Made by a program: the position numbers and the translations under genes
Shown: positions 1 to 64,000 of the stretch, piece by piece
How the letters are laid out: the number at the start of each line of letters is the position of its first letter
Numbering within the stretch: position 1 is the first letter of the stretch
NCBI RefSeq assembly: GCF_018905915.1
Contig: NZ_CP064782.1
Coordinates: forward strand, 1,240,001 to 1,304,000
DNA: 64,000 nt
Direction of reading: 5' to 3'
Source of the DNA: Azospira inquinata
GTDB lineage: Bacteria; Pseudomonadota; Gammaproteobacteria; Burkholderiales; Rhodocyclaceae
Notes under the pieces: model-generated
Databases searched by the model: none
Told to the model about the DNA's origin: nothing
The model's input: only the letters and a program-made list of their open reading frames with translations

Positions 1-1
1 G

Positions 2-607
2 CAGGTGGGGCAGTGCAAGGACATTCTCTCCAATCTCCTGGCCAATGCGGGGGCCTCCCGCCTCTCCGCCGCCGCTCCGGAGCCCCAACCCCTGGATCGC
101 TGGCTGGCCCAGACCGTGGCGGACTGGCAGCTCCTCCGCCCCCAAATTCCCGTGGTTTGGGAAACCCCCTCGGGCCCGGCGCCCCAGGTCTGCCCGGACC
201 GCACCCTGGAATACGCCCTCACCAACCTGCTAGACAACGCGGCCGATGCCTCGCCCCAGGGGGTCAGCCTGCAATGGGGGCCGGCCCAGGGAACGGAGAC
301 CCCGGCCTGGCAGATTCGTATCCTGGACCGGGGCCCGGGCATTTCCCCGGCGGTAGCAGAAAAACTCGGCCGTCCCTTCGTCTCCACCAAGCATCCGGAT
401 GGGGAAGGGGCGGGGGGCATGGGCATCGGCTTTTTTCTCACCAACGCCAGCATCGAAAACCTGGGGGGACGGGTGGAATTGCTGCCCCGCCAAGACGGCC
501 CGGGCACCTGCACCCGTATCACCCTGCCCCTGGCCGCCCTCCTGCCCGGCCAGGGAGCCCTGCCGGCCCCAGGGGCCACCTCCCACCATGCCGCCCTCCA
601 CCCCTGA
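2..607 (+). CDS. regB: RegB/PrrB-type sensor histidine kinase, C-terminal part (truncated by window edge)
   Basis: This is the end of a sensor kinase whose start and phosphoacceptor His lie left of the window. The visible ~200 residues begin in the last dimerisation helix and continue into the ATP-binding domain. That domain has an N box (EYALTNLLDNAADASP), a G1 box (DRGPGIS) and a G2 glycine loop (GGMGIGFFLTNASI). The kinase would phosphorylate the response regulator that follows. The RegB assignment rests on the helix wording and on the RegA-like neighbour; RegB/PrrB kinases respond to redox state through a quinone/Cys-sensitive region not visible here. The Pro/Ala-rich tail after the last beta strand looks disordered. 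Confidence 0.8.
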   Translation, partial: QVGQCKDILSNLLANAGASRLSAAAPEPQPLDRWLAQTVADWQLLRPQIPVVWETPSGPAPQVCPDRTLEYALTNLLDNAADASPQGVSLQWGPAQGTETPAWQIRILDRGPGISPAVAEKLGRPFVSTKHPDGEGAGGMGIGFFLTNASIENLGGRVELLPRQDGPGTCTRITLPLAALLPGQGALPAPGATSHHAALHP

Positions 608-632
608 TCTCATCCACCAAGCCCTAAATCCC

Positions 633-1193
633 ATGACTGCGCCACTCTCTGACCCTGACAACGACCGTCCCAGCCTGCTGCTGGCCGATGACGACGAGGT
701 GTTCCGCCGCGTCCTCACCCGGGCCCTGGAACGCCGGGGCTATGGGGTACAGGCCGCCGCCAGCGAGGCGGAAGCCCTGGCTCTGGCGGAAGCCAATCCC
801 CCGGAATATGCGGTCATCGACCTGAAAATGGGCAACGACTCCGGCCTGCATCTGATCGAGCGCCTCGCCGCCCTGGATGCGGGCACCCGCATCGTCATGC
901 TGACCGGCTACGCCAGCATCGCCACCGCCGTGGAAGCCATCAAGCTGGGGGCCACCCACTATCTGGCCAAACCCGCCGATGCGGACGAAATCGTCGCCGC
1001 CCTGCACCGCACGGAAGGGGACGCCAGCACCCCGGTGGCGGAAAATCCCCTGCCCGTGGAGCGCCTGGAGTGGGAACACATCCAGAAGGTGCTGGCAGAA
1101 AACGGCGGCAACATTTCCGCCACCGCCCGGGCCCTGAAAATGCACCGGCGCACCCTGCAACGCAAACTGGCGAAAAAACCGGTGCACGAATAG
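633..1193 (+). CDS. regA: RegA/PrrA/ActR-type response regulator
   Basis: A 186-residue two-domain regulator. Residues 13-125 form a receiver domain with acidic cluster DD/DE at 19-22, phospho-acceptor D63 (VIDLKMGNDSG), the Thr in MLTGYAS and the Lys in LAKPAD. The C-terminus is a Fis-like helix-turn-helix (NGGNISATARALKMHRRTLQRKL), the layout of RegA/PrrA regulators of photosynthesis, respiration and nitrogen fixation genes. An in-frame ATG at 588 would add 15 residues and overlap the kinase gene by 20 bases; it has a purine stretch (AGGGG) upstream while 633 lacks a good Shine-Dalgarno, so the start is uncertain. Either way it is coupled to the kinase. Conserved RegA proteins are about this length. 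Confidence 0.88.
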   Translation: MTAPLSDPDNDRPSLLLADDDEVFRRVLTRALERRGYGVQAAASEAEALALAEANPPEYAVIDLKMGNDSGLHLIERLAALDAGTRIVMLTGYASIATAVEAIKLGATHYLAKPADADEIVAALHRTEGDASTPVAENPLPVERLEWEHIQKVLAENGGNISATARALKMHRRTLQRKLAKKPVHE

Positions 1194-1362
1194 GCCCCAA
1201 GGCCTAGCCCCGACCCGGCCAGCCCCCCCTCCCCTGCCCCATCTCCGCCCCTCGCCCCTTTCCCTGGGCCTCGGGCCAGGGTATTGTTCCCTGCGCTTCG
1301 CCCTCTGCCGCCCCCAGGGGCCCTGAGAAGGCGGGGCTTTTCCTAACCAACTCCCCAATACC

Positions 1363-2007
1363 ATGATCGACTTCTACCAATTCCCCGGCACCTGTTCCCA
1401 GGGCGTCTATGTGGCCCTGGAAGAAACGGCCACCCCCTACCGTCCCCATCTGGTCAATCTGCTGGATGGCAGCAGCCACCAGCCCGCCTATCTGGCGGTC
1501 AATCCCGCGGGCCAAGTGCCCGCCCTGGGCCTGGAAGACGGCCAGGTGCTCACGGAAGCCGGGGCCATTCTCTTCTGGCTGGGGGAAACCCACCCGGCAG
1601 CAGGCCTGCTGCCTAGCGCCCCCCTGGAACGGGCTCGGCTGCTGGAAACCCTGTCCTTCATCAGCTACAGCCTGCACGGCACGGCGGGCAATATCTGGAA
1701 ACCGGAAAAACTCACCGATGACCCGGCCAGCGCCCCGGCCCTGAAAAGCCACGCCATCCGCCGCTATCTGGCCGCCCTGGCCATCCTGGAAGAACGCCTG
1801 GGGGACAAGCCCTGGCTGCTCGGGGATCGGTTCAGCCTGGCCGACTGCCATCTGCTGCCCTTCTGGCACTGGGCCAAGCGCTGGAAACTGGACCTGAGCA
1901 ATTTGCCCCGGCTGAACGCCTGGCATGCCCGCATGCTGGCCCGGCCCGCCGTGGAAAAAGTGCTGGCGGAAGAAAAGGCCGCCCTCAAAACCCTGCTGGG
2001 CAAATGA
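1363..2007 (+). CDS. Glutathione S-transferase family protein
   Basis: A 214-residue soluble protein with the two-domain GST layout. Residues 1-80 form a thioredoxin-like domain with an early TCSQ catalytic-loop segment, the cis-Pro signature GQVPAL and the glutathione-contacting TEAGAI. Residues 88-210 form an all-helical domain with the N-capping motif FSLADCHLLPF. Family members conjugate or reduce substrates with glutathione; the substrate here cannot be read from sequence. It has its own 169-base spacer after regA, and its stop overlaps the start of the next gene (ATGA), so the two are probably translated together. Confidence 0.87.
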   Translation: MIDFYQFPGTCSQGVYVALEETATPYRPHLVNLLDGSSHQPAYLAVNPAGQVPALGLEDGQVLTEAGAILFWLGETHPAAGLLPSAPLERARLLETLSFISYSLHGTAGNIWKPEKLTDDPASAPALKSHAIRRYLAALAILEERLGDKPWLLGDRFSLADCHLLPFWHWAKRWKLDLSNLPRLNAWHARMLARPAVEKVLAEEKAALKTLLGK

Positions 2008-2453
2008 GTTTGGACGAAACCGCTCCCCAGGCGGAAACCACCGCCCCCATTGACCCGGAAACGGTGCCCGGCTGGAGCCGGGAGGGGCGGCTGCGCCTGG
2101 ACAAATGGCTGTGGGCCGCCCGCTTTTTCAAGACCCGGGCCCTGGCCCACGCCGCCGTGGAAGGGGGCAAGGTCAAGCTCAACGATGCCCGCCCCAAGCC
2201 TTCCCGGGAAGTGGTCGCCGGGGACCGGCTGGAAATCACCCTGGAAACGGAGCACTGGACGGTGGTGGTGGCCGGGCTCAATGAACACCGGCGCCCGGCG
2301 CCGGAGGCCCGCCTGCTCTATCGGGAAAGCGCCGAATCGGCTGCCCGCCGGGCGGCGGACGCCCTGGCCCGAAAAGGGGCGCCCCAGGCCGAACATGGGG
2401 GCCGCCCCACCAAAAAGGCGCGGCGCCAATGGGAGCGCTGGCAGGAAGGCTGA
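2004..2453 (+). CDS. hslR: S4-domain RNA-binding protein, Hsp15-like
   Basis: A 149-residue basic protein. After a ~25-residue acidic leader comes an S4 RNA-binding domain (RLDKWLWAARFFKTRALA ... GGKVKLND ... PSREVVAGD), followed by a Lys/Arg-rich tail ending in KKARRQWERW. Hsp15 binds stalled 50S subunits carrying nascent chains and helps recycle them after heat shock. The acidic N-terminal extension is longer than in E. coli Hsp15. The start overlaps the GST stop by four bases, giving translational coupling. A strong bidirectional terminator lies 240 bases downstream. Confidence 0.85.
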   Translation: MSLDETAPQAETTAPIDPETVPGWSREGRLRLDKWLWAARFFKTRALAHAAVEGGKVKLNDARPKPSREVVAGDRLEITLETEHWTVVVAGLNEHRRPAPEARLLYRESAESAARRAADALARKGAPQAEHGGRPTKKARRQWERWQEG

Positions 2454-2690
2454 GGGCGACGCCCCAGGGAGCCCCAACCGGGCCCCTGGAAACACCGAAG
2501 TCACCCGGGCGGCACCCTTGCGGGCCTGGCTTTCCTGCCCCGGATTATCTCAGCGGGCTATTTTTCCCGATCCCCGCCACCCCTCCCCAAAAGCTGGTCC
2601 GACCCTCCGGAACGCTTTAGCAGAAGCCATCCCAGCCTCAGCGCTTCACCCAGCGCCAGCCCCCATCTCACCGGTAAAGGGCAAAGAAAA

Positions 2691-2715
2691 AGGGCGGCTA
2701 GGCCGCCCTTTTTTT
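2691..2715. terminator. Bidirectional intrinsic terminator between hslR and hslU
   Basis: Perfect 8-bp stem AGGGCGGC/GCCGCCCT around a TAG loop, followed by seven T on the plus strand and preceded by an A-rich run (GCAAAGAAAAA). It therefore reads as a terminator in both directions for the two converging genes. The bases between 2454 and 2690 show nothing else I can name. Confidence 0.85.
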
Positions 2716-2733
2716 CCGACGTTTGCCCCAACA

Positions 2734-4068
2734 TCACAACACGTAGCGGGACAAATCCTCATCCTGGGATAGTTCCCCCAGGCGGCTTTCCACATAGGCC
2801 CGGTCGATGGTCAGGGTTTCGTTCCCCCCCTTGCCGGCGGTAAAAGACACTTCCTCCAGCAGCCGTTCCATCACCGTGTAAAGGCGACGGGCACCGATGT
2901 TTTCCGTCTTTTCATTAACCTCGTGGGCAATTTCCGCCAAACGGCGAATACCGTCCGGGGCAAATTCCAGGGTCACCCCTTCCGTGGCCAGCAGGGCCTG
3001 ATACTGGCGGGTCAGGCAGGCGTCGGTCTGGGTCAGAATGCACTCGAAATCCGCCACGGACAGGGAATCTAACTCCACCCGAATGGGCAGCCGGCCCTGG
3101 AGTTCCGGGATTAGATCAGAGGGCTTGGCCAGATGGAAAGCGCCACTGGCAATGAACAGCACATGGTCCGTTTTCACCATGCCGTGCTTGGTGGAAACCG
3201 TGGTGCCTTCCACCAGGGGCAGCAAATCTCGCTGCACCCCCTGACGGGACACATCGGCCCCCTGCATTTCGGAGCGGGTGGCGATTTTGTCGATTTCGTC
3301 CAGGAAGACGATGCCGTTCTGCTCCACGTTTTTTAAGGCCGCTAGCTTAATTTCCTCGTCATTGACCAGCTTGGCCGCTTCCTCCTCCACCAGGAGCTTC
3401 TTAGCCTCGGCGATTTTCAGCTTGCGGGTCTTTTTACGGCCCTGGCCCATGTTCTGGAACATGCCCTGAATCTGGTTGGTCAGCTCTTCCATCCCCGGGG
3501 GGGCGAAAATCTCTGCCTGCATAGCGGGGGCGGCCACTTCGATGTCGATTTCCTTGTCGTCCAGTTCCCCTTCCCGGAGCTTTTTGCGGAATTTCTGCCG
3601 GGTGGAGGAATCCTCACTGCCCTGGTTTTCCCCGAAAAAGCCCGCGCCCCGGGCGGCAGGCAGCAGGGCGTCCAGAATGCGCTCTTCCGCCCCATCCTCG
3701 GCCCGAGCTCGGACCCGCTTCATGGCCTGTTCCCGTTCCCCCTTGATGGCGATTTCCACCAGATCCCGGATGATGGTGTCCACATCCCGGCCCACGTAGC
3801 CCACTTCCGTGAATTTGGTGGCTTCCACCTTGATAAAGGGGGCATTGGCCAGCCGGGCCAGGCGCCGGGCGATTTCCGTCTTGCCCACCCCGGTGGGGCC
3901 GATCATGAGAATGTTCTTGGGGGTGATTTCCTGGCGCAGGGGCTCAGCCACCTGGGCACGCCGCCAGCGGTTGCGCAGGGCCACGGCCACGGCCTTTTTG
4001 GCCGCCGCCTGACCGACGATGTGCTTATCCAGTTCGGAGACGATTTCTTGGGGAGTCATGGTGGACAT
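2734..4068 (-). CDS. hslU: ATP-dependent protease ATPase subunit HslU
   Basis: A 444-residue AAA+ unfoldase, matching the family length. It forms hexamers that unfold proteins and feed them into the HslV peptidase. Visible are the N-terminal HIVGQ motif, Walker A ([15 protein letters not shown]), the pore-loop region after KFTEVGYVG, a divergent I-domain of charged helices, Walker B ([10 protein letters not shown]) and the sensor/C-terminal region ending in DEDLSRYVL, whose tail inserts into HslV. The ATG at 4068 is preferred because AAAGG lies seven bases upstream; ATG 4059 is the alternative. It follows hslV by 71 bases that contain a strong hairpin. Confidence 0.96.
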
Positions 4069-4091
4069 GGGCAAACCTTTCCCGCCTCCAC

Positions 4092-4130
4092 CCACCGGGC
4101 CGCCGGAGCGGAAAGCTCCGCCGCCGGTGG
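4092..4130 (-). promoter_or_regulatory. Stem-loop in the hslV-hslU spacer
   Basis: Nested inverted repeats: outer CCACCGG/CCGGTGG (4092-4098 with 4124-4130) and inner CGGAGC/GCTCCG around a GGAAA loop (4104-4120). There is no T run after it on the minus strand, so it looks like an RNA stability or processing element ahead of the hslU ribosome-binding site rather than a terminator. Confidence 0.45.
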
Positions 4131-4139
4131 GGCGGCGGC

Positions 4140-4676
4140 TTAATCCAGAGTTTCTAGGGTGAAATTACGGTTGGTGTAGATGCACAGGTCCCCGGCGATT
4201 TCCAGGGATTTGCGCACCACGTCCAGGGGCGGCAGCTCGGTGTTTTCCAGCAGGGCCCGGGCGGCGGACTGGGCGTAGGCGCCACCGGAGCCGATGGCCA
4301 CAATGCCCTGTTCCGGCTCCAGCACATCCCCGTTGCCGGTGATGATCAGGGAAGCCTCCCGGTCTGCCACGGAGAGCATGGCCTCCAGGCGCCGCAGGGC
4401 CCGGTCACTACGCCAGTCCTTGGCCAGTTCCACGGCGGAGCGCACCAGATTGCCCTGGTGCTTTTCCAGCTTGGCTTCGAAGCGTTCAAAGAGGGTAAAG
4501 GCGTCCGCCGTACCCCCGGCGAAACCCGCCAGAATCCGATCGTTGTAGAGGCGGCGCACCTTGCGGGCCGTGGCCTTGACCACGATATTGCCCAGGGTCA
4601 CCTGGCCGTCACCGCCCATGGCCACGGCGTTGCCCCGGCGCACCGAGAGAATGGTGGTGCCGTGATACTGTTCCAT
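4140..4676 (-). CDS. hslV: ATP-dependent protease peptidase subunit HslV
   Basis: A 178-residue proteasome-beta-like peptidase of normal length. After a short propeptide (MEQYHG) the catalytic Thr7 is exposed as TTILSVRR, followed by [10 protein letters not shown]. Other family signatures are the [16 protein letters not shown] segment and the [15 protein letters not shown] helix. It forms a double hexamer capped by HslU and degrades unfolded cytoplasmic proteins. AAGGA lies upstream of the ATG. Only eight bases separate it from the preceding STAS-protein gene, so the three genes are probably one transcript. Confidence 0.96.
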
Positions 4677-4684
4677 GCAATTCC

Positions 4685-5917
4685 TTATTTTCTGAGAGGC
4701 AGGATGCGGGCCACCCCGGTGACCCCCACCAGGGCCAGGAGCTCCGCCACCAGCCGGTTGGCACCCCGCACGAAGACCGCCTTGCCCGCCTGTTTGGCCG
4801 GGGTCAGCACATTCACCAGGGCTCCGGCGCTGACAAAGTCGATGCGCACCACGGCGGCAAAATCCACCACCACCGGGTCCCGGGTGGCGGCAAAGTCCTT
4901 GAGATCGGGGAAACGCTCATTGCGAATTTCCCCCACACAGCGATACACGTCCCCCTGGACATGGCCCCCTTCCGCCTCTTCCGGGGATTTTTCCGGCGCC
5001 TGGCTCTGATCCTGGGGCTGAACCCGGTGGCCGTCCCAGGACGGGGGAGAAACCTCAAAGGTGACGGCGTAATCCACCGCCTTTTCCTCAAAGGCCTCCT
5101 GCTGGCCCTGGCGTTGCAGCAGCTCCAGCTGCAACAGCCAGCAATCCGGATCCTGGCGCTGGCCCGGCACCACCTTGGCACTCAGGAGGTGCTCCAGTTG
5201 GGCCAGTCCCAGCAGGGCCAGGGGCTGTTTGCGCTTGGCGCTTTGCAGCAGCAAATCCAGGAAGCGGGCCGCCCCTTCGTTGTCCAGGGACTGGACCTTG
5301 GATAAATCCAGACGCAGGCGGGCGGACTTTTCCAGGCTGTCCGCCAGAATGCCGAAGGCCGCGTGGTTGTTGCCCACCATATCCCCCCGGAAAACGGCGG
5401 CGGGCACCCGGTCCGGCGCCGGACCGGGCACCGCACAGGCGTTATGCCAGGAGGGGGAGGATTTTTCGAAAACCTTGGCAAATTCCAGGCTCAGGGATTC
5501 GAAGGATTCCTTCTCCCCAGCCATTTGATACAAATCCAGGAGCATCAGCCACAGGCGTTCCGCCGTGGTGCCGCTGCGGTAGCGGGCCACCGCATCTTCC
5601 AGGGTGGAACGGGCGACGCTGTCCTGACCGTTGGCGTAGAGCACCGCCGCCTGTTCCACCACGGATTGGAGGGGGTCCCCTTCGTCTTCCAGGAGAATGC
5701 CCCCGTTATCCAGGTCCCCCAGGGACAAGTCGGTGAAATCGGCGGAGGAAAAGCCGTGGGAATCCGTCACCGGCGCCCCCACCCCCTCTTCCCCCACAGC
5801 AGGGGCCGACACGGGGGCGCCGGAGGGCGTCACCTCCTGGGCGGCGGGCACCCGCACCACTTTCGCGGCGGGCACCCGGTCATCTTGGGATTTTTTCTTG
5901 AACAGCGAGAAAATCAT
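4685..5917 (-). CDS. Protein with duplicated helical-repeat plus STAS-like unit
   Basis: A 410-residue cytoplasmic protein without signal peptide. The N-terminus is basic, followed by an acidic/Pro-Ala linker to about residue 60. Two similar units follow. Unit one (about 65-255) has a helical part ([20 protein letters not shown], then [10 protein letters not shown]) and a STAS-like fold ([20 protein letters not shown]). Unit two (about 258-410) repeats this as [30 protein letters not shown] and [24 protein letters not shown] domains are protein-interaction or switch modules in anti-sigma antagonists and related systems. No Ser/Thr in the canonical antagonist phosphosite context is obvious. 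Position directly upstream of hslVU suggests co-transcription, but no role in proteolysis can be claimed. Confidence 0.75.
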
Positions 5918-6068
5918 GTCCGACTTTCAAACTGGCACCCGAGGAAAAGGGCGCTTGGGGCTAGGAATTTTGGCACACTCGGCCCGCCGACCGCAACGCG
6001 GGCAGGGCTTATCCACCTTGCATTGTGCCAAGGCCAGCGCCCCGGCGCAGCTTTTTTACAGCCCTGCC

Positions 6069-7268
6069 TCATACCTGACAAAGCAGACCCTTCAGATATT
6101 CCCCCTCCGGGAAGGCCAGGGCGATGGGGTGATCCGGGCCGGCGGCCAGGTGGCGCAGGATGCGGGCATCCACTCCCGCGTCCTGGGCGGCCCCGGCGAC
6201 GATTTTCTGGAACAGGTCCACGCCGATGCCCCCGGAGCAGGAATAGGTGAGCAGATAGCCCCCCGGATTGAGCAGGCGAAAACCCAGGAGATTGATGTCC
6301 TTGTAGGCCCGGGCAGCCCGGGCCGCGTGGGCGGCGGAAGGGGCGAACTTGGGCGGGTCCAGGACAATCAGGTCGAAACGCCGCCCCTCCTGGCGCAACT
6401 GGCGCAGGGCCTGGAACACATCCGCCTCCCACCATTCCGCCCGCTCGGCGGGCAGGGCCGGATTCAGGGCCACATTGCGCTTGGCCGTGGCCAGGGCCGG
6501 GCCAGAGGAATCAATGGACAGCACGGAGGCGGCCCCGCCGGCCAGGGCCTGGAGACTGAAGCCCCCGGTATAGCAGAAGCAGTTGAGCACGGCCTTGTCC
6601 GCCGCCAGGGCCCCGGTGAGGCGCCGGTTTTCCCGCTGGTCCAGGTAGAAGCCCGTCTTATGGCCTCCCACCACGTCCACCAGCAGGCGCACCCCGTTTT
6701 CCTCGATGCTGATGTCTCCCGCCGGGGCTTCCCCATGGAGCCACCCGGTCACCGCCTTTAAGCCCTCCAGGGCCCGCACGTCCGAATCGGAACGCTCATA
6801 GACCCGGGCGCAACCCGTAGCCTGGACCAGGGCGGACACAATGGCTTTGCGCCATTTTTCGCCCCCCGTGGAGGTGAGTTGGAGCACCAGGGTGGCATCC
6901 GGCCCCAGGCCGTACTGGTCGCAGATCACCCCGGGCAGGCCGTCCGACTCCCCGTGGAGCAGGCGGATACCCTGCTCCCGGGCCAGTTCGGGCAGGGCCC
7001 GGCGGCGAGCCACCGCTTCGCCGATACGACGCTTGAAGAAAACGTCGTCCACGCTCACCCCTTCGGCAAAGGTCCATACCCGGGCCCGGATCTGGGAATC
7101 CGGGCTATAGGCCGCCCGGGCCAGAAAGCGCCCGTCGTCCGCCAGCACTTCCACCGTATCCCCGGCCCGGGCCTGGCCCTTGAGACGGCCCACGGAGCCG
7201 GCAAAAATCCAGGGATGGCGGCGCAGCAGGGAACGTTCCTTGCCGGGCAGAAGAATCAGTTGGGACAT
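6069..7268 (-). CDS. rlmI: 23S rRNA m5C methyltransferase RlmI-like
   Basis: A 399-residue SAM-dependent methyltransferase, close to E. coli RlmI (396). A PUA-type N-terminus (residues 1-75; LLRRHPWIFAGSVGRL) precedes an EEHEE-like linker region. The Rossmann methyltransferase has a SAM loop NCFCYTGGFSLQAL, then DLIVLDPPKF and the catalytic-Cys segment YSCSGGI. The E. coli enzyme modifies C1962 of 23S rRNA; the same target is inferred. No close upstream partner: a 243-base spacer separates it from the iron-transporter gene. Confidence 0.88.
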   Translation of the reverse strand: MSQLILLPGKERSLLRRHPWIFAGSVGRLKGQARAGDTVEVLADDGRFLARAAYSPDSQIRARVWTFAEGVSVDDVFFKRRIGEAVARRRALPELAREQGIRLLHGESDGLPGVICDQYGLGPDATLVLQLTSTGGEKWRKAIVSALVQATGCARVYERSDSDVRALEGLKAVTGWLHGEAPAGDISIEENGVRLLVDVVGGHKTGFYLDQRENRRLTGALAADKAVLNCFCYTGGFSLQALAGGAASVLSIDSSGPALATAKRNVALNPALPAERAEWWEADVFQALRQLRQEGRRFDLIVLDPPKFAPSAAHAARAARAYKDINLLGFRLLNPGGYLLTYSCSGGIGVDLFQKIVAGAAQDAGVDARILRHLAAGPDHPIALAFPEGEYLKGLLCQV

Positions 7269-7356
7269 GATGGGGATAATCCAGAGAATAAAGGCCGGAG
7301 CAGCGCTCCCGGTTCTGAAGAGTCAGCCGGGCAACGCACAAAGGGGAAGTGTACGG

Positions 7357-7389
7357 GAAAAGCCCGGCCCCGGGCTAGGGCGACCGGGC
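7357..7389 (-). terminator. Possible terminator in the spacer before rlmI
   Basis: On the minus strand GCCCGG and CCGGGC (six pairs, 16-base loop) are followed by TTTTC. The stem is short, so this is a weak call. The rest of the 243-base spacer (7269-7511) shows no RNA gene or other clear signal. Confidence 0.35.
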
Positions 7390-7511
7390 CAAGCAGGGGA
7401 AAAACCGGAGGATCAGCCCACGCCTGGGGGATAACCAGGCTTGAAGCCGCCTGGCTCAGGAGGTCCGGCCGAGCTCCAAATCGGAGCCAAGGCGGCAAGC
7501 GCCCCTCGGTT

Positions 7512-8651
7512 TTAAGCCCCCAGCCAGCGCTCCACCGCCCAACCGGCCCCATAGGTGACGGCGGCAGCCGCCGCCCCGATGACCAGTTGGCGCAGGCCGG
7601 AGAACCACAGGCCCCGGCCGGTAAAGACGGAAATCCCGGCGCCGATGAGGAACAGGCCCAAAGCGCTGGCCAAAGCGCTGCCCAGCACGGCGCCGCTGCC
7701 ATGGAGCACCAGGAGGGGCAACACGGGCAGCAGGGCCCCCACCACAAAGACCAGGAAGGAGGTCACCGCCGCCAGCCGGGCCGAGCCCCCCAGATCGTCC
7801 GGATTAATGCCCAGTTCTTCCCGGGTCAGGGTATCCAGGGCCGTATCCGGATTGCGGATCACCCGGGCGGCAATGGTGTTGGCCTCTTCGGCGCTAAAGC
7901 CCTTGGCCTGGTAGATCAGGCTCAGTTCCGTCTGCTCTTCCTCGGGCACCTGGGCCAGTTCCTCCGCCTCGGCGGCGATCTGGTGGGCGTACATTTCCCG
8001 GGAGCTTTGCACCGACACCCATTCCCCCATGGCCATGGAGCAGGCTCCGGCCAGCATCCCGGCCAGCCCGGCCGCGGCCACGGCGCCGGAGGAAAACTGG
8101 GCCCCCGCCACCCCCATCACCAGGCTGAGGGTGGACACCAGACCATCATTGGCCCCCAGCACGGCGGCCCGCAGGGCGTTGCCGCCCCCGGCTCCGTGCC
8201 GCCCTTCGATGCGGGCATAGGCGCTGCCGTCCCACCGGCCTTCGTGGCTGCCCACGGCCATGCGGGTGAGGAGGCGGGCATGGGAACGTTCCTCGTCGGG
8301 GAGACGGGTGTCCTGGGCTTCCTTCTGATCGTCGTAATTACCCTGATCCTGGGCTTCCTGGGCCGCCACGGTGGGCAGCACGGAGGCGGCCCCCAGGCGC
8401 CGGGCGGCCCAGATCAGCACCTTGGCCCGCCAGCCCGGATGGAGCCTGGGCAGTCGGGCCCCAGCCTGTTCCAGGCGGTGGCGCCAGAATGCCACGTGGG
8501 CTTCCTCCGCCTCCGCCAGACGCCGGTAAATGGTGGCCAACTCCGCCTTGGGCTCCACTGCCGCCATGGCCCGGTAGAGGGCGGCACTATCCACTTCGGC
8601 CTGGAGGTTGCGGCGGTAGCGTTGCAGGTCTTCCGGGGTGGGGGCGGTCAC
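7512..8651 (-). CDS. Ferritin-like/VIT1 fusion iron transporter (MbfA-type)
   Basis: A 379-residue inner-membrane protein. Residues 1-135 form a ferritin/rubrerythrin-like four-helix domain with di-iron type Glu and EXXH segments (EVDSAALY, EAEEAHVAFW, DEERSHARLL). Residues 150-379 are a CCC1/VIT1 transporter domain: ALRAAVLGANDGLVSTLSLV, the small-residue helix around MLAGACSMAMGEWVSV, an amphipathic cytoplasmic segment rich in Glu, then two further hydrophobic helices. Related MbfA proteins export iron and protect against peroxide stress. The ATG overlaps the xerC stop as ATGA, so it is translated at the end of the dapF-DUF484-xerC transcript. No Fur-like site is expected or seen at this internal position. 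Confidence 0.85.
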   Translation of the reverse strand: MTAPTPEDLQRYRRNLQAEVDSAALYRAMAAVEPKAELATIYRRLAEAEEAHVAFWRHRLEQAGARLPRLHPGWRAKVLIWAARRLGAASVLPTVAAQEAQDQGNYDDQKEAQDTRLPDEERSHARLLTRMAVGSHEGRWDGSAYARIEGRHGAGGGNALRAAVLGANDGLVSTLSLVMGVAGAQFSSGAVAAAGLAGMLAGACSMAMGEWVSVQSSREMYAHQIAAEAEELAQVPEEEQTELSLIYQAKGFSAEEANTIAARVIRNPDTALDTLTREELGINPDDLGGSARLAAVTSFLVFVVGALLPVLPLLVLHGSGAVLGSALASALGLFLIGAGISVFTGRGLWFSGLRQLVIGAAAAAVTYGAGWAVERWLGA

Positions 8652-9562
8652 GGCTTGTCCTTGGCTTTACGTTTGGCCCGGGGGTGGGCGGCGTCATAGA
8701 CCTGGGCCAGATGCTGGAAATCCAGGTGGGTATAGACCTGGGTGGAAGCGATGCTGGCGTGGCCGAGCATCTCCTGCACTGCCCGCAAATCCCCGGAGGA
8801 CTGGAGCACGTGGGAGGCGAAGGAGTGGCGCAGCATGTGGGGATGGACCCGGGAGGGCAGGCCCTGATGCACGGCCCGCTGGGCCAGCCGGGCCTCAATG
8901 CCCCGGGGAGAAAGGCGGCCCCCCCGGTGATTGACGAACAGGGCCGTTTCCCCGGGGGCCGCCAGCACGGGGCGTTCCACGGCCCAGCGGGCAATGGCTT
9001 GACGGGCCTTGCTGCCCACGGGCACCAGGCGCAGCTTGCTGCGCTTGCCCAGCACCCGCACTTCCCCGGCGGCCACGTCTTCCAGGCAATCCACATTGAG
9101 ACCGGCCAGTTCCGCCAAACGCAGGCCGGAGGAGTAGAAAAGCTCGAACATGGCCTGATCCCGGGCCTCCAGGGGCGTCTCCACCGGGGCATCCAGAAGC
9201 TGGGCGGCCTGATCTGGAGAGAGCACCTGGGGCAGGGCCTTGGGGCTTTTGGGCGCCCGAATGCCGTCCACCGGATTTTTGCTCACCAGCCCCCGCCCCC
9301 CCAGCCAGCGGTAAAAGCCCCGCCAGGCGGAGAGGGTACGGGCGATGGAGCGACCGGAAAGGCCCCGGCCATGGATCTGGCCCATGAAACGGCGCAACTG
9401 GAGGCCCTGGAGCCGGACCAGGGACACCGGGGGCTGGGCCTCCCGGGCCAGGGCCAGGAGGGCCGCCAGATCCCGGCCATAGCCGGCCACGGTCAAGGGG
9501 GACTGGCGGCGCTGATCCGTCAGTTCCGCCAGATAGGCGTCCACCAATTCCTGGTCCGTCAT
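8648..9562 (-). CDS. xerC: Tyrosine recombinase XerC
   Basis: A 304-residue site-specific recombinase that, with XerD, resolves chromosome dimers at dif. An N-terminal SAM-like core-binding domain (residues 1-95) precedes the catalytic domain. Catalytic residues are visible as Arg in SSGLRLAEL, HMLRHSFASH (His-x-x-Arg), His in MLGHAS and Tyr in TQVYTHLD. Length and the dapF-DUF484-xerC order match the conserved proteobacterial cluster. The stop overlaps the next gene's start by four bases. The basic tail (KRKAKDKP) is unremarkable. Confidence 0.95.
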   Translation of the reverse strand: MTDQELVDAYLAELTDQRRQSPLTVAGYGRDLAALLALAREAQPPVSLVRLQGLQLRRFMGQIHGRGLSGRSIARTLSAWRGFYRWLGGRGLVSKNPVDGIRAPKSPKALPQVLSPDQAAQLLDAPVETPLEARDQAMFELFYSSGLRLAELAGLNVDCLEDVAAGEVRVLGKRSKLRLVPVGSKARQAIARWAVERPVLAAPGETALFVNHRGGRLSPRGIEARLAQRAVHQGLPSRVHPHMLRHSFASHVLQSSGDLRAVQEMLGHASIASTQVYTHLDFQHLAQVYDAAHPRAKRKAKDKP

Positions 9563-9609
9563 GAGGACGCCCCTCCCGCCTTCCGCCCCGCCTTAAGCCA
9601 GCGTCAGGC

Positions 9610-10275
9610 TCAGGCCGGGCGCAGGGCCCGGCTGATGGCGGCGGAAACCAGTTCCCCCAGCCGTTCCAGGTAGAGGGTGCCCATGTCGGAATAAAAGCGC
9701 TGGGGATCTTCGCTGCCCAGGGCCACCATGCCGAAGGTGCCATCCCCCTTTTGCAGGGCGATCAGGGCCTGGGAGCGGATCTGGGGCGAGGCTTCGCCAA
9801 ACCAGGTGGAGGTCTCGAAGCCGGAGGTGGTACCGCAATAGGGCCGGGAAAGGGTTTCGGCAAAGACCTGGAGTTCCTCGGACACGGCGGCGAATTCGGG
9901 CAATTCCCCCACTCCCTGGGGCTGATCCCAGAGGCGCAGGGCCACGTGGGGTACGGCGAAATCCTCTTCCAGGTGGAAATCCAGCACATGGATCACCGCC
10001 TGGAAGGTGGACGCGGCCACCAAGCCCACAGCCAGGCGGTGCATTTTTTCGCTGATGGCGTCGTTATCCTCGCCAAACTGGATCAGTTCCCCCAGCTTGC
10101 CCGCCAGGGCCTTGTTCTTTTCCCGCAGGTCGATCATCTGCCGTTCGGTAATGGAAATGGTCCGGCCACCGTGGGGATGGGGCAGCACCAACCGGGTCAG
10201 CAGGTCCGGGTGTTCTTCGAAAAACTCCGGGCTCTCCAGCAGGTACTGGGCCACTTCGTCGCTGTTCAGGCTCAT
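9610..10275 (-). CDS. DUF484 family protein
   Basis: A 221-residue cytoplasmic protein of the DUF484 family, found between dapF and xerC in many proteobacteria. The N-terminus carries the family wording [12 protein letters not shown], then a coiled segment ([16 protein letters not shown]) and a GAF-like domain from about residue 85. The tail has [20 protein letters not shown]. Function is not established; its conserved linkage suggests a link to recombination or cell-wall precursor supply, but that is only context. The ATG overlaps the dapF stop (ATGA). Confidence 0.9.
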
Positions 10276-11102
10276 AGATCGATTTCTCCGCTAAAAACGG
10301 TGACCGCCGGGCCGGTCATGAGCACCGGAGTGCCCGCCCCCGCCCAGGCAATGGAAAGTTCGCCGCCCCGGGTGCTCACCCGCACCGGGGAATCCAAAAG
10401 GCCCCGGCGGATGCCGGACACCACGGCGGCGCAGGCGCCGGTGCCGCAGGCCAGGGTTTCCCCGGCGCCCCGCTCATAGACCCGGAGCTTGATGTGATGC
10501 CGGTCCTGGACCGCCATAAAGCCCGCGTTCACCCGTTGGGGAAAGCGGAGATGGGATTCGATGAGGGGACCTTCCTCCGTCACCGGATGCCGATCCACGT
10601 TCTCCACCACCTGCACGGCGTGGGGGTTGCCCATGGACACGGCGCCGATCTCCACGGTCCGGTCCCCCACCTTAAGGGGCTGGACCGGGGCATCCGTATC
10701 GCTGACAAAGGGAATGCGGGCCGGTTCAAAGATCGGGACGCCCATATCCACGGTCACCAGACCGTCCGCCTCCAGACGGGGGCCGATGACTCCGGCTTGG
10801 GTTTCCACCCGGATTTCGGACTTGGCGGTAAGGCCCTGGTCATGGACAAAGCGGACAAAACAGCGGGCGCCATTGCCACACTGCTCCACCTCGCCCCCGT
10901 CGGCGTTGAAAATCCGGTAGCGGAAATCCACCCCCGGCTGACGGGCCGGCTCCACCAGCAGCAGCTGGTCGCAGCCCACGCCGAAATGGCGATCCGCCAA
11001 AAAGCGGATCTGCTCCCGGGTCAGATGAACGGACTGACGCACCCCGTCGATCACGACAAAGTCGTTACCCAGGCCGTGCATCTTGGAAAATTTAAGCTTC
11101 AT
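10272..11102 (-). CDS. dapF: Diaminopimelate epimerase
   Basis: A 276-residue PLP-independent epimerase that converts LL- to meso-diaminopimelate for lysine and peptidoglycan synthesis. The two catalytic cysteines sit in the family motifs CGNGARC and ACGTGAC. The start [17 protein letters not shown] is the classic N-terminus. It is the first gene of a tightly overlapped dapF-DUF484-xerC-transporter series and follows a GNAT gene by 18 bases. Confidence 0.96.
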
Positions 11103-11120
11103 GATGGGAATTCGCTGTTA

Positions 11121-11690
11121 TTAGGCGCAAGCCGCCGTTTGCAAAGGCTTGGCCATTATAAAGTCATCCATGACGAAGCCGTGGCCGATGTCACGGCACA
11201 CTGCCGCCCGCTGCCGGAAACCGTAGGCCCGATAGGCCGCCAGGGCCCGGGTATTGCCCTTATTTACCGCCAGCACCAGGGTTTGCCCTCCCGCCTCCCG
11301 GGCCGTGGCGGCGGCCCAATCCACCAGGGCCCGGCCCACACCCCGGCCCTGGGCCTGGGGATGGACGTAGAGCTTGTCCAGCTTGAATTCCCCGGGAGTA
11401 TCCGTGGTTTCCAGGCAGGCAAAGCCCACCATGGCATCCTCCAGACCAGCCGTCATCCAGCACACGGTCCAGCCCGGGCCGGGGGCACCAGCCTGGGCGG
11501 CCAAATCCCGGGGCTGGTAGCGCTCCGCCAGCATGTGGTCGATCTGGGCCTGGGGAATCAGGGCCGAATAGGTGTCCTGCCACACCACCCGGGCCAGGGC
11601 GATAAGCTCGGGCACCCGGTCCGGAGCTAGGGGCGCCAGATTCAGGGAGGAAGGGGTAGGGGCGGAGACAGCAGAGGAAACGGCGGTCAT
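11121..11690 (-). CDS. GNAT family N-acetyltransferase
   Basis: A 189-residue acetyltransferase-like protein with a disordered Ser/Pro-rich first 15 residues. The acetyl-CoA loop is visible as VHPQAQGRGVGRALVDWA (Q/R-x-x-G-x-G/A), preceded by beta-4 (FKLDKLYV) and followed by LVLAVNKGNTRALAAYRAYGF, a typical GNAT ending. Substrate unknown. It lies between the lipid A acyltransferase pair and dapF on the same strand; sharing a pathway with either is not supported by the sequence. Confidence 0.85.
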   Translation of the reverse strand: MTAVSSAVSAPTPSSLNLAPLAPDRVPELIALARVVWQDTYSALIPQAQIDHMLAERYQPRDLAAQAGAPGPGWTVCWMTAGLEDAMVGFACLETTDTPGEFKLDKLYVHPQAQGRGVGRALVDWAAATAREAGGQTLVLAVNKGNTRALAAYRAYGFRQRAAVCRDIGHGFVMDDFIMAKPLQTAACA

Positions 11691-11771
11691 GGGCAGAAAA
11701 AGGTCGAAACTGGAGACAGAACCAGGAAGCCCCCATCTTACCCCCGCCCGAAGGGGGCGCTGCCCCGGGAC

Positions 11772-12632
11772 TTAGGGGTAAAAGCGGGCTTCCCCGGGGG
11801 GACGGGTCTTGAAGCGCTTATGCAGCCAATAATATTGGGCCGGACACTGGCGCACCCGGGCTTCGATAAAGGCATTCATGCGCCGGGTGTCGGCATTAAG
11901 GTCCGGCCCCGGATAGTCCTCCCAGGGGGCTTCCAGGGTCACCCGATAGCCCTGGGGGGTCATCCGGGTCAGGCAGGGCAGCACCCGGGCATGGGCCAGC
12001 TTGGCGAGCCGGGGCACCCCGGTGATGGTCGCCGCAGGGGTACCGAAAAAGGGCACGAAAATGGCATCCCGGGGGCCGAAATCCAGGTCCGGCAGGTAAT
12101 AGAAGGGACGACCGGAGGCCAGGCCCCTCACCGCCTTACGCAGGCCGTCCAGGCGGGAAAGAAGCTGGGGCTGGTTGAAGCGCATACGCCCGGCGTAGAG
12201 AGCGGCGTCGAAGACCAGATTTTTCTGGTTGGCGTACACCGACAGCATGGGCATTTCCAGGGTGAGCCGGGTCCAGCCCGCGTCCAAGCCGACAAAATGG
12301 GGACTGAGGAGTATCACCGGCGTTCCGTCGGTAGGCAGATGTTCCAGGCCTTCCAACTGGATCAGGCGGCGCAAACGCGCTGGCGAGGCCCACCAGAGCA
12401 GGCTCCGGTCCAGAAAAGACTGGCCGAAGGCGATGAAGTGCTGCAAGGCCAGGCGGCGCCGCGCCTCGGGTGCCAACTCGGGGAAACACAAGCCCAGGTT
12501 GGTGAGGGCCACCCGGCGCCGTTCCCGGCCCAGGACATAGAGCAGACGGCCAAAACCGGCCCCCAGGGCCCGCAGCCAAGCCAGGGGCAGAAAATGGAGG
12601 AGCCAGAGCAGGCCCACGGCCAGCCGGGTCAT
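11772..12632 (-). CDS. Lysophospholipid/lipid A acyltransferase (LpxL/HtrB family), second copy
   Basis: A 286-residue membrane-anchored acyltransferase. An N-terminal hydrophobic helix (LLWLLHFLPLAWLRALGAGFG) precedes the catalytic H-x4-D motif in SPHFVGLDAG. Downstream are family signatures DFGPRDAIFVPFFG and the C-terminal QYYWLHKRFKTRP. It would transfer a secondary acyl chain to lipid A, or act on a related lipid, at the inner face of the inner membrane. The start overlaps the preceding acyltransferase by four bases, so the two form a pair. Confidence 0.88.
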   Translation of the reverse strand: MTRLAVGLLWLLHFLPLAWLRALGAGFGRLLYVLGRERRRVALTNLGLCFPELAPEARRRLALQHFIAFGQSFLDRSLLWWASPARLRRLIQLEGLEHLPTDGTPVILLSPHFVGLDAGWTRLTLEMPMLSVYANQKNLVFDAALYAGRMRFNQPQLLSRLDGLRKAVRGLASGRPFYYLPDLDFGPRDAIFVPFFGTPAATITGVPRLAKLAHARVLPCLTRMTPQGYRVTLEAPWEDYPGPDLNADTRRMNAFIEARVRQCPAQYYWLHKRFKTRPPGEARFYP

Positions 12633-13615
12633 GGCCGCTCCTCCCCCACCGGGGCGGAGGCCCCGCCCTCCCTGGAAGGGGATCGCCCAGTCTCCATGGC
12701 CGCCGGCGCCACATGCCAGCCGGAGGCGGGCGCGGGACTTGGGGACAGGGCCCCGGCGGGGGGCGGCTCGGCGCCGGAGGGCCGCTTGTAACGGTTATAG
12801 CCCCACAGGTACTGGCTCGGACATTGGCGAATCAGGCCTTCCAGCTCCTGGTTGATCTGGGCCGCCCGAACTTCCGTGGAGCCCTCCAGAGGGTGGAGGG
12901 TTTCCTGAAGATGGAGATGGAAGCCCCGCCCTCCGGGCAGGCGCTCCGCGTAGGCCAGCAGCACCCGGGCGCCGGTTTCCGAAAGACGGGCGGCCAGGGT
13001 CATGGTGTAGGCGGGGCGACCAAAGAAATCCAGCCATTTGCCTTCCCCGGCTCCCGGCGCCTGGTCCGGCAGCATGCCCACCGCTTCCTTGCGCTTTAAG
13101 GCGCGGAGCAGGTGGCGCACCCCGGAGAGGTCGGCGGGGGCCAGTTGCAGCCGCTGATCCCGGGCCCGGCCCTGGACGATCAGGGGTTCCAGCCAGGCCT
13201 GTTTGGGGGGCCGGTAGAGCACCGTAATGGGGGATTCGGGACGGCAATGGGCGGCGTAATACTGGGCGGTCACCTCGAAGCAGCCCAGGTGGGGGGTGAG
13301 GAAAATAATGCCCCGGCCTTCGGCCCAGGCCGCTTCCACCAGCTCCCAGCCGGTCACCCGGACCACCCGGCCCGCCGCTTCTTCCAGGGGCCGCAGCCAG
13401 ACCTTGGGCAATTCCAGCATGCCTTTACCCGCTTCGGCCACCGCCTGGGGCACCAGCCGGGCCGCCGCCTCCGGGGCGTAGGCCAGGGCCAGGTTTTCTT
13501 CCAGATGGGCCCGGTAGACGGGGGACAGGCGATAGGCCAGGCGGCCCACCAGGGCCCCCAGGGCGTGAAGCCAGGAAAGGGGCAGAAGGGAAAGGATACG
13601 GAACAGAGCGGCCAA
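12629..13615 (-). CDS. Lysophospholipid/lipid A acyltransferase (LpxL/HtrB family), first copy
   Basis: A 328-residue LpxL-family protein: hydrophobic N-terminal anchor (SLLPLSWLHALGALVGRL), catalytic motif with Glu instead of Asp (TPHLGCFE, H-x4-E, as allowed in the family), LPDQAPGAGEGKWLDFFG, and LWGYNRYKRP near the end. About 40 residues of Pro/Ala/Glu-rich tail follow the conserved domain and are probably unstructured. The pair presumably adds the two secondary acyl chains of lipid A. Transcribed away from metK across a 186-base divergent spacer. Confidence 0.87.
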   Translation of the reverse strand: MAALFRILSLLPLSWLHALGALVGRLAYRLSPVYRAHLEENLALAYAPEAAARLVPQAVAEAGKGMLELPKVWLRPLEEAAGRVVRVTGWELVEAAWAEGRGIIFLTPHLGCFEVTAQYYAAHCRPESPITVLYRPPKQAWLEPLIVQGRARDQRLQLAPADLSGVRHLLRALKRKEAVGMLPDQAPGAGEGKWLDFFGRPAYTMTLAARLSETGARVLLAYAERLPGGRGFHLHLQETLHPLEGSTEVRAAQINQELEGLIRQCPSQYLWGYNRYKRPSGAEPPPAGALSPSPAPASGWHVAPAAMETGRSPSREGGASAPVGEERP

Positions 13616-13645
13616 GGGAGTGTCTCAGTACCAGGTCGCCCTGGT

Positions 13646-13674
13646 TTGACCCGGGGCGGGTGAAAAATTAGAAT
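13646..13674 (+). promoter_or_regulatory. Sigma-70 promoter of metK
   Basis: TTGACC (13646-13651), 17-base spacer, TAGAAT (13669-13674). A start about seven bases on would fall at ~13681, exactly where the structured metK leader begins. Confidence 0.65.
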
Positions 13675-13680
13675 TATCGC

Positions 13681-13740
13681 GCCGCCGAGTTAATCAGGAC
13701 AACTTGCAGGGCGGATCAAAAATTCTGCTAAAGCGTCGCC
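13681..13740 (+). ncRNA. Candidate SAM-II-class riboswitch aptamer in the metK leader
   Basis: The bases allow an H-type pseudoknot. P1 is CCGCC (13682-13686) with GGCGG (13710-13714). A second helix pairs GCAG (13706-13709) with CTGC (13725-13728), and a third short pairing is GAC (13698-13700) with GTC (13735-13737). Order of parts and loop wording (GAGTTAA in loop 1, TTGCAG before P1 closes, ATCAAAAATT, then CTGCTAAA) resemble the SAM-II consensus, with a longer loop 1. Location directly at the predicted transcript start of metK fits. This is a hand-made structural match, not a covariance-model result. Confidence 0.5.
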
Positions 13741-13742
13741 TG

Positions 13743-13793
13743 CTCCTCCCCCCGAGCGGTAACGCCATCCACCACAACAAAAGGGGAGAGGAG
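13743..13793 (+). promoter_or_regulatory. Shine-Dalgarno-sequestering helix before metK
   Basis: CTCCTCCCCC-type run at 13743-13752 is complementary over ten pairs, with one bulged A at 13787, to GGGGAGAGGAG at 13783-13793. The latter is the metK Shine-Dalgarno, eight bases before the TTG start. The helix would block translation and is a natural expression platform for the upstream aptamer. Confidence 0.6.
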
Positions 13794-13801
13794 TATTTAT
13801 C

Positions 13802-14968
13802 TTGGCAAAAGAGTTTCTGTTTACCTCGGAATCCGTTTCCGAAGGCCATCCGGACAAGGTCGCTGACCAGATTTCCGATTCCGTGCTGGACGCCATTCTG
13901 GCGGAAGACCCCAAGGGCCGGGTCGCCTGCGAAACCCTGGTATCCACCGGTCTGGTGGTCATGTCCGGGGAAATCACCACCAAAGCCAACATCAATTACC
14001 GGGACATCGCCCAGGAAGCGGTGCGGCGCATTGGTTACACCGATTCGGAAATCGGCTTCGACTACAAGTCCTGCGCCATTCTGGTGGCCATCAACAAGCA
14101 ATCCCCGGACATCGCCCAGGGGGTGAATGAAGGGGAAGGCCTGGATCTGGACCAGGGTGCCGGCGACCAGGGGCTGATGTTCGGCTATGCCTGCAACGAA
14201 ACCCCGTCCCTCATGCCCCTGCCCATCTACTACGCCCACCGCATCATGCAGCGTCAGGCCGAGGTGCGCAAGGATGGTCGCCTGCCCTGGCTGCGTCCCG
14301 ACGCCAAGAGCCAGCTCACGGTGAAATACGTGGACGGTAAGCCGGTGGCCATCGACACCGTGGTGGTTTCCACCCAGCACAGCCCGGAAGTCTCCCACGC
14401 CCAGATTACCGAAGCGGTGGTAGAAGAAATCATCAAGCCCGTGCTGCCCCCGGAATTGCTCAACGGCAACACCCGCTACCTGATCAACCCCACCGGCCGG
14501 TTCGTAGTGGGCGGTCCCCACGGGGACTGCGGCCTCACCGGGCGCAAGATCATTGTGGACACCTACGGCGGTGCCGCCCACCACGGCGGCGGCGCTTTTT
14601 CCGGCAAGGATCCTTCCAAGGTGGACCGCTCCGCCGCCTACGCGGGCCGCTATGTGGCCAAGAACATCGTGGCCGCCGGTCTGGCGGACAAGTGCGAAGT
14701 CCAGGTAGCCTATGCCATCGGCGTGGCCAAGCCCGTTTCCCTGATGGTGAATACCTTCGGCACGGGCAAGATCGCCGATGAAAAAATTGTGGAACTGGTG
14801 GGCCGTCACTTCGACCTGCGTCCCAAGGGCATTATCCAAACCCTGGACCTGCTCCGCCCCATCTACGCCAAAACCGCCGCCTACGGCCACTTCGGTCGGG
14901 AAGAGCCGGAATTCACCTGGGAAGCCACGGACAAGGCGGCTGCCCTGCGGGCCGACGCGGGCCTATAA
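13802..14968 (+). CDS. metK: S-adenosylmethionine synthetase
   Basis: A 388-residue enzyme making SAM from methionine and ATP. Signatures: [20 protein letters not shown] at the N-terminus (catalytic His), the loop [12 protein letters not shown], and the glycine-rich [17 protein letters not shown]-loop-like segment. Translation starts at TTG (TTG GCA AAA GAG) with a very strong AGGGGAGAGGAG site; no in-frame ATG gives the conserved N-terminus. The predicted leader can form a pseudoknot and a Shine-Dalgarno-masking helix, so SAM feedback on translation is likely. A terminator follows 45 bases after the stop. Confidence 0.97.
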
Positions 14969-15010
14969 TCCGGGGCGCGCCTGCGCCATACTGCTTTTGT
15001 CGTAGCTCAG

Positions 15011-15037
15011 ACGCCCAGCCACCCGCTGGGCGTTTTT
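15011..15037 (+). terminator. Intrinsic terminator after metK
   Basis: Perfect 9-bp stem ACGCCCAGC/GCTGGGCGT (15011-15019 with 15025-15033), loop CACCC, followed by a T run. Confidence 0.88.
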
Positions 15038-15109
15038 GTATCCGCCCACCCGGCGGCCGCCACCGGGCCCCAAGCCCCGCCTGTTCTTTTGCAAAGGTCA
15101 AACAACAAT

Positions 15110-16777
15110 ATGCCGGTCCAACTCGTCGCCGCCACGCCTTCCGCCTATGCCTTTCCCCTGCTCATCAAGCACCTGCTCCACTCGGCCCTGACCCAGCATC
15201 CGGATCAGGAAATCGTTTACCGGGACAAGGTGCGCCACACCTACCGGGATCTGGAACAGCGCATCGGCCGGCTGGCCAACGGTCTGGCCGGGCTGGGGGT
15301 GGAAGCGGGCAAGACGGTGGCCATCATGGACTGGGACAGCCACCGCTATTTGGAATGTTTTTTTGCCGTGCCCATGATGGGGGCGGTGCTGCAAACGGTG
15401 AATGTGCGCCTCACTCAGGACCAGCTCCTGTACACCCTGAACCACGCCCGGGCCGACGTGCTTCTGGTCAATAGCGAATTCCTGCCCCTCCTGGCCGCCT
15501 TTGCGGACAAGCTGGAAACGGTGAAGACCCTGGTACTGATCCACGGAGATCAGGCCGGGGAAAGCAAGGCGGGCCTGGACCTGCCCTTCGCCACGGATTA
15601 CGAAACCCTGCTGGCCCAGTCTTCCCCGGACTACGATTTCCCTGACTTTGACGAAAACGCCAAGGCCACCACCTTCTACACCACCGGCACCACGGGCTTG
15701 CCCAAGGGGGTCTATTTCAGCCATCGCCAGCTGGTGTTGCACAGCCTTTCCGCGGCCACCGCCCTGGGCACCGCCGCCCGCCAGGGGCGCCTGCACCGGG
15801 ACGACGTGTACATGCCCATCACCCCCATGTTCCACGTGCATGCCTGGGGCCTGCCCTACGTGGCCACCATGCTGGGCCTGAAACAGGTCTATCCGGGCCG
15901 CTACCAGGCGGACATGCTCCTCAAGCTGCGCCGGGAGGAAAAGGTGAGCTTTTCCCACTGCGTCCCCACGGTGCTGCACATGATCCTCAACCATCCCCAC
16001 GCCAAGGACACGGACCTGTCCGGCTGGAAGGTGATGATCGGCGGCTCCGCCTTGGCCCAGGCCCTCGCCTGTACGGCCCTGGCCCGGGGCATGGACCTCT
16101 TTACCGGCTACGGCATGTCGGAAACCTGCCCCATCCTCACCATCGCCCACCTCCCCAGCGACCTGGTGGATGCCCCGGCGGAGGAGCAGGCGGTGTACCG
16201 GGCCAAGACCGGCCTCACCCTGCCCCTGGTGGATTTGCGCCTGACCGACCCCAACATGGGGGAACTGCCCCGGGACGGCCAGACCACGGGGGAAGTGGTG
16301 GTGCGCTCCCCCTGGCTCACCCAGGGCTACCTCCACGCTCCGGAAGCCTCGGAGGAGTTGTGGGAAGGGGGCTACCTGCACACCGCCGACATCGGTTTTA
16401 TGGACGCCCAGGGCTGGCTGCAAATCACGGACCGGATCAAGGACGTGATCAAAACCGGCGGGGAATGGACCTCCTCCCTGCAACTGGAAGACATCGTGGG
16501 CCAACACCCGGCGGTCCATGAAGTGGCCGTGGTGGGGGTGCGGGACGACAAGTGGGGGGAACGGCCCCTGGCCCTGGTGGTGTTAAAGCCGGAATGGGAA
16601 GGCAAAATCACCGCCCACACCATCCGCAACTTCGCCGCCCACGCAGCGGAAGTGCAAGGCGTCACCCGCTACGGGGTGCTGATCCAGGTGAGCTTCGTCA
16701 AAACCCTGGCCCGCACCAGCGTGGGCAAAATCAACAAGCGCCAGATCCGGGAAGATTTGTCCAAGGCCAAGGGCTAA
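15110..16777 (+). CDS. Fatty acyl-CoA synthetase (AMP-binding, AlkK-like)
   Basis: A 555-residue adenylate-forming ligase that activates a fatty acid as acyl-AMP, then acyl-CoA. Motifs: ATP loop TTFYTTGTTGLPKGV, adenine-binding GYGMSETCP, hinge/Asp region YLHTADIGFMD, and the late catalytic Lys in SVGKINKRQIRED. Wording is nearest the medium/long-chain AlkK-like group. ATG 15110 is preferred (AAAGG upstream); TTG 15089 would add seven residues. It stands alone between metK and a convergent chemoreceptor gene. No terminator is obvious directly after it. Confidence 0.88.
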   Translation: MPVQLVAATPSAYAFPLLIKHLLHSALTQHPDQEIVYRDKVRHTYRDLEQRIGRLANGLAGLGVEAGKTVAIMDWDSHRYLECFFAVPMMGAVLQTVNVRLTQDQLLYTLNHARADVLLVNSEFLPLLAAFADKLETVKTLVLIHGDQAGESKAGLDLPFATDYETLLAQSSPDYDFPDFDENAKATTFYTTGTTGLPKGVYFSHRQLVLHSLSAATALGTAARQGRLHRDDVYMPITPMFHVHAWGLPYVATMLGLKQVYPGRYQADMLLKLRREEKVSFSHCVPTVLHMILNHPHAKDTDLSGWKVMIGGSALAQALACTALARGMDLFTGYGMSETCPILTIAHLPSDLVDAPAEEQAVYRAKTGLTLPLVDLRLTDPNMGELPRDGQTTGEVVVRSPWLTQGYLHAPEASEELWEGGYLHTADIGFMDAQGWLQITDRIKDVIKTGGEWTSSLQLEDIVGQHPAVHEVAVVGVRDDKWGERPLALVVLKPEWEGKITAHTIRNFAAHAAEVQGVTRYGVLIQVSFVKTLARTSVGKINKRQIREDLSKAKG

Positions 16778-16954
16778 GACCGCCGGCCTATCGGACTTCC
16801 GGGTAACCTACCGCCGAACCTTCCGCATAGGGCATCCGGCCGCCCAGGGCCGCGGGAAGCCAATTTCCCTTCACCCCGCCGCAAGAATGGCTTCCAGCTT
16901 GGCTCTCCCGCCCGGCAAAAGTAAGAAGCCCGTCTTTCTTCCCTCTCCGGGCAG

Positions 16955-16981
16955 AAAAGAAAAGGGGCCGAATGGCCCCTT
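16955..16981 (-). terminator. Intrinsic terminator of the chemoreceptor gene
   Basis: AGGGGCC/GGCCCCT stem (16963-16969 with 16974-16980). Read on the minus strand it is followed by TTTTCTTTTC. The neighbouring stretch 16778-16954 shows nothing else recognisable. Confidence 0.75.
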
Positions 16982-17016
16982 CATTGCAGCGATTGGGCCG
17001 CCCCGGGCGGCCTGCC

Positions 17017-18621
17017 TCACACCCGGTACTGGCCCACCACCTGACGCATGGCGCCAGCCAGTTCGTCCAGATGCCGGGCCGTGTCCGCCGTGGCGGCCGC
17101 CGCGGCGCTGTTTTCTTCCGTCATCTGGGCGATCCGTTCCACCTGCTGGGCAATGCTGGTGCTGGCCACGCTTTGTTCCCGAATGGCTTCGCTGATTTCC
17201 CCCACCCGGGCTTCCGTGTCCTGGGACACCTGGCTGATTTCCCGGATCGAGTCGCTGGCCTGGGCGGTACGGGCCACGCCGCTTTCCACCTGATCCACCG
17301 CCGCCCGCATGCCTTCGGCGGCGCTCTTGGCGCTGGTCTGCATGGAACCGATGGTGGAGGCGATTTCCTGGGTGGAAGAGGCGGTGCGTTCCGCCAGCTT
17401 GCGCACCTCGTCAGCCACCACGGCAAAGCCCCGGCCCGCTTCCCCGGCCCGAGCCGCCTCGATGGCCGCATTCAGAGCCAGGAGATTGGTCTGATCCGCC
17501 ACTTCCCGAATCACCGCCACCACCGTATTCACCTTGGCGCTGTCCTGATCCAGCAGATCGATGTGTTCGGCGGCGCTGCGCACCACCTGGGCGATGCCGT
17601 TGATGTCTTCCACCGTATGGCCGATCACCTCCGCCCCTTCGGTAGCCACCTGGCCGGAACGCACGGCCAGCTGGTTGGTTTCCCCGGCCCGGTCCGCCAC
17701 GTGGGTGACGCTCACGGTCATTTCTTCCACCGTGGCCGCCATGCTGGCCGCCGCATCGCTTTGCTGGGAGGAACTGACGGACACCTGCTGGGCCGCCGTA
17801 GCCATCTGGGCGGCGGCGTCGGACACTTCGGAGGCGTGCTTGGTAATGTCGGACAGGCTTTGCTGCATCCGGTCCAGCAACCGGTTGAAGGCCGCCGCCA
17901 TAGCGGAAATTTCGTCCTTACCCGTGACCGGCACCCGGCGGGTGAAATCCAGCTCGCTTTCCACCTCTTCCACCAGCCGTTCCACGGCCACCAGGGGCCC
18001 TTCCACCCGACGGTAGGTCATGACCCCCATGACAATGGAAAATGCCGCCGCCAGACCGATAACCCCGAGCAGCAGAATAATGCTGTTGTGGTAATCCGCC
18101 GCCGAAGCCTGGGCCACTTTCCCGGTCAGGGAAGCCTCATAGGCCAGCAGGTTATTGACCGCCTGCATCATGGCCTTGATCTGGGCCCCATGGCTCAGAA
18201 TCATCTCCCGGGCCGCCTCGTTTTTACCGTCATTGGACAGGGCCAGGGCCTGGTCCACCAGGGCGAAATAACGGCTCACCTGGGTATTGGCTTCCTGCAA
18301 CAGGGCCCGGTCCTGGTCATCCAGGGGACGCTGGCGCCCCACCTTATCCAGGAAAGACTTGCGGGCTTCCTGGATGGATGCCATGACGGCCGCCTTGCGG
18401 GTGGTGTCAGTGACCAGGATATGGGTCAGCACCAGGGAACGGCTTTCAAACAACTGGGCCGCCGCCCCGTCCGTGCCAATGACGCTGGGCATGACCGATT
18501 CGTTAATTTCATTGAGGCGCCCGTCCAGGCGACCCGCCGTATCCAGGGCCACCCAGCCGAGTATGGCCAGGGCAATGAGGGAAGTACAAACCAGCAGAAT
18601 GAGACGTTTGGCGACCGACAT
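17017..18621 (-). CDS. Methyl-accepting chemotaxis protein
   Basis: A 534-residue transmembrane chemoreceptor. TM1 is at about 8-28 ([20 protein letters not shown]), a helical periplasmic four-helix-bundle sensor spans about 30-185, TM2 about 187-208, a HAMP domain follows ([18 protein letters not shown]), and a cytoplasmic signalling rod has the hairpin tip [20 protein letters not shown] with EVRKLAERT. The ligand cannot be deduced. ATG 18621 is chosen because GGAG lies seven bases upstream. A possible flagellar-type promoter is 150 bases upstream, and a terminator follows the gene. Confidence 0.92.
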
Positions 18622-18768
18622 GGGGAACTCCGTAAGGCTGAAGGACAAAAGGGGCCGGGGCCCCACTCTGGCGCTATGTTTTTTATCGCGGTCCCGGATC
18701 TGCGCCGGGAGGCTGGCCGCCAGTTGGTCAACTTCCCTGTCACCAGGATCACTACTGTTGGCGATATT

Positions 18769-18794
18769 TTATCGGACAACGGCATATTACTTCA
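18769..18794 (-). promoter_or_regulatory. Possible sigma-28-type promoter for the chemoreceptor
   Basis: On the minus strand TGAAGTA (18788-18794) and TCCGATAA (18769-18776) resemble the flagellar sigma -35 and -10 elements (TAAAGTTT, GCCGATAA) with an 11-base gap. The leader would be about 140 bases long. Match is partial. Confidence 0.35.
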
Positions 18795-18852
18795 TATTAC
18801 TTTTGTATTAGATTGTAACTTGCACTTCTCCCCCAAGCCAGAAGAGCCAAGT

Positions 18853-18858
18853 TATAAT
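18853..18858 (+). promoter_or_regulatory. -10 element of the ahcY-metF promoter
   Basis: A perfect TATAAT. The predicted start at about 18865 lies just before the riboswitch. No good -35 at 16-18 bases; TTGCAC at 18820 is too far, so an unusual promoter or an activator is possible. The AT-rich stretch 18750-18850 stands out from its surroundings. Confidence 0.5.
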
Positions 18859-18867
18859 GGCCGTCCT

Positions 18868-18950
18868 CCGAGGAGCGCTGCGAGATTATTGATCCCAGGC
18901 TCGGAGTTCCTGGCCACGGGCAGTCGCCCTGGTTGTAACAACGGCGCTCA
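18868..18950 (+). ncRNA. S-adenosylhomocysteine (SAH) riboswitch
   Basis: Matches the conserved SAH aptamer. It starts CCGAGGAGCGCTGCGA, has CCAGGCTCGG in the middle, and ends CAACGGCGCTCA. Main helix GAGCGC (18873-18878) with GCGCTC (18944-18949); pseudoknot CCGAG (18868-18872) with CTCGG (18900-18904); an internal variable hairpin lies between. SAH riboswitches turn on ahcY and linked genes when SAH builds up. About 100 bases separate it from the ahcY start. Confidence 0.93.
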
Positions 18951-19056
18951 CCTGTTCAACCCTGCCGGCGCGGGGTGCAGCGTGAGTCCGCGTGAGTTCC
19001 TTATCTCCCGGTCCCCTGCTTCCCGTTTGTCCGGCTTCCGACGAAGGAGCCACACT

Positions 19057-20475
19057 GTGACCGCCCAACTCTCCCACGAATACGTCGTCGCCGACCTGAA
19101 TCTGGCCCCCTGGGGCCGCAAAGAAATCCGCATTGCGGAAACCGAAATGCCCGGCCTCATGGCCATCCGGGAAAAATTCGCCACCGCCCAGCCTCTGAAG
19201 GGCGCCCGCATTACGGGCTCCCTGCACATGACCATCCAGACGGCAGTGCTCATCGAGACCCTGACCGCCCTGGGGGCGGAAGTGCGCTGGGCCTCCTGCA
19301 ATATTTTCTCCACCCAGGATCACGCCGCCGCCGCCATCGCCCAGGACGGGGTGTCCGTTTTCGCCGTCAAGGGCGAATCCCTGGAAGATTACTGGAACTA
19401 CACCCACCGCATTTTTGAATGGCCGGAAGCCAACGGTGCCCCCGTGTTCAGCAACATGATCCTGGACGATGGGGGTGACGCCACCCTGCTGCTGCACCTG
19501 GGCGCCCGGGCGGAAAAAGATCTGTCCGTGCTGGATCATCCGGACAGCGAAGAAGCCACCGTGCTGTTCGCCGCCATCAAGGCCAAGCTGAAGACCGATC
19601 CCACCTGGTATTCCACCCATCTGGCCCATATCAAGGGCGTCACCGAAGAAACCACCACTGGGGTGCACCGGCTCTACCAAATGCACGCCCGGGGCGAACT
19701 GAAGATTCCCGCCATCAACGTCAATGACTCGGTAACCAAGTCCAAGTTCGACAACCTCTACGGCTGCCGGGAATCCCTGGTGGACGGCATCAAGCGGGCC
19801 ACGGACGTAATGGTGGCGGGCAAGATCGGCGTGGTGCTGGGTTACGGCGACGTGGGTAAGGGCTGCGCCCAATCCCTGCGCGGCCTGGGCGCCACCGTGT
19901 GGGTCACGGAAGTGGACCCCATCTGCGCCCTGCAAGCCGCCATGGAAGGCTACCGGGTGGTCACCATGGAAGAAGCCGCGCCCCTGGGGGACATTTTCGT
20001 CACCACCACGGGCAATGTGGGGGTCATCACCCACGACCACATGGCGGCCATGAAGAACAACGCCATTGTCTGCAACATCGGCCACTTTGATTCCGAAATC
20101 CAGGTAGCCAGCCTGCGCCAGTACCAATGGGAAAACATCAAGCCCCAGGTGGATCACGTCATTTTCCCCGACGGCAAGCGCATCATTCTCCTGGCCGAAG
20201 GCCGTCTGGTGAATCTGGGCTGCGCCACCGGCCACCCCAGCTTCGTCATGAGCAACTCCTTCGCCAACCAGACCCTGGCCCAGATCGAGCTGTTCACCAA
20301 GACCGCCCAGTACCCGGTGGGGGTGTATGTGCTGCCCAAGCACCTGGATGAAATGGTGGCCCGCCTGCACCTGGAAAAAATCGGCGCCCACCTGACCACC
20401 CTGACCGCGGAACAGGCCGCCTACATTGGCGTCCCCGTGGAAGGCCCCTACAAGGCGGAAAACTACCGCTACTAA
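19057..20475 (+). CDS. ahcY: S-adenosylhomocysteine hydrolase (adenosylhomocysteinase)
   Basis: A 472-residue NAD-dependent enzyme that splits SAH into adenosine and homocysteine, relieving product inhibition of methyltransferases. Visible: substrate-site segment [15 protein letters not shown], catalytic Lys region [18 protein letters not shown]-binding [15 protein letters not shown], and the C-terminal [13 protein letters not shown] with conserved Lys/Tyr. It starts at GTG, supported by AAGGAG seven bases upstream and by the usual N-terminus. It is under the SAH riboswitch and leads an ahcY-metF operon. Confidence 0.97.
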
Positions 20476-20480
20476 GACCC

Positions 20481-20574
20481 GCACTGGATCGGCCTCCCCC
20501 CGGAGGCCGACCCAGTGCCCCCCATTCCGGCGGAAGCCGCGCTCTTCTTTGCTCGGCGCCGCTTCCGCCTTTTT
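20481..20574 (+). promoter_or_regulatory. Double hairpin, including a terminator-like element, in the ahcY-metF spacer
   Basis: Hairpin 1: GCACTGG/CCAGTGC (20481-20487 with 20512-20518) closing CGGCCTCC/GGAGGCCG around a CCCC loop. Hairpin 2: GGCGGAAGC/GCTTCCGCC (20529-20537 with 20561-20569) followed by five T, ending right before the metF Shine-Dalgarno. The second reads as an intrinsic terminator or attenuator that would lower metF relative to ahcY. Confidence 0.6.
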
Positions 20575-20586
20575 CCAGGAGCCCCC

Positions 20587-21417
20587 ATGACCCCGGAAAT
20601 TTCCATCGAATTTTTCCCGCCCCAGACCAGCGAGGGCGTGGATAAGCTGCGGGCCGTGCGCCAGCAGCTGGCGGCGGCCCAACCCGCCTTTTTCTCCGTC
20701 ACCTACGGGGCGGGCGGCTCCACCCGGGAGCGTACCGCTGCCGTGGTCAAGGAAATCGCTAGCGAAGGACGGGTCGCCGCCCCCCATCTTTCCTGTATCG
20801 GCTCTTCCCGGGATTCCATCCGGGCCATCCTGGACGACTACCGGGCCGCCGGTATCCGCCATCTGGTGGCCCTGCGCGGCGACCTGCCGTCCGGCATGGC
20901 CCAGTCCGGAGAATTCCGCTACGCCAACGAACTGGTGGAATTCATCCGCCAGGAAACCGGCGACTGGTTCCGTCTGGCCGTGGCCGCCTACCCGGAATGG
21001 CATCCCCAGGCCCCCAGCCCGGCCGCCGACCTGCAAGCCTATGTGGGCAAGGTCCAGGCCGGGGCGGACATCGCCATCACCCAGTATTTCTACAATGGGG
21101 ACGCCTATTTCCGCTTTGTGGACGAGGCCCGGGCCGCCGGGGCGGATATTCCCGTGTTTCCCGGCATCATGCCTATCGCCAGTTTTTCCAAACTGGCCCG
21201 CTTCTCCGACGCCTGCGGCGCCGAAATTCCCCGCTGGATGCGGCGTAAATTCGAATCCTTCGGGGATGATGGGGATTCCATCCGGGAATTCGGCCTAGAT
21301 GCGGTCACCGCCCTGTGCCAGCGCCTGCTGGACGGAGGCGCCCCGGGCCTGCATTTTTACAGCATGAACCAGTCCGGCCTGATCCTGGAAATCTGCCGCC
21401 GGCTGGGCCTTTCCTAA
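20587..21417 (+). CDS. metF: 5,10-methylenetetrahydrofolate reductase
   Basis: A 276-residue FAD-dependent TIM-barrel reductase that makes 5-methyl-THF for methionine synthesis. Signatures: ISIEFFPPQTSEG (catalytic Glu), FSVTYGAGGSTRE, LRGDLP, and ADIAITQYFYNGDAYFRFV. ATG 20587 has AGGAG six bases upstream and matches family N-termini. It regenerates methionine in the same cycle as ahcY and metK, and is probably read through from the SAH-controlled promoter across a terminator-like hairpin. Confidence 0.96.
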   Translation: MTPEISIEFFPPQTSEGVDKLRAVRQQLAAAQPAFFSVTYGAGGSTRERTAAVVKEIASEGRVAAPHLSCIGSSRDSIRAILDDYRAAGIRHLVALRGDLPSGMAQSGEFRYANELVEFIRQETGDWFRLAVAAYPEWHPQAPSPAADLQAYVGKVQAGADIAITQYFYNGDAYFRFVDEARAAGADIPVFPGIMPIASFSKLARFSDACGAEIPRWMRRKFESFGDDGDSIREFGLDAVTALCQRLLDGGAPGLHFYSMNQSGLILEICRRLGLS

Positions 21418-21434
21418 GCCTTTTCCCAGTCTTT

Positions 21435-21454
21435 CCCGGGCCTTTCGGCCCGGG
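21435..21454 (+). terminator. Strong GC hairpin after metF
   Basis: CCCGGGCC/GGCCCGGG around TTTC, 18 bases after the metF stop. No T run follows, so it may be a weak terminator or an end-stabilising structure. Confidence 0.4.
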
Positions 21455-21493
21455 ACCGTTCCCCTGGACAGGGAAGCACGACATAATGCCGTC

Positions 21494-22972
21494 ATGCTGC
21501 TCGTCCCCCTGCCTCGGCGCCCGGATTGGCGCCATCCTCCCCTGGTCACCCTGGCCATCATGGTGCTGTGCACCCTGATCTACTTTTTCTGGCAGATCCC
21601 GGGGGACAAGGTCCAGGAGCAGGCCCTGGATTACTACGGCAAGTCCGTGCTGCGGGAGGCGGAACTGCCCGCCTACCTGAACTATCTTTCCGAGCAAGGC
21701 GGAGAAAAAGCCCGCCGCCTACGCCAGGCCTACGCCCATGACCGGTGGCCCCTGGTGCTGGCCGCCATGGAAAACGACGGGGAATTCCAGCTTCGCCTGC
21801 ATCGGGGTCAGGTCATTACCCCCCACTCCCCCCTCTATCCCCAGTGGCAGACCGCCCGCCGCCATTACGAAGATCTCCGCAATCGGGCCGTCACCAGCCG
21901 CTACGCCTTCACCCCCACCGATCCCCGCCCCATCACCTGGTTCAGCCACATGTTCCTCCACGGGGACGAAAGCCATCTGGTGGGCAATATGGTGATCCTC
22001 TTCATTACCGGCTATCTGGTGGAAGAGGCCCTGGGAAGCCGGCGCTACCTGCTCTATTACCTGCTCGCCGGACTGGGGGCCGCCGGACTGGATCTGGCTC
22101 TCCACGGCCAGCGCAGCACCGGCAGCATCGGCGCTTCCGGGGCCATTGCGGGGGTCATGGCCATGTTTGTGGTGCTCTTCGGCGCCCGGCCCATCCGCTT
22201 TTTTTACTGGATCGTTTTCTACTTCGACTTCTGCGTCGCCCCCGCCATCCTGGCCCTGCCCCTATGGCTGGCCAACGAGGCCTACCAGCTCTGGGCCCAC
22301 CCGGAAAGCCCCATCAATTACGTGGCCCACATGGGAGGCTTTGTCGCCGGCGCCCTGCTGGCCGCCTGGTTCCGCTGGCGCCATCCCCACCAGGCCCTAC
22401 CCGATCCGGGGGCTACGCTGACGCCCGCGCCAGGGGAGGCGGAGCCCGCCGCCAGCCTGGCCCGCATTCAAATCCTGATTCGGGAACTCAAGGTGGATGA
22501 AGGGGTGGAGGCCCTGCGCCGCCTTTCCCGCCGCTATCCGGAAGACGAGACGGTGGTGAATCCCTATTACCAGCTGGCCAAACTCCACCCGGCGGACGAT
22601 CACTACCATCGGGCCGCCGCCCGGGTGTTTGCCCTGCCCGCGGGGGACGGGGCCCGGGAGGCCCGGGTGCGGGAGGTGCTGCTGGAGTACATGAGCCTGG
22701 CCCGACCCTGTGTGCGTTTTACCCCGGACGGCCTGGCCACCCTGGCCCGGCGCCTGATTCTGGCCGGTTACGGGGAAGACGGGGAACGCCTGATCCGGGC
22801 CTTGCAGGCCCGCAACCCGGACCATGCCCAGATCGCTCCCCTGCTCATGGTCCTGGCCCGGCACCACGCCCGTCAGGGCAATCAGGAAGCCTTCCGCCGG
22901 GGTCTGGAAACCCTGCGCCAGAATTTTCCCGAAACGGAAGAAGCCCGGCTGGCCACCCAGCTGCTGCGCTAG
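21494..22972 (+). CDS. Rhomboid-family intramembrane serine protease with C-terminal helical-repeat domain
   Basis: A 492-residue membrane protein. An N-terminal TM helix (about 14-35) is followed by a ~110-residue soluble loop, then the rhomboid core: SHMFLHGDESHLVGNM, TM helices, the nucleophile S215 in SIGASGAIAG and the partner H279 in YVAHMGG. After the last TM come ~190 residues of solenoid-like helices (RIQILIRELKVDEGVEALRR ... RRGLETLRQNFPETEEARL). Rhomboids cleave TM substrates inside the bilayer; the substrate is unknown. The C-terminal extension resembles that of the convergent neighbour in layout and wording. Confidence 0.87.
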   Translation: MLLVPLPRRPDWRHPPLVTLAIMVLCTLIYFFWQIPGDKVQEQALDYYGKSVLREAELPAYLNYLSEQGGEKARRLRQAYAHDRWPLVLAAMENDGEFQLRLHRGQVITPHSPLYPQWQTARRHYEDLRNRAVTSRYAFTPTDPRPITWFSHMFLHGDESHLVGNMVILFITGYLVEEALGSRRYLLYYLLAGLGAAGLDLALHGQRSTGSIGASGAIAGVMAMFVVLFGARPIRFFYWIVFYFDFCVAPAILALPLWLANEAYQLWAHPESPINYVAHMGGFVAGALLAAWFRWRHPHQALPDPGATLTPAPGEAEPAASLARIQILIRELKVDEGVEALRRLSRRYPEDETVVNPYYQLAKLHPADDHYHRAAARVFALPAGDGAREARVREVLLEYMSLARPCVRFTPDGLATLARRLILAGYGEDGERLIRALQARNPDHAQIAPLLMVLARHHARQGNQEAFRRGLETLRQNFPETEEARLATQLLR

Positions 22973-22990
22973 CCGGGGGAGGGGCGCCCC

Positions 22991-24274
22991 TCAGGCCTGG
23001 GCCAGACGGGCCAGGGTGGCCAGATAGCGTTCCGCCTCGGCCCGCAGGGGATGGTCCGGGTAGCGGGCTTTCAGGGTTTCCAGAATGCGCCCGGCCATGG
23101 GGTCCTGGTGGAACTGCTCGCAGAGGATTTGGGCGCTGAGCAGATAGACGGCGGGAATGTCCCCGTGGCCCGGATTGCGGCGATCAAAACCCTTCATCAC
23201 CTCCAGGGCCCCCCGAAAATCCCGGCCCCGGGCGGCGGCCTGGGCCAGGCCCAGCACCGTTGCCTCGGGCGTCTCCCAGGCGGCGTCCAGCTGGCGGCAG
23301 CGGCGCCATAGGGCCCAAGCTTCCGCCAGCTGGCCCCGGGCTAGATACACGGGCAGCACGGACCGGGCGTGGCTCAAGAAACGCTCCGTCTTATGGCCTA
23401 GAAGCAGCAGTTTCAGGTACCGGTCCTGGGCCCGGAAATCCCCGGGGGCCAGACGCTGGGCCTCATAGGCCACATCCAGGGCCTGATCCACCTGCCCGGC
23501 GGAAATAAGGGCGGCGATCCGCTCCCCCGGGTCCGCCGCCCGCTCCCCTTCCGGCCCGGCCAGCCCCTCATCCCCCTCGGCGGCCAGACCCAGGTCTCCG
23601 TGGTATTGGTACAGCACGTAGCCCATCAGGTTGAACATGATGAGGGTGAAATACATGAGGATGAAATTGATGGCGGGCACCATGGCCCAGAGGGGCAGCC
23701 GGGGCGCCACCAGCTTGAGCAGTTCCGGTCCCCCCAGGGAGAGGAGGAAGAGGAAGGCGCAAAGGCCCAGATAGGGCAGGCCGATGCTCCGAATCACCCG
23801 CCACAGGCCGGCGGGGCTAAGGGCGGCCCCCATGCTGCCGGTCAGGGTCAGCACCATGATGCTGGCGGGCATGGACAGATTCACCACCCCCTGGGCGACA
23901 AACGCGGCAAAGCGACCCGCCAGGGAGCACAGCCCCAGGGCCAGGCCCATGACAAAAAACACGGCGAATTGCTTGTAGGGTAGGGAATTGCGATGGGAGG
24001 TATCGGTCCGGTCGTAATCCTCCGGCGTCAGGTGCCCCCGGGCCGTCTCCTCCAGCACCCCGTAGGCGTAGCGGGTCAGGGCCAGCCAGGCGCCGAGGCA
24101 GGCCACCGCCGTAATCAGCAATTTGAGGGGCTTGATCATGGGCAGGACCAGGCCCGCCCCGCAGCAGGCGGCGAGAAAGAGCAGATAGCCCAGGGTCCGG
24201 GGCGCCAGGGGGAAGAGAAAGAAGCGGGGCAGGCGCTGCCAGAACGGGGTGATGGGGGCGGCAGAGAGGGCCAT
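22991..24274 (-). CDS. Polytopic membrane protein with C-terminal helical repeats
   Basis: A 427-residue protein I cannot assign to a named family with certainty. Residues 20-245 contain about five to six TM helices (for example YLLFLAACCGAGLVLP, LCAFLFLLSLG, NFILMYFTLIMFNLMGYVLY). A charged linker (to ~265) leads to a solenoid tail starting ERIAALISAGQVDQALDVAY and ending LETLKARYPDHPLRAEAERY. ATG 24274 is preferred over an upstream TTG at 24301. It converges on the rhomboid gene with an 18-base gap, and the two tails look related, so the proteins may share a partner. Confidence 0.7.
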   Translation of the reverse strand: MALSAAPITPFWQRLPRFFLFPLAPRTLGYLLFLAACCGAGLVLPMIKPLKLLITAVACLGAWLALTRYAYGVLEETARGHLTPEDYDRTDTSHRNSLPYKQFAVFFVMGLALGLCSLAGRFAAFVAQGVVNLSMPASIMVLTLTGSMGAALSPAGLWRVIRSIGLPYLGLCAFLFLLSLGGPELLKLVAPRLPLWAMVPAINFILMYFTLIMFNLMGYVLYQYHGDLGLAAEGDEGLAGPEGERAADPGERIAALISAGQVDQALDVAYEAQRLAPGDFRAQDRYLKLLLLGHKTERFLSHARSVLPVYLARGQLAEAWALWRRCRQLDAAWETPEATVLGLAQAAARGRDFRGALEVMKGFDRRNPGHGDIPAVYLLSAQILCEQFHQDPMAGRILETLKARYPDHPLRAEAERYLATLARLAQA

Positions 24275-24355
24275 GGCGGAAGCTTCCCGATGTGATGACA
24301 AAAGGGTAGCCGAGGCCCCCGCCCCTTGTCCATCGCGCCAAAGCCATAGGCCCCC

Positions 24356-25273
24356 TCAGGCAGACTTGGGGCGGCTCACCAGTAATACCCCCACCAGCAC
24401 CAGCCCGGCCCCCAGCAATTGGGCCCCAGACATGGGTTCCTTGAGCAGCCACCAGCTGAAGAAAATGGTCAGCATGGGCCCCAGGGTACCGATCAGCACG
24501 GAGCGGGAGGCGCCGATGCGGCGAATTGCCGCAGACTGCATAAACACGGGCAGCACCGTGGAAAACAGGGCCATGCCCGCGCCGCAGGCGTAGATGGGCC
24601 AGGGCTGGATGAGGGCGCCCAGGGGCTGGGTGAGGACAAAATGGACCTGGGTGGCACCGGTGGAGACCAGCATGGCCAGGGCGGTGAAGCGGGCCGAGCC
24701 CAGGCGCTGGATGGCCCCGGCGCTGCCCGAGAGGTAGAAGGCGTAGCTCAAGGAGGAAGCGAAGACAAAGGCGCTGCCCACCAGCACCGTGCCCAGGTCG
24801 GCGGCGAAATGGAGGTCATGGGCAAAGGCCAGGCCGATGCCCAGATAGGAAATGGCCAGGGAGGCCACCTCCCGCTTTTCCAGGCGCTTGCCGAGAAAGG
24901 CCACGGCAATGAGCACGGTGAGGGTGGGATAGGTGAACAGGATGAGCCGTTCCAGGCCGGCGGAAATGTAGCGCAGGCCGTAGAAATCCAGCAGGCTGGA
25001 ACCGTAGTAGCCGAGTATGCCCAGGGCCGAGAGTTTGAGCCATTCCCGGGCGCTTAAGGGGGGCGCCCCCCGGCTCGAGCGGATACCGATCCAGAGAAAG
25101 GCGGGCAGGGCCAGGACCATGCGCAGGGAAAGCAGGGTCACCGCATCCACCGGGGCGGCGGGGGATACCAGATAGGCCAGTTTGACGAAAATGGCCTTGA
25201 AGGAAAAACCCAGGGCCGCCAGGATGGCGAGGACAATACCCAGGCGTTCGGAGGACCAGGGGAGGCGGGACAT
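24356..25273 (-). CDS. EamA/DMT-family transporter
   Basis: A 305-residue inner-membrane protein with ten hydrophobic helices arranged as two EamA halves (residues ~12-148 and ~160-300). The first half opens GIVLAILAALGFSFKAIFVKLAY; the second ends in TLGPMLTIFFSWWLLKEP and LLGAGLVLVGVLLVSRP, classic DMT wording. Family members export amino acids or metabolites; the substrate is unknown. It is divergent from a LysR regulator across a 119-base spacer, and that regulator is the likely controller. Confidence 0.87.
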   Translation of the reverse strand: MSRLPWSSERLGIVLAILAALGFSFKAIFVKLAYLVSPAAPVDAVTLLSLRMVLALPAFLWIGIRSSRGAPPLSAREWLKLSALGILGYYGSSLLDFYGLRYISAGLERLILFTYPTLTVLIAVAFLGKRLEKREVASLAISYLGIGLAFAHDLHFAADLGTVLVGSAFVFASSLSYAFYLSGSAGAIQRLGSARFTALAMLVSTGATQVHFVLTQPLGALIQPWPIYACGAGMALFSTVLPVFMQSAAIRRIGASRSVLIGTLGPMLTIFFSWWLLKEPMSGAQLLGAGLVLVGVLLVSRPKSA

Positions 25274-25392
25274 GGCGGCACTTCAACGGGGGAAAAGGCC
25301 CATTAGGCCAGGGCCAAGACGGGAAGACAATTGGCCTTCCCCCAAGGTAGGATTCGTCCACATCGAACGCTTATAGAAAGCCTTCAAGCGCC

Positions 25393-26295
25393 ATGCACTA
25401 CGATCTCACCGATCTACGCCTCTTCCAGGCCATTGCCGAGGCGGGCAATCTGACCCGGGGTGCGGAAAAGACGAACCTTGCCCCCTCCTCCGCCAGCCAC
25501 CGGCTACGCCAGCTGGAAGGGGATCTGGGCACCCCCCTGTTTCTGCGCCAGGCCCGGGGTCTGCGGCTCACCCGGGCCGGGGAAGCCCTGCTGCGCCACA
25601 CCCGCCAGGTTTTCGCCCGGTTGGAACAGATGCACGCGGACCTGGCCCCCTACGCCCAGGGCATTCGCGGCCACGTAAGCCTGTGGGCCAACACCCACGC
25701 CACCCACAGCTTTCTTCCCGACGACCTGGCCGACTTCCTCCGGGCCCACCCCCAGGTCAGCGTCACCCTGGAGGAACACACCAGCCCGGTCATTGTGCTG
25801 GCGGTGGCCGCCGGGGAGGTAGAAATGGGCGTGGTGGCCGGGGGCGCCGAGGGGGCCGGGGTGGAACTCCTGCCCTACCGCCAGGACCGGCTGGTGCTCA
25901 TCACCCCCGCCGCCCATCCCCTGGCGGCCCGGGCCCGCTGCGGCTTCGGGGAGGTGCTGGACTACCCCTTTGTGATGCTCCACGCCGGCTCCGCCATCCA
26001 CACCTTCACCACCAACGCGGCGGCGGCCCTGGGGCGCCACCTCAATGTGCGCATCCAGGTGCGCAGCTTCGAGGCGGTCTGCCGCATGGTGGGGGCCGGG
26101 GTGGGCATCGGTCTGGTGCCCCGCTCCGCCGTGCCTGGCGCCAATCTCCGGGAACCTCCCACGGTGGTGGAGCTGGACGAGCCCTGGGCCCGGCGGGACC
26201 TCTCCATCTGCATCCGCCGCCGGGACGCCCTCACCGGCTTCGCCGCCGCCCTGGTGGAAGAATTGGCCCGCCAGGGCGGCACGGGCGAACCCTGA
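25393..26295 (+). CDS. LysR-family transcriptional regulator
   Basis: A 300-residue regulator. Residues 1-60 form the winged HTH ([20 protein letters not shown] ... [20 protein letters not shown], then TRAGEALL). Residues ~90-295 are a two-lobed effector-binding domain resembling periplasmic binding proteins. The effector is unknown. It sits divergently to the EamA transporter, the usual arrangement for a LysR regulator and its target. Its stop is 67 bases from the next gene on the same strand. Confidence 0.9.
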
Positions 26296-26362
26296 CGCCC
26301 GCCCCTTGTCCACCCAGCCGGGACCCGGGACTTTTCCCGGCCCCGGACCGTCAGGACCCGTT

Positions 26363-28396
<2,034 letters not shown>

Positions 28397-28449
28397 TATT
28401 GGCGGGCTAAACAACAGCAAAACCCAACCTTCCTTTACGGAGCGAGAGC

Positions 28450-28764
28450 ATGAAAGCTATTTACGTATCCCTGCTGGCCGCCGCCGGCATCCTGGCTGCT
28501 GGCGCCGCCCAAGCCGCTGATGAAACCGCCCTGGCCCAAAAGAGTGGCTGTCTGGCCTGCCACGCCGTTGACCACAAGGTCGTCGGCCCGGCCTACAAGG
28601 ACGTCGCCAAGAAGTACGCCGGTAACAAGGCCATGGTCGGCAAGCTGGCCGACAAGGTCATGAAGGGCGGCGCCGGTGTCTGGGGTCAAGTTCCCATGCC
28701 CCCCAACAACGTGAGCAAGGCCGATGCCACCAAGCTGGTGACCTGGGTGCTGAGCCTGAAGTAA
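28450..28764 (+). CDS. Periplasmic class I cytochrome c (c-551/c-552 type)
   Basis: A 104-residue secreted cytochrome. Signal peptide residues 1-22 (cleavage after AAQA). The heme-binding motif C34-LA-C37-H38 is near the new N-terminus, and the sixth ligand is M84 in QVPMPPNN. The ~82-residue mature size and VVGPAYKDVAKKY fit the small c8/c551 donors of nitrite reductase and cytochrome cd1 or oxidases. GGAG lies upstream of the ATG, it has its own terminator, and probably its own promoter. Confidence 0.92.
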   Translation: MKAIYVSLLAAAGILAAGAAQAADETALAQKSGCLACHAVDHKVVGPAYKDVAKKYAGNKAMVGKLADKVMKGGAGVWGQVPMPPNNVSKADATKLVTWVLSLK

Positions 28765-28779
28765 GGCGCTCCGCCAAGA

Positions 28780-28808
28780 AAAAAACCGACCCCCGGGTCG
28801 GTTTTTTT
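28780..28808 (+). terminator. Intrinsic terminator after cytochrome c
   Basis: CCGACC/GGTCGG stem (28786-28791 with 28796-28801) flanked by an A run and a seven-T run. Between 28809 and 29004 I see nothing recognisable. Confidence 0.88.
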
Positions 28809-29004
28809 CTGCCCGCCGTTTTCCTCCGGCTCCGCCCGTCCTTTGGGCGCCCATGCCCCAAGGGGAGGCATTGGGGGGATAAAAAGCCCGTTTTTCCCCC
28901 CGTCTTCACCTCGATCCGCCCCACTCTGGTGCCTTTTTCCCCAGCCCCCTGCCGGGCCCCGGGCGAAAGCTTCCTGGCGGCTTGAAGGGAGCGCCGATTG
29001 GCGG

Positions 29005-29034
29005 TTGACAGGGGCTTTCACCGGCCACCAAAAT
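29005..29034 (+). promoter_or_regulatory. Promoter of the liv operon
   Basis: Perfect TTGACA (29005-29010), 18-base spacer, CAAAAT (29029-29034); start about 35 bases before the livJ ATG. Confidence 0.5.
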
Positions 29035-29075
29035 CAATGCCCATGCGTTACGCCCCCCTTTTCAGGAGATAGCCC

Positions 29076-30272
29076 ATGTCTTCCCCCCGTCCCGGTACCG
29101 CCCTCTTGGCCATGGCCGCCGCCCTGGCCCTGGTCGGTTGCAGCAACAAGGACAGCAGCGCCCCCGCCCCAGGCAGCTCCACCGGTTCCGGGGAAAGAAC
29201 GGTCCTCATCGGCCACGCCGCCCCCCTCACCGGGCCCCAGTCCCATCTGGGCAAAGACAATGAATACGGCGCCAAGCTGGCCATTGAGGAACTCAACGCC
29301 CAGAACCTCACCATCGGCGGCCAGAAAGTCCATTTTGAACTCCAGTCCGAGGACGACCAGGCGGACCCGAAACAGGGCACCATCGTCGCCCAGAAGTTCG
29401 TGGACGCTAAGGTGAACGGGGTCATCGGCCACCTCAATTCGGGCACCACCATGCCCGCCTCCAAGATTTACGCCGATGCGGGCATTCCGGAAATCTCCGG
29501 CTCCTCCACCACCCCGGCCTATACCAAGCAGGGCTTTAAGACCGCCTTCCGGGTCATGGCCAATGACGAGCAGCAGGGCCGGGCCCTGGGCACCTACGCC
29601 ACCCACCAGCTGGGGGCCAAGAAAATCGCCATCGTGGATGACGCCACCGCCTATGGCCGGGGCCAGGCGGACGAATTTGAAAAGGGTGCCAAGGCAGGCG
29701 GCGCCACCATCGTCACCCGGGAATACACCAACGATAAGGCCACGGACTTCAAGGCCATTCTCACCAAAATCAAATCCACCCAGCCGGACCTGATTTTCTT
29801 CGGCGGCATGGACGCCCAGGGCGGCCCCATGGCCAAGCAGCTGAAGGAACTGGGCCTGACCGCCAAGTTCCTCACCGGGGACGGGGGCTGCACCCCGGAA
29901 TTCATCAAGCTGGGGGGCGCCGCCACGGAAGGCCAGTATTGCTCCCTGCCCGGGGTGCCCCTGGACAAGATGCCCGGCGGCCCGGCCTTCCGGGCCAAGT
30001 ACGAAGCCAAGTTCAAGTCCCAGATCCAGCTCTACGGCCCCTATGTGTACGATGCCGTGATGGTGCTGGTGGATGCCATGAAGCGGGCCAATTCGGTGGA
30101 ACCGGCCAAGTATCTGCCGGAAATCGGCAAGACCGACTACCCGGGGGTCTCCGCCCGCATCCAGTTTGACGCCAAGGGGGACCTGAAGGACGGGGCCATT
30201 TCCTTCTATCAGGCCCGCGCCGGCAAGTGGGTCTTCCAGGAAACCCTGGGTACCACCAGCGCCCAACCTTAA
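29076..30272 (+). CDS. livJ: Branched-chain amino acid ABC transporter, substrate-binding lipoprotein
   Basis: A 398-residue periplasmic binding protein. A lipoprotein signal ends in the lipobox LVGC (C22), so the mature protein is probably membrane-tethered. A Ser/Pro/Gly linker leads into a LivJ-type two-lobed domain: VLIGHAAPLTGPQSHLGKDN, then HLNSGTTMPASKIY and DDATAYGRGQADEFEKGA. It delivers Leu/Ile/Val or related amides to LivHM. First gene of a complete five-gene operon. Exact substrate cannot be fixed from sequence, as this family includes urea and amide binders. Confidence 0.92.
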   Translation: MSSPRPGTALLAMAAALALVGCSNKDSSAPAPGSSTGSGERTVLIGHAAPLTGPQSHLGKDNEYGAKLAIEELNAQNLTIGGQKVHFELQSEDDQADPKQGTIVAQKFVDAKVNGVIGHLNSGTTMPASKIYADAGIPEISGSSTTPAYTKQGFKTAFRVMANDEQQGRALGTYATHQLGAKKIAIVDDATAYGRGQADEFEKGAKAGGATIVTREYTNDKATDFKAILTKIKSTQPDLIFFGGMDAQGGPMAKQLKELGLTAKFLTGDGGCTPEFIKLGGAATEGQYCSLPGVPLDKMPGGPAFRAKYEAKFKSQIQLYGPYVYDAVMVLVDAMKRANSVEPAKYLPEIGKTDYPGVSARIQFDAKGDLKDGAISFYQARAGKWVFQETLGTTSAQP

Positions 30273-30337
30273 CCAGGAAACGGCCCGACCGCTGGACGGC
30301 GCCCCCGGGCGCCGTCCCCTTGTCAGGCCCACGAGTC

Positions 30338-31261
30338 ATGGACATCTTTCTGCAACAAGTCATCAACGGCCTGGTTCTGGGGAGCATCTACGCCCTGGTG
30401 GCCCTGGGCTACACCATGGTGTACGGCATCATGGGCCTGATCAACTTCGCCCACGGGGAAGTGGTCATGATCGGCGCCCTCACCTCCCTCACGGTCATCG
30501 ACCTGCTGGCCAATTCCGGCCTGCCCGGCCCCATCCGGGCCCTGATCGGTCTGGCCGCCGCCATCCCGGTGTGCATGGTGGTGGGCTACCTGATGGAGCG
30601 CATCGCCTACCGGCCCCTGCGCAAGGCGCCCCGGCTGGCGCCCCTGATCACCGCCATCGGCGTCTCCATCGTCTTGCAAAACCTGGCCATGATGATCTGG
30701 GGCCGGGATTACCACGCCTTCCCTCCCATTTTCCCCGCCAGCCAGCATCTGGTCCTGGGGGCCACCTTCAGCGATTTGCAGGTGCTCATCGTGGTAGCGG
30801 CAGCGGCCATGATGGGAGGCCTGCTCCTGCTCATTAACCGTACCCGCCTGGGCCGGGCCATGCGGGCCACGGCGGAAAATCCCCAGATCGCCCAGCTCAT
30901 GGGGGTGAATGTGAACCACATCATTTCCCTCACCTTCCTCATCGGCTCCGCCCTGGCCGCCGTGGCCGGGCTCATGGTCAGCGCCAATTACTCCATCGCC
31001 CACTACTACATGGGCTTTATCCTGGGTATGAAAGCCTTTACCGCCGCCGTCCTGGGGGGCATCGGCAATCTGGCCGGGGCCATGATCGGCGGTATTCTCC
31101 TGGGGCTCATCGAATCCCTGGGGGCGGGCTATATCGGCGACCTCACCGGCGGGGTGCTGGGCTCCAATTACCAGGATGTGTTCGCCTTCTTCGTCCTGAT
31201 TCTGGTGCTCATCTTCCGTCCCTCCGGCCTGGTGGGGGAAAAAGTGGCGGAGCGGGCATGA
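30338..31261 (+). CDS. livH: Branched-chain amino acid ABC transporter permease LivH
   Basis: A 307-residue permease with about eight TM helices. It opens with the family wording QQVINGLVLGSIYALVALGY and TMVYGIMGLINFAHGEV. The EAA-like cytoplasmic loop is TRLGRAMRATAENPQIAQLMG, and the end is LILVLIFRPSGLVG. ATG 30338 is chosen because it gives the conserved start. It sits 65 bases after livJ and 97 before livM. Confidence 0.93.
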   Translation: MDIFLQQVINGLVLGSIYALVALGYTMVYGIMGLINFAHGEVVMIGALTSLTVIDLLANSGLPGPIRALIGLAAAIPVCMVVGYLMERIAYRPLRKAPRLAPLITAIGVSIVLQNLAMMIWGRDYHAFPPIFPASQHLVLGATFSDLQVLIVVAAAAMMGGLLLLINRTRLGRAMRATAENPQIAQLMGVNVNHIISLTFLIGSALAAVAGLMVSANYSIAHYYMGFILGMKAFTAAVLGGIGNLAGAMIGGILLGLIESLGAGYIGDLTGGVLGSNYQDVFAFFVLILVLIFRPSGLVGEKVAERA

Positions 31262-31358
31262 ACCGGCCCCTTGCTCCCGCCGCCCCGGCCCGGTTTCTGG
31301 GCCACCCGACCCCTTTTGTCCCACCTAGCGGCCTCCCTTCCCTAAAGGATTTCCGGCC

Positions 31359-32465
31359 ATGAACTGGCAGACCTTCAAACAAGACCGGCGCAGCCTCTGG
31401 CTGGGTTATGGCCTCCTGGCCGTGGCCCTGGCGGTGCTGCCCTTTGCCGTGGGGGCCGGGCTGGGCAACGCCTGGCTGCGCACCCTGAATTTCGCCCTGC
31501 TCTACATCATGCTGGCCCTGGGCCTGAATATCGTGGTGGGCTTTGCCGGGCTCCTGGACATGGGCTACATCGCCTTTTACGCCGTGGGAGCCTATCTCTA
31601 CGCCCTGCTGGCCAGCCCCCACCTGGGCAATGCCTTCCCCGCCCTGTTCCCCGGCGGCCTGCACTGGCCAGTGTGGGCCATCATTCCCCTGGGGGCCGGG
31701 GTGGCCGGGCTGTTCGGCCTGCTCCTGGGGGCCCCCACCCTGCGCCTGCGGGGGGATTACCTGGCCATCGTCACCCTGGGTTTCGGGGAAATCATCCGGA
31801 TTTTCATGAACAACCTGAGCGCCCCCATCAACATCACCAACGGGCCCCAGGGCATTTCCAGCATCGACCCCTTCCATCTGGGGGACCTGACCCTGGCCAA
31901 GCCCATTGCCGTGGCCGGGCTGGAGCTACCGTCCCTGCACGCCTACTACTACCTGTTCCTGGCCCTGGCCCTGGTGATCATTTTCATCACCGTGCGCCTG
32001 GAAGATTCCCGCATTGGCCGGGCCTGGGTGGCCATTCGGGAAGATGAGGTGGCGGCCAAGGCCTGCGGCATCAACACCCGCAACATCAAGCTCCTGGCCT
32101 TTGCCATGGGGGCCACCTTCGGCGGCGTGGCCGGGGGCCTGTTCGCCAGCTTCCAGGGCTTTGTCAGCCCCGAATCCTTCGGTCTCATGGAATCGGTCAT
32201 GGTGCTGTGCATGGTGGTGCTGGGGGGCATGGGCCACATTCCCGGAGTCATCTTCGGCGGCGTCCTGCTCACCATCCTCCCCGAGCTGTTCCGCCATGCG
32301 GCGGCCCCCATGCAGCAGGCCCTCTTCGGCCATGTGGTGGTGGATCCGGAAAGTCTGCGCATGCTGCTCTTCGGCCTGGCCCTGATTGTGGTCATGCTCT
32401 ACCGACCCGCCGGGCTCTGGCCCTCCGCCACCCGGCGCCGGGAACTGAAGGGAGGGGCCCAATGA
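31359..32465 (+). CDS. livM: Branched-chain amino acid ABC transporter permease LivM
   Basis: A 368-residue permease partner of LivH with around ten hydrophobic segments. Typical features: LNFALLYIMLALGLNIVVGF, AGLLDMGYIAFYAVGAY, LRGDYLAIVTLGFGEIIRI, and the ATPase-contacting loop IGRAWVAIREDEVAAKACGI. Its stop overlaps the livG start (ATGA), which keeps permease and ATPase levels linked. Confidence 0.93.
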   Translation: MNWQTFKQDRRSLWLGYGLLAVALAVLPFAVGAGLGNAWLRTLNFALLYIMLALGLNIVVGFAGLLDMGYIAFYAVGAYLYALLASPHLGNAFPALFPGGLHWPVWAIIPLGAGVAGLFGLLLGAPTLRLRGDYLAIVTLGFGEIIRIFMNNLSAPINITNGPQGISSIDPFHLGDLTLAKPIAVAGLELPSLHAYYYLFLALALVIIFITVRLEDSRIGRAWVAIREDEVAAKACGINTRNIKLLAFAMGATFGGVAGGLFASFQGFVSPESFGLMESVMVLCMVVLGGMGHIPGVIFGGVLLTILPELFRHAAAPMQQALFGHVVVDPESLRMLLFGLALIVVMLYRPAGLWPSATRRRELKGGAQ

Positions 32466-33265
32466 GCGCCGCTCCCCTGCTCCTGGAAGCCTGCCAGATC
32501 AGCCGCCGCTTTGGCGGCGTCCAGGCCCTGAAAGATGTCTCCCTGACCATCCGGCAAGGGGAAATTTACGGGCTCATCGGCCCCAACGGGGCGGGCAAGA
32601 CCACTTTCTTCAACTGCCTCACCGGCCTTTACGTGCCCAGCGGAGGCAGCCTGAACTTTGACGGCGCCCCCCTGAAAGCCGCCGCCCCCCAGCAGGCGGC
32701 CCAGCGGGGCATCGCCCGGACTTTCCAGAACATCCGCCTCTTCGCCAATATGACGGCCCTGGAAAATGTTATGGTGGGGCGTCACCTGCGCACCCGCACC
32801 GGGGTCATCGGCGCCATTCTCCGCACTCCGGGGGCCCGGGCCGAGGAACGGGCCATTCAGCGCCGGGCGGAGGAACTGCTCCATTACGTGGGCATCGCCG
32901 ACCGGGCTCAGGATCTGGCCAAGCACCTGTCCTACGGGGACCAGCGTCGCCTGGAAATCGCCCGGGCCCTGGCCACGGAGCCCAAGCTCCTGGCCCTGGA
33001 TGAGCCCGCCGCCGGCATGAACGGGGCGGAAACCCTGGAGTTGCGTCAATTGATTGAAGGTATCCGACGGGACGGGGTAACCGTGCTGCTCATCGAACAC
33101 GACATGAAACTGGTGATGGGACTCTGCGACCGGGTGGCGGTCCTGGATTACGGCAGCAAGATTTGCGAAGACATCCCGGCGGCGGTGCAGCGGGACCCCC
33201 GGGTGATCGCCGCCTACCTGGGGGGTGATGCCCCCGCCGCCCCGGAGGAGACCGGCCATGAGTGA
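32462..33265 (+). CDS. livG: Branched-chain amino acid ABC transporter ATPase LivG
   Basis: A 267-residue ABC ATPase. Walker A GPNGAGKTTFFN, Q-loop region RTFQNIRLF, signature LSYGDQRRLEIARAL (LSYG variant typical of LivG), Walker B LLALDEPAAGMN, switch His in LLIEHDMKLVM. The inserted loop AVLRTPGARAEERA-like region between Q-loop and signature is also typical of LivG. It pairs with LivF under LivHM. Overlaps livF by eight bases. Confidence 0.94.
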   Translation: MSAAPLLLEACQISRRFGGVQALKDVSLTIRQGEIYGLIGPNGAGKTTFFNCLTGLYVPSGGSLNFDGAPLKAAAPQQAAQRGIARTFQNIRLFANMTALENVMVGRHLRTRTGVIGAILRTPGARAEERAIQRRAEELLHYVGIADRAQDLAKHLSYGDQRRLEIARALATEPKLLALDEPAAGMNGAETLELRQLIEGIRRDGVTVLLIEHDMKLVMGLCDRVAVLDYGSKICEDIPAAVQRDPRVIAAYLGGDAPAAPEETGHE

Positions 33266-33974
33266 AGCCCTGCTCATCGCGGAAGGTCTGCGCATCGCCT
33301 ACGGCGGCATTCAGGCAGTCAAAGGCATCACCTTCCACATTAATCCGGGGGAAACCGTAGCCCTGATCGGCGCCAACGGGGCGGGCAAGACTTCCACCCT
33401 GAAGGCCCTGGCCCGGCAACTGGACCCGGCGGGGGGCAGCATCCGCTACCGGGGCCAGGAAATCAGCCGCCTGCCGCCCCACGACGTAATCCGCACCGGC
33501 ATCGCCCTGGTGCCGGAAGGCCGGGGCACCTTCGCCCGCCTGACGGTCACGGAAAACCTGGAAATGGGCGCCTACAGCCGCAATCAGCCCCGGGAAGCAG
33601 CCCAGGACATGGAGCGCATTTTCACCCTCCTGCCCCGGCTCAAAGAACGGCGCCACCAGCTGGCCGGCACCCTGTCCGGAGGGGAGCAGCAGATGCTGGC
33701 CATGGGCCGGGCCCTCATGGGCCGTCCCCAGCTCCTGCTCCTGGACGAGCCCTCCATGGGCTTAGCGCCCCTCATGGTGCAGAAGGTTTTTGAGGTGGTG
33801 AAGGAAGTGGCGGGCCAGGGCATGACCATTCTGCTGGTGGAACAGAACGCCCGCCTAGCCCTGGAGGTGAGCCAGCGGGGCTATGTGATGGAATCGGGCC
33901 AGATCACCCTCCAGGACGAGGCCCGGGCCCTGCTCCACAATCCCCGGGTCCAGGCCGCCTACCTGGGTGAATAG
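33258..33974 (+). CDS. livF: Branched-chain amino acid ABC transporter ATPase LivF
   Basis: A 238-residue ABC ATPase, the usual LivF length. Walker A GANGAGKTSTLK, LVPEGRGTFARLTVTENLEMG after the Q loop, signature LSGGEQQMLAMGRAL, Walker B LLLLDEPSMGLAP, and the switch region LLVEQNARLALE. Last gene of the operon. A short GC hairpin lies in the 34-base gap to the convergent HDOD gene. Confidence 0.94.
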   Translation: MSEALLIAEGLRIAYGGIQAVKGITFHINPGETVALIGANGAGKTSTLKALARQLDPAGGSIRYRGQEISRLPPHDVIRTGIALVPEGRGTFARLTVTENLEMGAYSRNQPREAAQDMERIFTLLPRLKERRHQLAGTLSGGEQQMLAMGRALMGRPQLLLLDEPSMGLAPLMVQKVFEVVKEVAGQGMTILLVEQNARLALEVSQRGYVMESGQITLQDEARALLHNPRVQAAYLGE

Positions 33975-33984
33975 GGTCGGGGAT

Positions 33985-34002
33985 TCGCCCCATTCGGGGC
34001 GA
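33985..34002. terminator. Hairpin between convergent livF and HDOD genes
   Basis: TCGCCCC/GGGGCGA around ATTC. No T run on either side, so termination strength is doubtful. Confidence 0.35.
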
Positions 34003-34008
34003 CCTGCC

Positions 34009-35178
34009 CTATTCCATCTTATCCGCGAAGCTCAGGGCTTCCAGGTGGGCCCGATTCACGTCGTCCGCCTTTAAGCCCAGCATGGCCGCCGAGGCCGCCA
34101 GGCCTTCCCCGTCCAGGGCTTCCGTGGCCAGGGCCAGATCGTAGAAGGGCTGGTAGATGCCGCCCCGCCCCAGCAACAGGTCGGTAATGGTCTCGGGCAG
34201 GTGCATGGCTTCCAGCACCTGATCCATGGGCACCCCCAGCATGTGGTCCAGGAGGGAAAAGGCTCCGGCGATGAAAAGGTTGTCGTATTCCGCCCGATCC
34301 ACCAGGCCGTGGCCCAGGGTTTCCATGAGCCGGCCCCGGGTCAGGGCGGTGTGCATCATGGCCGGCGCCATGGGGTCCTTGGAGGCGGTAACCAGGAGCA
34401 GGGACAGCCACTTGTTGAGCTTGTCGTAGCCGAGAATAGTCACCGCGTGCTTGAAGGACTGGATTTCACAGGACAGGCCAAAGCCCACCGAATTGATGTA
34501 GCGCAGCAGCTTGTAGGAAAGGGCCACGTCCTGCTTCAAGGCCGTCTCGATCTTGGCCACATCCTCGTTGTTCCGCACCAGATTGAGCACCCGGATGATG
34601 TGGGCGTGGCTGGGGTTGAGACTCTTGCCCGCGGGCACGGTGAGGCGCTTGAAAAACCAGCCGGAGGCGGCGGATACGCCGCTATCCATGGCCGCCTGGA
34701 ATTCCTGGGGGGTATCCGTATTAAAGGCCAGGGGAATGCCGAAGGCCTTGGTTTTGGCCACCAGCCCGGAAATTTGGGCCGGGGAATAGCTGTCCACATC
34801 AAAGCCGATGAAACGGAAGGGCAGGCCGGACGCCAGGTTATCCGCTCCGTCCTCGCCAAAATCCAGGCTCAGGGCGCAGGGATGGGCCTGTAATTCTGCC
34901 CGCAGGGCCCCGTCCCCGTTCCCCAGGGCATAGGGGGGAATTTCCAGCACGGTGTTTTCCGGCGGCGCCCAGAGCAGGAGATCCGGCCCCAGAGGCGCGC
35001 CAGCGCTGATAAACACGGACTTTTCCCCCTGGGGCCAGACCTCGGCCAGGGCGGTGAGGGCCGCGGCGGCGGCGGACATATCTCCCTGGGGATCGGGGAA
35101 ATTGAGCCGGAAGCGGTTGGCGATAATTTTGCCCTGGCGGTTAAGCACGGGCTGGCGGGACAGAAAAACCTCAGGCAT
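34009..35178 (-). CDS. HDOD-domain signalling protein with degenerate EAL-like N-terminus (YuxH type)
   Basis: A 389-residue cytoplasmic protein. It opens MPEVFLSRQPVLNRQG, the usual start of EAL-HDOD proteins, but the region to ~180 has no EAL or metal-binding motif, so c-di-GMP hydrolysis is unlikely. Residues ~190-385 form an HDOD domain (LLRYINSVGFGLSCEIQSFK, AVTILGYDKLNKWLSLLL, LFIAGAFSLLDHML), an HD-like fold without the catalytic HD pair. GGAGG precedes ATG 35178. Such proteins act in signalling and surface behaviour; partners are unknown. The next gene upstream on this strand is 22 bases away, so it is probably co-transcribed. Confidence 0.82.
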   Translation of the reverse strand: MPEVFLSRQPVLNRQGKIIANRFRLNFPDPQGDMSAAAAALTALAEVWPQGEKSVFISAGAPLGPDLLLWAPPENTVLEIPPYALGNGDGALRAELQAHPCALSLDFGEDGADNLASGLPFRFIGFDVDSYSPAQISGLVAKTKAFGIPLAFNTDTPQEFQAAMDSGVSAASGWFFKRLTVPAGKSLNPSHAHIIRVLNLVRNNEDVAKIETALKQDVALSYKLLRYINSVGFGLSCEIQSFKHAVTILGYDKLNKWLSLLLVTASKDPMAPAMMHTALTRGRLMETLGHGLVDRAEYDNLFIAGAFSLLDHMLGVPMDQVLEAMHLPETITDLLLGRGGIYQPFYDLALATEALDGEGLAASAAMLGLKADDVNRAHLEALSFADKME

Positions 35179-35200
35179 GACGCCTCCAAAGGCGGTCGAT

Positions 35201-36214
35201 TCAGGCGGAAAAGGTGAAGGAATCGGCGAAAAATTCCGTTTCAGGCAGGGCGCAGCGACTAGCAAAATCCCGCCGGGCCGAGTCGATCATGGCGGGCGCC
35301 CCGCAGGCATAGACCTGGAAGCCGGACAGGTCGGGAAAATCGGCCATCACCGCCTCGTGGACGAAGCCGGTGCGGCCGCTCCAACCGTCTTCCGGCGCCG
35401 GGTCGGAAAGCACGGGCACGTAGTGGATATGGCCATGGTCCGCCGCCCACTGGCGGGGCAAGGCGTCCATATACAGCCCGGCCCGGTTCCGGTTACCCCA
35501 GTAGATGTACAGGGGCCGTTGGTCCCCTTCCCTCAGGGCGTGCTCCACCAGGGCCTTGATGGGGGCGAAGCCCGTGCCCCCCGCCAGAAGAATGGCGGGC
35601 TTAGGGGAGTCTTCCCGCAGAAAGAAGGTGCCGTGGGGGCCGTTGAAGCGGAGGATGTCCCGCTCCTTCATGGTCTCAAACACCTGGGTGGTGAACAGGC
35701 CGCCGGGCACCAGGCGCACATGGAGCTGGAGCAGGTTGTCGTCCCGGGGCCCGTTTGCCAGGGAAAAGCTGCGCCGCTTGCCGTCCTTGAGCAGAATGTC
35801 GATGTACTGGCCGGCCAGGAACTGGAGCCGTTCGCTGGCGGGCAGGCGCAGATGGAGCACCATCACGTCCGGGGCCAGTTTTTCCATTTTTTCCACCCGG
35901 GCGGGCAGGGTTTTTACCGGAATATCTTCCTGGGAGCGCACTTCCCGGCATTCCACGGTGAGGTCGCTCTGGGCCTTGGCACAGCAGAAGAGCACCAGCC
36001 CCTGGGCCTGTTCCGCCTCGGTAAGGGCGTGGGGCTGGAAAGCCCCCAGTTCCACCTCACCGCACAGCACCTTGCCCTTGCAGGCGCCACAGGCCCCGTT
36101 GCGGCAGCCGTAGGGCATCACCAGGCCCTGGCGCAGGGCCGCATCCAGGAGGCTCTCCTCCCCTTCCGCCGTAAATTGATGTTTGCTGGGTTCAATGCTG
36201 ACCTTGAAGCTCAT
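35201..36214 (-). CDS. Ferredoxin-type NAD(P)H reductase (CDP-6-deoxy-delta-3,4-glucoseen reductase-like)
   Basis: A 337-residue electron-transfer flavoprotein. Residues 1-90 are a plant-type 2Fe-2S domain with C37-x4-C42-x2-C45 and a late Cys at 77/78 (LFCCAK). Then an FAD-binding barrel (RRSFSLANGP, the R-x-x-S FAD motif) and an NAD(P) domain (ILLAGGTGFAPIKAL, YACGAPAMID). The annotation as AscD-like comes from this order, which is shared with many oxygenase reductases. No oxygenase gene is adjacent, so the electron acceptor is unknown. ATG 36214 has an AGGA upstream. Confidence 0.85.
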   Translation of the reverse strand: MSFKVSIEPSKHQFTAEGEESLLDAALRQGLVMPYGCRNGACGACKGKVLCGEVELGAFQPHALTEAEQAQGLVLFCCAKAQSDLTVECREVRSQEDIPVKTLPARVEKMEKLAPDVMVLHLRLPASERLQFLAGQYIDILLKDGKRRSFSLANGPRDDNLLQLHVRLVPGGLFTTQVFETMKERDILRFNGPHGTFFLREDSPKPAILLAGGTGFAPIKALVEHALREGDQRPLYIYWGNRNRAGLYMDALPRQWAADHGHIHYVPVLSDPAPEDGWSGRTGFVHEAVMADFPDLSGFQVYACGAPAMIDSARRDFASRCALPETEFFADSFTFSA

Positions 36215-36292
36215 TTCCCGTCCTATTCCCCATGGAGGTTGCCCTGCCCCCGTCCCGCCTACCCGACCGAAGAAGTCGGATAAAATCGGGGG

Positions 36293-37177
36293 GTGCAAAA
36301 ATTATTGATCGTGGGCTGCGGCGACGTGGCCCAACGGGCCCTGCCCCTGCTCCTCCCACGTTACCGCATCTATGCCCTGGTCCGCCGGCCGGAGCAGGCC
36401 GACGCCTGGCGCCAGCCCGGCGTGACGCCGATTCTGGCGGACCTGGACCACCCGGCCAGTCTGCAGCGCCTGGCCGGACTGGCCGACCTGGTGCTGCACC
36501 TGGCCCCGCCGCCCAACCGGGGCGCGGTGGACACCCGCACCCGGCACTTGCTGGCGGCATTGGCTCGGGGAAAAAGTCTACCACAGCGTCTCACCTACAT
36601 CAGTACCACGGGAATCTACGGAGATTGCCGTGGGGCCTGGGTTTCCGAGACCCGGCCAGGGGCTCCGGCAACGGCCCGGGGACAACGCCGTCTGGATGGG
36701 GAAAAGCAGTTGCGCGCCTGGGGAGCCCGCACCGGGGTAACCGTGACCATTCTCCGCGCCCCGGGTATCTACGCCGCCGAGCGCCTGCCCCGGGAACGAC
36801 TGGCGGCGGGGACCCCGGCCCTGCGCCCGGAGGATGACGTCTTCACCAACCACATCCACGGGGACGATCTGGCCGGGCTCTGCGCCCTGGCCCTGCGCCG
36901 GGGCGGCGCCAACCGCTGCTACAACGCCTGCGACGACGGCCAGCTCACCATGGGGGACTATTTCACCCTGGTGGCCCGCCACCTGGGCCTGCCTCCGCCC
37001 CCCCGCATTTCCCGGCAGGAGGCAGAACAGCGCCTCTCCCCCCTGCTCCTGTCCTTCATGAGCGAATCCCGGCGCCTCTCCAACCAGCGCATCAAGACCG
37101 AACTGGGTTACCGCCTGCGTTACCCGGACGTCTCCCAGGGATTGGTCGGTCTGGGGCACAATACGCCCCTGGCCTGA
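36293..37177 (+). CDS. NAD(P)-binding epimerase/dehydratase-like protein (YeeZ type)
   Basis: A 294-residue Rossmann protein with a GTG start. Glycine motif LLIVGCGDVAQRAL binds the dinucleotide; YISTTGIYGDCRGAWVSE carries the SDR-like Ser/Tyr region; RAPGIYAAERLP and FTNHIHGDDLAGLC are typical of extended SDR/NAD-dependent epimerases. Substrate unknown. A TAAAAT at 36281-36286 lies only six bases before the GTG, so the transcript could be nearly leaderless, though a G run before the start may serve as Shine-Dalgarno if a promoter lies further up. Divergent from the reductase across 78 bases. Confidence 0.82.
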   Translation: MQKLLIVGCGDVAQRALPLLLPRYRIYALVRRPEQADAWRQPGVTPILADLDHPASLQRLAGLADLVLHLAPPPNRGAVDTRTRHLLAALARGKSLPQRLTYISTTGIYGDCRGAWVSETRPGAPATARGQRRLDGEKQLRAWGARTGVTVTILRAPGIYAAERLPRERLAAGTPALRPEDDVFTNHIHGDDLAGLCALALRRGGANRCYNACDDGQLTMGDYFTLVARHLGLPPPPRISRQEAEQRLSPLLLSFMSESRRLSNQRIKTELGYRLRYPDVSQGLVGLGHNTPLA

Positions 37178-37225
37178 TGGCCGGACCCGCCGTCCTGCCG
37201 CCCCCACCGCCTTCTGGAGCCCTTC

Positions 37226-37648
37226 ATGGTCTATAACGTTCTCAAAGCCCTGCACATCGCCTTTGTGGTCTGCTGGTACGCTGGTCTTTTCTACCTGCCC
37301 CGGATTTTCGTCAATCTGGCCATGGTGCCCGCCGACAGCGGGGCGGAACGGGACCGGCTCCTGCTCATGGCGGGCAAGCTGTACCGCTTCATGACCCCCC
37401 TGGGCATTCTGGCGGTGATTTTCGGCGCCTGGATGTGGCTGGGCTTCGGGGTCCAGGGAGCCTGGATTCACGCCAAACTTACCCTGGTGCTGGTGCTGGT
37501 GCTCTACCACGCCTATTGCGGGCGCCTGCTGACGGACTTCGCCACGGGGTCCAACCGGCGCAGCCACCGCTGGTTCCGCTGGTTTAACGAACTGCCGGTG
37601 CTGATCCTTTTTGCCGTGGTCTTCCTGGCCGTGCTCAAGCCTTTCTGA
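37226..37648 (+). CDS. HemJ/CopD-like membrane protein
   Basis: A 140-residue protein with four TM helices. It opens VLKALHIAFVVCWYAGLFYL, the wording of HemJ (protoporphyrinogen oxidase, UPF0093), whose conserved His in helix 1 and Lys in the third helix region are both present (ALHI, HAKLTLVL). HemJ performs the penultimate step of heme synthesis in many proteobacteria without HemG/HemY. The related CopD family cannot be fully excluded. No heme gene is adjacent, although hemL starts at the far right of the window. Confidence 0.8.
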   Translation: MVYNVLKALHIAFVVCWYAGLFYLPRIFVNLAMVPADSGAERDRLLLMAGKLYRFMTPLGILAVIFGAWMWLGFGVQGAWIHAKLTLVLVLVLYHAYCGRLLTDFATGSNRRSHRWFRWFNELPVLILFAVVFLAVLKPF

Positions 37649-37732
37649 GGCTTTTCCGGCCCCGCCACCCTTTTTCCGGTTTCCCCGTTTTTGCCGTTGT
37701 GCCGAGCCCCGTGCCCGGACTGAAAGCCGCCC

Positions 37733-38911
37733 ATGTTTAAACTGTTCGCCACCTGTCCCCGGGGCCTGGAAGCCCTGCTCGCCGAAGACCTAGCCGCCGC
37801 CGGGGCCAGCGATATCCGCATCGTCGCCAGCGGGGTCGCCTGCCGGGGCTCCTGGGAGACGGTGATGCTGACCAATCTCCATTCCCGCATCGCCACCCGC
37901 CTCCTGCTCCAGCTGTCATTCGGCAAATACGCCAAGGAAGAGGACATCTACCGCCAGGCCCGCAAGGTGGATTGGCCCCAGCATTTCGACGTGAGCCGCT
38001 CCATCCGGGTCTATGTGACCGCCATCAAATCCCCCCTGAAGAGCCTGGAATTCATCACCCTGCGCATCAAGGACGCGGTCTGCGACAGCTTCCGGGATAC
38101 GGTGGGGGAACGGCCCAACGTGGATACCCGGGATCCCCAGGTGCGCATCCACGCCTTTCTCACCGCCGAGGACTGCACCCTCTACCTGGACACCAGCGGC
38201 GCCCCCCTCTATCAGCGGGGCTACCGGCAAAAGACCGTGGAAGCGCCCCTCAAGGAAAACCTGGCCGCCGGCATTCTGCGCCTGGCGGGCTGGCAGCCCG
38301 GCACCGTGCTGCTGGACCCCATGTGCGGCAGTGGCACCTTCCTCCTGGAAGCCGCCCAGCAGGTCTGCGGTATCGCCCCCGGCGCCCGGCGCAGCTTCGC
38401 CTTCGAGAATTTCCGGGAGTTTGACGCCCGCCGCTGGCGCCAGTTGCAGCAGGCCGCCCAGGCCAAGGAACAGGCGCCCCAGGGCCAGCCCACCCTCTTT
38501 GGCCGGGATCAGGCCCCCGCCGCCTATCGGGCCACCCTGGCCAATCTGGACCGGGCCGGGCTGCTCGGCGCAGTGAGCCTGAGCCAGGGAGACATTCTGG
38601 AAATGGAGCCCCCCACCACGCCGGGCATCATGGTCTGCAACCCGCCCTACGGGGAACGGCTGGAGGAAAAGGACACCCTGGCCGCCTTCTACCCGGAACT
38701 GGGCCACGCCCTGAAGCAGAAATATGCGGGCTGGACCTGCTATTTCCTCACCGCCGACACCGCCCTGCCCAAGGGCGTGGGGCTCAAGCCGGGGAAAAAG
38801 ACCCCCCTCTACAACGGGGCCCTGGAATGCCGCCTCTACCAGTTCAAAATGGTGGCCGGCTTTAACCGGCGCAAAAAACCGGAAGGGGCGGAGGCCCCCG
38901 CCGCCGACTGA
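37733..38911 (+). CDS. rlmL: 23S rRNA guanine-N2 methyltransferase RlmL-like (THUMP domain)
   Basis: A 392-residue methyltransferase. THUMP domain at ~1-155 (FKLFATCPRGLEALLAEDL at the start), then a Rossmann MTase with SAM motif LLDPMCGSGTFLLEA and catalytic NPPYGERL. This equals only the N-terminal half of the fused E. coli RlmKL, as is common in betaproteobacteria, so the RlmK activity must be elsewhere or absent. Expected target by homology is G2445 of 23S rRNA. Basic/acidic low-complexity tail (RRKKPEGAEAPAAD). Confidence 0.9.
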   Translation: MFKLFATCPRGLEALLAEDLAAAGASDIRIVASGVACRGSWETVMLTNLHSRIATRLLLQLSFGKYAKEEDIYRQARKVDWPQHFDVSRSIRVYVTAIKSPLKSLEFITLRIKDAVCDSFRDTVGERPNVDTRDPQVRIHAFLTAEDCTLYLDTSGAPLYQRGYRQKTVEAPLKENLAAGILRLAGWQPGTVLLDPMCGSGTFLLEAAQQVCGIAPGARRSFAFENFREFDARRWRQLQQAAQAKEQAPQGQPTLFGRDQAPAAYRATLANLDRAGLLGAVSLSQGDILEMEPPTTPGIMVCNPPYGERLEEKDTLAAFYPELGHALKQKYAGWTCYFLTADTALPKGVGLKPGKKTPLYNGALECRLYQFKMVAGFNRRKKPEGAEAPAAD

Positions 38912-38981
38912 AACCCCGGGGCATCGCCCGGGAAGATGCCGGGAGGCCCCGTCCCCTTTCTCTTCGCCCCGGAGGCCTGGC

Positions 38982-39854
38982 ATGTCCGGCATGTTCTTCC
39001 CCCGTTCCACCCCCCTGGGGCGTGCCGCCCCCTGGGGCACCATGCTCTCCCTGCTGGCCCTGGGCCTGGGGCTGGGCAGCGCCCCGGCCCAGGCCGACGA
39101 TCCGGCCACCCCGGCGGCCCACCAGCGCACCTATTTGCCCGGCTATCTGGCCCCGGGGGCCCTACCGGATAGTCTGGCTCTGCTGCCCCCGCCCCCGGCC
39201 CCCGGTTCCGCCGCCCTGGCTGAAGACCGGGCCGTGGCCCAGGCCAGTTTTCAACTGCGGGGGACAGCCCGCTGGGCCCTGGCCGCCGCGGATGCGGATT
39301 TGTCCTTTCCCCACGCCGCCACCACCTTTTCCTGTGCCCTGGGCCTGCCCATCGCTCAAGCCACCAGTCCCCATCTCTACCAGCTCCTCCAGCGCAGCCT
39401 GAGCGATCTGGGACTGGCCACCCGGGCCGCCAAACAGCATTACCAACGCCCCCGACCCTTCCTGGAAAACGGCCAGCCCATCTGCACTCCCGATGAGGCG
39501 GCGGCCCTGGCCAAAAGCGGTTCCTATCCTTCCGGCCACACCACCGCCGGCTGGGGCTGGGCCCTGATGCTCAGCGAACTGGCCCCCCAGCGGGCCGATG
39601 CCCTCCTGGCCCGGGGACTGGCCTTCGGGGAAAGCCGCAATGTGTGCAACGTGCATTGGCATAGCGATGTGGTCCAGGGGCGGACTCTGGCGGCCGGGGT
39701 GGTGGCCAAGCTGCACACGGCCCCGGAATTCCTGGCCGATCTCACGGCAGCCAAAGCAGAGGTAGACGCCCTGGGGGCCCGGGGAGCCACCCCGGAGCAG
39801 GACTGCGCCGCCGAAGCCCGAGCCCTGGCCCTACCCCCGTCCCTGGCCCAGTAA
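38982..39854 (+). CDS. Class A non-specific acid phosphatase (PAP2 superfamily)
   Basis: A 290-residue secreted phosphatase. Signal peptide to about residue 37 (LSLLALGLGLGSAPAQA). The three PAP2 motifs are clear: KQHYQRPRPF (K-x6-RP), GSYPSGHT with the proton-donor His, and SRNVCNVHWHSDVVQGR with the nucleophile His. The GSYPSGHT signature marks the class A PhoN/PhoC group that frees phosphate from many organic esters in the periplasm. ATG 38982 has GGAGG six bases upstream. No phosphate-regulon box is evident. Confidence 0.9.
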   Translation: MSGMFFPRSTPLGRAAPWGTMLSLLALGLGLGSAPAQADDPATPAAHQRTYLPGYLAPGALPDSLALLPPPPAPGSAALAEDRAVAQASFQLRGTARWALAAADADLSFPHAATTFSCALGLPIAQATSPHLYQLLQRSLSDLGLATRAAKQHYQRPRPFLENGQPICTPDEAAALAKSGSYPSGHTTAGWGWALMLSELAPQRADALLARGLAFGESRNVCNVHWHSDVVQGRTLAAGVVAKLHTAPEFLADLTAAKAEVDALGARGATPEQDCAAEARALALPPSLAQ

Positions 39855-39888
39855 GGCCCCGGGGACGGCGGGCCCCTTTCCCGGGGCC
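39855..39888. terminator. Hairpin between convergent phosphatase and hypothetical genes
   Basis: GGCCCCGGG/CCCGGGGCC (39855-39863 with 39880-39888), beginning right at the phosphatase stop. No T run. Confidence 0.38.
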
Positions 39889-39892
39889 GCCC

Positions 39893-40195
39893 TTAGTCCT
39901 TGAGTTCGGCCCAGCACCGAGTCCGGGCCGCTTCCAGGGCCGGACGCCGGTCTTCGGGTACCAGGGGTTCAACCTGGGCGAAAAAGTCAGCCAGAGCCCG
40001 CTCCACCCGTTCCCGGGGTAGGGCGGCCCCAGCCCCGGGGGCGGCCTGAACAGGCTGATCTAAAGCCTGGAGCAACTGGTACTTAGGGAAAAACCGGGGG
40101 CCTGCCGGACCGGTGCCGATCATGGGACCGGTTTTCACATATTCCTGGCCTTCAAAAAGAAAGCGGGCCCCCAGGGGCAAAAGGTGGATTTTCAT
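39893..40195 (-). CDS. Small conserved-looking hypothetical protein
   Basis: A 100-residue protein I do not recognise. The first 25 residues (MKIHLLPLGARFLFEGQEYV) look like a compact beta-rich motif, followed by GPMIGT and a Pro/Ala linker; the last 40 residues are a charged helix (RERVERALADFFAQVEPLVP). No signal peptide or TM segment. It is 39 bases downstream of pilU on the same strand, so it may be co-transcribed with the pilus motors, but no pilus link is shown. Codon use matches its neighbours. Confidence 0.6.
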   Translation of the reverse strand: MKIHLLPLGARFLFEGQEYVKTGPMIGTGPAGPRFFPKYQLLQALDQPVQAAPGAGAALPRERVERALADFFAQVEPLVPEDRRPALEAARTRCWAELKD

Positions 40196-40234
40196 GGCGC
40201 GGGGGGACGGCCCGGAGCCGTCCGGGGAGATAGG

Positions 40235-41371
40235 CTAGACAATATCCAGGTGGCCGATGCCGGCGGACAGATCCCGGTCCTTGGATTCCTTGCCGTTAAG
40301 CTTGATCTGGAGGCGCAGGTCGTTCAGGGAATCCGCATTGCGCAGGGCATCCTCGTAGGAAATTTTCCCCGCTTCGTAAAGCTCGAACAGGGACTGGTCG
40401 AAGGTCTGCATCCCCAGTTCCCGGGACTTTTTCATGATTTCCTTAATCTCCGCCACTTCCCCCTTGAAAATCAGGTCGGAAATGAGGGGGGAGTTGAGCA
40501 TGATTTCGATGGCGGCGCAGCGCCCCTTGCCGTCCTTCAGGGGAATCAGGCGCTGGGAGACCAGGCCCCGGAGATTGAGGGACAGGTCCATGAGCAGCTG
40601 CTGACGCTTTTCTTCCGGGAAAAAGTTGATGATCCGGTCCAGGGCCTGATTGGTGGAATTGGCGTGGAGAGTGCCCATGGCCAAGTGGCCGGTTTCGGAA
40701 AAGGCGATGGCGTGTTCCATGGTTTCCCGATCCCGGATTTCCCCAATCAGGATCACATCCGGGGCCTGACGCAGGGTGTTTTTCAGGGCCGTTTCCCAGG
40801 AATCCGTATCCACCCCCACTTCCCGCTGGGTGATGATGCAGTTCCTGTGCTCATGGACATATTCCACCGGGTCTTCGATGGTAATGATGTGGCCGTAGGA
40901 GTTTTCGTTGCGGTAGCCGATCATGGCCGCCAGGGAAGTGGATTTCCCCGAGCCCGTACCCCCCACGAAGAGCACCAGACCCCGCTTGGTCATGGCCACG
41001 TCCTTCAGGACCGGCGGCAGCCCCAGGGCTTCCAGGGTGGGAATGGTAGTGTTGATGGTCCGGCAGACCACCCCGATGCGCCCCATTTGGACAAAGGCAT
41101 TGACCCGGAAACGGCCAATGCCGGCGGGGGCAATGGCGAAATTGCATTCCTTATGGGCTTCGAATTCCGCTGCCTGGCGGTCATTCATGATGGCCCGGGC
41201 CAGTTCCGCCGTGTGCTGGGCCGACAGGGTCTGGTTGGAGACCGGGGTGAGCCGGCCATCCACCTTGATGGCCGGGGGAAACCCGGCGGTAATGAACAAA
41301 TCCGAGCCCTTTTTGCTGACCATGAGGCGCAGCAAATCGTGCATGAAATTAAGCGCCTGATCCCGCTCCAT
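40235..41371 (-). CDS. pilU: Type IV pilus retraction ATPase PilU
   Basis: A 378-residue PilT-family hexameric ATPase. Features: N-terminal PAS-like fold (SKKGSDLFITAGFPPAIKVD), Walker A GGTGSGKSTSLA, Asp box IITIEDPVEYVHEH, Walker B VILIGEIRDRETMEHAI and His box TGHLAMGTLHANS. The C-terminal extension past residue ~345 and the lack of the PilT ending distinguish it as PilU. PilU assists PilT in pilus retraction. It follows pilT by 53 bases, forming a pilTU operon. Confidence 0.94.
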   Translation of the reverse strand: MERDQALNFMHDLLRLMVSKKGSDLFITAGFPPAIKVDGRLTPVSNQTLSAQHTAELARAIMNDRQAAEFEAHKECNFAIAPAGIGRFRVNAFVQMGRIGVVCRTINTTIPTLEALGLPPVLKDVAMTKRGLVLFVGGTGSGKSTSLAAMIGYRNENSYGHIITIEDPVEYVHEHRNCIITQREVGVDTDSWETALKNTLRQAPDVILIGEIRDRETMEHAIAFSETGHLAMGTLHANSTNQALDRIINFFPEEKRQQLLMDLSLNLRGLVSQRLIPLKDGKGRCAAIEIMLNSPLISDLIFKGEVAEIKEIMKKSRELGMQTFDQSLFELYEAGKISYEDALRNADSLNDLRLQIKLNGKESKDRDLSAGIGHLDIV

Positions 41372-41424
41372 ACCTTATCTCCTCAACGCGCCGGGCATGG
41401 GCCCGGGCACGGCAACTGGGGGGC

Positions 41425-42468
41425 TTAAGCCCCGAACATGTCCTTATTCACCGCTTTGGCCTTGGCTTCCACGGGGGCCACCAGATTGCGGCGCACCAGA
41501 TCCAGGAGGCATTGGTCCAGGGTCTGCATGCCGTAGGACTGGCCGGTCTGGATGGAGGAATACATCTGGGCCACCTTGTTTTCCCGGATCAGATTGCGGA
41601 TAGCCGGGGTGCCCAGCATGATTTCGTGGGCCGCCACCCGACCGTTACCATCCTTGGTTTTCAGCAGGGTCTGGGAAATCACCGCCCGCAGGGATTCGGA
41701 CAACATGGCCCGAATCATGTCCTTTTCCGCCGCCGGGAACACGTCGATGATCCGGTCCACCGTTTTGGCGGCAGAGGAAGTGTGCAGGGTGCCGAACACC
41801 AAGTGGCCCGTTTCCGCCGCGGTCATGGCCAGCCGGATGGTTTCCAAATCCCGCAATTCCCCCACCAGAATCACGTCCGGATCTTCCCGCAGGGCGGAAC
41901 GCAGGGCGTTGTTGAAGGACAGGGTGTGGGGTCCCACTTCCCGCTGGTTGATCAGGCTCTTCTTGGCTTCATGCACGAATTCGATAGGGTCTTCCACGGT
42001 CAGGATGTGGCCGTAGAAGTTTTCGTTCACGTGATTCACCATGGCCGCCAGGGTGGTGGATTTCCCCGAGCCCGTGGGACCGGTGACCAGCACAATGCCC
42101 CGGGGATATTCGGCAATATCTTTGAAAATTTTCGGACAGTTGAGTTCTTCCAGGGTCAGGACCTTGGACGGAATGGTCCGGAACACGGCCCCGGCACCCC
42201 GATGCTGGACAAAGGCATTGACCCGGAAACGGGCCAGATTGGGGATTTCAAAGGAAAAGTCGCACTCCAGGTTTTCCTCGTAATGCTTACGCTGGGAGTC
42301 GCTCATGATGTCGTACACCATGGCATGCACATCCTTGTGCTCCATGGGGGGCAGGTTGATGCGGCGCACGTCGCCGTTAACCCGGATCATGGGCGGCAGG
42401 CCCGCGGAAAGGTGAAGGTCGGAAGCCTTGTTTTTGACCCCGAAAGCGAGAAGTTCGGTGATATCCAT
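41425..42468 (-). CDS. pilT: Type IV pilus retraction ATPase PilT
   Basis: A 347-residue motor ATPase of normal PilT length. MDITELLAFGVKNKASDLHL is the standard start; Walker A GPTGSGKSTTLA, Asp box LTVEDPIEFVHEAK, Walker B and the AIRNLRE-like retraction motif variant (RNLIRENKVAQMYSSIQTG) near the C-terminus. It powers retraction for twitching. ATG 42468 fits the family, though no clear Shine-Dalgarno precedes it; an in-frame GTG at 42504 is an alternative. It is divergent from yggS, a widely conserved arrangement. Confidence 0.95.
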   Translation of the reverse strand: MDITELLAFGVKNKASDLHLSAGLPPMIRVNGDVRRINLPPMEHKDVHAMVYDIMSDSQRKHYEENLECDFSFEIPNLARFRVNAFVQHRGAGAVFRTIPSKVLTLEELNCPKIFKDIAEYPRGIVLVTGPTGSGKSTTLAAMVNHVNENFYGHILTVEDPIEFVHEAKKSLINQREVGPHTLSFNNALRSALREDPDVILVGELRDLETIRLAMTAAETGHLVFGTLHTSSAAKTVDRIIDVFPAAEKDMIRAMLSESLRAVISQTLLKTKDGNGRVAAHEIMLGTPAIRNLIRENKVAQMYSSIQTGQSYGMQTLDQCLLDLVRRNLVAPVEAKAKAVNKDMFGA

Positions 42469-42550
42469 GGAGGAAGTCCGGGAAGGGGAGGAAGGGAGAG
42501 GCACCGGGCGGCCCCGGGAACGCCTCAGGCGGGGCCGGGAAGGGGGACGG

Positions 42551-42559
42551 TGCTATACT
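42551..42559 (+). promoter_or_regulatory. Extended -10 promoter of yggS
   Basis: TG-C-TATACT (42551-42559), an extended -10 element, with no good -35. The start would be ~20 bases before the yggS ATG. Confidence 0.5.
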
Positions 42560-42585
42560 TTTGGGCTATAGGATAGCTTTGGATT

Positions 42586-43308
42586 ATGACGCCAATTTTT
42601 GCCAACCTGCAAGCCGTGGGGGCCCGTCTGGACGGGGCTGCCCGGGCCGCCGGACGCCCCCCGGAAAGCATCCGCCTGCTGGCCGTGTCCAAGACCAAGC
42701 CCGCGGAAGACGTGGTGGCGGCGGTGGCCGCCGGGCAGACCGCCTTCGGGGAAAATTATGTCCAGGAAGGCTGCGCCAAAATCGGCCAGGTGGCCGATCT
42801 GCTTGCCGCCCAGGGCACCCCAACGGCCCTGGAATGGCACTTCATCGGCCCCCTGCAAAGCAATAAGACCCGGCCAGTGGCGGAAAACTTTGCCTGGGTC
42901 CACGCCATTGACCGGCTGAAAATCGCCCAGCGCCTCTCGGACCAACGCCCGGCGGAACTGCCGCCCCTCCAGGTCTGCGTGGAAGTGAATGTATCCGGGG
43001 AAGCCAGCAAGAGCGGCTGCGCCCCGGAAGAGGCCCTGGCCCTGTGTCAGGCCGTGGCCGCCCTGCCCCGCCTGCAATTGCGGGGCCTGATGGCCATCCC
43101 GGCCCCGGCGGAGGACGAGGCGGCCCAGCGCCTGCCCTTCCGCCGCCTGAAAGCCCTCTTCGACCAATTGCAACAAGCCGGTCTGCCGGTGGACACCCTG
43201 TCCATGGGCATGAGCCATGATCTGGAAGCCGCGGTGGCGGAAGGCGCCACCCTGGTACGTATCGGAACGGCCATTTTCGGGCCGCGAATCAAAAAGGAAA
43301 TCCCATGA
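42586..43308 (+). CDS. yggS: PLP homeostasis protein, YggS family
   Basis: A 240-residue single-domain PLP-binding barrel protein (family III fold). K36 in LLAVSKTKPA is the PLP Lys; GENYVQEG and HFIGPLQSNK follow; SMGMSHDLEAAVAEG and RIGTAIFG bind the phosphate. It keeps free PLP and some amino/keto acid pools in balance and has no known catalytic role. It leads yggS-proC-yggT-yggU. The stop overlaps proC by four bases. Confidence 0.95.
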   Translation: MTPIFANLQAVGARLDGAARAAGRPPESIRLLAVSKTKPAEDVVAAVAAGQTAFGENYVQEGCAKIGQVADLLAAQGTPTALEWHFIGPLQSNKTRPVAENFAWVHAIDRLKIAQRLSDQRPAELPPLQVCVEVNVSGEASKSGCAPEEALALCQAVAALPRLQLRGLMAIPAPAEDEAAQRLPFRRLKALFDQLQQAGLPVDTLSMGMSHDLEAAVAEGATLVRIGTAIFGPRIKKEIP

Positions 43309-44123
43309 AAATCACTTTTCTCGGCGGCGGCAACATGGCCAATGCCCTCATCGGCGGCCTGGTCAACAAGGGCTTTGCCGGCAGCGACATCCGGGTCATC
43401 GATCTGAACAAGGAAAACCGGGAACGCCTGAGCAAAACCTACGGCCTCACCGCCTTTGCCAATGTGGAAGCCGCTGCCGTGAGCGGCAGCGACGTGGTGG
43501 TGCTGGCGGTCAAGCCCCAGCAGATGAAGGAAGCGGTGGCCCCCCTGGCGGGCCTGCTGCAAGCCTCCCAGCTGGTCCTCACCATCGCCGCCGGCCTGCC
43601 CCTGGCCGCCCTCTCCCGCTGGCTCAAGGGCCACAGCAACCTGGTGCGGGCCATGCCCAACACCCCGGCCCTCATTGGCGCCGGCATCACTGGCCTTTAC
43701 GCCCTGCCCAAGGTCTCCGACAGCGACCGGGAAAACGCCGCCCGCATCGTTCAGGCCGTGGGGGAAACGGTGTGGATTCAGAACGAAGCCCAGATGGATT
43801 CCATCTGCGCCCTCTCCGGCAGCGGCCCGGCCTATGTCTTCCTGTTCATCGAAGCCTTGCAGGAAGCCGGGGCGGCCATGGGATTCAATGAAGAACAGTC
43901 CCGCCGCCTGGCCATCGAAACCGTCCTGGGCTCCGCCAAGCTGGCCGCCCAGTCCGACGAACCCGCCAGCATTCTGCGGGAACGGGTGACCTCCAAGGGG
44001 GGCACCACTGCCGCCGCCCTCACCGTGATGGGGGAACGGGGCACCAAGGAAGGCATTATTGCCGGGGTCCGGGCCGCCGAAGACCGGGGCCGGGAACTGG
44101 GCCAGCAACTGGGCGCGGCCTAA
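43305..44123 (+). CDS. proC: Pyrroline-5-carboxylate reductase
   Basis: A 272-residue NAD(P)H enzyme for the last step of proline synthesis. The Rossmann motif FLGGGNMANALIGGL is at the N-terminus; VKPQQMKEAV, MPNTPALIGAG and the C-terminal signature SKGGTTAAALTVMGERG complete the family pattern. Translationally coupled to yggS through ATGA. Confidence 0.96.
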   Translation: MKITFLGGGNMANALIGGLVNKGFAGSDIRVIDLNKENRERLSKTYGLTAFANVEAAAVSGSDVVVLAVKPQQMKEAVAPLAGLLQASQLVLTIAAGLPLAALSRWLKGHSNLVRAMPNTPALIGAGITGLYALPKVSDSDRENAARIVQAVGETVWIQNEAQMDSICALSGSGPAYVFLFIEALQEAGAAMGFNEEQSRRLAIETVLGSAKLAAQSDEPASILRERVTSKGGTTAAALTVMGERGTKEGIIAGVRAAEDRGRELGQQLGAA

Positions 44124-44310
44124 GGCTCCGCCGGGCTTGTCCCGGGGACCGCAGACGGCGGCCCAGGCCGCCCATTGCGCCCCAGGCATCAGGTAAATCC
44201 GGGCATCCCGGCCGATCCCTGCCCCTGGCCGGGCCCCCGTTCCTTCCTGGCCTTCCCCCCTTCTTTCCTGATTCCGAACCGGCCTCCGGCCGCCCTGAGA
44301 GAGACCCATC

Positions 44311-44883
44311 ATGCTGACGGACATCCTGAGCCTGCTACTGGAAGCCTGCGCCGGATTTTTCGGCTATCTCCTGCTCCTGCGCTTTCTCCTCCAATGGCGT
44401 CGCGTTTCCTTCGCCAATCCCCTGGCCGAACTGACCATGCGCACCACCAACTGGGTGGTGCTGCCCCTGCGCCGGGTTCTGCCCGGGCTTTTGGGTCTGG
44501 ATCTGGCCAGCCTGGTTCCCGCCTGGCTGCTCCAGGTGCTGGCCAAGTACATCCAGCTCCTGTTCAAAGCCGCCTCCCTGGGCGCCGCCCCTTTCCTGGC
44601 GGTGCCCGCCCTGGTCCTGGGGGTCTTTGAGGTACTCCACATGGGGGTCATGATCCTGGTGGTGGCCATGCTGCTCCAGGCCGTGCTGTCCTGGGTCAAT
44701 CCCTACTCCCCCCTGTCCGCCCCGGTGGCCGCCCTCACCGATCCTCTGCTGCGCCCCATCCGCCGGGTGCTGCCCCCCATTGCCAATTTTGACCTGTCCC
44801 CCCTGGTGGCCCTGCTCATCGCCCAGGTGGTCTTCATTCTCCTGGCCTACGCCAAAGCGGCGGTCATGCCCCTGGTGTTCTGA
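44311..44883 (+). CDS. YggT family membrane protein
   Basis: A 190-residue protein built of two YggT repeats, each with two TM helices (LLEACAGFFGYLLLLRFLLQ ... and VMILVVAMLLQAVLSWVNPY), with the family phrases NPLAELTMRTTNWVVLPLRR and DPLLRPIRRVLPPI. Function not firmly known; links to division, osmotic shock or thylakoid-type roles in relatives. Preceded by a 187-base spacer without recognisable signals. Its last base overlaps the following start. Confidence 0.9.
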   Translation: MLTDILSLLLEACAGFFGYLLLLRFLLQWRRVSFANPLAELTMRTTNWVVLPLRRVLPGLLGLDLASLVPAWLLQVLAKYIQLLFKAASLGAAPFLAVPALVLGVFEVLHMGVMILVVAMLLQAVLSWVNPYSPLSAPVAALTDPLLRPIRRVLPPIANFDLSPLVALLIAQVVFILLAYAKAAVMPLVF

Positions 44884-45179
44884 TGTGGGCCCGGCGCGGC
44901 CCGGAGGGCCGCCTCACCCTGAGCCTGCATATCCAGCCGGGGGCCCGCAAAACCGAAGTCATGGGCTTACACGGGGAAGCCCTGAAAATCCGCCTCGCCG
45001 CCCCGCCGGTGGACGGCAAGGCCAATGAGGCCCTGCTGGCCTTCCTGGCCAAAACCCTGGGCCTGCCCCGGGCCCGGATCAGCCTGAAAAGCGGCCAGAC
45101 CAGCCGGGCCAAGGTGGTGGAAATTCTGGAGGCCCCGGCGGATACAGAATCCCGTCTCTGGCCCCAGGCCCCGGCCTGA
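44883..45179 (+). CDS. DUF167 family protein (YggU-like)
   Basis: A 98-residue protein of the DUF167/YggU family: LHIQPGARKTEVMGLHGEALKI-type start, then APPVDGKANEALLAFLA and SGQTSRAKVVEI. These small alpha/beta proteins have solved structures but no proven function. It ends the yggS-proC-yggT-yggU cluster and overlaps yggT by one base. The last ten residues are probably disordered. Confidence 0.9.
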   Translation: MWARRGPEGRLTLSLHIQPGARKTEVMGLHGEALKIRLAAPPVDGKANEALLAFLAKTLGLPRARISLKSGQTSRAKVVEILEAPADTESRLWPQAPA

Positions 45180-45180
45180 A

Positions 45181-45253
45181 GGGGCTGGCGCCCAGTCCCT
45201 CGCTCCGCGGCCCCGAACCACCGCCTCACCCGCCGTCCCGCCAGCCCCCTTTT
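45181..45253 (+). terminator. Long-loop hairpin after yggU
   Basis: GGGGCTGGCG (45181-45190) pairs perfectly with CGCCAGCCCC (45239-45248), followed by CTTTT. The 48-base loop is GC-rich. Plausible terminator for the yggS operon. Confidence 0.4.
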
Positions 45254-45282
45254 CCCGCCATTACCCCACGGCAAGCGCCTCC

Positions 45283-45999
45283 CTAAGCCAGCCCCAGGCG
45301 TTCCGCCACCGCCGCCGTGCGGCCCCGGCTGATGGGTACCCGACTGGCGGGGAAGGTGGCCATCACCACCCACTGCCGATCCCCTTCCTTTTCCAGACGG
45401 GCCGCATAGGCCATGGCGATGATGTGGCTGCGATGCACCCGGAGAAAGGCCCCTTCCGCCAGACGCCGTTCCAGGGCCGCCAGGCTCAGGTGGCAGAGAA
45501 AGGAATCCCGGGCCGTAAAAATCCGGGCGTAATGGCCTTCCGCCTGGAGATGAACCGCTTCCTCCAAATCCAGCAGCACCGTGGCGCCCCCCTGCAGCAC
45601 AGGCAGCTTGGCCAGGGGACGGAGCCCGCTCACCGGGGCGGGCAGGGCCTGGCGCCCAGCCCGGGGCAAATCGTAGAAAAAGAGGCAAAAGCCTTCCAGA
45701 CCCTGACGATCGCTTAGCGCCGTGAGTTTGATGAGCAGGGGCCGGTCCGGCACATTGATCATCATGGCCAGGGGCGAAGCATCCCCGGGGGCCTGGGCGG
45801 CGGCTTCCTGCAACAGCCAGGCGATTTTTCGCCGGGCGGGCTCCGGGTGAAATTCGGTTACCGGACGGCCGATCCAGTCCCGGTGGTAATGGCCCAGCAC
45901 CTGTACCGCCAGGGGATTGGCGGAGCGTATGCGGCCCTGGCGATCCAGGATCACCACCCCGGGCTCCGCTTTCTGTAGCTGATATTCCAAACTTTCCAT
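45283..45999 (-). CDS. rcoM: PAS-LytTR transcriptional regulator, RcoM-like heme/CO sensor
   Basis: A 238-residue one-component regulator. Residues ~5-110 are a PAS domain (PGVVILDRQGRIRSANPLAV). Residues ~135-238 form a LytTR DNA-binding domain (LLDLEEAVHLQAEGHYARIF, FLRVHRSHIIAM, VPISRGRTAAVAERL). RcoM proteins bind heme through a PAS His and Met and activate targets on binding CO. Both positions are recognisable: H51 in TEFHPEPARRK and M79 in LAMMINVPDRP. The Cys that ligates ferric heme in studied RcoM has no counterpart between them. The gene is divergent from cowN, a natural target. A non-heme PAS-LytTR relative remains possible. Confidence 0.78.
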   Translation of the reverse strand: MESLEYQLQKAEPGVVILDRQGRIRSANPLAVQVLGHYHRDWIGRPVTEFHPEPARRKIAWLLQEAAAQAPGDASPLAMMINVPDRPLLIKLTALSDRQGLEGFCLFFYDLPRAGRQALPAPVSGLRPLAKLPVLQGGATVLLDLEEAVHLQAEGHYARIFTARDSFLCHLSLAALERRLAEGAFLRVHRSHIIAMAYAARLEKEGDRQWVVMATFPASRVPISRGRTAAVAERLGLA

Positions 46000-46026
46000 G
46001 GTTTCACTTTCCCGACCCGGCCGCCG

Positions 46027-46074
46027 TTCACGCCGCTCCGCCGCCGTTGGTGCAGACCGTCGGCTATTGGTGCA
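46027..46074. promoter_or_regulatory. Three direct repeats, candidate RcoM operator
   Basis: TTCACG (46027-46032), TTGGTGCA (46047-46054) and TTGGTGCA (46067-46074) are spaced exactly 20 bases apart, start to start. They all fit TTnnnG. CO-bound RcoM is known to bind sets of three direct repeats about two helical turns apart. The third ends eight bases before the putative cowN -35. Confidence 0.6.
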
Positions 46075-46081
46075 TTGTCCC

Positions 46082-46109
46082 TTGTTCCCCGGCGCCTCCC
46101 CGGCACAAT
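46082..46109 (+). promoter_or_regulatory. Putative cowN promoter
   Basis: TTGTTC (46082-46087), 16-base spacer, CACAAT (46104-46109): weak, as expected for an activated promoter directly downstream of the repeats. Confidence 0.45.
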
Positions 46110-46140
46110 AGAGCCCATCTTACCTTTGGGAACCGGGACC

Positions 46141-46428
46141 ATGGCCAAAATCGACCGCTACGAATCCTTCCAGGGCATCGACTGCTTCCGCAATGCCAGC
46201 GCCGTCATCGAGCGGGTGCTGCTCCATGTGAACGGCCCGGAAAAGACCAATATCTACTGGGAGTACTTCGTCAAAAAAATCCCGGAAGGCTATTACTCCC
46301 AGACTCCCACGGAAGACCTGCTCTATCTGGTCTGCTCCAACACCTACTACATTGAGGAGCTGTTCGAGAAATTCGAGGACCAGGAAGGCTTAAGCCGCCT
46401 GCAGAAATGTGAGCTGGAATGCTGCTGA
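46141..46428 (+). CDS. cowN: CowN, nitrogenase CO-protection protein
   Basis: A 95-residue cytoplasmic acidic protein. Family features: DRYESFQGIDCFRNA near the start, KTNIYWEYFVKKIP, YYIEELFEKFEDQEGL, and the ending ELECC. CowN lets nitrogenase-dependent growth continue in the presence of CO, reportedly by acting directly on nitrogenase. Its presence implies that this organism fixes nitrogen, though no nif gene is in the window. The ATG at 46141 follows GGGA; an upstream in-frame start would add unrelated residues. It is monocistronic, with a strong terminator behind and an RcoM-like gene divergent. Confidence 0.88.
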   Translation: MAKIDRYESFQGIDCFRNASAVIERVLLHVNGPEKTNIYWEYFVKKIPEGYYSQTPTEDLLYLVCSNTYYIEELFEKFEDQEGLSRLQKCELECC

Positions 46429-46446
46429 CCCAGTCCTTCCTCCCAT

Positions 46447-46474
46447 AAAAAAGCCGGCAGTAAGCCGGCTTTTT
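46447..46474. terminator. Bidirectional terminator between cowN and pyrC'
   Basis: GCCGGC/GCCGGC stem (46453-46458 with 46464-46469) extended by A run and T run (AAAAAA ... TTTTT), loop AGTAA. Serves both converging genes. Confidence 0.88.
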
Positions 46475-46505
46475 GGTTCTGGGAATCCGGCCACAAGGGC
46501 CTGGA

Positions 46506-47756
46506 TCAGGCCTGATACACCACCTGCCCCCCCACCAGGGTGCTGCGCACCCGACCCCGGAGCTCCCGGCCCAGGAAGGGGGTGTTGCGGCCCCGACTGC
46601 GCAGGGTGTCGGCCCCCACGGTCCATACCGCTTCCGGATCGAAGACGGTCACATCCGCCACCGCCCCCACGCTCAGATTGCCCGCATGGAGCCCGGCTAC
46701 CGCCGCCGCGTCGCTGGTAATGCGGGCCAGGGCCTGGGGCAGGGCCACCCCGGCATCCTTGGCCCAGGCCAGGGTCAGGGGCAGGAGCAGTTCCAGGCCG
46801 ATGGCACCGGGTTCCGCTTCGTCAAAGGGCAGGAGCTTGTCTTCCGCACTACGGGGATAGTGGTCGGAACAGATGGCCTGGATGGTGCCGTCGGCCACGG
46901 CCTGAACCAGGGCTTCCCGGTCCCCCTGGGTCCGCAGGGGCGGATCAAAGCGGGCCAGGGGATCGAAGTAGCCGATATCCTCTTCGGTGAGGTGGAGGTG
47001 ATGCACATCCACGTCGCAGGTCACGGGCAGGCCCTGGGCCCGGGCGGCGGCCACCAGGCGCACCCCGGCGGCAGAGGAAAGGCGCATCAGGTGGAGGCGT
47101 ACTCCGGTGGTCCGGGCCAGTTCCACCAGAGTGGCCACGGCCACGGTCTCGGCGGCCACGGGAATGCCAGCCAGCCCCAGGCGGGCCGACACTTCCCCGT
47201 CGTGGGCCACCCCATCCCGGGACAGGGTGTAGTCCTCGGGTTGGAGCCACACCGCGTAACCGTAGGTGGCGGCGTATTGCATGGCCCGCAGCAGGGCCTG
47301 GAAGTCGGTCACCGGAGAGGAGGCCTGGGACATGGCGATACAACCGGCACCGGTGAGGCCGGCCATGGCCGCCAGACTCTGACCTTCCAGCCCCTGGGTC
47401 AGGGCCCCCAGGGGACGCACCCGGGCTTGGCCCTGGGCCTTGGACAGGCGCACCAGGCGTTCCACTAGGCCGGGTTCATCCAGTACCGGCTTGGTGTCCG
47501 GGGGGCAGACCAGGGTGGTGACACCGCCGGCTACGGCGGCCTGCAATTCGCTGTCCAGATTGGGCAAGCGGGCGGAAAGATCCACCAGTCCGGGGCAAAC
47601 CACCGCTCCGGCGGCGTCTAGTTCCCGGTCCGCCGTGAAACCGACGGGGGCCGCGCCCACGGCGGCCACCCGGCCATCGGCCAGATAGAGGTTGTGCTGG
47701 CCGTCCACCCCGTTGGCGGGATCAATAAGGCGGCCGTTTTTGATAAGAATGTTCAT
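46506..47756 (-). CDS. pyrC: Dihydroorotase-like protein PyrC', probably non-catalytic (PyrX type)
   Basis: A 416-residue amidohydrolase-fold protein directly after pyrB. The usual metal-binding D-x-H-x-H after PGLVD is replaced: here PGLVDLSARLP has Ser61 and Arg63 at the His positions. The later region CSDHYPRSAEDK keeps an Asp-His. Loss of the HxH pair marks the inactive type I dihydroorotase homologue that, in Pseudomonas, assembles with aspartate carbamoyltransferase and stabilises it. A functional dihydroorotase must then be encoded elsewhere. Start is five bases upstream of the end of pyrB, on the same strand. Confidence 0.88.
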   Translation of the reverse strand: MNILIKNGRLIDPANGVDGQHNLYLADGRVAAVGAAPVGFTADRELDAAGAVVCPGLVDLSARLPNLDSELQAAVAGGVTTLVCPPDTKPVLDEPGLVERLVRLSKAQGQARVRPLGALTQGLEGQSLAAMAGLTGAGCIAMSQASSPVTDFQALLRAMQYAATYGYAVWLQPEDYTLSRDGVAHDGEVSARLGLAGIPVAAETVAVATLVELARTTGVRLHLMRLSSAAGVRLVAAARAQGLPVTCDVDVHHLHLTEEDIGYFDPLARFDPPLRTQGDREALVQAVADGTIQAICSDHYPRSAEDKLLPFDEAEPGAIGLELLLPLTLAWAKDAGVALPQALARITSDAAAVAGLHAGNLSVGAVADVTVFDPEAVWTVGADTLRSRGRNTPFLGRELRGRVRSTLVGGQVVYQA

Positions 47757-47761
47757 GATCT

Positions 47762-48721
47762 TCAGTTTCCGGCGAGGATGCCCATTACCGCCATGCGCAC
47801 GGCGATGCCAAAGGTGACCTGGTTGAGGATGACGGCCTGGGGACCATCGGCCACGGCGGAATCGATTTCCACCCCCCGGTTCATGGGGCCCGGGTGCATC
47901 ACAATGGCGTCCGGCTTGGCCAGGGCCAGCCGTTCCGGGGTCAGGCCGTAGCTCTTGAAGTATTCCCCGGCGGAGGGCAGCAGGGCCCCGTTCATCCGTT
48001 CATTTTGCAGGCGCAACATGATGATCACGTCGCAGTCCTTGAGGCCTTCATCCATGTCGTAAAAGACCCGCACCCCCAGGGTTTCCAGGTAGCCGGGCAA
48101 CAGGGTCTTGGGTCCCACCGCCCGGATTTCTCCGCAGCCCAGGGTACGCAGGGCGTGGAGATCGGAACGGGCCACCCGGGAGTGGAGAATGTCCCCCACA
48201 ATGGCCACCCGCAGACCGGTGAAGTCCTTTTTGTAGTGGCGGATGGTGTACATGTCCAGGAGCCCCTGGGTGGGGTGGGCGTGGCGCCCGTCCCCCGCAT
48301 TCACCACGTGGATGTCGTCCCGGCCCATGCGGTGGAGATGCTCCGCAATGAGGAAGGGGGCGCCAGAACTGGCGTGGCGCACCACGAACATGTCCGCGTG
48401 CATGGAGCAGAGGTTGTCGATGGTATCCAGCAGGGTTTCCCCCTTGGCCGTACTGGAGCGGGACACGTCCAGATTGATCACATCGGCGGAAAGGCGCTTG
48501 GCGGCAATTTCGAAAGTGGTCCGGGTACGGGTGGAGTTTTCGAAAAAGAGGTTAAAAACGCTCTTACCCCGCAGCAGGGGCACCTTTTTCACTTCCCGGT
48601 CGGACACTTCCAGGAAGGAAGAGGCCGTATCCAGCACCTGATTGACCACTTCCAAGGGCAGTTTTTCGGTGGACAGGAGGTGTTGCAAACCGCCTTCCGC
48701 ATTCAATTGGGGATTACGCAC
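47762..48721 (-). CDS. pyrB: Aspartate carbamoyltransferase catalytic subunit
   Basis: A 319-residue transferase that joins carbamoyl phosphate and aspartate in pyrimidine synthesis. Key motifs: [15 protein letters not shown] (carbamoyl-phosphate loop), SSTAKGE (80s loop), [12 protein letters not shown], and [12 protein letters not shown] 48721 is preferred: it gives the standard N-terminus RNPQLN and has GGAGG eight bases upstream; ATG 48757 would add an unconserved leader read from within pyrR. Overlaps the pyrR stop. Confidence 0.95.
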
Positions 48722-49226
48722 GCTCCTGACCTCCCAGCTTCCAGTACAAACGGCCATCTTCCTGCCGTCCCAAAATCAATTCTTCCCCGTCTCCCAGCTG
48801 CACGTCCCAGACACAGAACTGGGGAGCGATGGGCAGTTCCCGCTCGCCCCGATCCGCCAGCACGGCCAGATCGATGCGGGCCGGACGGCCGTAGTCGAAC
48901 AATTCGTTAATGGCCGCCCGGGTGGTACGGCCGGTGTAGAGCACGTCATCCACCAGAATCAGGGGCCGGCCTTCCACCTCGAAGGGGATGGCACTGGGCT
49001 TAACCTGGGGATGGAGGCCCTTGGCGGCGAAATCGTCCCGGTAAAAGGACACATCCACCGTGCCGGTGGCTTCGCTGACGCCGAGCAGGCTGCGCAGGCG
49101 TTCCGCGATCCAGGCGCCGCCGCTGTGGATTCCCACCAGAGCCGTGTCCGGCGTCAGGTGGGGGCGGATGCGGTCGGCCAGGGTGGCCAACTGGGCTTCC
49201 GCATCGGGAAGGGTATCAATGGGCAT
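48714..49226 (-). CDS. pyrR: Bifunctional pyr operon regulator / uracil phosphoribosyltransferase PyrR
   Basis: A 170-residue phosphoribosyltransferase-fold protein. The PRPP-binding loop is [20 protein letters not shown]; the N-terminal [12 protein letters not shown] and DVSFYRDDF are PyrR signatures. In Bacillus it attenuates pyr transcription by binding mRNA; in proteobacteria such as Pseudomonas its regulatory mode is less clear. It overlaps ruvX by 11 bases and pyrB by 8, so it is embedded in the yqgE-ruvX-pyrR-pyrB-pyrC' operon. No PyrR-binding leader structure was identified. Confidence 0.93.
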
Positions 49227-49665
49227 CGAAATAACTTTGCAGGATAAGTTGGGCCGCCACGGCATCCAGATGGGCCTTGGCGGTTTTGGCGGAATGACCG
49301 GTCTCGCGCAAGCGCTCCTCGGCATCCAGAGAGGTCAGCCGTTCATCGGCATAGGCCACGGGCAGATTGAAACGGCCCCGCAGCTGATTGGCGAAACGGG
49401 TGCAGCGGGCGGTCATGGCGTGGGCTTCCCCGTCCAGGGAGACGGGCAGGCCCACCACCAGCAGCACGGGACGCCATTCATCCAGCAGGGCCTGGATGGC
49501 GCCGAAACGTTCCTGGTTGGAGGGGGCGTGCAGGGTGGTGAGGGGATGGGCCTGGCCCAGCAGGGTTTCCCCGATGGCCACGCCGATGCGCTTTTCCCCG
49601 AAATCGAAGGCCAGCACCGTGCCGCTCGGGGTCTGGAGGGGGGGGTGCAGCGCCGCCTCAGGCAT
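49216..49665 (-). CDS. ruvX: Holliday junction resolvase-like RuvX (YqgF)
   Basis: A 149-residue RNase H-fold nuclease. [16 protein letters not shown] carries the first catalytic Asp; [15 protein letters not shown] and [13 protein letters not shown] carry the others. Family members process pre-16S rRNA 5' ends and have resolvase-like folds. GGGGGAG lies before the ATG. It overlaps yqgE by eight bases. Confidence 0.93.
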
Positions 49666-50218
49666 GCCCGGCTCCCCCGGCCAGATTGGCGAAATCAATG
49701 CCCAGGGCCAGCATGGCGGAGGCCAGACGTTCCTCCGGCGGCAGGTTAAACAGCACCTCTTCCTCCGCCGCCACCGTCAGCCAGGCATTCTGGGCCAGTT
49801 CGTTCTCCAGCTGGCCCGCCGCCCAGCCTGCGTAACCCAGGGTCATGATCACGTCCCGGGGCACCCCGTCCTGGCCCATGGACACCAGAATGTCCCGGGA
49901 ACTGGTGAGGCCCACCCGGTCGGTGACCTTAAGGGTGGACTGCCAGGGCCCCAGGGGGCGATGGAGCACAAAGCCCCGGTCAGTCTGGACCGGCCCGCCG
50001 AAATAGACGGGCAGATCCCCATAGCCTTCCGCCTGGAGGGGCACATCCACCTTTTCGAAAAGCTGGGCCAGGGTCATGTCGATGGGCCGGTTCACCACCA
50101 CTCCCAGGGCTCCCTGGTCGTTGTGTTCGCACACATAGACCAGGGATTTGGCGAAATAGGGGTCCGCCATCGCCGGCATGGCGATGAGGAAGTGGTTGGT
50201 GAGATTGACGCTGGGCAT
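49658..50218 (-). CDS. YqgE/AlgH family protein (UPF0301)
   Basis: A 186-residue cytoplasmic protein. Family wording: [53 protein letters not shown] and [17 protein letters not shown]. AlgH relatives affect alginate and quorum-linked traits in Pseudomonas, with unknown biochemistry. [10 protein letters not shown] at 50218 is the conserved start although its Shine-Dalgarno is poor. First gene of the operon leading to pyrRBC'. Confidence 0.92.
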
Positions 50219-50534
50219 GGCGGCTCGAATTTTAATCCGGGAGAGGTGGGGAACAAAGCGCTTTCGCCCCCGCCTTTCCGGGAGTGGGGCGGGAAAGGCC
50301 ACCGGGCGGGGCCCCGCCCCCATTTGGGCAGGAGGGGCTGACACCAGAGTACAGGAAGGCGGACGGAGGAACCACCCGGGGCTAGAGACATGGGCCCGGG
50401 TAGTCTGGCTATCCGGGAAATGACGCCCCCGGAGCCCATCAGAAAGCCGCCCCCACCCCTCAACAGCCCCACGAAAGCCAAGGCCCACCCCACCTTCCTA
50501 AGTACGGACAACAGGGGCTATGGGCCCGCCCCCG
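50219..50534. other. Non-coding spacer between yqgE and photolyase with dense inverted repeats
   Basis: No gene recognised. On the yqgE side lie AAAGCGCTTT (50255-50264), GCCTTTCC/GGAAAGGC (50272-50279 with 50292-50299) and a perfect 16-base palindrome GGGCGGGGCCCCGCCC (50304-50319). They could structure the yqgE-pyr leader. The remainder up to 50534 shows nothing I can name. Confidence 0.4.
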
Positions 50535-50562
50535 TTGCTCCCCGGCCCGGCTGAGGTATGCT
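50535..50562 (+). promoter_or_regulatory. Possible photolyase promoter
   Basis: TTGCTC (50535-50540), 16-base spacer, TATGCT (50557-50562). Confidence 0.4.
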
Positions 50563-50603
50563 TGACGGCCCCGGGCATTACCCCGTTCCCCGCCTTTTCC
50601 CAC

Positions 50604-52055
50604 ATGCTCGACAAAGCCCTCGTCTGGTTCCGCCGGGACCTGCGCAATTTCGACCACGCCGCCCTCCATGCCGCCCTCACTGGTGCCCGGCAGGTCTGGT
50701 GTGTGTTCGTTTTCGACCGGGACATTCTGGCGCCCCTCCCCCATCCCCTGGATCGGCGGGTGGAATTCATTCACCGCAGCGTGGTGGAACTCCACGCCGC
50801 CCTCGCGGCCCAGGGTGGCGGCCTGATCCTGCGCCACGGCCGCCCGGTGGAGGAAATTCCCGCCCTGGCCCGGCAGCTGGGCGTCCAGGGAGTATTCGCC
50901 AACCGGGATTACGAGCCCCAGGCCAAGGTCCGGGACCGGCAGGTGGAGACCGCCCTGGCGGCTGAGGGGATTAGCCTGCATCTGAGTAAGGATCAGGTGC
51001 TTTTTGACGGGGACGAAGTCCTGACCCGGAGCGGCAATCCCTATACCATTTTCACCCCCTACAAAAACGCCTGGCTGGCCCGTCTCGCCGCCCCCGAGGG
51101 GGACTTTTTCCTGCGCCCCTATCCCATTGAGGCCCACGCCCACCGCCTGGCGCCCCTGCCTCCCGGAGAAAGCTCCCTGTCCCTGGCCGATCTGGGTTTT
51201 GCCCCCACGGACCTGGATAAATTAGGCGTGACGCCGGGCATGGCCGGGGCCCAGGAACGCTGGGAGGATTTTCTGCCTCGCCTGGACGCCTACGGGGAAA
51301 AGCGGGATTTCCCCGCCCGCAAGGGAGTTTCCTACCTCTCGCCCCATCTCCGCTTCGGCACCCTGTCCCTGCGCCACCTGGCCGCCCAGGCCTGGCGCCA
51401 GGGCACAGCAGGGGCCACCACTTGGCTGGCCGAATTGGCCTGGCGAGACTTCTATTTCATGCTCCTGGATCATTTTCCCCAGTTGCCGGAGCGCTGCTTC
51501 AAACCCGAATTCGACGCCCTGGAATGGGACCAGGCCCCCCATCTGCTGGCGGCCTGGCAGGCAGGAGAAACGGGCTATCCCCTGGTGGATGCGGCCATGC
51601 GCCAGCTGACCCACTGCGGCTGGATGCACAACCGGCTGCGCATGGTCACCGCCTCCTTCCTCACCAAGGATCTGGGCCTGGACTGGCATCTGGGGGAAGC
51701 CCACTTCGCCCGGCACTTGCTGGATTTCGACCTGGCCGCCAACAACGGGGGCTGGCAATGGGCTGCCTCCACGGGCTGCGACGCCCAACCCTGGTTCCGC
51801 ATTTTCAATCCGGTCACCCAATCGGAGAAATTCGATCCCCGGGGAGAATTCATCCGCCGCTATCTGCCCGAGCTAGCCCGGGTGCCGGACCGATACATCC
51901 ACGCCCCCTGGCTCATGAGTGCCGCAGAGCAAGCGACCTGTGGCCTGCGCATCGGCAAGGATTACCCGGCCCCGGTGGTGGATCACGCCCAGGCCCGGCA
52001 GCGCACCCTGGCCCGCTTTGAGGCCGTCAAGCACCAGGGCAAAACCGCCCTCTAG
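50604..52055 (+). CDS. phrB: Deoxyribodipyrimidine photolyase
   Basis: A 483-residue light-driven repair enzyme of usual length. The N-terminal Rossmann antenna domain opens LVWFRRDLRNFDHAAL. The FAD domain has KGVSYLSPHLRFGTLS, LAWRDFYFML, and the signature THCGWMHNRLRMVTASFLTKDL with DFDLAANNGGWQWAASTGCDAQPWFRIFNP-type wording (Trp chain and lesion pocket residues). It repairs cyclobutane pyrimidine dimers using reduced FAD. ATG 50604 gives the conserved MLDKALVWFR start. It converges on chpA. Confidence 0.95.
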   Translation: MLDKALVWFRRDLRNFDHAALHAALTGARQVWCVFVFDRDILAPLPHPLDRRVEFIHRSVVELHAALAAQGGGLILRHGRPVEEIPALARQLGVQGVFANRDYEPQAKVRDRQVETALAAEGISLHLSKDQVLFDGDEVLTRSGNPYTIFTPYKNAWLARLAAPEGDFFLRPYPIEAHAHRLAPLPPGESSLSLADLGFAPTDLDKLGVTPGMAGAQERWEDFLPRLDAYGEKRDFPARKGVSYLSPHLRFGTLSLRHLAAQAWRQGTAGATTWLAELAWRDFYFMLLDHFPQLPERCFKPEFDALEWDQAPHLLAAWQAGETGYPLVDAAMRQLTHCGWMHNRLRMVTASFLTKDLGLDWHLGEAHFARHLLDFDLAANNGGWQWAASTGCDAQPWFRIFNPVTQSEKFDPRGEFIRRYLPELARVPDRYIHAPWLMSAAEQATCGLRIGKDYPAPVVDHAQARQRTLARFEAVKHQGKTAL

Positions 52056-52109
52056 GGCCCCTGGGCGCTTCCCAACGGAAGGAAAAGGAGGCGCCGCCCG
52101 CCCAAACAA

Positions 52110-52137
52110 AAGCCCCCTGCCGGAAGGGAGGGGGCTT
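52110..52137 (-). terminator. Terminator after chpA
   Basis: AAGCCCCCT/AGGGGGCTT stem (52110-52118 with 52129-52137). On the minus strand it is followed by TTGTTTGGG. It also sits behind the convergent photolyase gene. Confidence 0.7.
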
Positions 52138-52158
52138 GGGGAGGGAGAAAATCCGGGC

Positions 52159-55100
52159 CTAGACCGGTTTCACCCCGGTGTAGCCCCGGACCAGTTCCAG
52201 CAATTCATCTTCCCGGTAGGGCTTGCCCAGGTAGTTGTTCACCCCGATTTCGAAGGCGTAATTGCGGTGCTTATCTGCCGTCCGGGAGGTGATCATGATA
52301 ATGGGGATGGCCTTCAGCCGAGCGTCGGCCCGCACATTGCGGGTCAGGTCGAAACCGTCCATGCGGGGCATTTCGATATCCACCAGGAGCACGTCGGGCA
52401 GGGTATCGATCATCTTTTCCAGAGCATCCACCCCGTCCTTGGCGGTAACCACGTGGAAACCTTCCCGGGTCAGGAGACGGCTGGTGATTTTGCGCACCGT
52501 CAGGGAGTCATCCACCACCATGACCGTGGGCAGGGTAGCGGTGACGCTCTCGGCTTCCGGCACGGGCGCCGCGGCCCCTGGCGCGGGGGTAGGCGCCACG
52601 CCAACGGCGGGAGCGGGAGTAGCGGTGGCCCGGGACACGGCCAGGGCCACCGGGTTCAGGATCAACAGCACCTGACCGTCCCCCAGTACCGTAGCGCCTG
52701 CAATGCCCACCACCCGGGCCAGTTGGGGCCCCACGTTTTTCACCACAATTTCCTGATTGCCGTCCAGTTCATCCACCTGGACCGCGGTGCGCTGGCTGCC
52801 GCTGCGCAGGTAGAGCACCCAGGAGAGGCGCCGGGGCTCGGGCTGGGCGCCCTTGTCCCCGAGCAGGTGGGGAAGGAAGTAGTAGGGATAGTGGTTGCCC
52901 ATCCACACCGCTTCCCCGGCCTGACGCACGGTCTCCAGGCTGGAGGCGGAAATTTCCTGAACCTGTTCGATCAGGGCGGAAGGCACGGCATAACGCTGGC
53001 TGCCCACCCGCACGATGAGAGCCTGGGTAATGGCCAGGGTGAGGGGCAGATAGATGCGGAAGGTCAGACCCTTGCCCGCCTCGGACTGCAATTCCACCCG
53101 TCCCCCCAGGTTACTCACCTCGGTGCGCACCACGTCCATGCCCACGCCCCGGCCCGCCACCTGGGTCACCACCCCGGCGGTGGAAAAGCCGGGAGTGAAG
53201 ATGAAGTCGGCCAGACGGGCGTTATCCACCGTTTCCCCAGGACTGAGCAGGCCCATGGATTCGGCCTTGGCGCGGATTTTATCCAGGTCCAGACCTGCCC
53301 CATCGTCGCTCAGGGACAGAATAATTTCGTTGCCCTGCTGGGCGGCCTTGAGCAGCACCGCCCCGGCTTCCGGCTTACCCAGCCCGGTCCGCACCTCCGG
53401 CGCTTCCACCCCGTGGGCCACCGCATTGCGCAGCATGTGTTCCAGGGGCGCCACCATTTTGTCCAGCACCCCCCGATCCAGTTCCACCTGACCGCCCTGG
53501 ATGTCCAGGCTGACCTTCTTGCCCAATTCCCGGGCAGTCTGGCGCACCAGCCGTTGCAGGCGCTCGGCCTGGCTGGCAAAGGGCACCATGCGGACACTCA
53601 TCAGTTCCTGCTGCAATTCCCGGTTAAGCCGGGCCTGGGCGACGATGGCCGCATTGGCCTCGTCCAGGTTTTTCAACAGATTCTGCTGCACCGTGGCCAC
53701 GTCATTCACCGACTCGGCCATCATCCGGGTCAATTCCTGGAAGTGGGTAAACCGGTCCAGTTCCAGGGGATCGAAATCCGCCTGATGTTCCGTGGCCTGG
53801 GCCTGACGGGCCTGAATCTGGGTTTCGGCCTGGATTTCCACTTCCCGCACCTGGCGGCGCAGACGGATGACGTTTTCCGTCAAATCCAGGAGGGAATCCT
53901 TCAGGCTGCGCATTTCCCCTTCGATCCGGGAACGGGCGATGGAAATTTCCCCAGCCTCATTCACCAGCCGGTCCACCAGATCCGCCCGCACCCGCAGATT
54001 GGCCTTGAGGGCAGCGGTTTCCGCCTCCAGGTCGGGCATGGCGGGCACCACCCCGGGAGCCACGGGCCGCACCCCCATCACCCCGGGCTGGGGTTCGGGG
54101 GCGGGCGCCGGGGCGGCTTCTTGAGCAGGAATCTCCGGCACGGGGGCAGGGGCCGGTTCGGCCTCCGCCGCTTGTTCGTGCGCTTGTTCCGCCGCCCCAT
54201 TCCCCATTTGTTCCGCCGGAATTTCGGCGGGAAGCTCGGGGGCGACCTCCGTACTGGCAATCCCTGGGGCAGCCGCCTCGGGATTCACCGGCGCTTCCTC
54301 CGGAGACTCGGTTTCCAAAGCCGCAACAGGCTCCGGCACCCCTAGGGCGGCCGGTAGCTCGTCTCCGGCGGTTTCCCCAGCATCAGCCAGGGTGGTTTCC
54401 TGCGCCGGTGCAGGCGTTTCTGTGGCCTCGGCAACGCCAAGGTCCCCATCAACAGGCGCATCCCCTTCCGGAGTCTCCAGGGCAGGAGCCGGGCTTTCGT
54501 CCCAGACACCGTCGTCCCCGCTATCCGGCAATTCGGGCAAGGAAATTTCTTCGGCGGGCAGTTCTTCCGTGCCCTCTTCCGCCGCCAGTTCTTCCAGGGA
54601 TACCTGGGGCTCGGTGGCGGCTTCAGATAGGGCCGGGGGTTCGGGCAGGTCGATGGCTTCCGTTTCGGGCACAGGGGCACCAGTGACCGAGACCTCCAGC
54701 CCTTCCGCCAGGCTCAGTTCCTCGGCGGAGGCGGGCACTTCCAGCGCGGGCTCAAGCGCGGTTGCTCCGGGAACGGCGGGCGCCGCCGGAGCATCGGCCT
54801 GGGCGGGCACCACGGCGGGCACATCGGGCCGTTCCCCCTGTTGCAGCCGATCCACGATCTGGGCAATGACGTCGAAATCGGCCTGGACGTCGTCGATGGC
54901 TTCCGGGGTCACCGCCCCGGATTTATAGGCCTGTTCCACCCGGCTTTCCAGGGCGTGGGTCAGATCCCCCAGGGCCATGGCCCCGGCCATCCGGGCGCTG
55001 CCCTTGAGGGTGTGGAGCAGGCGCCCCAGGGCATGGCCCACATCCCCGTCATCCGGCCGTTCCCGCCAGGCTTCCAGCTGGGTGTTGATGTTCTGCACCA

Positions 55101-58100
55101 AATCCTGGGCTTCTTCCAGGAAAATGGGCAGCAACTGGTCGTCCAGCTCGTCCTGGGCGTCCCCGCTGGGTTCGGGCAGACCGGGGATTACCGCCGGAAT
55201 GTCCTCCTGGGGCACACACACTTCCCCCGGAATAGGCGCAGGGTAGAGGCTTTCCAGGGCGTCGATGAGCAGGGGCTCGGCCACCGGAGGCTGCTGCTCG
55301 GCCACGGCGGCTACCATGTCTTCCAGGGAAGAGATGGACAGGCGCACCGTTTCCAGGGCTTCCAGGCTGGCGGGCTGGGCCGCCTGCTGGCGCCGCAGCA
55401 GGGCTTTTTCCAGGGCATGGGAGAGTTCGTTGATGGCCGTCAGGCCCACGGTGGCGGCAATGCCCGCCAGGGTGTGGGCCGCCCGGGCCATGGGCTCGGG
55501 GGTGGGCATAGCGGGAGCCGTTTCCAGCTCCCCGAACTGCTGTTGCAGGGTGACCAGATGGCCCCGGGCCTCATCCAGGAAAATCTGGTAGAGGGTGGCG
55601 GAAATGGTCAGGGTCAGCTTGGGCTTGGCCAGTACCTCTTCCGGGACAGGAGCAAAAGGAGCGGCAGCTTCGGCGGCAAGCGGCGCCTCGGGGGCGGAAA
55701 AGTCCAGGTCGGGCAGGGGGCTTTCCAGGGCCGGTTCGGCCGGGGCCTCGTCCCCATCGTCCAGGGGCGGCAGGCCGAAATTGATGACCGTTTCTTCCAG
55801 GGAGGGGGAAGTTTCCGCTTCCGGCACCACCGGGGCGGGCGCCACTTCCGGCTCTTCCACGGCGGGGGCGGCGGGGGTTTCGGCCAGACGCATCCGGTCC
55901 GCTTCCCCAATCAGGGCGGTAGGGTCGGGGACCGTGCCCTGGTGGCTTTCCAGGTAATGCACCCAGTCCCCGAAGAGGGCGTGGGCCTTTTCAATGAGGG
56001 CAAAGAGCGGGTCGGAAACCCCATATTCCTGGCGCAGCCAGAGATTGAGCACCTGCTCGATGGCCCAGGCGGTTTCCCCCAGATCCTTGAGGCCCACCAT
56101 GCGGCCCGAACCCTTCAGGGTGTGGAAGCCCCGCCGGATATTGGTGAGGAAGTCCGCATTCTGAGGCTGCTGGTGGAGCAGGCCGATGTGTTCGCCAATG
56201 GTGGCCAGCACTTCCTGGGCTTCTTCCAGGAAGATGGAAAGGAGTTCCGCGTCCAGCTCTTCGCCGGAAGCCTGGGACAGGGCCAGGGTTTCGGCGGAGG
56301 GGGCGGGGGCGGCAGCGCTGGGGCCTTGCAGGGTGGCCACCGCGGCTTCCAAATGGGGCACCGCTTCCCCGTGGGCGGGGGGCGTGGCTTCCAGGGCGGA
56401 GAGGGCCGCTTTGGCCTGTTCCCCCAGGGTTTTGTCCGCCACCAGATCCGCGCCCTTTTGCAGGGATTCCAGATTTTCCTTCAATTCCTGGCGCAGGGAC
56501 GGATCGGCGGGCTGTTCTTTCAGGGCGGAAAGCAGGTTCTGGGTTTCCCGCTTTTGCTTGACCAGCTCCTGCTCCACGGAAGGCATCACGGCCGCCGCTT
56601 CCGGCAGAGGGTCCGCCTCCTGGGTATCAGGCTGGGGCCCCAGATGGTGGGTGAAGGCGGTGAAATCCGCCGTACCCTTGGCCAGTTCCCGGGGCAGGGC
56701 CTCCACAAAGAAGCCGAGAGCGGAAAGCTGGTCGGCCACCCCTTCGAAATCCTGCTCCGTCGGCTGGTAGTCGTCCTGGGCGAAGCGGTCCACCTGGGCG
56801 GCGCAATCCCGCAGGGCGTTGGCGGCGGCTTCCTGGCCGAGCATACTCAGGGCGCCCACGGCCTGCTTGAGCAGGGCCTGGGCACTGGCCAGATCGTCCC
56901 GCCGGCTCGGGTCCCGGAAAAAGCTGTCCAGCACCTGTTCGATCTGAACCAGATTGGACTGGATTTCCTTGGCTACCTGGCTGTTAAGGAGCTTTTCCTG
57001 GGCCTGCCGGGACATTTCGTCCAGGCCCGGCACCTCGGCGCCAGCGGCGGGAGGCGTACCCGCCAGACAGGCGGACAGGCGGGCGGTCATGACCTCCACC
57101 TGATGGGGGAAATCGGCGCCCAGACGATGGAAATTTTCCAGGGCCTGGCTGACCAGCAGAATGGCGGTGGCCATTTCCATGGCCAGGGCTTCGCTGTGCC
57201 GGGAAGGCTGGGCCGCCACCCAGGCGGCAGCCTGGGCCAGGGCATCCGCCAGATGGGCCAGATCGGGCTGTTGCAAGCCCCGACAGCCCTGGGCCAAGGC
57301 ACCGGTCTGATCCTTGAAGGTCCCCAGGGCGGAGGCGCTGCCGGCGCAGAACTTGCCCCAGGCTTCTTCCCCGCTCACCACCACTTCCCGCAGACGGCGC
57401 AGGAGGCCATCCTGGGGCGGACGTTCCGGGCGGCCAGCACTCTGCTGTGCAGGCAGCAGGGAGGTAAGGCCGTAGGATTGTTGTACCGCCGCCACCGCCG
57501 GGTCCGCCCCGTCGCTCTGGGCCACCTTGTAGAGCACGTCCCGCAGCAGGCGTTCGGCGAAATTTCGGGAGCCTTCGATGAGGCGGCGAATTTGCAGGTC
57601 GATGCGGGCGCAGAGGGATTTCACGTCCGTGCCTGCCGCCAGACTGCCTGCGGCCAGGGCCGCCAGGAAGCCCTGGGAGGCCCACCAGAAAGCCCGGGCC
57701 GACGGCACGTCTTCCTGGCTGGATTCGATGGCCGCCAGGGCCTGGCCCATGGTGGTCAGCCCAGCCCGGTCGCCCCGCAGCCAGGCCAGCAGGCCCCGCT
57801 GGAACAGGGCCCGTTGTTTTTTCAGATGTTTGGTCAGGGCCGCCGGGGCCAGGGGGGCCACCGGGGCGCTGCGCCGGGGAGGACGCACGGACAGGTCCGG
57901 GTAAAACAGGTCGGCACCACCGGCACTGTCCACACCCCGAGCCCGCTGCACTTCCTCATAGAGATCCAAAAGCCGCAGGGGCTGGTTGGGCTCCCCATTG
58001 AGGAGGTCGTCCAGATAGCGACGAATGGCCTGGAAGGCCCGGCGCACCAAGGCCAGGGCCGGTGCATCGGCAGGGCGCTTGCCCTGCTCCAGATCGTCCA

Positions 58101-58329
58101 GTTCCCCTTCCACCGCCTCGATGAACTGGGTCACCCCGTCCAGACCCACGATGGTCAGAGCGCCCTGGACCTGGTGCAGATGGGTACGGGCAAACTTGAT
58201 CTGGGTGAGATCGCCGCCTTCGGCCGACTCATATTGGCCCAGGGCCTGCTCGGCCCGATCCAGGGCCGCGTCGATTTCCCCCTTCACCCAGGTGAGGGGC
58301 CCCACATCAAATTCGCTTGCTGCCGTCAT
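52159..58329 (-). CDS. chpA: ChpA/PilL-type hybrid chemotaxis histidine kinase
   Basis: A 2056-residue CheA-like kinase controlling type IV pili. Three Hpt domains have clear phospho-His: H736 (FHTLKGSGRMVG), H952 (AHTLAGIAATVG) and H1106 (LHTLKGSARMAG). The region before 700 resembles degenerate Hpt units, with no comparably clear site. A Pro/Ala/Glu linker runs ~1180-1420. Then come a dimerisation domain from ~1430, the ATPase (LRNAVAHGVEAPEV near 1630; GRGVGMDVVRTEV), a CheW-like domain (~1765-1900) and a receiver domain with D1984 (LLVDIEMPRMDG). P. aeruginosa ChpA is larger with more phospho-transfer units. Last gene of the pilGHIJ-chpA cluster. Confidence 0.94.
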   Translation of the reverse strand: MTAASEFDVGPLTWVKGEIDAALDRAEQALGQYESAEGGDLTQIKFARTHLHQVQGALTIVGLDGVTQFIEAVEGELDDLEQGKRPADAPALALVRRAFQAIRRYLDDLLNGEPNQPLRLLDLYEEVQRARGVDSAGGADLFYPDLSVRPPRRSAPVAPLAPAALTKHLKKQRALFQRGLLAWLRGDRAGLTTMGQALAAIESSQEDVPSARAFWWASQGFLAALAAGSLAAGTDVKSLCARIDLQIRRLIEGSRNFAERLLRDVLYKVAQSDGADPAVAAVQQSYGLTSLLPAQQSAGRPERPPQDGLLRRLREVVVSGEEAWGKFCAGSASALGTFKDQTGALAQGCRGLQQPDLAHLADALAQAAAWVAAQPSRHSEALAMEMATAILLVSQALENFHRLGADFPHQVEVMTARLSACLAGTPPAAGAEVPGLDEMSRQAQEKLLNSQVAKEIQSNLVQIEQVLDSFFRDPSRRDDLASAQALLKQAVGALSMLGQEAAANALRDCAAQVDRFAQDDYQPTEQDFEGVADQLSALGFFVEALPRELAKGTADFTAFTHHLGPQPDTQEADPLPEAAAVMPSVEQELVKQKRETQNLLSALKEQPADPSLRQELKENLESLQKGADLVADKTLGEQAKAALSALEATPPAHGEAVPHLEAAVATLQGPSAAAPAPSAETLALSQASGEELDAELLSIFLEEAQEVLATIGEHIGLLHQQPQNADFLTNIRRGFHTLKGSGRMVGLKDLGETAWAIEQVLNLWLRQEYGVSDPLFALIEKAHALFGDWVHYLESHQGTVPDPTALIGEADRMRLAETPAAPAVEEPEVAPAPVVPEAETSPSLEETVINFGLPPLDDGDEAPAEPALESPLPDLDFSAPEAPLAAEAAAPFAPVPEEVLAKPKLTLTISATLYQIFLDEARGHLVTLQQQFGELETAPAMPTPEPMARAAHTLAGIAATVGLTAINELSHALEKALLRRQQAAQPASLEALETVRLSISSLEDMVAAVAEQQPPVAEPLLIDALESLYPAPIPGEVCVPQEDIPAVIPGLPEPSGDAQDELDDQLLPIFLEEAQDLVQNINTQLEAWRERPDDGDVGHALGRLLHTLKGSARMAGAMALGDLTHALESRVEQAYKSGAVTPEAIDDVQADFDVIAQIVDRLQQGERPDVPAVVPAQADAPAAPAVPGATALEPALEVPASAEELSLAEGLEVSVTGAPVPETEAIDLPEPPALSEAATEPQVSLEELAAEEGTEELPAEEISLPELPDSGDDGVWDESPAPALETPEGDAPVDGDLGVAEATETPAPAQETTLADAGETAGDELPAALGVPEPVAALETESPEEAPVNPEAAAPGIASTEVAPELPAEIPAEQMGNGAAEQAHEQAAEAEPAPAPVPEIPAQEAAPAPAPEPQPGVMGVRPVAPGVVPAMPDLEAETAALKANLRVRADLVDRLVNEAGEISIARSRIEGEMRSLKDSLLDLTENVIRLRRQVREVEIQAETQIQARQAQATEHQADFDPLELDRFTHFQELTRMMAESVNDVATVQQNLLKNLDEANAAIVAQARLNRELQQELMSVRMVPFASQAERLQRLVRQTARELGKKVSLDIQGGQVELDRGVLDKMVAPLEHMLRNAVAHGVEAPEVRTGLGKPEAGAVLLKAAQQGNEIILSLSDDGAGLDLDKIRAKAESMGLLSPGETVDNARLADFIFTPGFSTAGVVTQVAGRGVGMDVVRTEVSNLGGRVELQSEAGKGLTFRIYLPLTLAITQALIVRVGSQRYAVPSALIEQVQEISASSLETVRQAGEAVWMGNHYPYYFLPHLLGDKGAQPEPRRLSWVLYLRSGSQRTAVQVDELDGNQEIVVKNVGPQLARVVGIAGATVLGDGQVLLILNPVALAVSRATATPAPAVGVAPTPAPGAAAPVPEAESVTATLPTVMVVDDSLTVRKITSRLLTREGFHVVTAKDGVDALEKMIDTLPDVLLVDIEMPRMDGFDLTRNVRADARLKAIPIIMITSRTADKHRNYAFEIGVNNYLGKPYREDELLELVRGYTGVKPV

Positions 58330-58355
58330 CAGTGGCTTTCGTTTGAGTCAGGGGA

Positions 58356-60551
58356 TCAGGACACCTTGAAGCCCGCCACCGAGCCCTTCAGTTCGGTAGC
58401 CAGACTGGCCAGTTCGCCGACGGCTTCGGCGGTCTGCTTGGTCCCGGCCGTGGTTTGTTCGGTCACCTTGAGAATGTCCTGCATGGCTTCCGCCACACCG
58501 GCGGCGGAACGGGCCTGTTCCTGGGTCGCGGAGGAAATGTTTTCGATCAGGCTGGCCAGGTTCTGGGACACGGTACCGATTTCCGCCAGGGCCTGACCGG
58601 CGGCATCAGACAGCTTGGCCCCTTCCACCACGCCCTGGGTGGATTGTTCCATGGCGGACACGGCGTCCTGGGTATCCGTCTGAATGGTCTTCACAATGGC
58701 CGCAATCTGCTTGGTAGCCTCGGCGGACCGTTCCGCCAAACGCTGCACTTCTTCCGCCACCACCGTGAAGCCGCGCCCGGCTTCCCCGGCGGAAGCGGCC
58801 TGAATGGCCGCGTTCAAAGCCAGTACGTTGGTCTGTTCCGTAATGTCGGAAATCAGTTCCACGATTTCGCCAATTTCCTGGGAGCTTTCCCCCAGCCGCT
58901 TAATCCGTTTGGCGGTTTCCTGGATCTGCTCACGAATTTCGTTCATGCCCTTGATGGAATCCTGCACGGCCTGGGTCCCCTTTTCGGCGGCGGACAGGGA
59001 CTGGCGGGCCACCTGGGCGGACTGGGTGGCTTCCCCGGACATCTGGCTCATGGAATTGGCCACGGACAGCACGGATTCCCCGGCGTTCTGAATTTCCTGG
59101 GACTGGCGTTCGGCGGCCAGCAGCAGTTCTTCAGAGGTACGCCGGGCCATTTCCGTGGCCTGGGTCACCCGGTTGGCCGCGTCGTTGATCCGGCCCACCA
59201 ACACCCGCAGTTCTTCAATGGTGTAGTTGATGGAGTCGGCGATGGCCCCGGTGATGTCCTCGGACACGGTGGCGGTCACGGTCAAATCCCCGTCGGCCAA
59301 GTCCCCCAGCTCATTCATCAGCCGCAGAATGGCGTCCTGATTCTGCCGGTTCTGTTGTTCCGATTCCTGGCGCATGCGTTCGGATTCCGTCGCCCGGCGC
59401 CGGGTGTCATCCAGGTAAATCTTGGCCATCAGCACCAGGGCAGCCAGGGCGGCCAGCACCAGGAGCACCAGCAGCACAATGTAGATGGCCCGTTCGGACA
59501 GTTCGTCCTGGTAGCCCTGGGCCAGCTTGTCCGTAGCACTCAGCAGTTGTTCGCTGCCGCTGAAAATGGCGGAACCGGCCTGCTTGGCCAGCACCAGGCG
59601 CTGCATATTGCCCAGAATGCCGCCCACGGCCTGCTGGTATTCCTTGAAGACTTCATCCAGTTCCGCCAGCTTGGCTCCCACGTCACTGGGGGAGGAGGAC
59701 TTGGGACTGGTTTTGATCAGGTCGTCCAGAATGTCGCGAAAGCTGTTGGTGTCCTTCCCCAGGAGGAAGGCCACTTCCGGGTCGATGGCACTGCCCACCA
59801 GCAGGGCGGAAGCGTTCTTGGCAATCCGCTGGGTCAGCATCACCAGCTGGTTGGCGGCGGCGATGTCGTGGGCGCCCCCGTTACTTTGCAGCTTCATGGC
59901 CGCCACCTGCTCGGACAATTCCAGCAGCTGGGGATTTTTGCCGTTGATGGTGGACACGTCCTTGCCCAGGGATACCAGGTTCTTTTCCATGCCCAGCAGG
60001 GCCTGGGCATTTTTATTGGTCTTGTCCCATTCCGTTACCAGGGCCTGCAACTGGGGCTGAACCCCGTCCGGTGAAGGAGGCACCGCCACGTCGTTGATTT
60101 CACCGCCGGAGGACAGATGCTGGAGCAGGGAGGAGAACTTTTCCCGGGAATCCTTCAACTGCTGGAAGGCCACCGGATTCCCTTGCAGGGCCTGGGCGGA
60201 AGCCTTGGCCAGGCGTTGGGACAACATGCGCATTTCCCCGGAAGCCGCCACATAGGCCGTGCCGTAGGTGGAGTCCCGGTTGTCATGGTAGATCAGCCCC
60301 CCGGTCACCAGCACAATGACCAGCAGCCCGGAGCCGAGAATCTGCAACTGCTTGATAACCGGATATTGGCCGAGGAAATTGGCCACCACCGCCGCCGGTT
60401 CCTTGCTCTTTTTCTTGTGCTTCTTGGGGGCAGCGGCTGGGGCCTGGGCTTCCATGATCTTGGTGGGAGCGGCCAGCGTTTCATCACCGATGGGTTGGGC
60501 GGATTTGCCCTTGCCGAGAGAGAATTTGGGCAATTTCAGCTTGAACGCCAT
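58356..60551 (-). CDS. pilJ: Type IV pilus chemoreceptor PilJ
   Basis: A 731-residue methyl-accepting protein. A basic cytoplasmic N-terminus (KKHKKKSKE) precedes TM1 (~75-95, [20 protein letters not shown]). The periplasmic part (~95-345) has two PilJ-type four-helix units ([28 protein letters not shown]). TM2 is at ~350-375, then HAMP and a signalling rod with tip [20 protein letters not shown]. It signals pilus/surface stimuli to ChpA. ATG 60551 has GGAG six bases upstream; a TTG at 60563 is the alternative. Confidence 0.93.
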
Positions 60552-60606
60552 TTGGGTCTCCAAAATGAATCGGGGGTCGGCATAAGGCAGTCACCCATGA
60601 CCGGAC

Positions 60607-61122
60607 TCAACCACATATCTGCATGAAATTCGGATCGGACAGCAGGGCCCGTACTTCCAGCTTGCGCCAGGTACGTTGTTCGCCATCCGTGAAAGAGGCC
60701 TGTCCCCAGGCGGGCGCCGCCGTATCGGCGGGCCGGGAGGTCAGGGTGTCGATGTTCTTCAAGCCCAGGGAACGGGTCACCAGCAGGGCCGCGTTGCTGC
60801 CGTGGCGGGTGCCGATGAGTAACAGCCGGGCATTGCTGTTCCGGGGGGTGGGCTCCCCCCCCAGGAAGGCGGAGAAATCTGCCACGGCATAAAGGCTGCC
60901 CCGAATATTGGCCAGCCCGGCAAACCAGGGCTGGGTCAGGGGCACCGGGGTGAGTTCGGCGCTCAGGGGCACGATTTCCCCCGTATCGCTCAGATTCAGC
61001 AACCACAGGGCATTGCCCGCCTGTACGCCGAGCAAACCCGCCGCCCCCTGGCCCTTGGCCGCCCCGGAGAGGCGGGAGGCCAGGTGTTCCTGGAATTCGC
61101 GGAGACTGATCTTTTTCGCCAT
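60607..61122 (-). CDS. pilI: CheW-like adaptor PilI
   Basis: A 171-residue protein with one CheW domain (residues ~28-168). Typical segments: LWLLNLSDTGEIVPL, VPLTQPWFAGLANIRGSLYAV. It couples PilJ to ChpA in the Pil-Chp array. Position between pilH and pilJ supports the assignment. Spacing to pilJ is 55 bases and to pilH 18. Confidence 0.92.
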   Translation of the reverse strand: MAKKISLREFQEHLASRLSGAAKGQGAAGLLGVQAGNALWLLNLSDTGEIVPLSAELTPVPLTQPWFAGLANIRGSLYAVADFSAFLGGEPTPRNSNARLLLIGTRHGSNAALLVTRSLGLKNIDTLTSRPADTAAPAWGQASFTDGEQRTWRKLEVRALLSDPNFMQICG

Positions 61123-61140
61123 ACCGGCCGGGCCCCAGGT

Positions 61141-61503
61141 TTAGATGGCGGAAATCTTCGCCAACAGCTCTTCCGGATTAATGGGCTTCACCAGGTAATC
61201 CTGAGCCCCCTGGCGCAGGCCCCAGATTTTGTCCGTTTCCTGGCCCTTGGAGGTGCAGACGATGACCGGGATGTCCTTGGTATCGTCATCCCGGGTCAGG
61301 GTGCGGGTGGCCTGGTAGCCGTTGAGGCCGGGCATCACCACGTCCATCAGCACCAGATCCGGCTTTTCCGCCTTGGCCTTGGCGATACCATCCTCGCCAT
61401 TTTCCGCCGTCACCACCTGGTAGCCGCTCTTGGTCAGAATTTCCACCATGAAATGGCGCTCTGTGGGGGAGTCGTCCACCACCAGAATTTTTTTCACAGA
61501 CAT
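61141..61503 (-). CDS. pilH: Response regulator PilH
   Basis: A 120-residue single receiver domain: acidic pocket VVDDS, phospho-acceptor D54 (LVLMDVVMPGLNG), Thr in VCTSKG, Lys in YLVKPINP. In Pseudomonas PilH influences pilus retraction and cAMP signalling downstream of ChpA. ATG 61503 gives the standard MSVKKILVVDD start, with AGAGG upstream. Confidence 0.93.
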   Translation of the reverse strand: MSVKKILVVDDSPTERHFMVEILTKSGYQVVTAENGEDGIAKAKAEKPDLVLMDVVMPGLNGYQATRTLTRDDDTKDIPVIVCTSKGQETDKIWGLRQGAQDYLVKPINPEELLAKISAI

Positions 61504-61532
61504 AGAAAACCTCTTGCTCTCTCTAATTTCAT

Positions 61533-61931
61533 TCACTGCACCTGGGGCTGACCGTGTTCCGCCACGGCCAGGAGCAGGCTGTCTTTGGTAAAGGGTTTGG
61601 TGAGGTATTGGTCGGAACCGACCATCCGCCCCCGGGCACGGTCAAACAGGCCGTCTTTGGAGGACAGCATGACCACCGGAGTGGAGCGAAAACGGGGATT
61701 TTTCTTGATCAGGGCACAGGTCTGATAGCCATCCAGACGGGGCATCATGATGTCGCAGAAGACGATATCGGGCTGATGATCGGCAATCTTGGACAGGGCA
61801 TCGAATCCGTCTTCTGCCAGCACCACCTGGCACCCTGCCTGAACGAGGAAAATCTCCGCGCTGCGACGGATGGTATTGCTGTCGTCAATCACCATCACCT
61901 TCACGCCACGCAGATTGTGGACTTCCGGCAC
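61533..61931 (-). CDS. pilG: Response regulator PilG
   Basis: A 132-residue single receiver domain: VIDDSNTIRRSAE, phospho-acceptor D60 (IVFCDIMMPRLDGYQ), Ser in MLSSKDG and Lys in YLTKPFTKD. It promotes pilus extension in the Pil-Chp pathway. Start is GTG (GTG CCG GAA), supported by GGGAGG five bases upstream; an ATG two bases further up is out of frame. First gene of pilGHIJ-chpA; its promoter must lie in the AT-rich spacer 61932-62060. Confidence 0.93.
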   Translation of the reverse strand: MPEVHNLRGVKVMVIDDSNTIRRSAEIFLVQAGCQVVLAEDGFDALSKIADHQPDIVFCDIMMPRLDGYQTCALIKKNPRFRSTPVVMLSSKDGLFDRARGRMVGSDQYLTKPFTKDSLLLAVAEHGQPQVQ

Positions 61932-62288
61932 ATCGACCTCCCAATATCTGGGCTATTAACCAGTCTTATGAATTATGCGGCAATACTAATACGGTCCCCC
62001 CAATTTGCCTAGATTTCCATGAAATGCTTATGGTCATTTCTTAGAAAACCCGGCCAGGGTACGGACTAAAAAGCACTTTTTACCCTATTTCCTGATCTTC
62101 GAGCGCACTTTTTCCCACCTATTTCCTTCCCCTTCCCAGGTTTTTTCCCGGCCTCCCGTCTTTTCCCCGGCCCGGGGCTCCCCGGGACAAAGCCGGGACT
62201 TTCCCCGCCGATTCATGGGGAAGGGGGATTCAGGATAAAATTGGGTGACTTTTCCCAGCCGGGCTCCGGCCCGCCCCCTCCAGGCTCC
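61932..62288. other. Divergent spacer between pilG and thiD
   Basis: The pilG-proximal ~110 bases are AT-richer than the genome average here and probably hold the pil promoter, though no convincing -35/-10 pair was found. A TAAAAT at 62236-62241 may be the thiD -10. No gene recognised. Confidence 0.45.
62073..62127. repeat. Imperfect 32-base tandem repeat
   Basis: GCACTTTTT at 62073 and again at 62105, each followed by a CCTATTTCCT-type segment (62084 and 62117 areas). Two copies only. Confidence 0.5.
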
Positions 62289-63131
62289 ATGACCACACCC
62301 ACCCCCCAACTGCTGCCCCCCATCGTTCTTACCTTTGCCGCCGCCGACCCTTCCGGGGGCGCGGGCATCCAGGCTGATCTGCTCACCCAGGCCAGCCTGG
62401 GCTGCCATCCCCTGTCCGTCATCACCGCCCTGACGGTGCAGGACACGGTGGGGGTGGAGGCCATCCAGGCCATGGACCCGGACTGGGTGGAGGATCAGGC
62501 CCGCTGCCTGCTGGAAGACATGCCCGTGGCCGCTTTCAAGATCGGGCTGGTGGGCAGCGTGGAAAATACCTCGGTAATCGCCAGCATTGTGTCCGATTAC
62601 CCGGACATTCCCCTGGTGCTAGACCCGGTACTGGCGTCCGGCCGGGGGGATGAACTGGCCACGGAGGACATGATCGCCGCCCTGCGGGAAATGCTCATTC
62701 CCCAGGCCACCCTAGTCACCCCCAACAGTCTGGAAGCCCGCCGTCTGGCGGACGAGGATGACGAGGAGGAGCCGGAGCTGGACGAATGCGCCCGGCGCCT
62801 CCTCAGCTACGGGGCTGAATTCGTGCTCCTCACCGGCACCCACGAAAACACCGCCAAGGTGATCAACACCCTCTACGGGGAAACGGGCATGGTCCGGGCC
62901 GACCGCTGGGAGCGCCTGCCGGGCAGTTACCACGGCTCGGGCTGCACCCTGGCCTCCGCCATCGCCGCCAATCTGGCCAACGGTCAGAGCATCGGCGATG
63001 CGGTGCGGGATGCCCAGGACTACACCTGGCAGGCCCTGGCCGCCGGTTTCCGCCCGGGCATGGGCCAGTACATTCCGGACCGCTTTTTCTGGGCCCGGGC
63101 CGCCGAGGACAATGGCTCCGGCCATGTCTGA
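62289..63131 (+). CDS. thiD: Hydroxymethylpyrimidine/phosphomethylpyrimidine kinase
   Basis: A 280-residue ribokinase-fold enzyme that phosphorylates HMP and HMP-P for thiamine synthesis. N-terminal substrate motif [14 protein letters not shown]; the anion hole/catalytic Asp region is [17 protein letters not shown]. An acidic stretch ([12 protein letters not shown], ~140-155) is unusual but lies in a surface loop. ATG 62289 gives the usual start. Overlaps thiE by eight bases; no TPP riboswitch is visible in front. Confidence 0.93.
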
Positions 63132-63804
63132 GCAGCGTTTTCCCCGCCACGCCCCGGCCCGGGGGCTCTACGCCGTCACCCCGGACGGTCTGTCCACCCC
63201 TGCCTTACTGGCCCAGGCGGAAGCCGCCCTGGCCGGCGGCGCCCCCCTGCTCCAGTACCGGGAAAAAAGCGGCGACCGGACCCGGCGCCGGGAACAGGCC
63301 ACCGCCCTCCTGGCGCTCTGCCAGCGCCACGGCGCCCGGCTGATCATCAACGACGACCTGGAACTGGCCCTGGCCATTGGGGCCCACGGGGTCCATCTGG
63401 GCCGGGAAGACGGGAATCTGGCCGCCGCCCGGGCCGCCCTGGGGCCGGACCGGATACTGGGGGCCTCCTGCTACAACGAATTCGCCCTGGCCCAGCAAGC
63501 CGCCCAGGCGGGGGCCAGCTACGTGGCCTTTGGCGCCATCTATGCTTCCCCCACCAAGCCCGGCGCCGTCCAGGCCCCCTTGAGCCTGCTCCAGCGGGCC
63601 CGCCGGGAACTGCTCCCCGCCTATCCCGGCCTCACCCTGGCCGCCATCGGCGGCATTACCCTCACCAACGCCGCCCCGGTGCTGGCTGCCGGCGCCCAGT
63701 GTCTAGCGGTGGTGAGCGACCTTTTTCAGGCCCCGGACATCCCTGCCCGGGCCGCCGCCTATCAACGTCTTTTTAGGGAAAGCACCTGCCATGACCAGCC
63801 GTAA
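63124..63804 (+). CDS. thiE: Thiamine phosphate synthase
   Basis: A 226-residue TIM-barrel enzyme that joins HMP-PP and THZ-P into thiamine phosphate. [14 protein letters not shown] binds pyrophosphate; [20 protein letters not shown] and [13 protein letters not shown] are family signatures; [10 protein letters not shown] binds the phosphate. Overlaps thiD and, at its 3' end, hemL by 14 bases, so the three genes are one unit. Confidence 0.93.
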
Positions 63805-64000
63805 CCAGTCCCTGTTTGAAGCCGCCCAGCGCCATATCCCGGGCGGCGTGAATTCCCCCGTGCGGGCCTTCGGCTCCGTGGGCGGCATCCCGCCCTTTTT
63901 CGCTGGCGGCAAAGGCCCCTGGGCCTGGGACGCGGACGGCAAGCGCTATCTGGACTACGTGTGCTCCTGGGGCCCCCTGATCCTGGGCCACGCCCATCCG
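63791..64000 (+). CDS. hemL: Glutamate-1-semialdehyde 2,1-aminomutase, N-terminal part (truncated by window edge)
   Basis: The first 70 codons of hemL: after [20 protein letters not shown] comes [12 protein letters not shown], then [20 protein letters not shown] and ILGHAHP, all typical of the family start. The enzyme makes 5-aminolevulinate for heme. The PLP Lys lies beyond the window. The ATG sits inside the end of thiE. The thiDE-hemL order is common in betaproteobacteria. Confidence 0.93.

Follow-up and report, generated by a model that had tools for sequence, protein, structure and literature searches.

In Azospira inquinata, the gene of an RcoM-type PAS-LytTR protein lies divergent from cowN, and the space between them carries three direct 8-bp repeats in a fixed register to a weak -35-like hexamer of cowN. 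We consider it likely, with a rough probability of 0.8, that an RcoM-type one-component CO switch controls cowN at this locus. The locus lies in the window, i.e. the whole stretch of 64,000 nt (64 kb) that was analyzed, where an ORF and profile search found the minus-strand PAS-LytTR gene and cowN at the positions given by a previous sequence-only reading. That reading had also placed sensor, site and effector within 1.2 kb, and the coordinates agree (Table 1). Its observation as a whole is confirmed, and its interpretation as a CO-sensing guard for nitrogenase is supported.

Locus organization

The start codons of rcoM and cowN are separated by a 141-nt gap that contains all three boxes. The relative position of the two genes is the same in all three Azospira genomes, and the gene order yggS-proC-yggT-DUF167-rcoM/cowN-pyrC-pyrB-pyrR-ruvX-yqgE (names other than rcoM and cowN being presumed from the sequences) is shared with Azospira sp. 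I13 and A. oryzae DSM 21223. Between the convergent cowN and pyrC, the region 46440-46480 folds with -18.6 kcal/mol (z -4.2); this hairpin, which the terminator scan did not call, is likely a terminator in both directions.

Table 1 Features of the rcoM-cowN locus, with window positions, and nitrogenase genes located elsewhere in the genome
Feature	Position	Strand	Remarks
rcoM-type regulator, 238 aa	45283..45999	-	PAS at about residues 7-112, LytTR 140-235; H51/M79 in RcoM heme-ligand columns
Operator box 1 TTCACGCC (predicted)	46027..46034	+	Azospira relatives have TTCGTGCA
Operator box 2 TTGGTGCA (predicted)	46047..46054	+	Azospira relatives have TTCATGCA
Operator box 3 TTGGTGCA (predicted)	46067..46074	+	Azospira relatives have TTGGTGCA and TTGATGCA
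Weak -35-like TTGTTC of cowN	46082..46087	+	TTGTCC in the relatives, equally far from box 3; below promoter-scan threshold
Possible -10-like CACAAT, 16 nt after the -35-like hexamer	46104..46109	+	By eye; below scan threshold
cowN, 95 aa	46141..46428	+	PF20543 and NF033689 over cut-offs
Hairpin flanked by A/T, between cowN and the convergent pyrC	46447..46474	.	Folding energy; no call by the terminator scan
NifH-type and AnfG/VnfG genes, outside the window	G000:C1 72113-72442, 83683-84498, 282212-283021, 284773-285102, 1334422-1335237		

The regulator has the architecture and heme-ligand residues of RcoM

The product of 45283-45999(-) is a single protein with an N-terminal PAS domain (PAS_4, 1e-9) and a C-terminal LytTR domain (1.4e-15). 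The cowN product matches a curated Pfam and an equivalog model, PF20543 (111.9 bits, cut-off 27) and NF033689 (88.6 bits, cut-off 48), respectively; both proteins thus came through the profile search that had been proposed as a check. The regulator aligns over its full length with proteins named RcoM, and not just with LytTR proteins in general, so that the check for a grouping with non-heme LytTR proteins did not refute the reading. With P0066, which bears the NCBI name of P. xenovorans RcoM-2, the alignment runs end to end at 37% identity, and the orthologue of Azospira sp. I13 already carries the NCBI name CO-responsive transcriptional regulator RcoM.

By counting, the residues of interest in P0066 are H74, C94 and M104, and we take His74 and Cys94 to be heme-ligand positions of RcoM. 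H51 and M79 of the regulator, which had been singled out as RcoM heme-ligand positions, are present and fall in the H74 and M104 columns of P. xenovorans RcoM-2. Across the 64 rows of an alignment, H51 does not vary and the conservation of M79 is at least 90%. An excerpt of PMC9670170 describes the reduced RcoM heme as ligated by His and Met, with Met replaced by CO, and Met104 is named in the title of a reference within it. As an RcoM, the regulator would bind heme and, with high affinity, CO.

Met104 is not universal: in its column, P0019 and P0023 have Leu, L037 and L049 have Leu with an adjacent Met, and L051 has Phe. P0019, P0023 (from Pararhodospirillum oryzae, with a source name that starts "CO-respon") and L051 are RcoM-like proteins that keep the His, and CO sensing in these three would require another sixth ligand or none.

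In the alignment with P. xenovorans RcoM, the ferric ligand Cys94 has no counterpart in the window regulator. It is also missing from the Azospira sp. I13 protein, the cowN-linked rows and most cooS-linked rows, and was treated as variable among the examined rows rather than as an RcoM-defining trait. The predicted structure of the regulator has a mean pLDDT of 89.9. In a Foldseek search with this model, the LytTR domain ranked first and the PAS matches comprised heme PAS domains (Aer2, FixL, EcDOS) among many non-heme ones, a result that is consistent with an RcoM identity but not decisive.

A regulator that acts on cowN through the triplet but senses redox, O2 or NO through a heme PAS, and not CO, could likewise show Aer2, FixL and EcDOS among its model-based matches and a ligand chemistry that departs from P. 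xenovorans RcoM at Cys94. We regard such a sensor as unlikely: the His and Met fall in the same columns as in CO-sensing RcoM, the closest relatives of the regulator elsewhere adjoin CO-oxidation genes, and CowN itself serves under CO, according to a section of PMC8047169.

Three probable operator boxes stand in a fixed register to cowN

The boxes were found exactly as the sequence-only reading described them, starting at 46027, 46047 and 46067 with a period of exactly 20. The pattern TTNNNGC repeated three times at this period occurs once in the window, both strands considered, and in none of 100 dinucleotide shuffles; the scored triplet in the 220 nt upstream of cowN was matched by 0 of 500 shuffles. 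The repeats had been said to end eight bases before a weak cowN -35, and TTGTTC indeed begins at 46082, eight positions on from the final letter of box 3, with 7 nt between. The consensus promoter scan of 45950-46520 reported no promoter, and the hexamer is thus weak.

The view that RcoM operators are triplets of direct repeats agrees with the RcoM-1 site in PMC11347149, where an activator uses a triplet of imperfect direct repeats of 8 bp, TTCNNGCA, which are separated by 12-13 bp and precede the -35 box. For CoxC, that paper gives a triplet of TTNNNGCN. The window boxes match the looser TTNNNGCN form and are a poor match to the strict TTCNNGCA, as box 1 lacks the final A and boxes 2 and 3 have G for C; boxes 1 and 2 of the two Azospira relatives match the stricter form. 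The triplet expected ahead of an RcoM target gene, with 8-bp direct repeats at a spacing of 20-21 nt, is therefore present, in the window in the looser form.

Conservation of the 20-bp repeats before cowN had been proposed as a check, and they were found in both other Azospira genomes. A scored triplet upstream of cowN is present in all three (3/3), and in each case none of 500 shuffles equalled it. Compared with the window, the two relatives share 19 and 18 of 24 letters in the boxes and 9 and 8 of 24 in the spacers, while the relatives share with each other 23 of 24 letters in the boxes and 22 of 24 in the spacers. The gap between box 3 and the -35-like hexamer is 7 nt in all three genomes; on the other side, 27 nt in the window and 15 nt in each relative separate box 1 from the start of rcoM. 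Retention of the triplet in 3/3 Azospira while the spacers diverged, together with the 0/100 and 0/500 shuffle counts, makes a chance arrangement of repeats next to unrelated genes very improbable, despite the imperfect box 1 of the window and the low shuffle counts of some loci without RcoM (L040, L020 and L048, see below).

Boxes 1 and 2 of the two relatives have the near-palindromic sequence TTCNTGCANGAA, which can be read on either strand (L028 1365-1400, L029 1377-1412), and the boxes score toward rcoM too (0/300 shuffles), whereas the window boxes are not palindromic and score toward cowN only. These near-palindromes, and the nearness of box 1 to the rcoM start in all three genomes, would also suit an autoregulatory site of rcoM, with cowN driven by NifA or another nitrogen regulator; in G. 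diazotrophicus, cowN depends on NifA too, as reported in a section of PMC8047169. The constant distance between the boxes and the -35-like hexamer of cowN in 3/3 Azospira and the cowN-only direction of the window boxes argue against this arrangement. Moreover, no TGT-N10-ACA was found within 300 nt upstream of cowN, none of 25 two-mismatch sigma-54-like matches lies near cowN, and boxes score toward the target at the cox- and cooS-linked loci described below. We hold it to be even less likely than a redox, O2 or NO sensor. Control of cowN by RcoM through the triplet is thus the reading that we retain.

Box triplets at other RcoM and cowN loci

As a cognate control, the regions of cox- and cooS-linked RcoM loci were picked by hand. 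Triplets oriented toward the target were found in 5/5 cox-linked and 4/4 cooS-linked loci, each with at most 2 of 300 dinucleotide shuffles as good; in the opposite direction, the same nine loci gave at least 16 of 300. A strict one-way rule for the boxes was nevertheless rejected: the direction toward the target wins in 9/9 cox/cooS loci, but the two Azospira relatives score both ways and RcoM locus L059 is reversed. At L059, whose target is not known, a triplet is seen in one direction, opposite to the assumed forward one (10/300, and 2/500 in another scan); L060, also an RcoM locus with a target that is not known, shows no triplet.

Among the RcoM-cowN loci of the order of genome G361, 6/9 have a triplet at no more than 12 of 500 shuffles and three (L038, L044, L051) have no significant one. 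None of 19 CooA-linked cowN promoters carries a triplet, all giving at least 219 of 500 shuffles. The 21 other cowN loci have no PAS-LytTR gene in view: eight belong to the family and nine to the G361 order, and the MHYT locus L042 together with L033, L034 and L036 completes the set. Their lowest shuffle counts are 0 (L040), 9 (L020) and 28 (L048) of 500. The L040 boxes (TTCATGCA, TTCGTGCG and TTCACGCG) stand at period 20 from about 231 nt before the cowN match, with no RcoM within 1.5 kb upstream. The L040 contig ends soon downstream of cowN and may thereby hide a regulator on that side.

Probable CO sensors linked to cowN and their distribution

In the family sample, 33/199 genomes carry cowN, in 36 copies, and 30 loci were read. 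RcoM is found in three of them, all three Azospira and no others; 19 have a CooA-type CRP-family neighbour, each with a [TC]GTC-N8-GAC[AG] site, and eight have neither type within 1.5 kb. The CooA identity of these neighbours rests on the cooA-cowN arrangement and site published in PMC8047169 and on Pfam domains for two of them. Cases with neither neighbour include L020, L024, L025, L026, L027 and L031, whose CowN proteins form one clade (100/100); in L020 and L025, the upstream protein is NifX/NafY-like by eye, so cowN may there belong to a nif operon.

RcoM occurs in 10/199 family genomes, beside cowN in three, beside coxM/coxS in three, beside cooF/cooS in two and beside neither in two. The G361 order, by inference alphaproteobacterial, has cowN in 19/150 genomes: nine have RcoM upstream on the same strand, one has an MHYT-LytTR gene (L042) and nine have neither in view. 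In the phylum sample, cowN was found in 5/398 genomes, the A. inquinata genome included.

Upstream of the window cowN, no CooA-type TGTC-N8-GACA palindrome was found. The best CooA-like protein of the same genome is 30% identical (E 4.9e-10), and values of about 30% in all three Azospira genomes mean that no CooA orthologue is evident; neither component of a CooA-cowN module, CooA gene or palindrome, was thus found at the window cowN. RcoM in Azospira therefore seems to stand in for the CooA-type sensor common among its relatives. CooS was not found in any of the three Azospira genomes, and a candidate aerobic CODH of the A. inquinata genome was dismissed, the single PF02738 match in that genome being a xanthine dehydrogenase.

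At L042, the MHYT-LytTR protein (278-1366, +) is encoded directly upstream of cowN (at 1501). MHYT-LytTR is the architecture of the CO-responsive repressor CoxC according to an excerpt of PMC11347149, in which cowN is not mentioned, and a third type of CO sensor may have been recruited to cowN. Thirteen RcoM-model matches (L083-L095) are restricted to the LytTR part; coxM/coxS are in the locus for 12 of them, and the four that were domain-scanned are all MHYT-LytTR.

Ancestry of the pair and cysteine pattern

In the first CowN tree, Azospira CowN groups with that of the G361 order (100/98). Without three long rows (L033, L034, L036), the wider grouping is weak (76/88) and is not rejected by the AU test (p 0.242). 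A tree constrained to keep Azospira CowN with the rest of the family is worse by 22 log units (p-AU 0.046, 95 columns). We did not accept transfer of cowN as proven, given a p-AU of 0.046 on 95 columns and a group named after the first tree had been seen. In the RcoM tree without L049 and L051, Azospira and the cowN-linked RcoM of the G361 order may form one clade (76/55), which is neither established nor rejected; L042, which is not a PAS protein, was kept outside both RcoM trees. The first trees suggested that rcoM and cowN of Azospira have separate origins; we dropped this reading, as the Azospira and the other cowN-linked RcoM may be one clade once the long rows are taken out. Import of a ready rcoM-cowN pair into Azospira is plausible, not proven.

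Across 22 RcoM rows with a known neighbour, a Cys-Pro motif lies between the His and the Met in 6/6 cox-linked rows (the cox link of P0066 being taken from the literature), and a Cys is found there in 0/12 cowN-linked rows. It is also missing from three of four cooS-linked rows; the fourth, L079, carries a Cys that is out of register. In the strict C94 column, Cys appears in only 3/6 cox rows because of alignment gaps; L061 and L062 are in register in another alignment. We rejected this pattern as proof, as the tree offers a single independent pair; with one independent contrast, it is a lead only. A tentative idea, which we rate as doubtful, is that RcoM branches are matched to their targets with matched heme pockets, that the cowN type has no redox gate, and that the sensor was exchanged in Azospira, possibly by import of the ready pair.

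Discussion

The most likely course of events at the locus would be as follows. Heme would be held in the PAS domain by H51 and M79; CO would displace M79, whereupon the LytTR domains would bind the three boxes, which are spaced by two helical turns. Bound just upstream of the weak cowN promoter, they would help RNA polymerase and thereby activate cowN, and CowN would then keep nitrogenase turning over in CO. The start codon of rcoM is 27 nt away from box 1, so that occupancy of the boxes may dampen rcoM as well.

cowN is present as a sole copy in the A. inquinata genome, which contains nifH genes, and CowN presumably protects nitrogenase in this organism. Outside the window, the genome has three strong NifH-type and two AnfG/VnfG genes and probably carries Mo, V and Fe-only nitrogenases, enzymes that differ in CO sensitivity; each of the two other Azospira genomes has a single strong NifH and lacks AnfG/VnfG. 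No other CO gene was found in the A. inquinata genome by CooS, MoCoBD_1 and CooA searches, so a readout would be clean. Among open-licence papers, we found nothing on Azospira, nitrogenase and carbon monoxide together.

The pairing of RcoM with cowN is already known from R. rubrum, in which rcoM adjoins cowN as in Azospira (Kerby and Roberts 2011, as cited in an excerpt of PMC4257681), and the Azospira locus adds a new case. The nine RcoM-cowN loci of the G361 order have rcoM upstream on the same strand, whereas rcoM and cowN are divergent in Azospira. With P. xenovorans RcoM-1/RcoM-2 and their cox operator, the Azospira system shares the PAS-LytTR architecture, the His/Met columns and a triplet of 8-bp repeats with 12-13 bp gaps before a -35; unlike them, its target is cowN and not cox, it has no Cys94, and its PAS is shorter, an insert of about eight residues being missing. 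The CooA-cowN module, known from G. diazotrophicus (in the part of PMC8047169 concerned) and seen in 19/30 family loci, likewise places a CO-responsive regulator beside cowN, but uses a CRP-family protein and a TGTC-N8-GACA palindrome in place of PAS-LytTR and direct repeats. Another LytTR CO sensor with a three-box operator is CoxC of Afipia carboxidovorans (PMC11347149); it differs from the Azospira regulator in its membrane MHYT sensor, in being a repressor and in its boxes that overlap the -35.

If the tentative scheme of target-matched branches were true, the cowN-guarding RcoM, like most cooS-linked RcoM, would do without the Cys ferric ligand of the cox-linked RcoM, and Azospira would be a natural nitrogenase CO guard with a swapped sensor, using RcoM where its relatives use CooA. 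The locus raises the question of why relatives guard nitrogenase with different CO sensors, CooA, RcoM and perhaps MHYT-LytTR, and of whether RcoM of the cowN type can function although they lack the cysteine ligand and would lack the redox gate that the studied proteins have.
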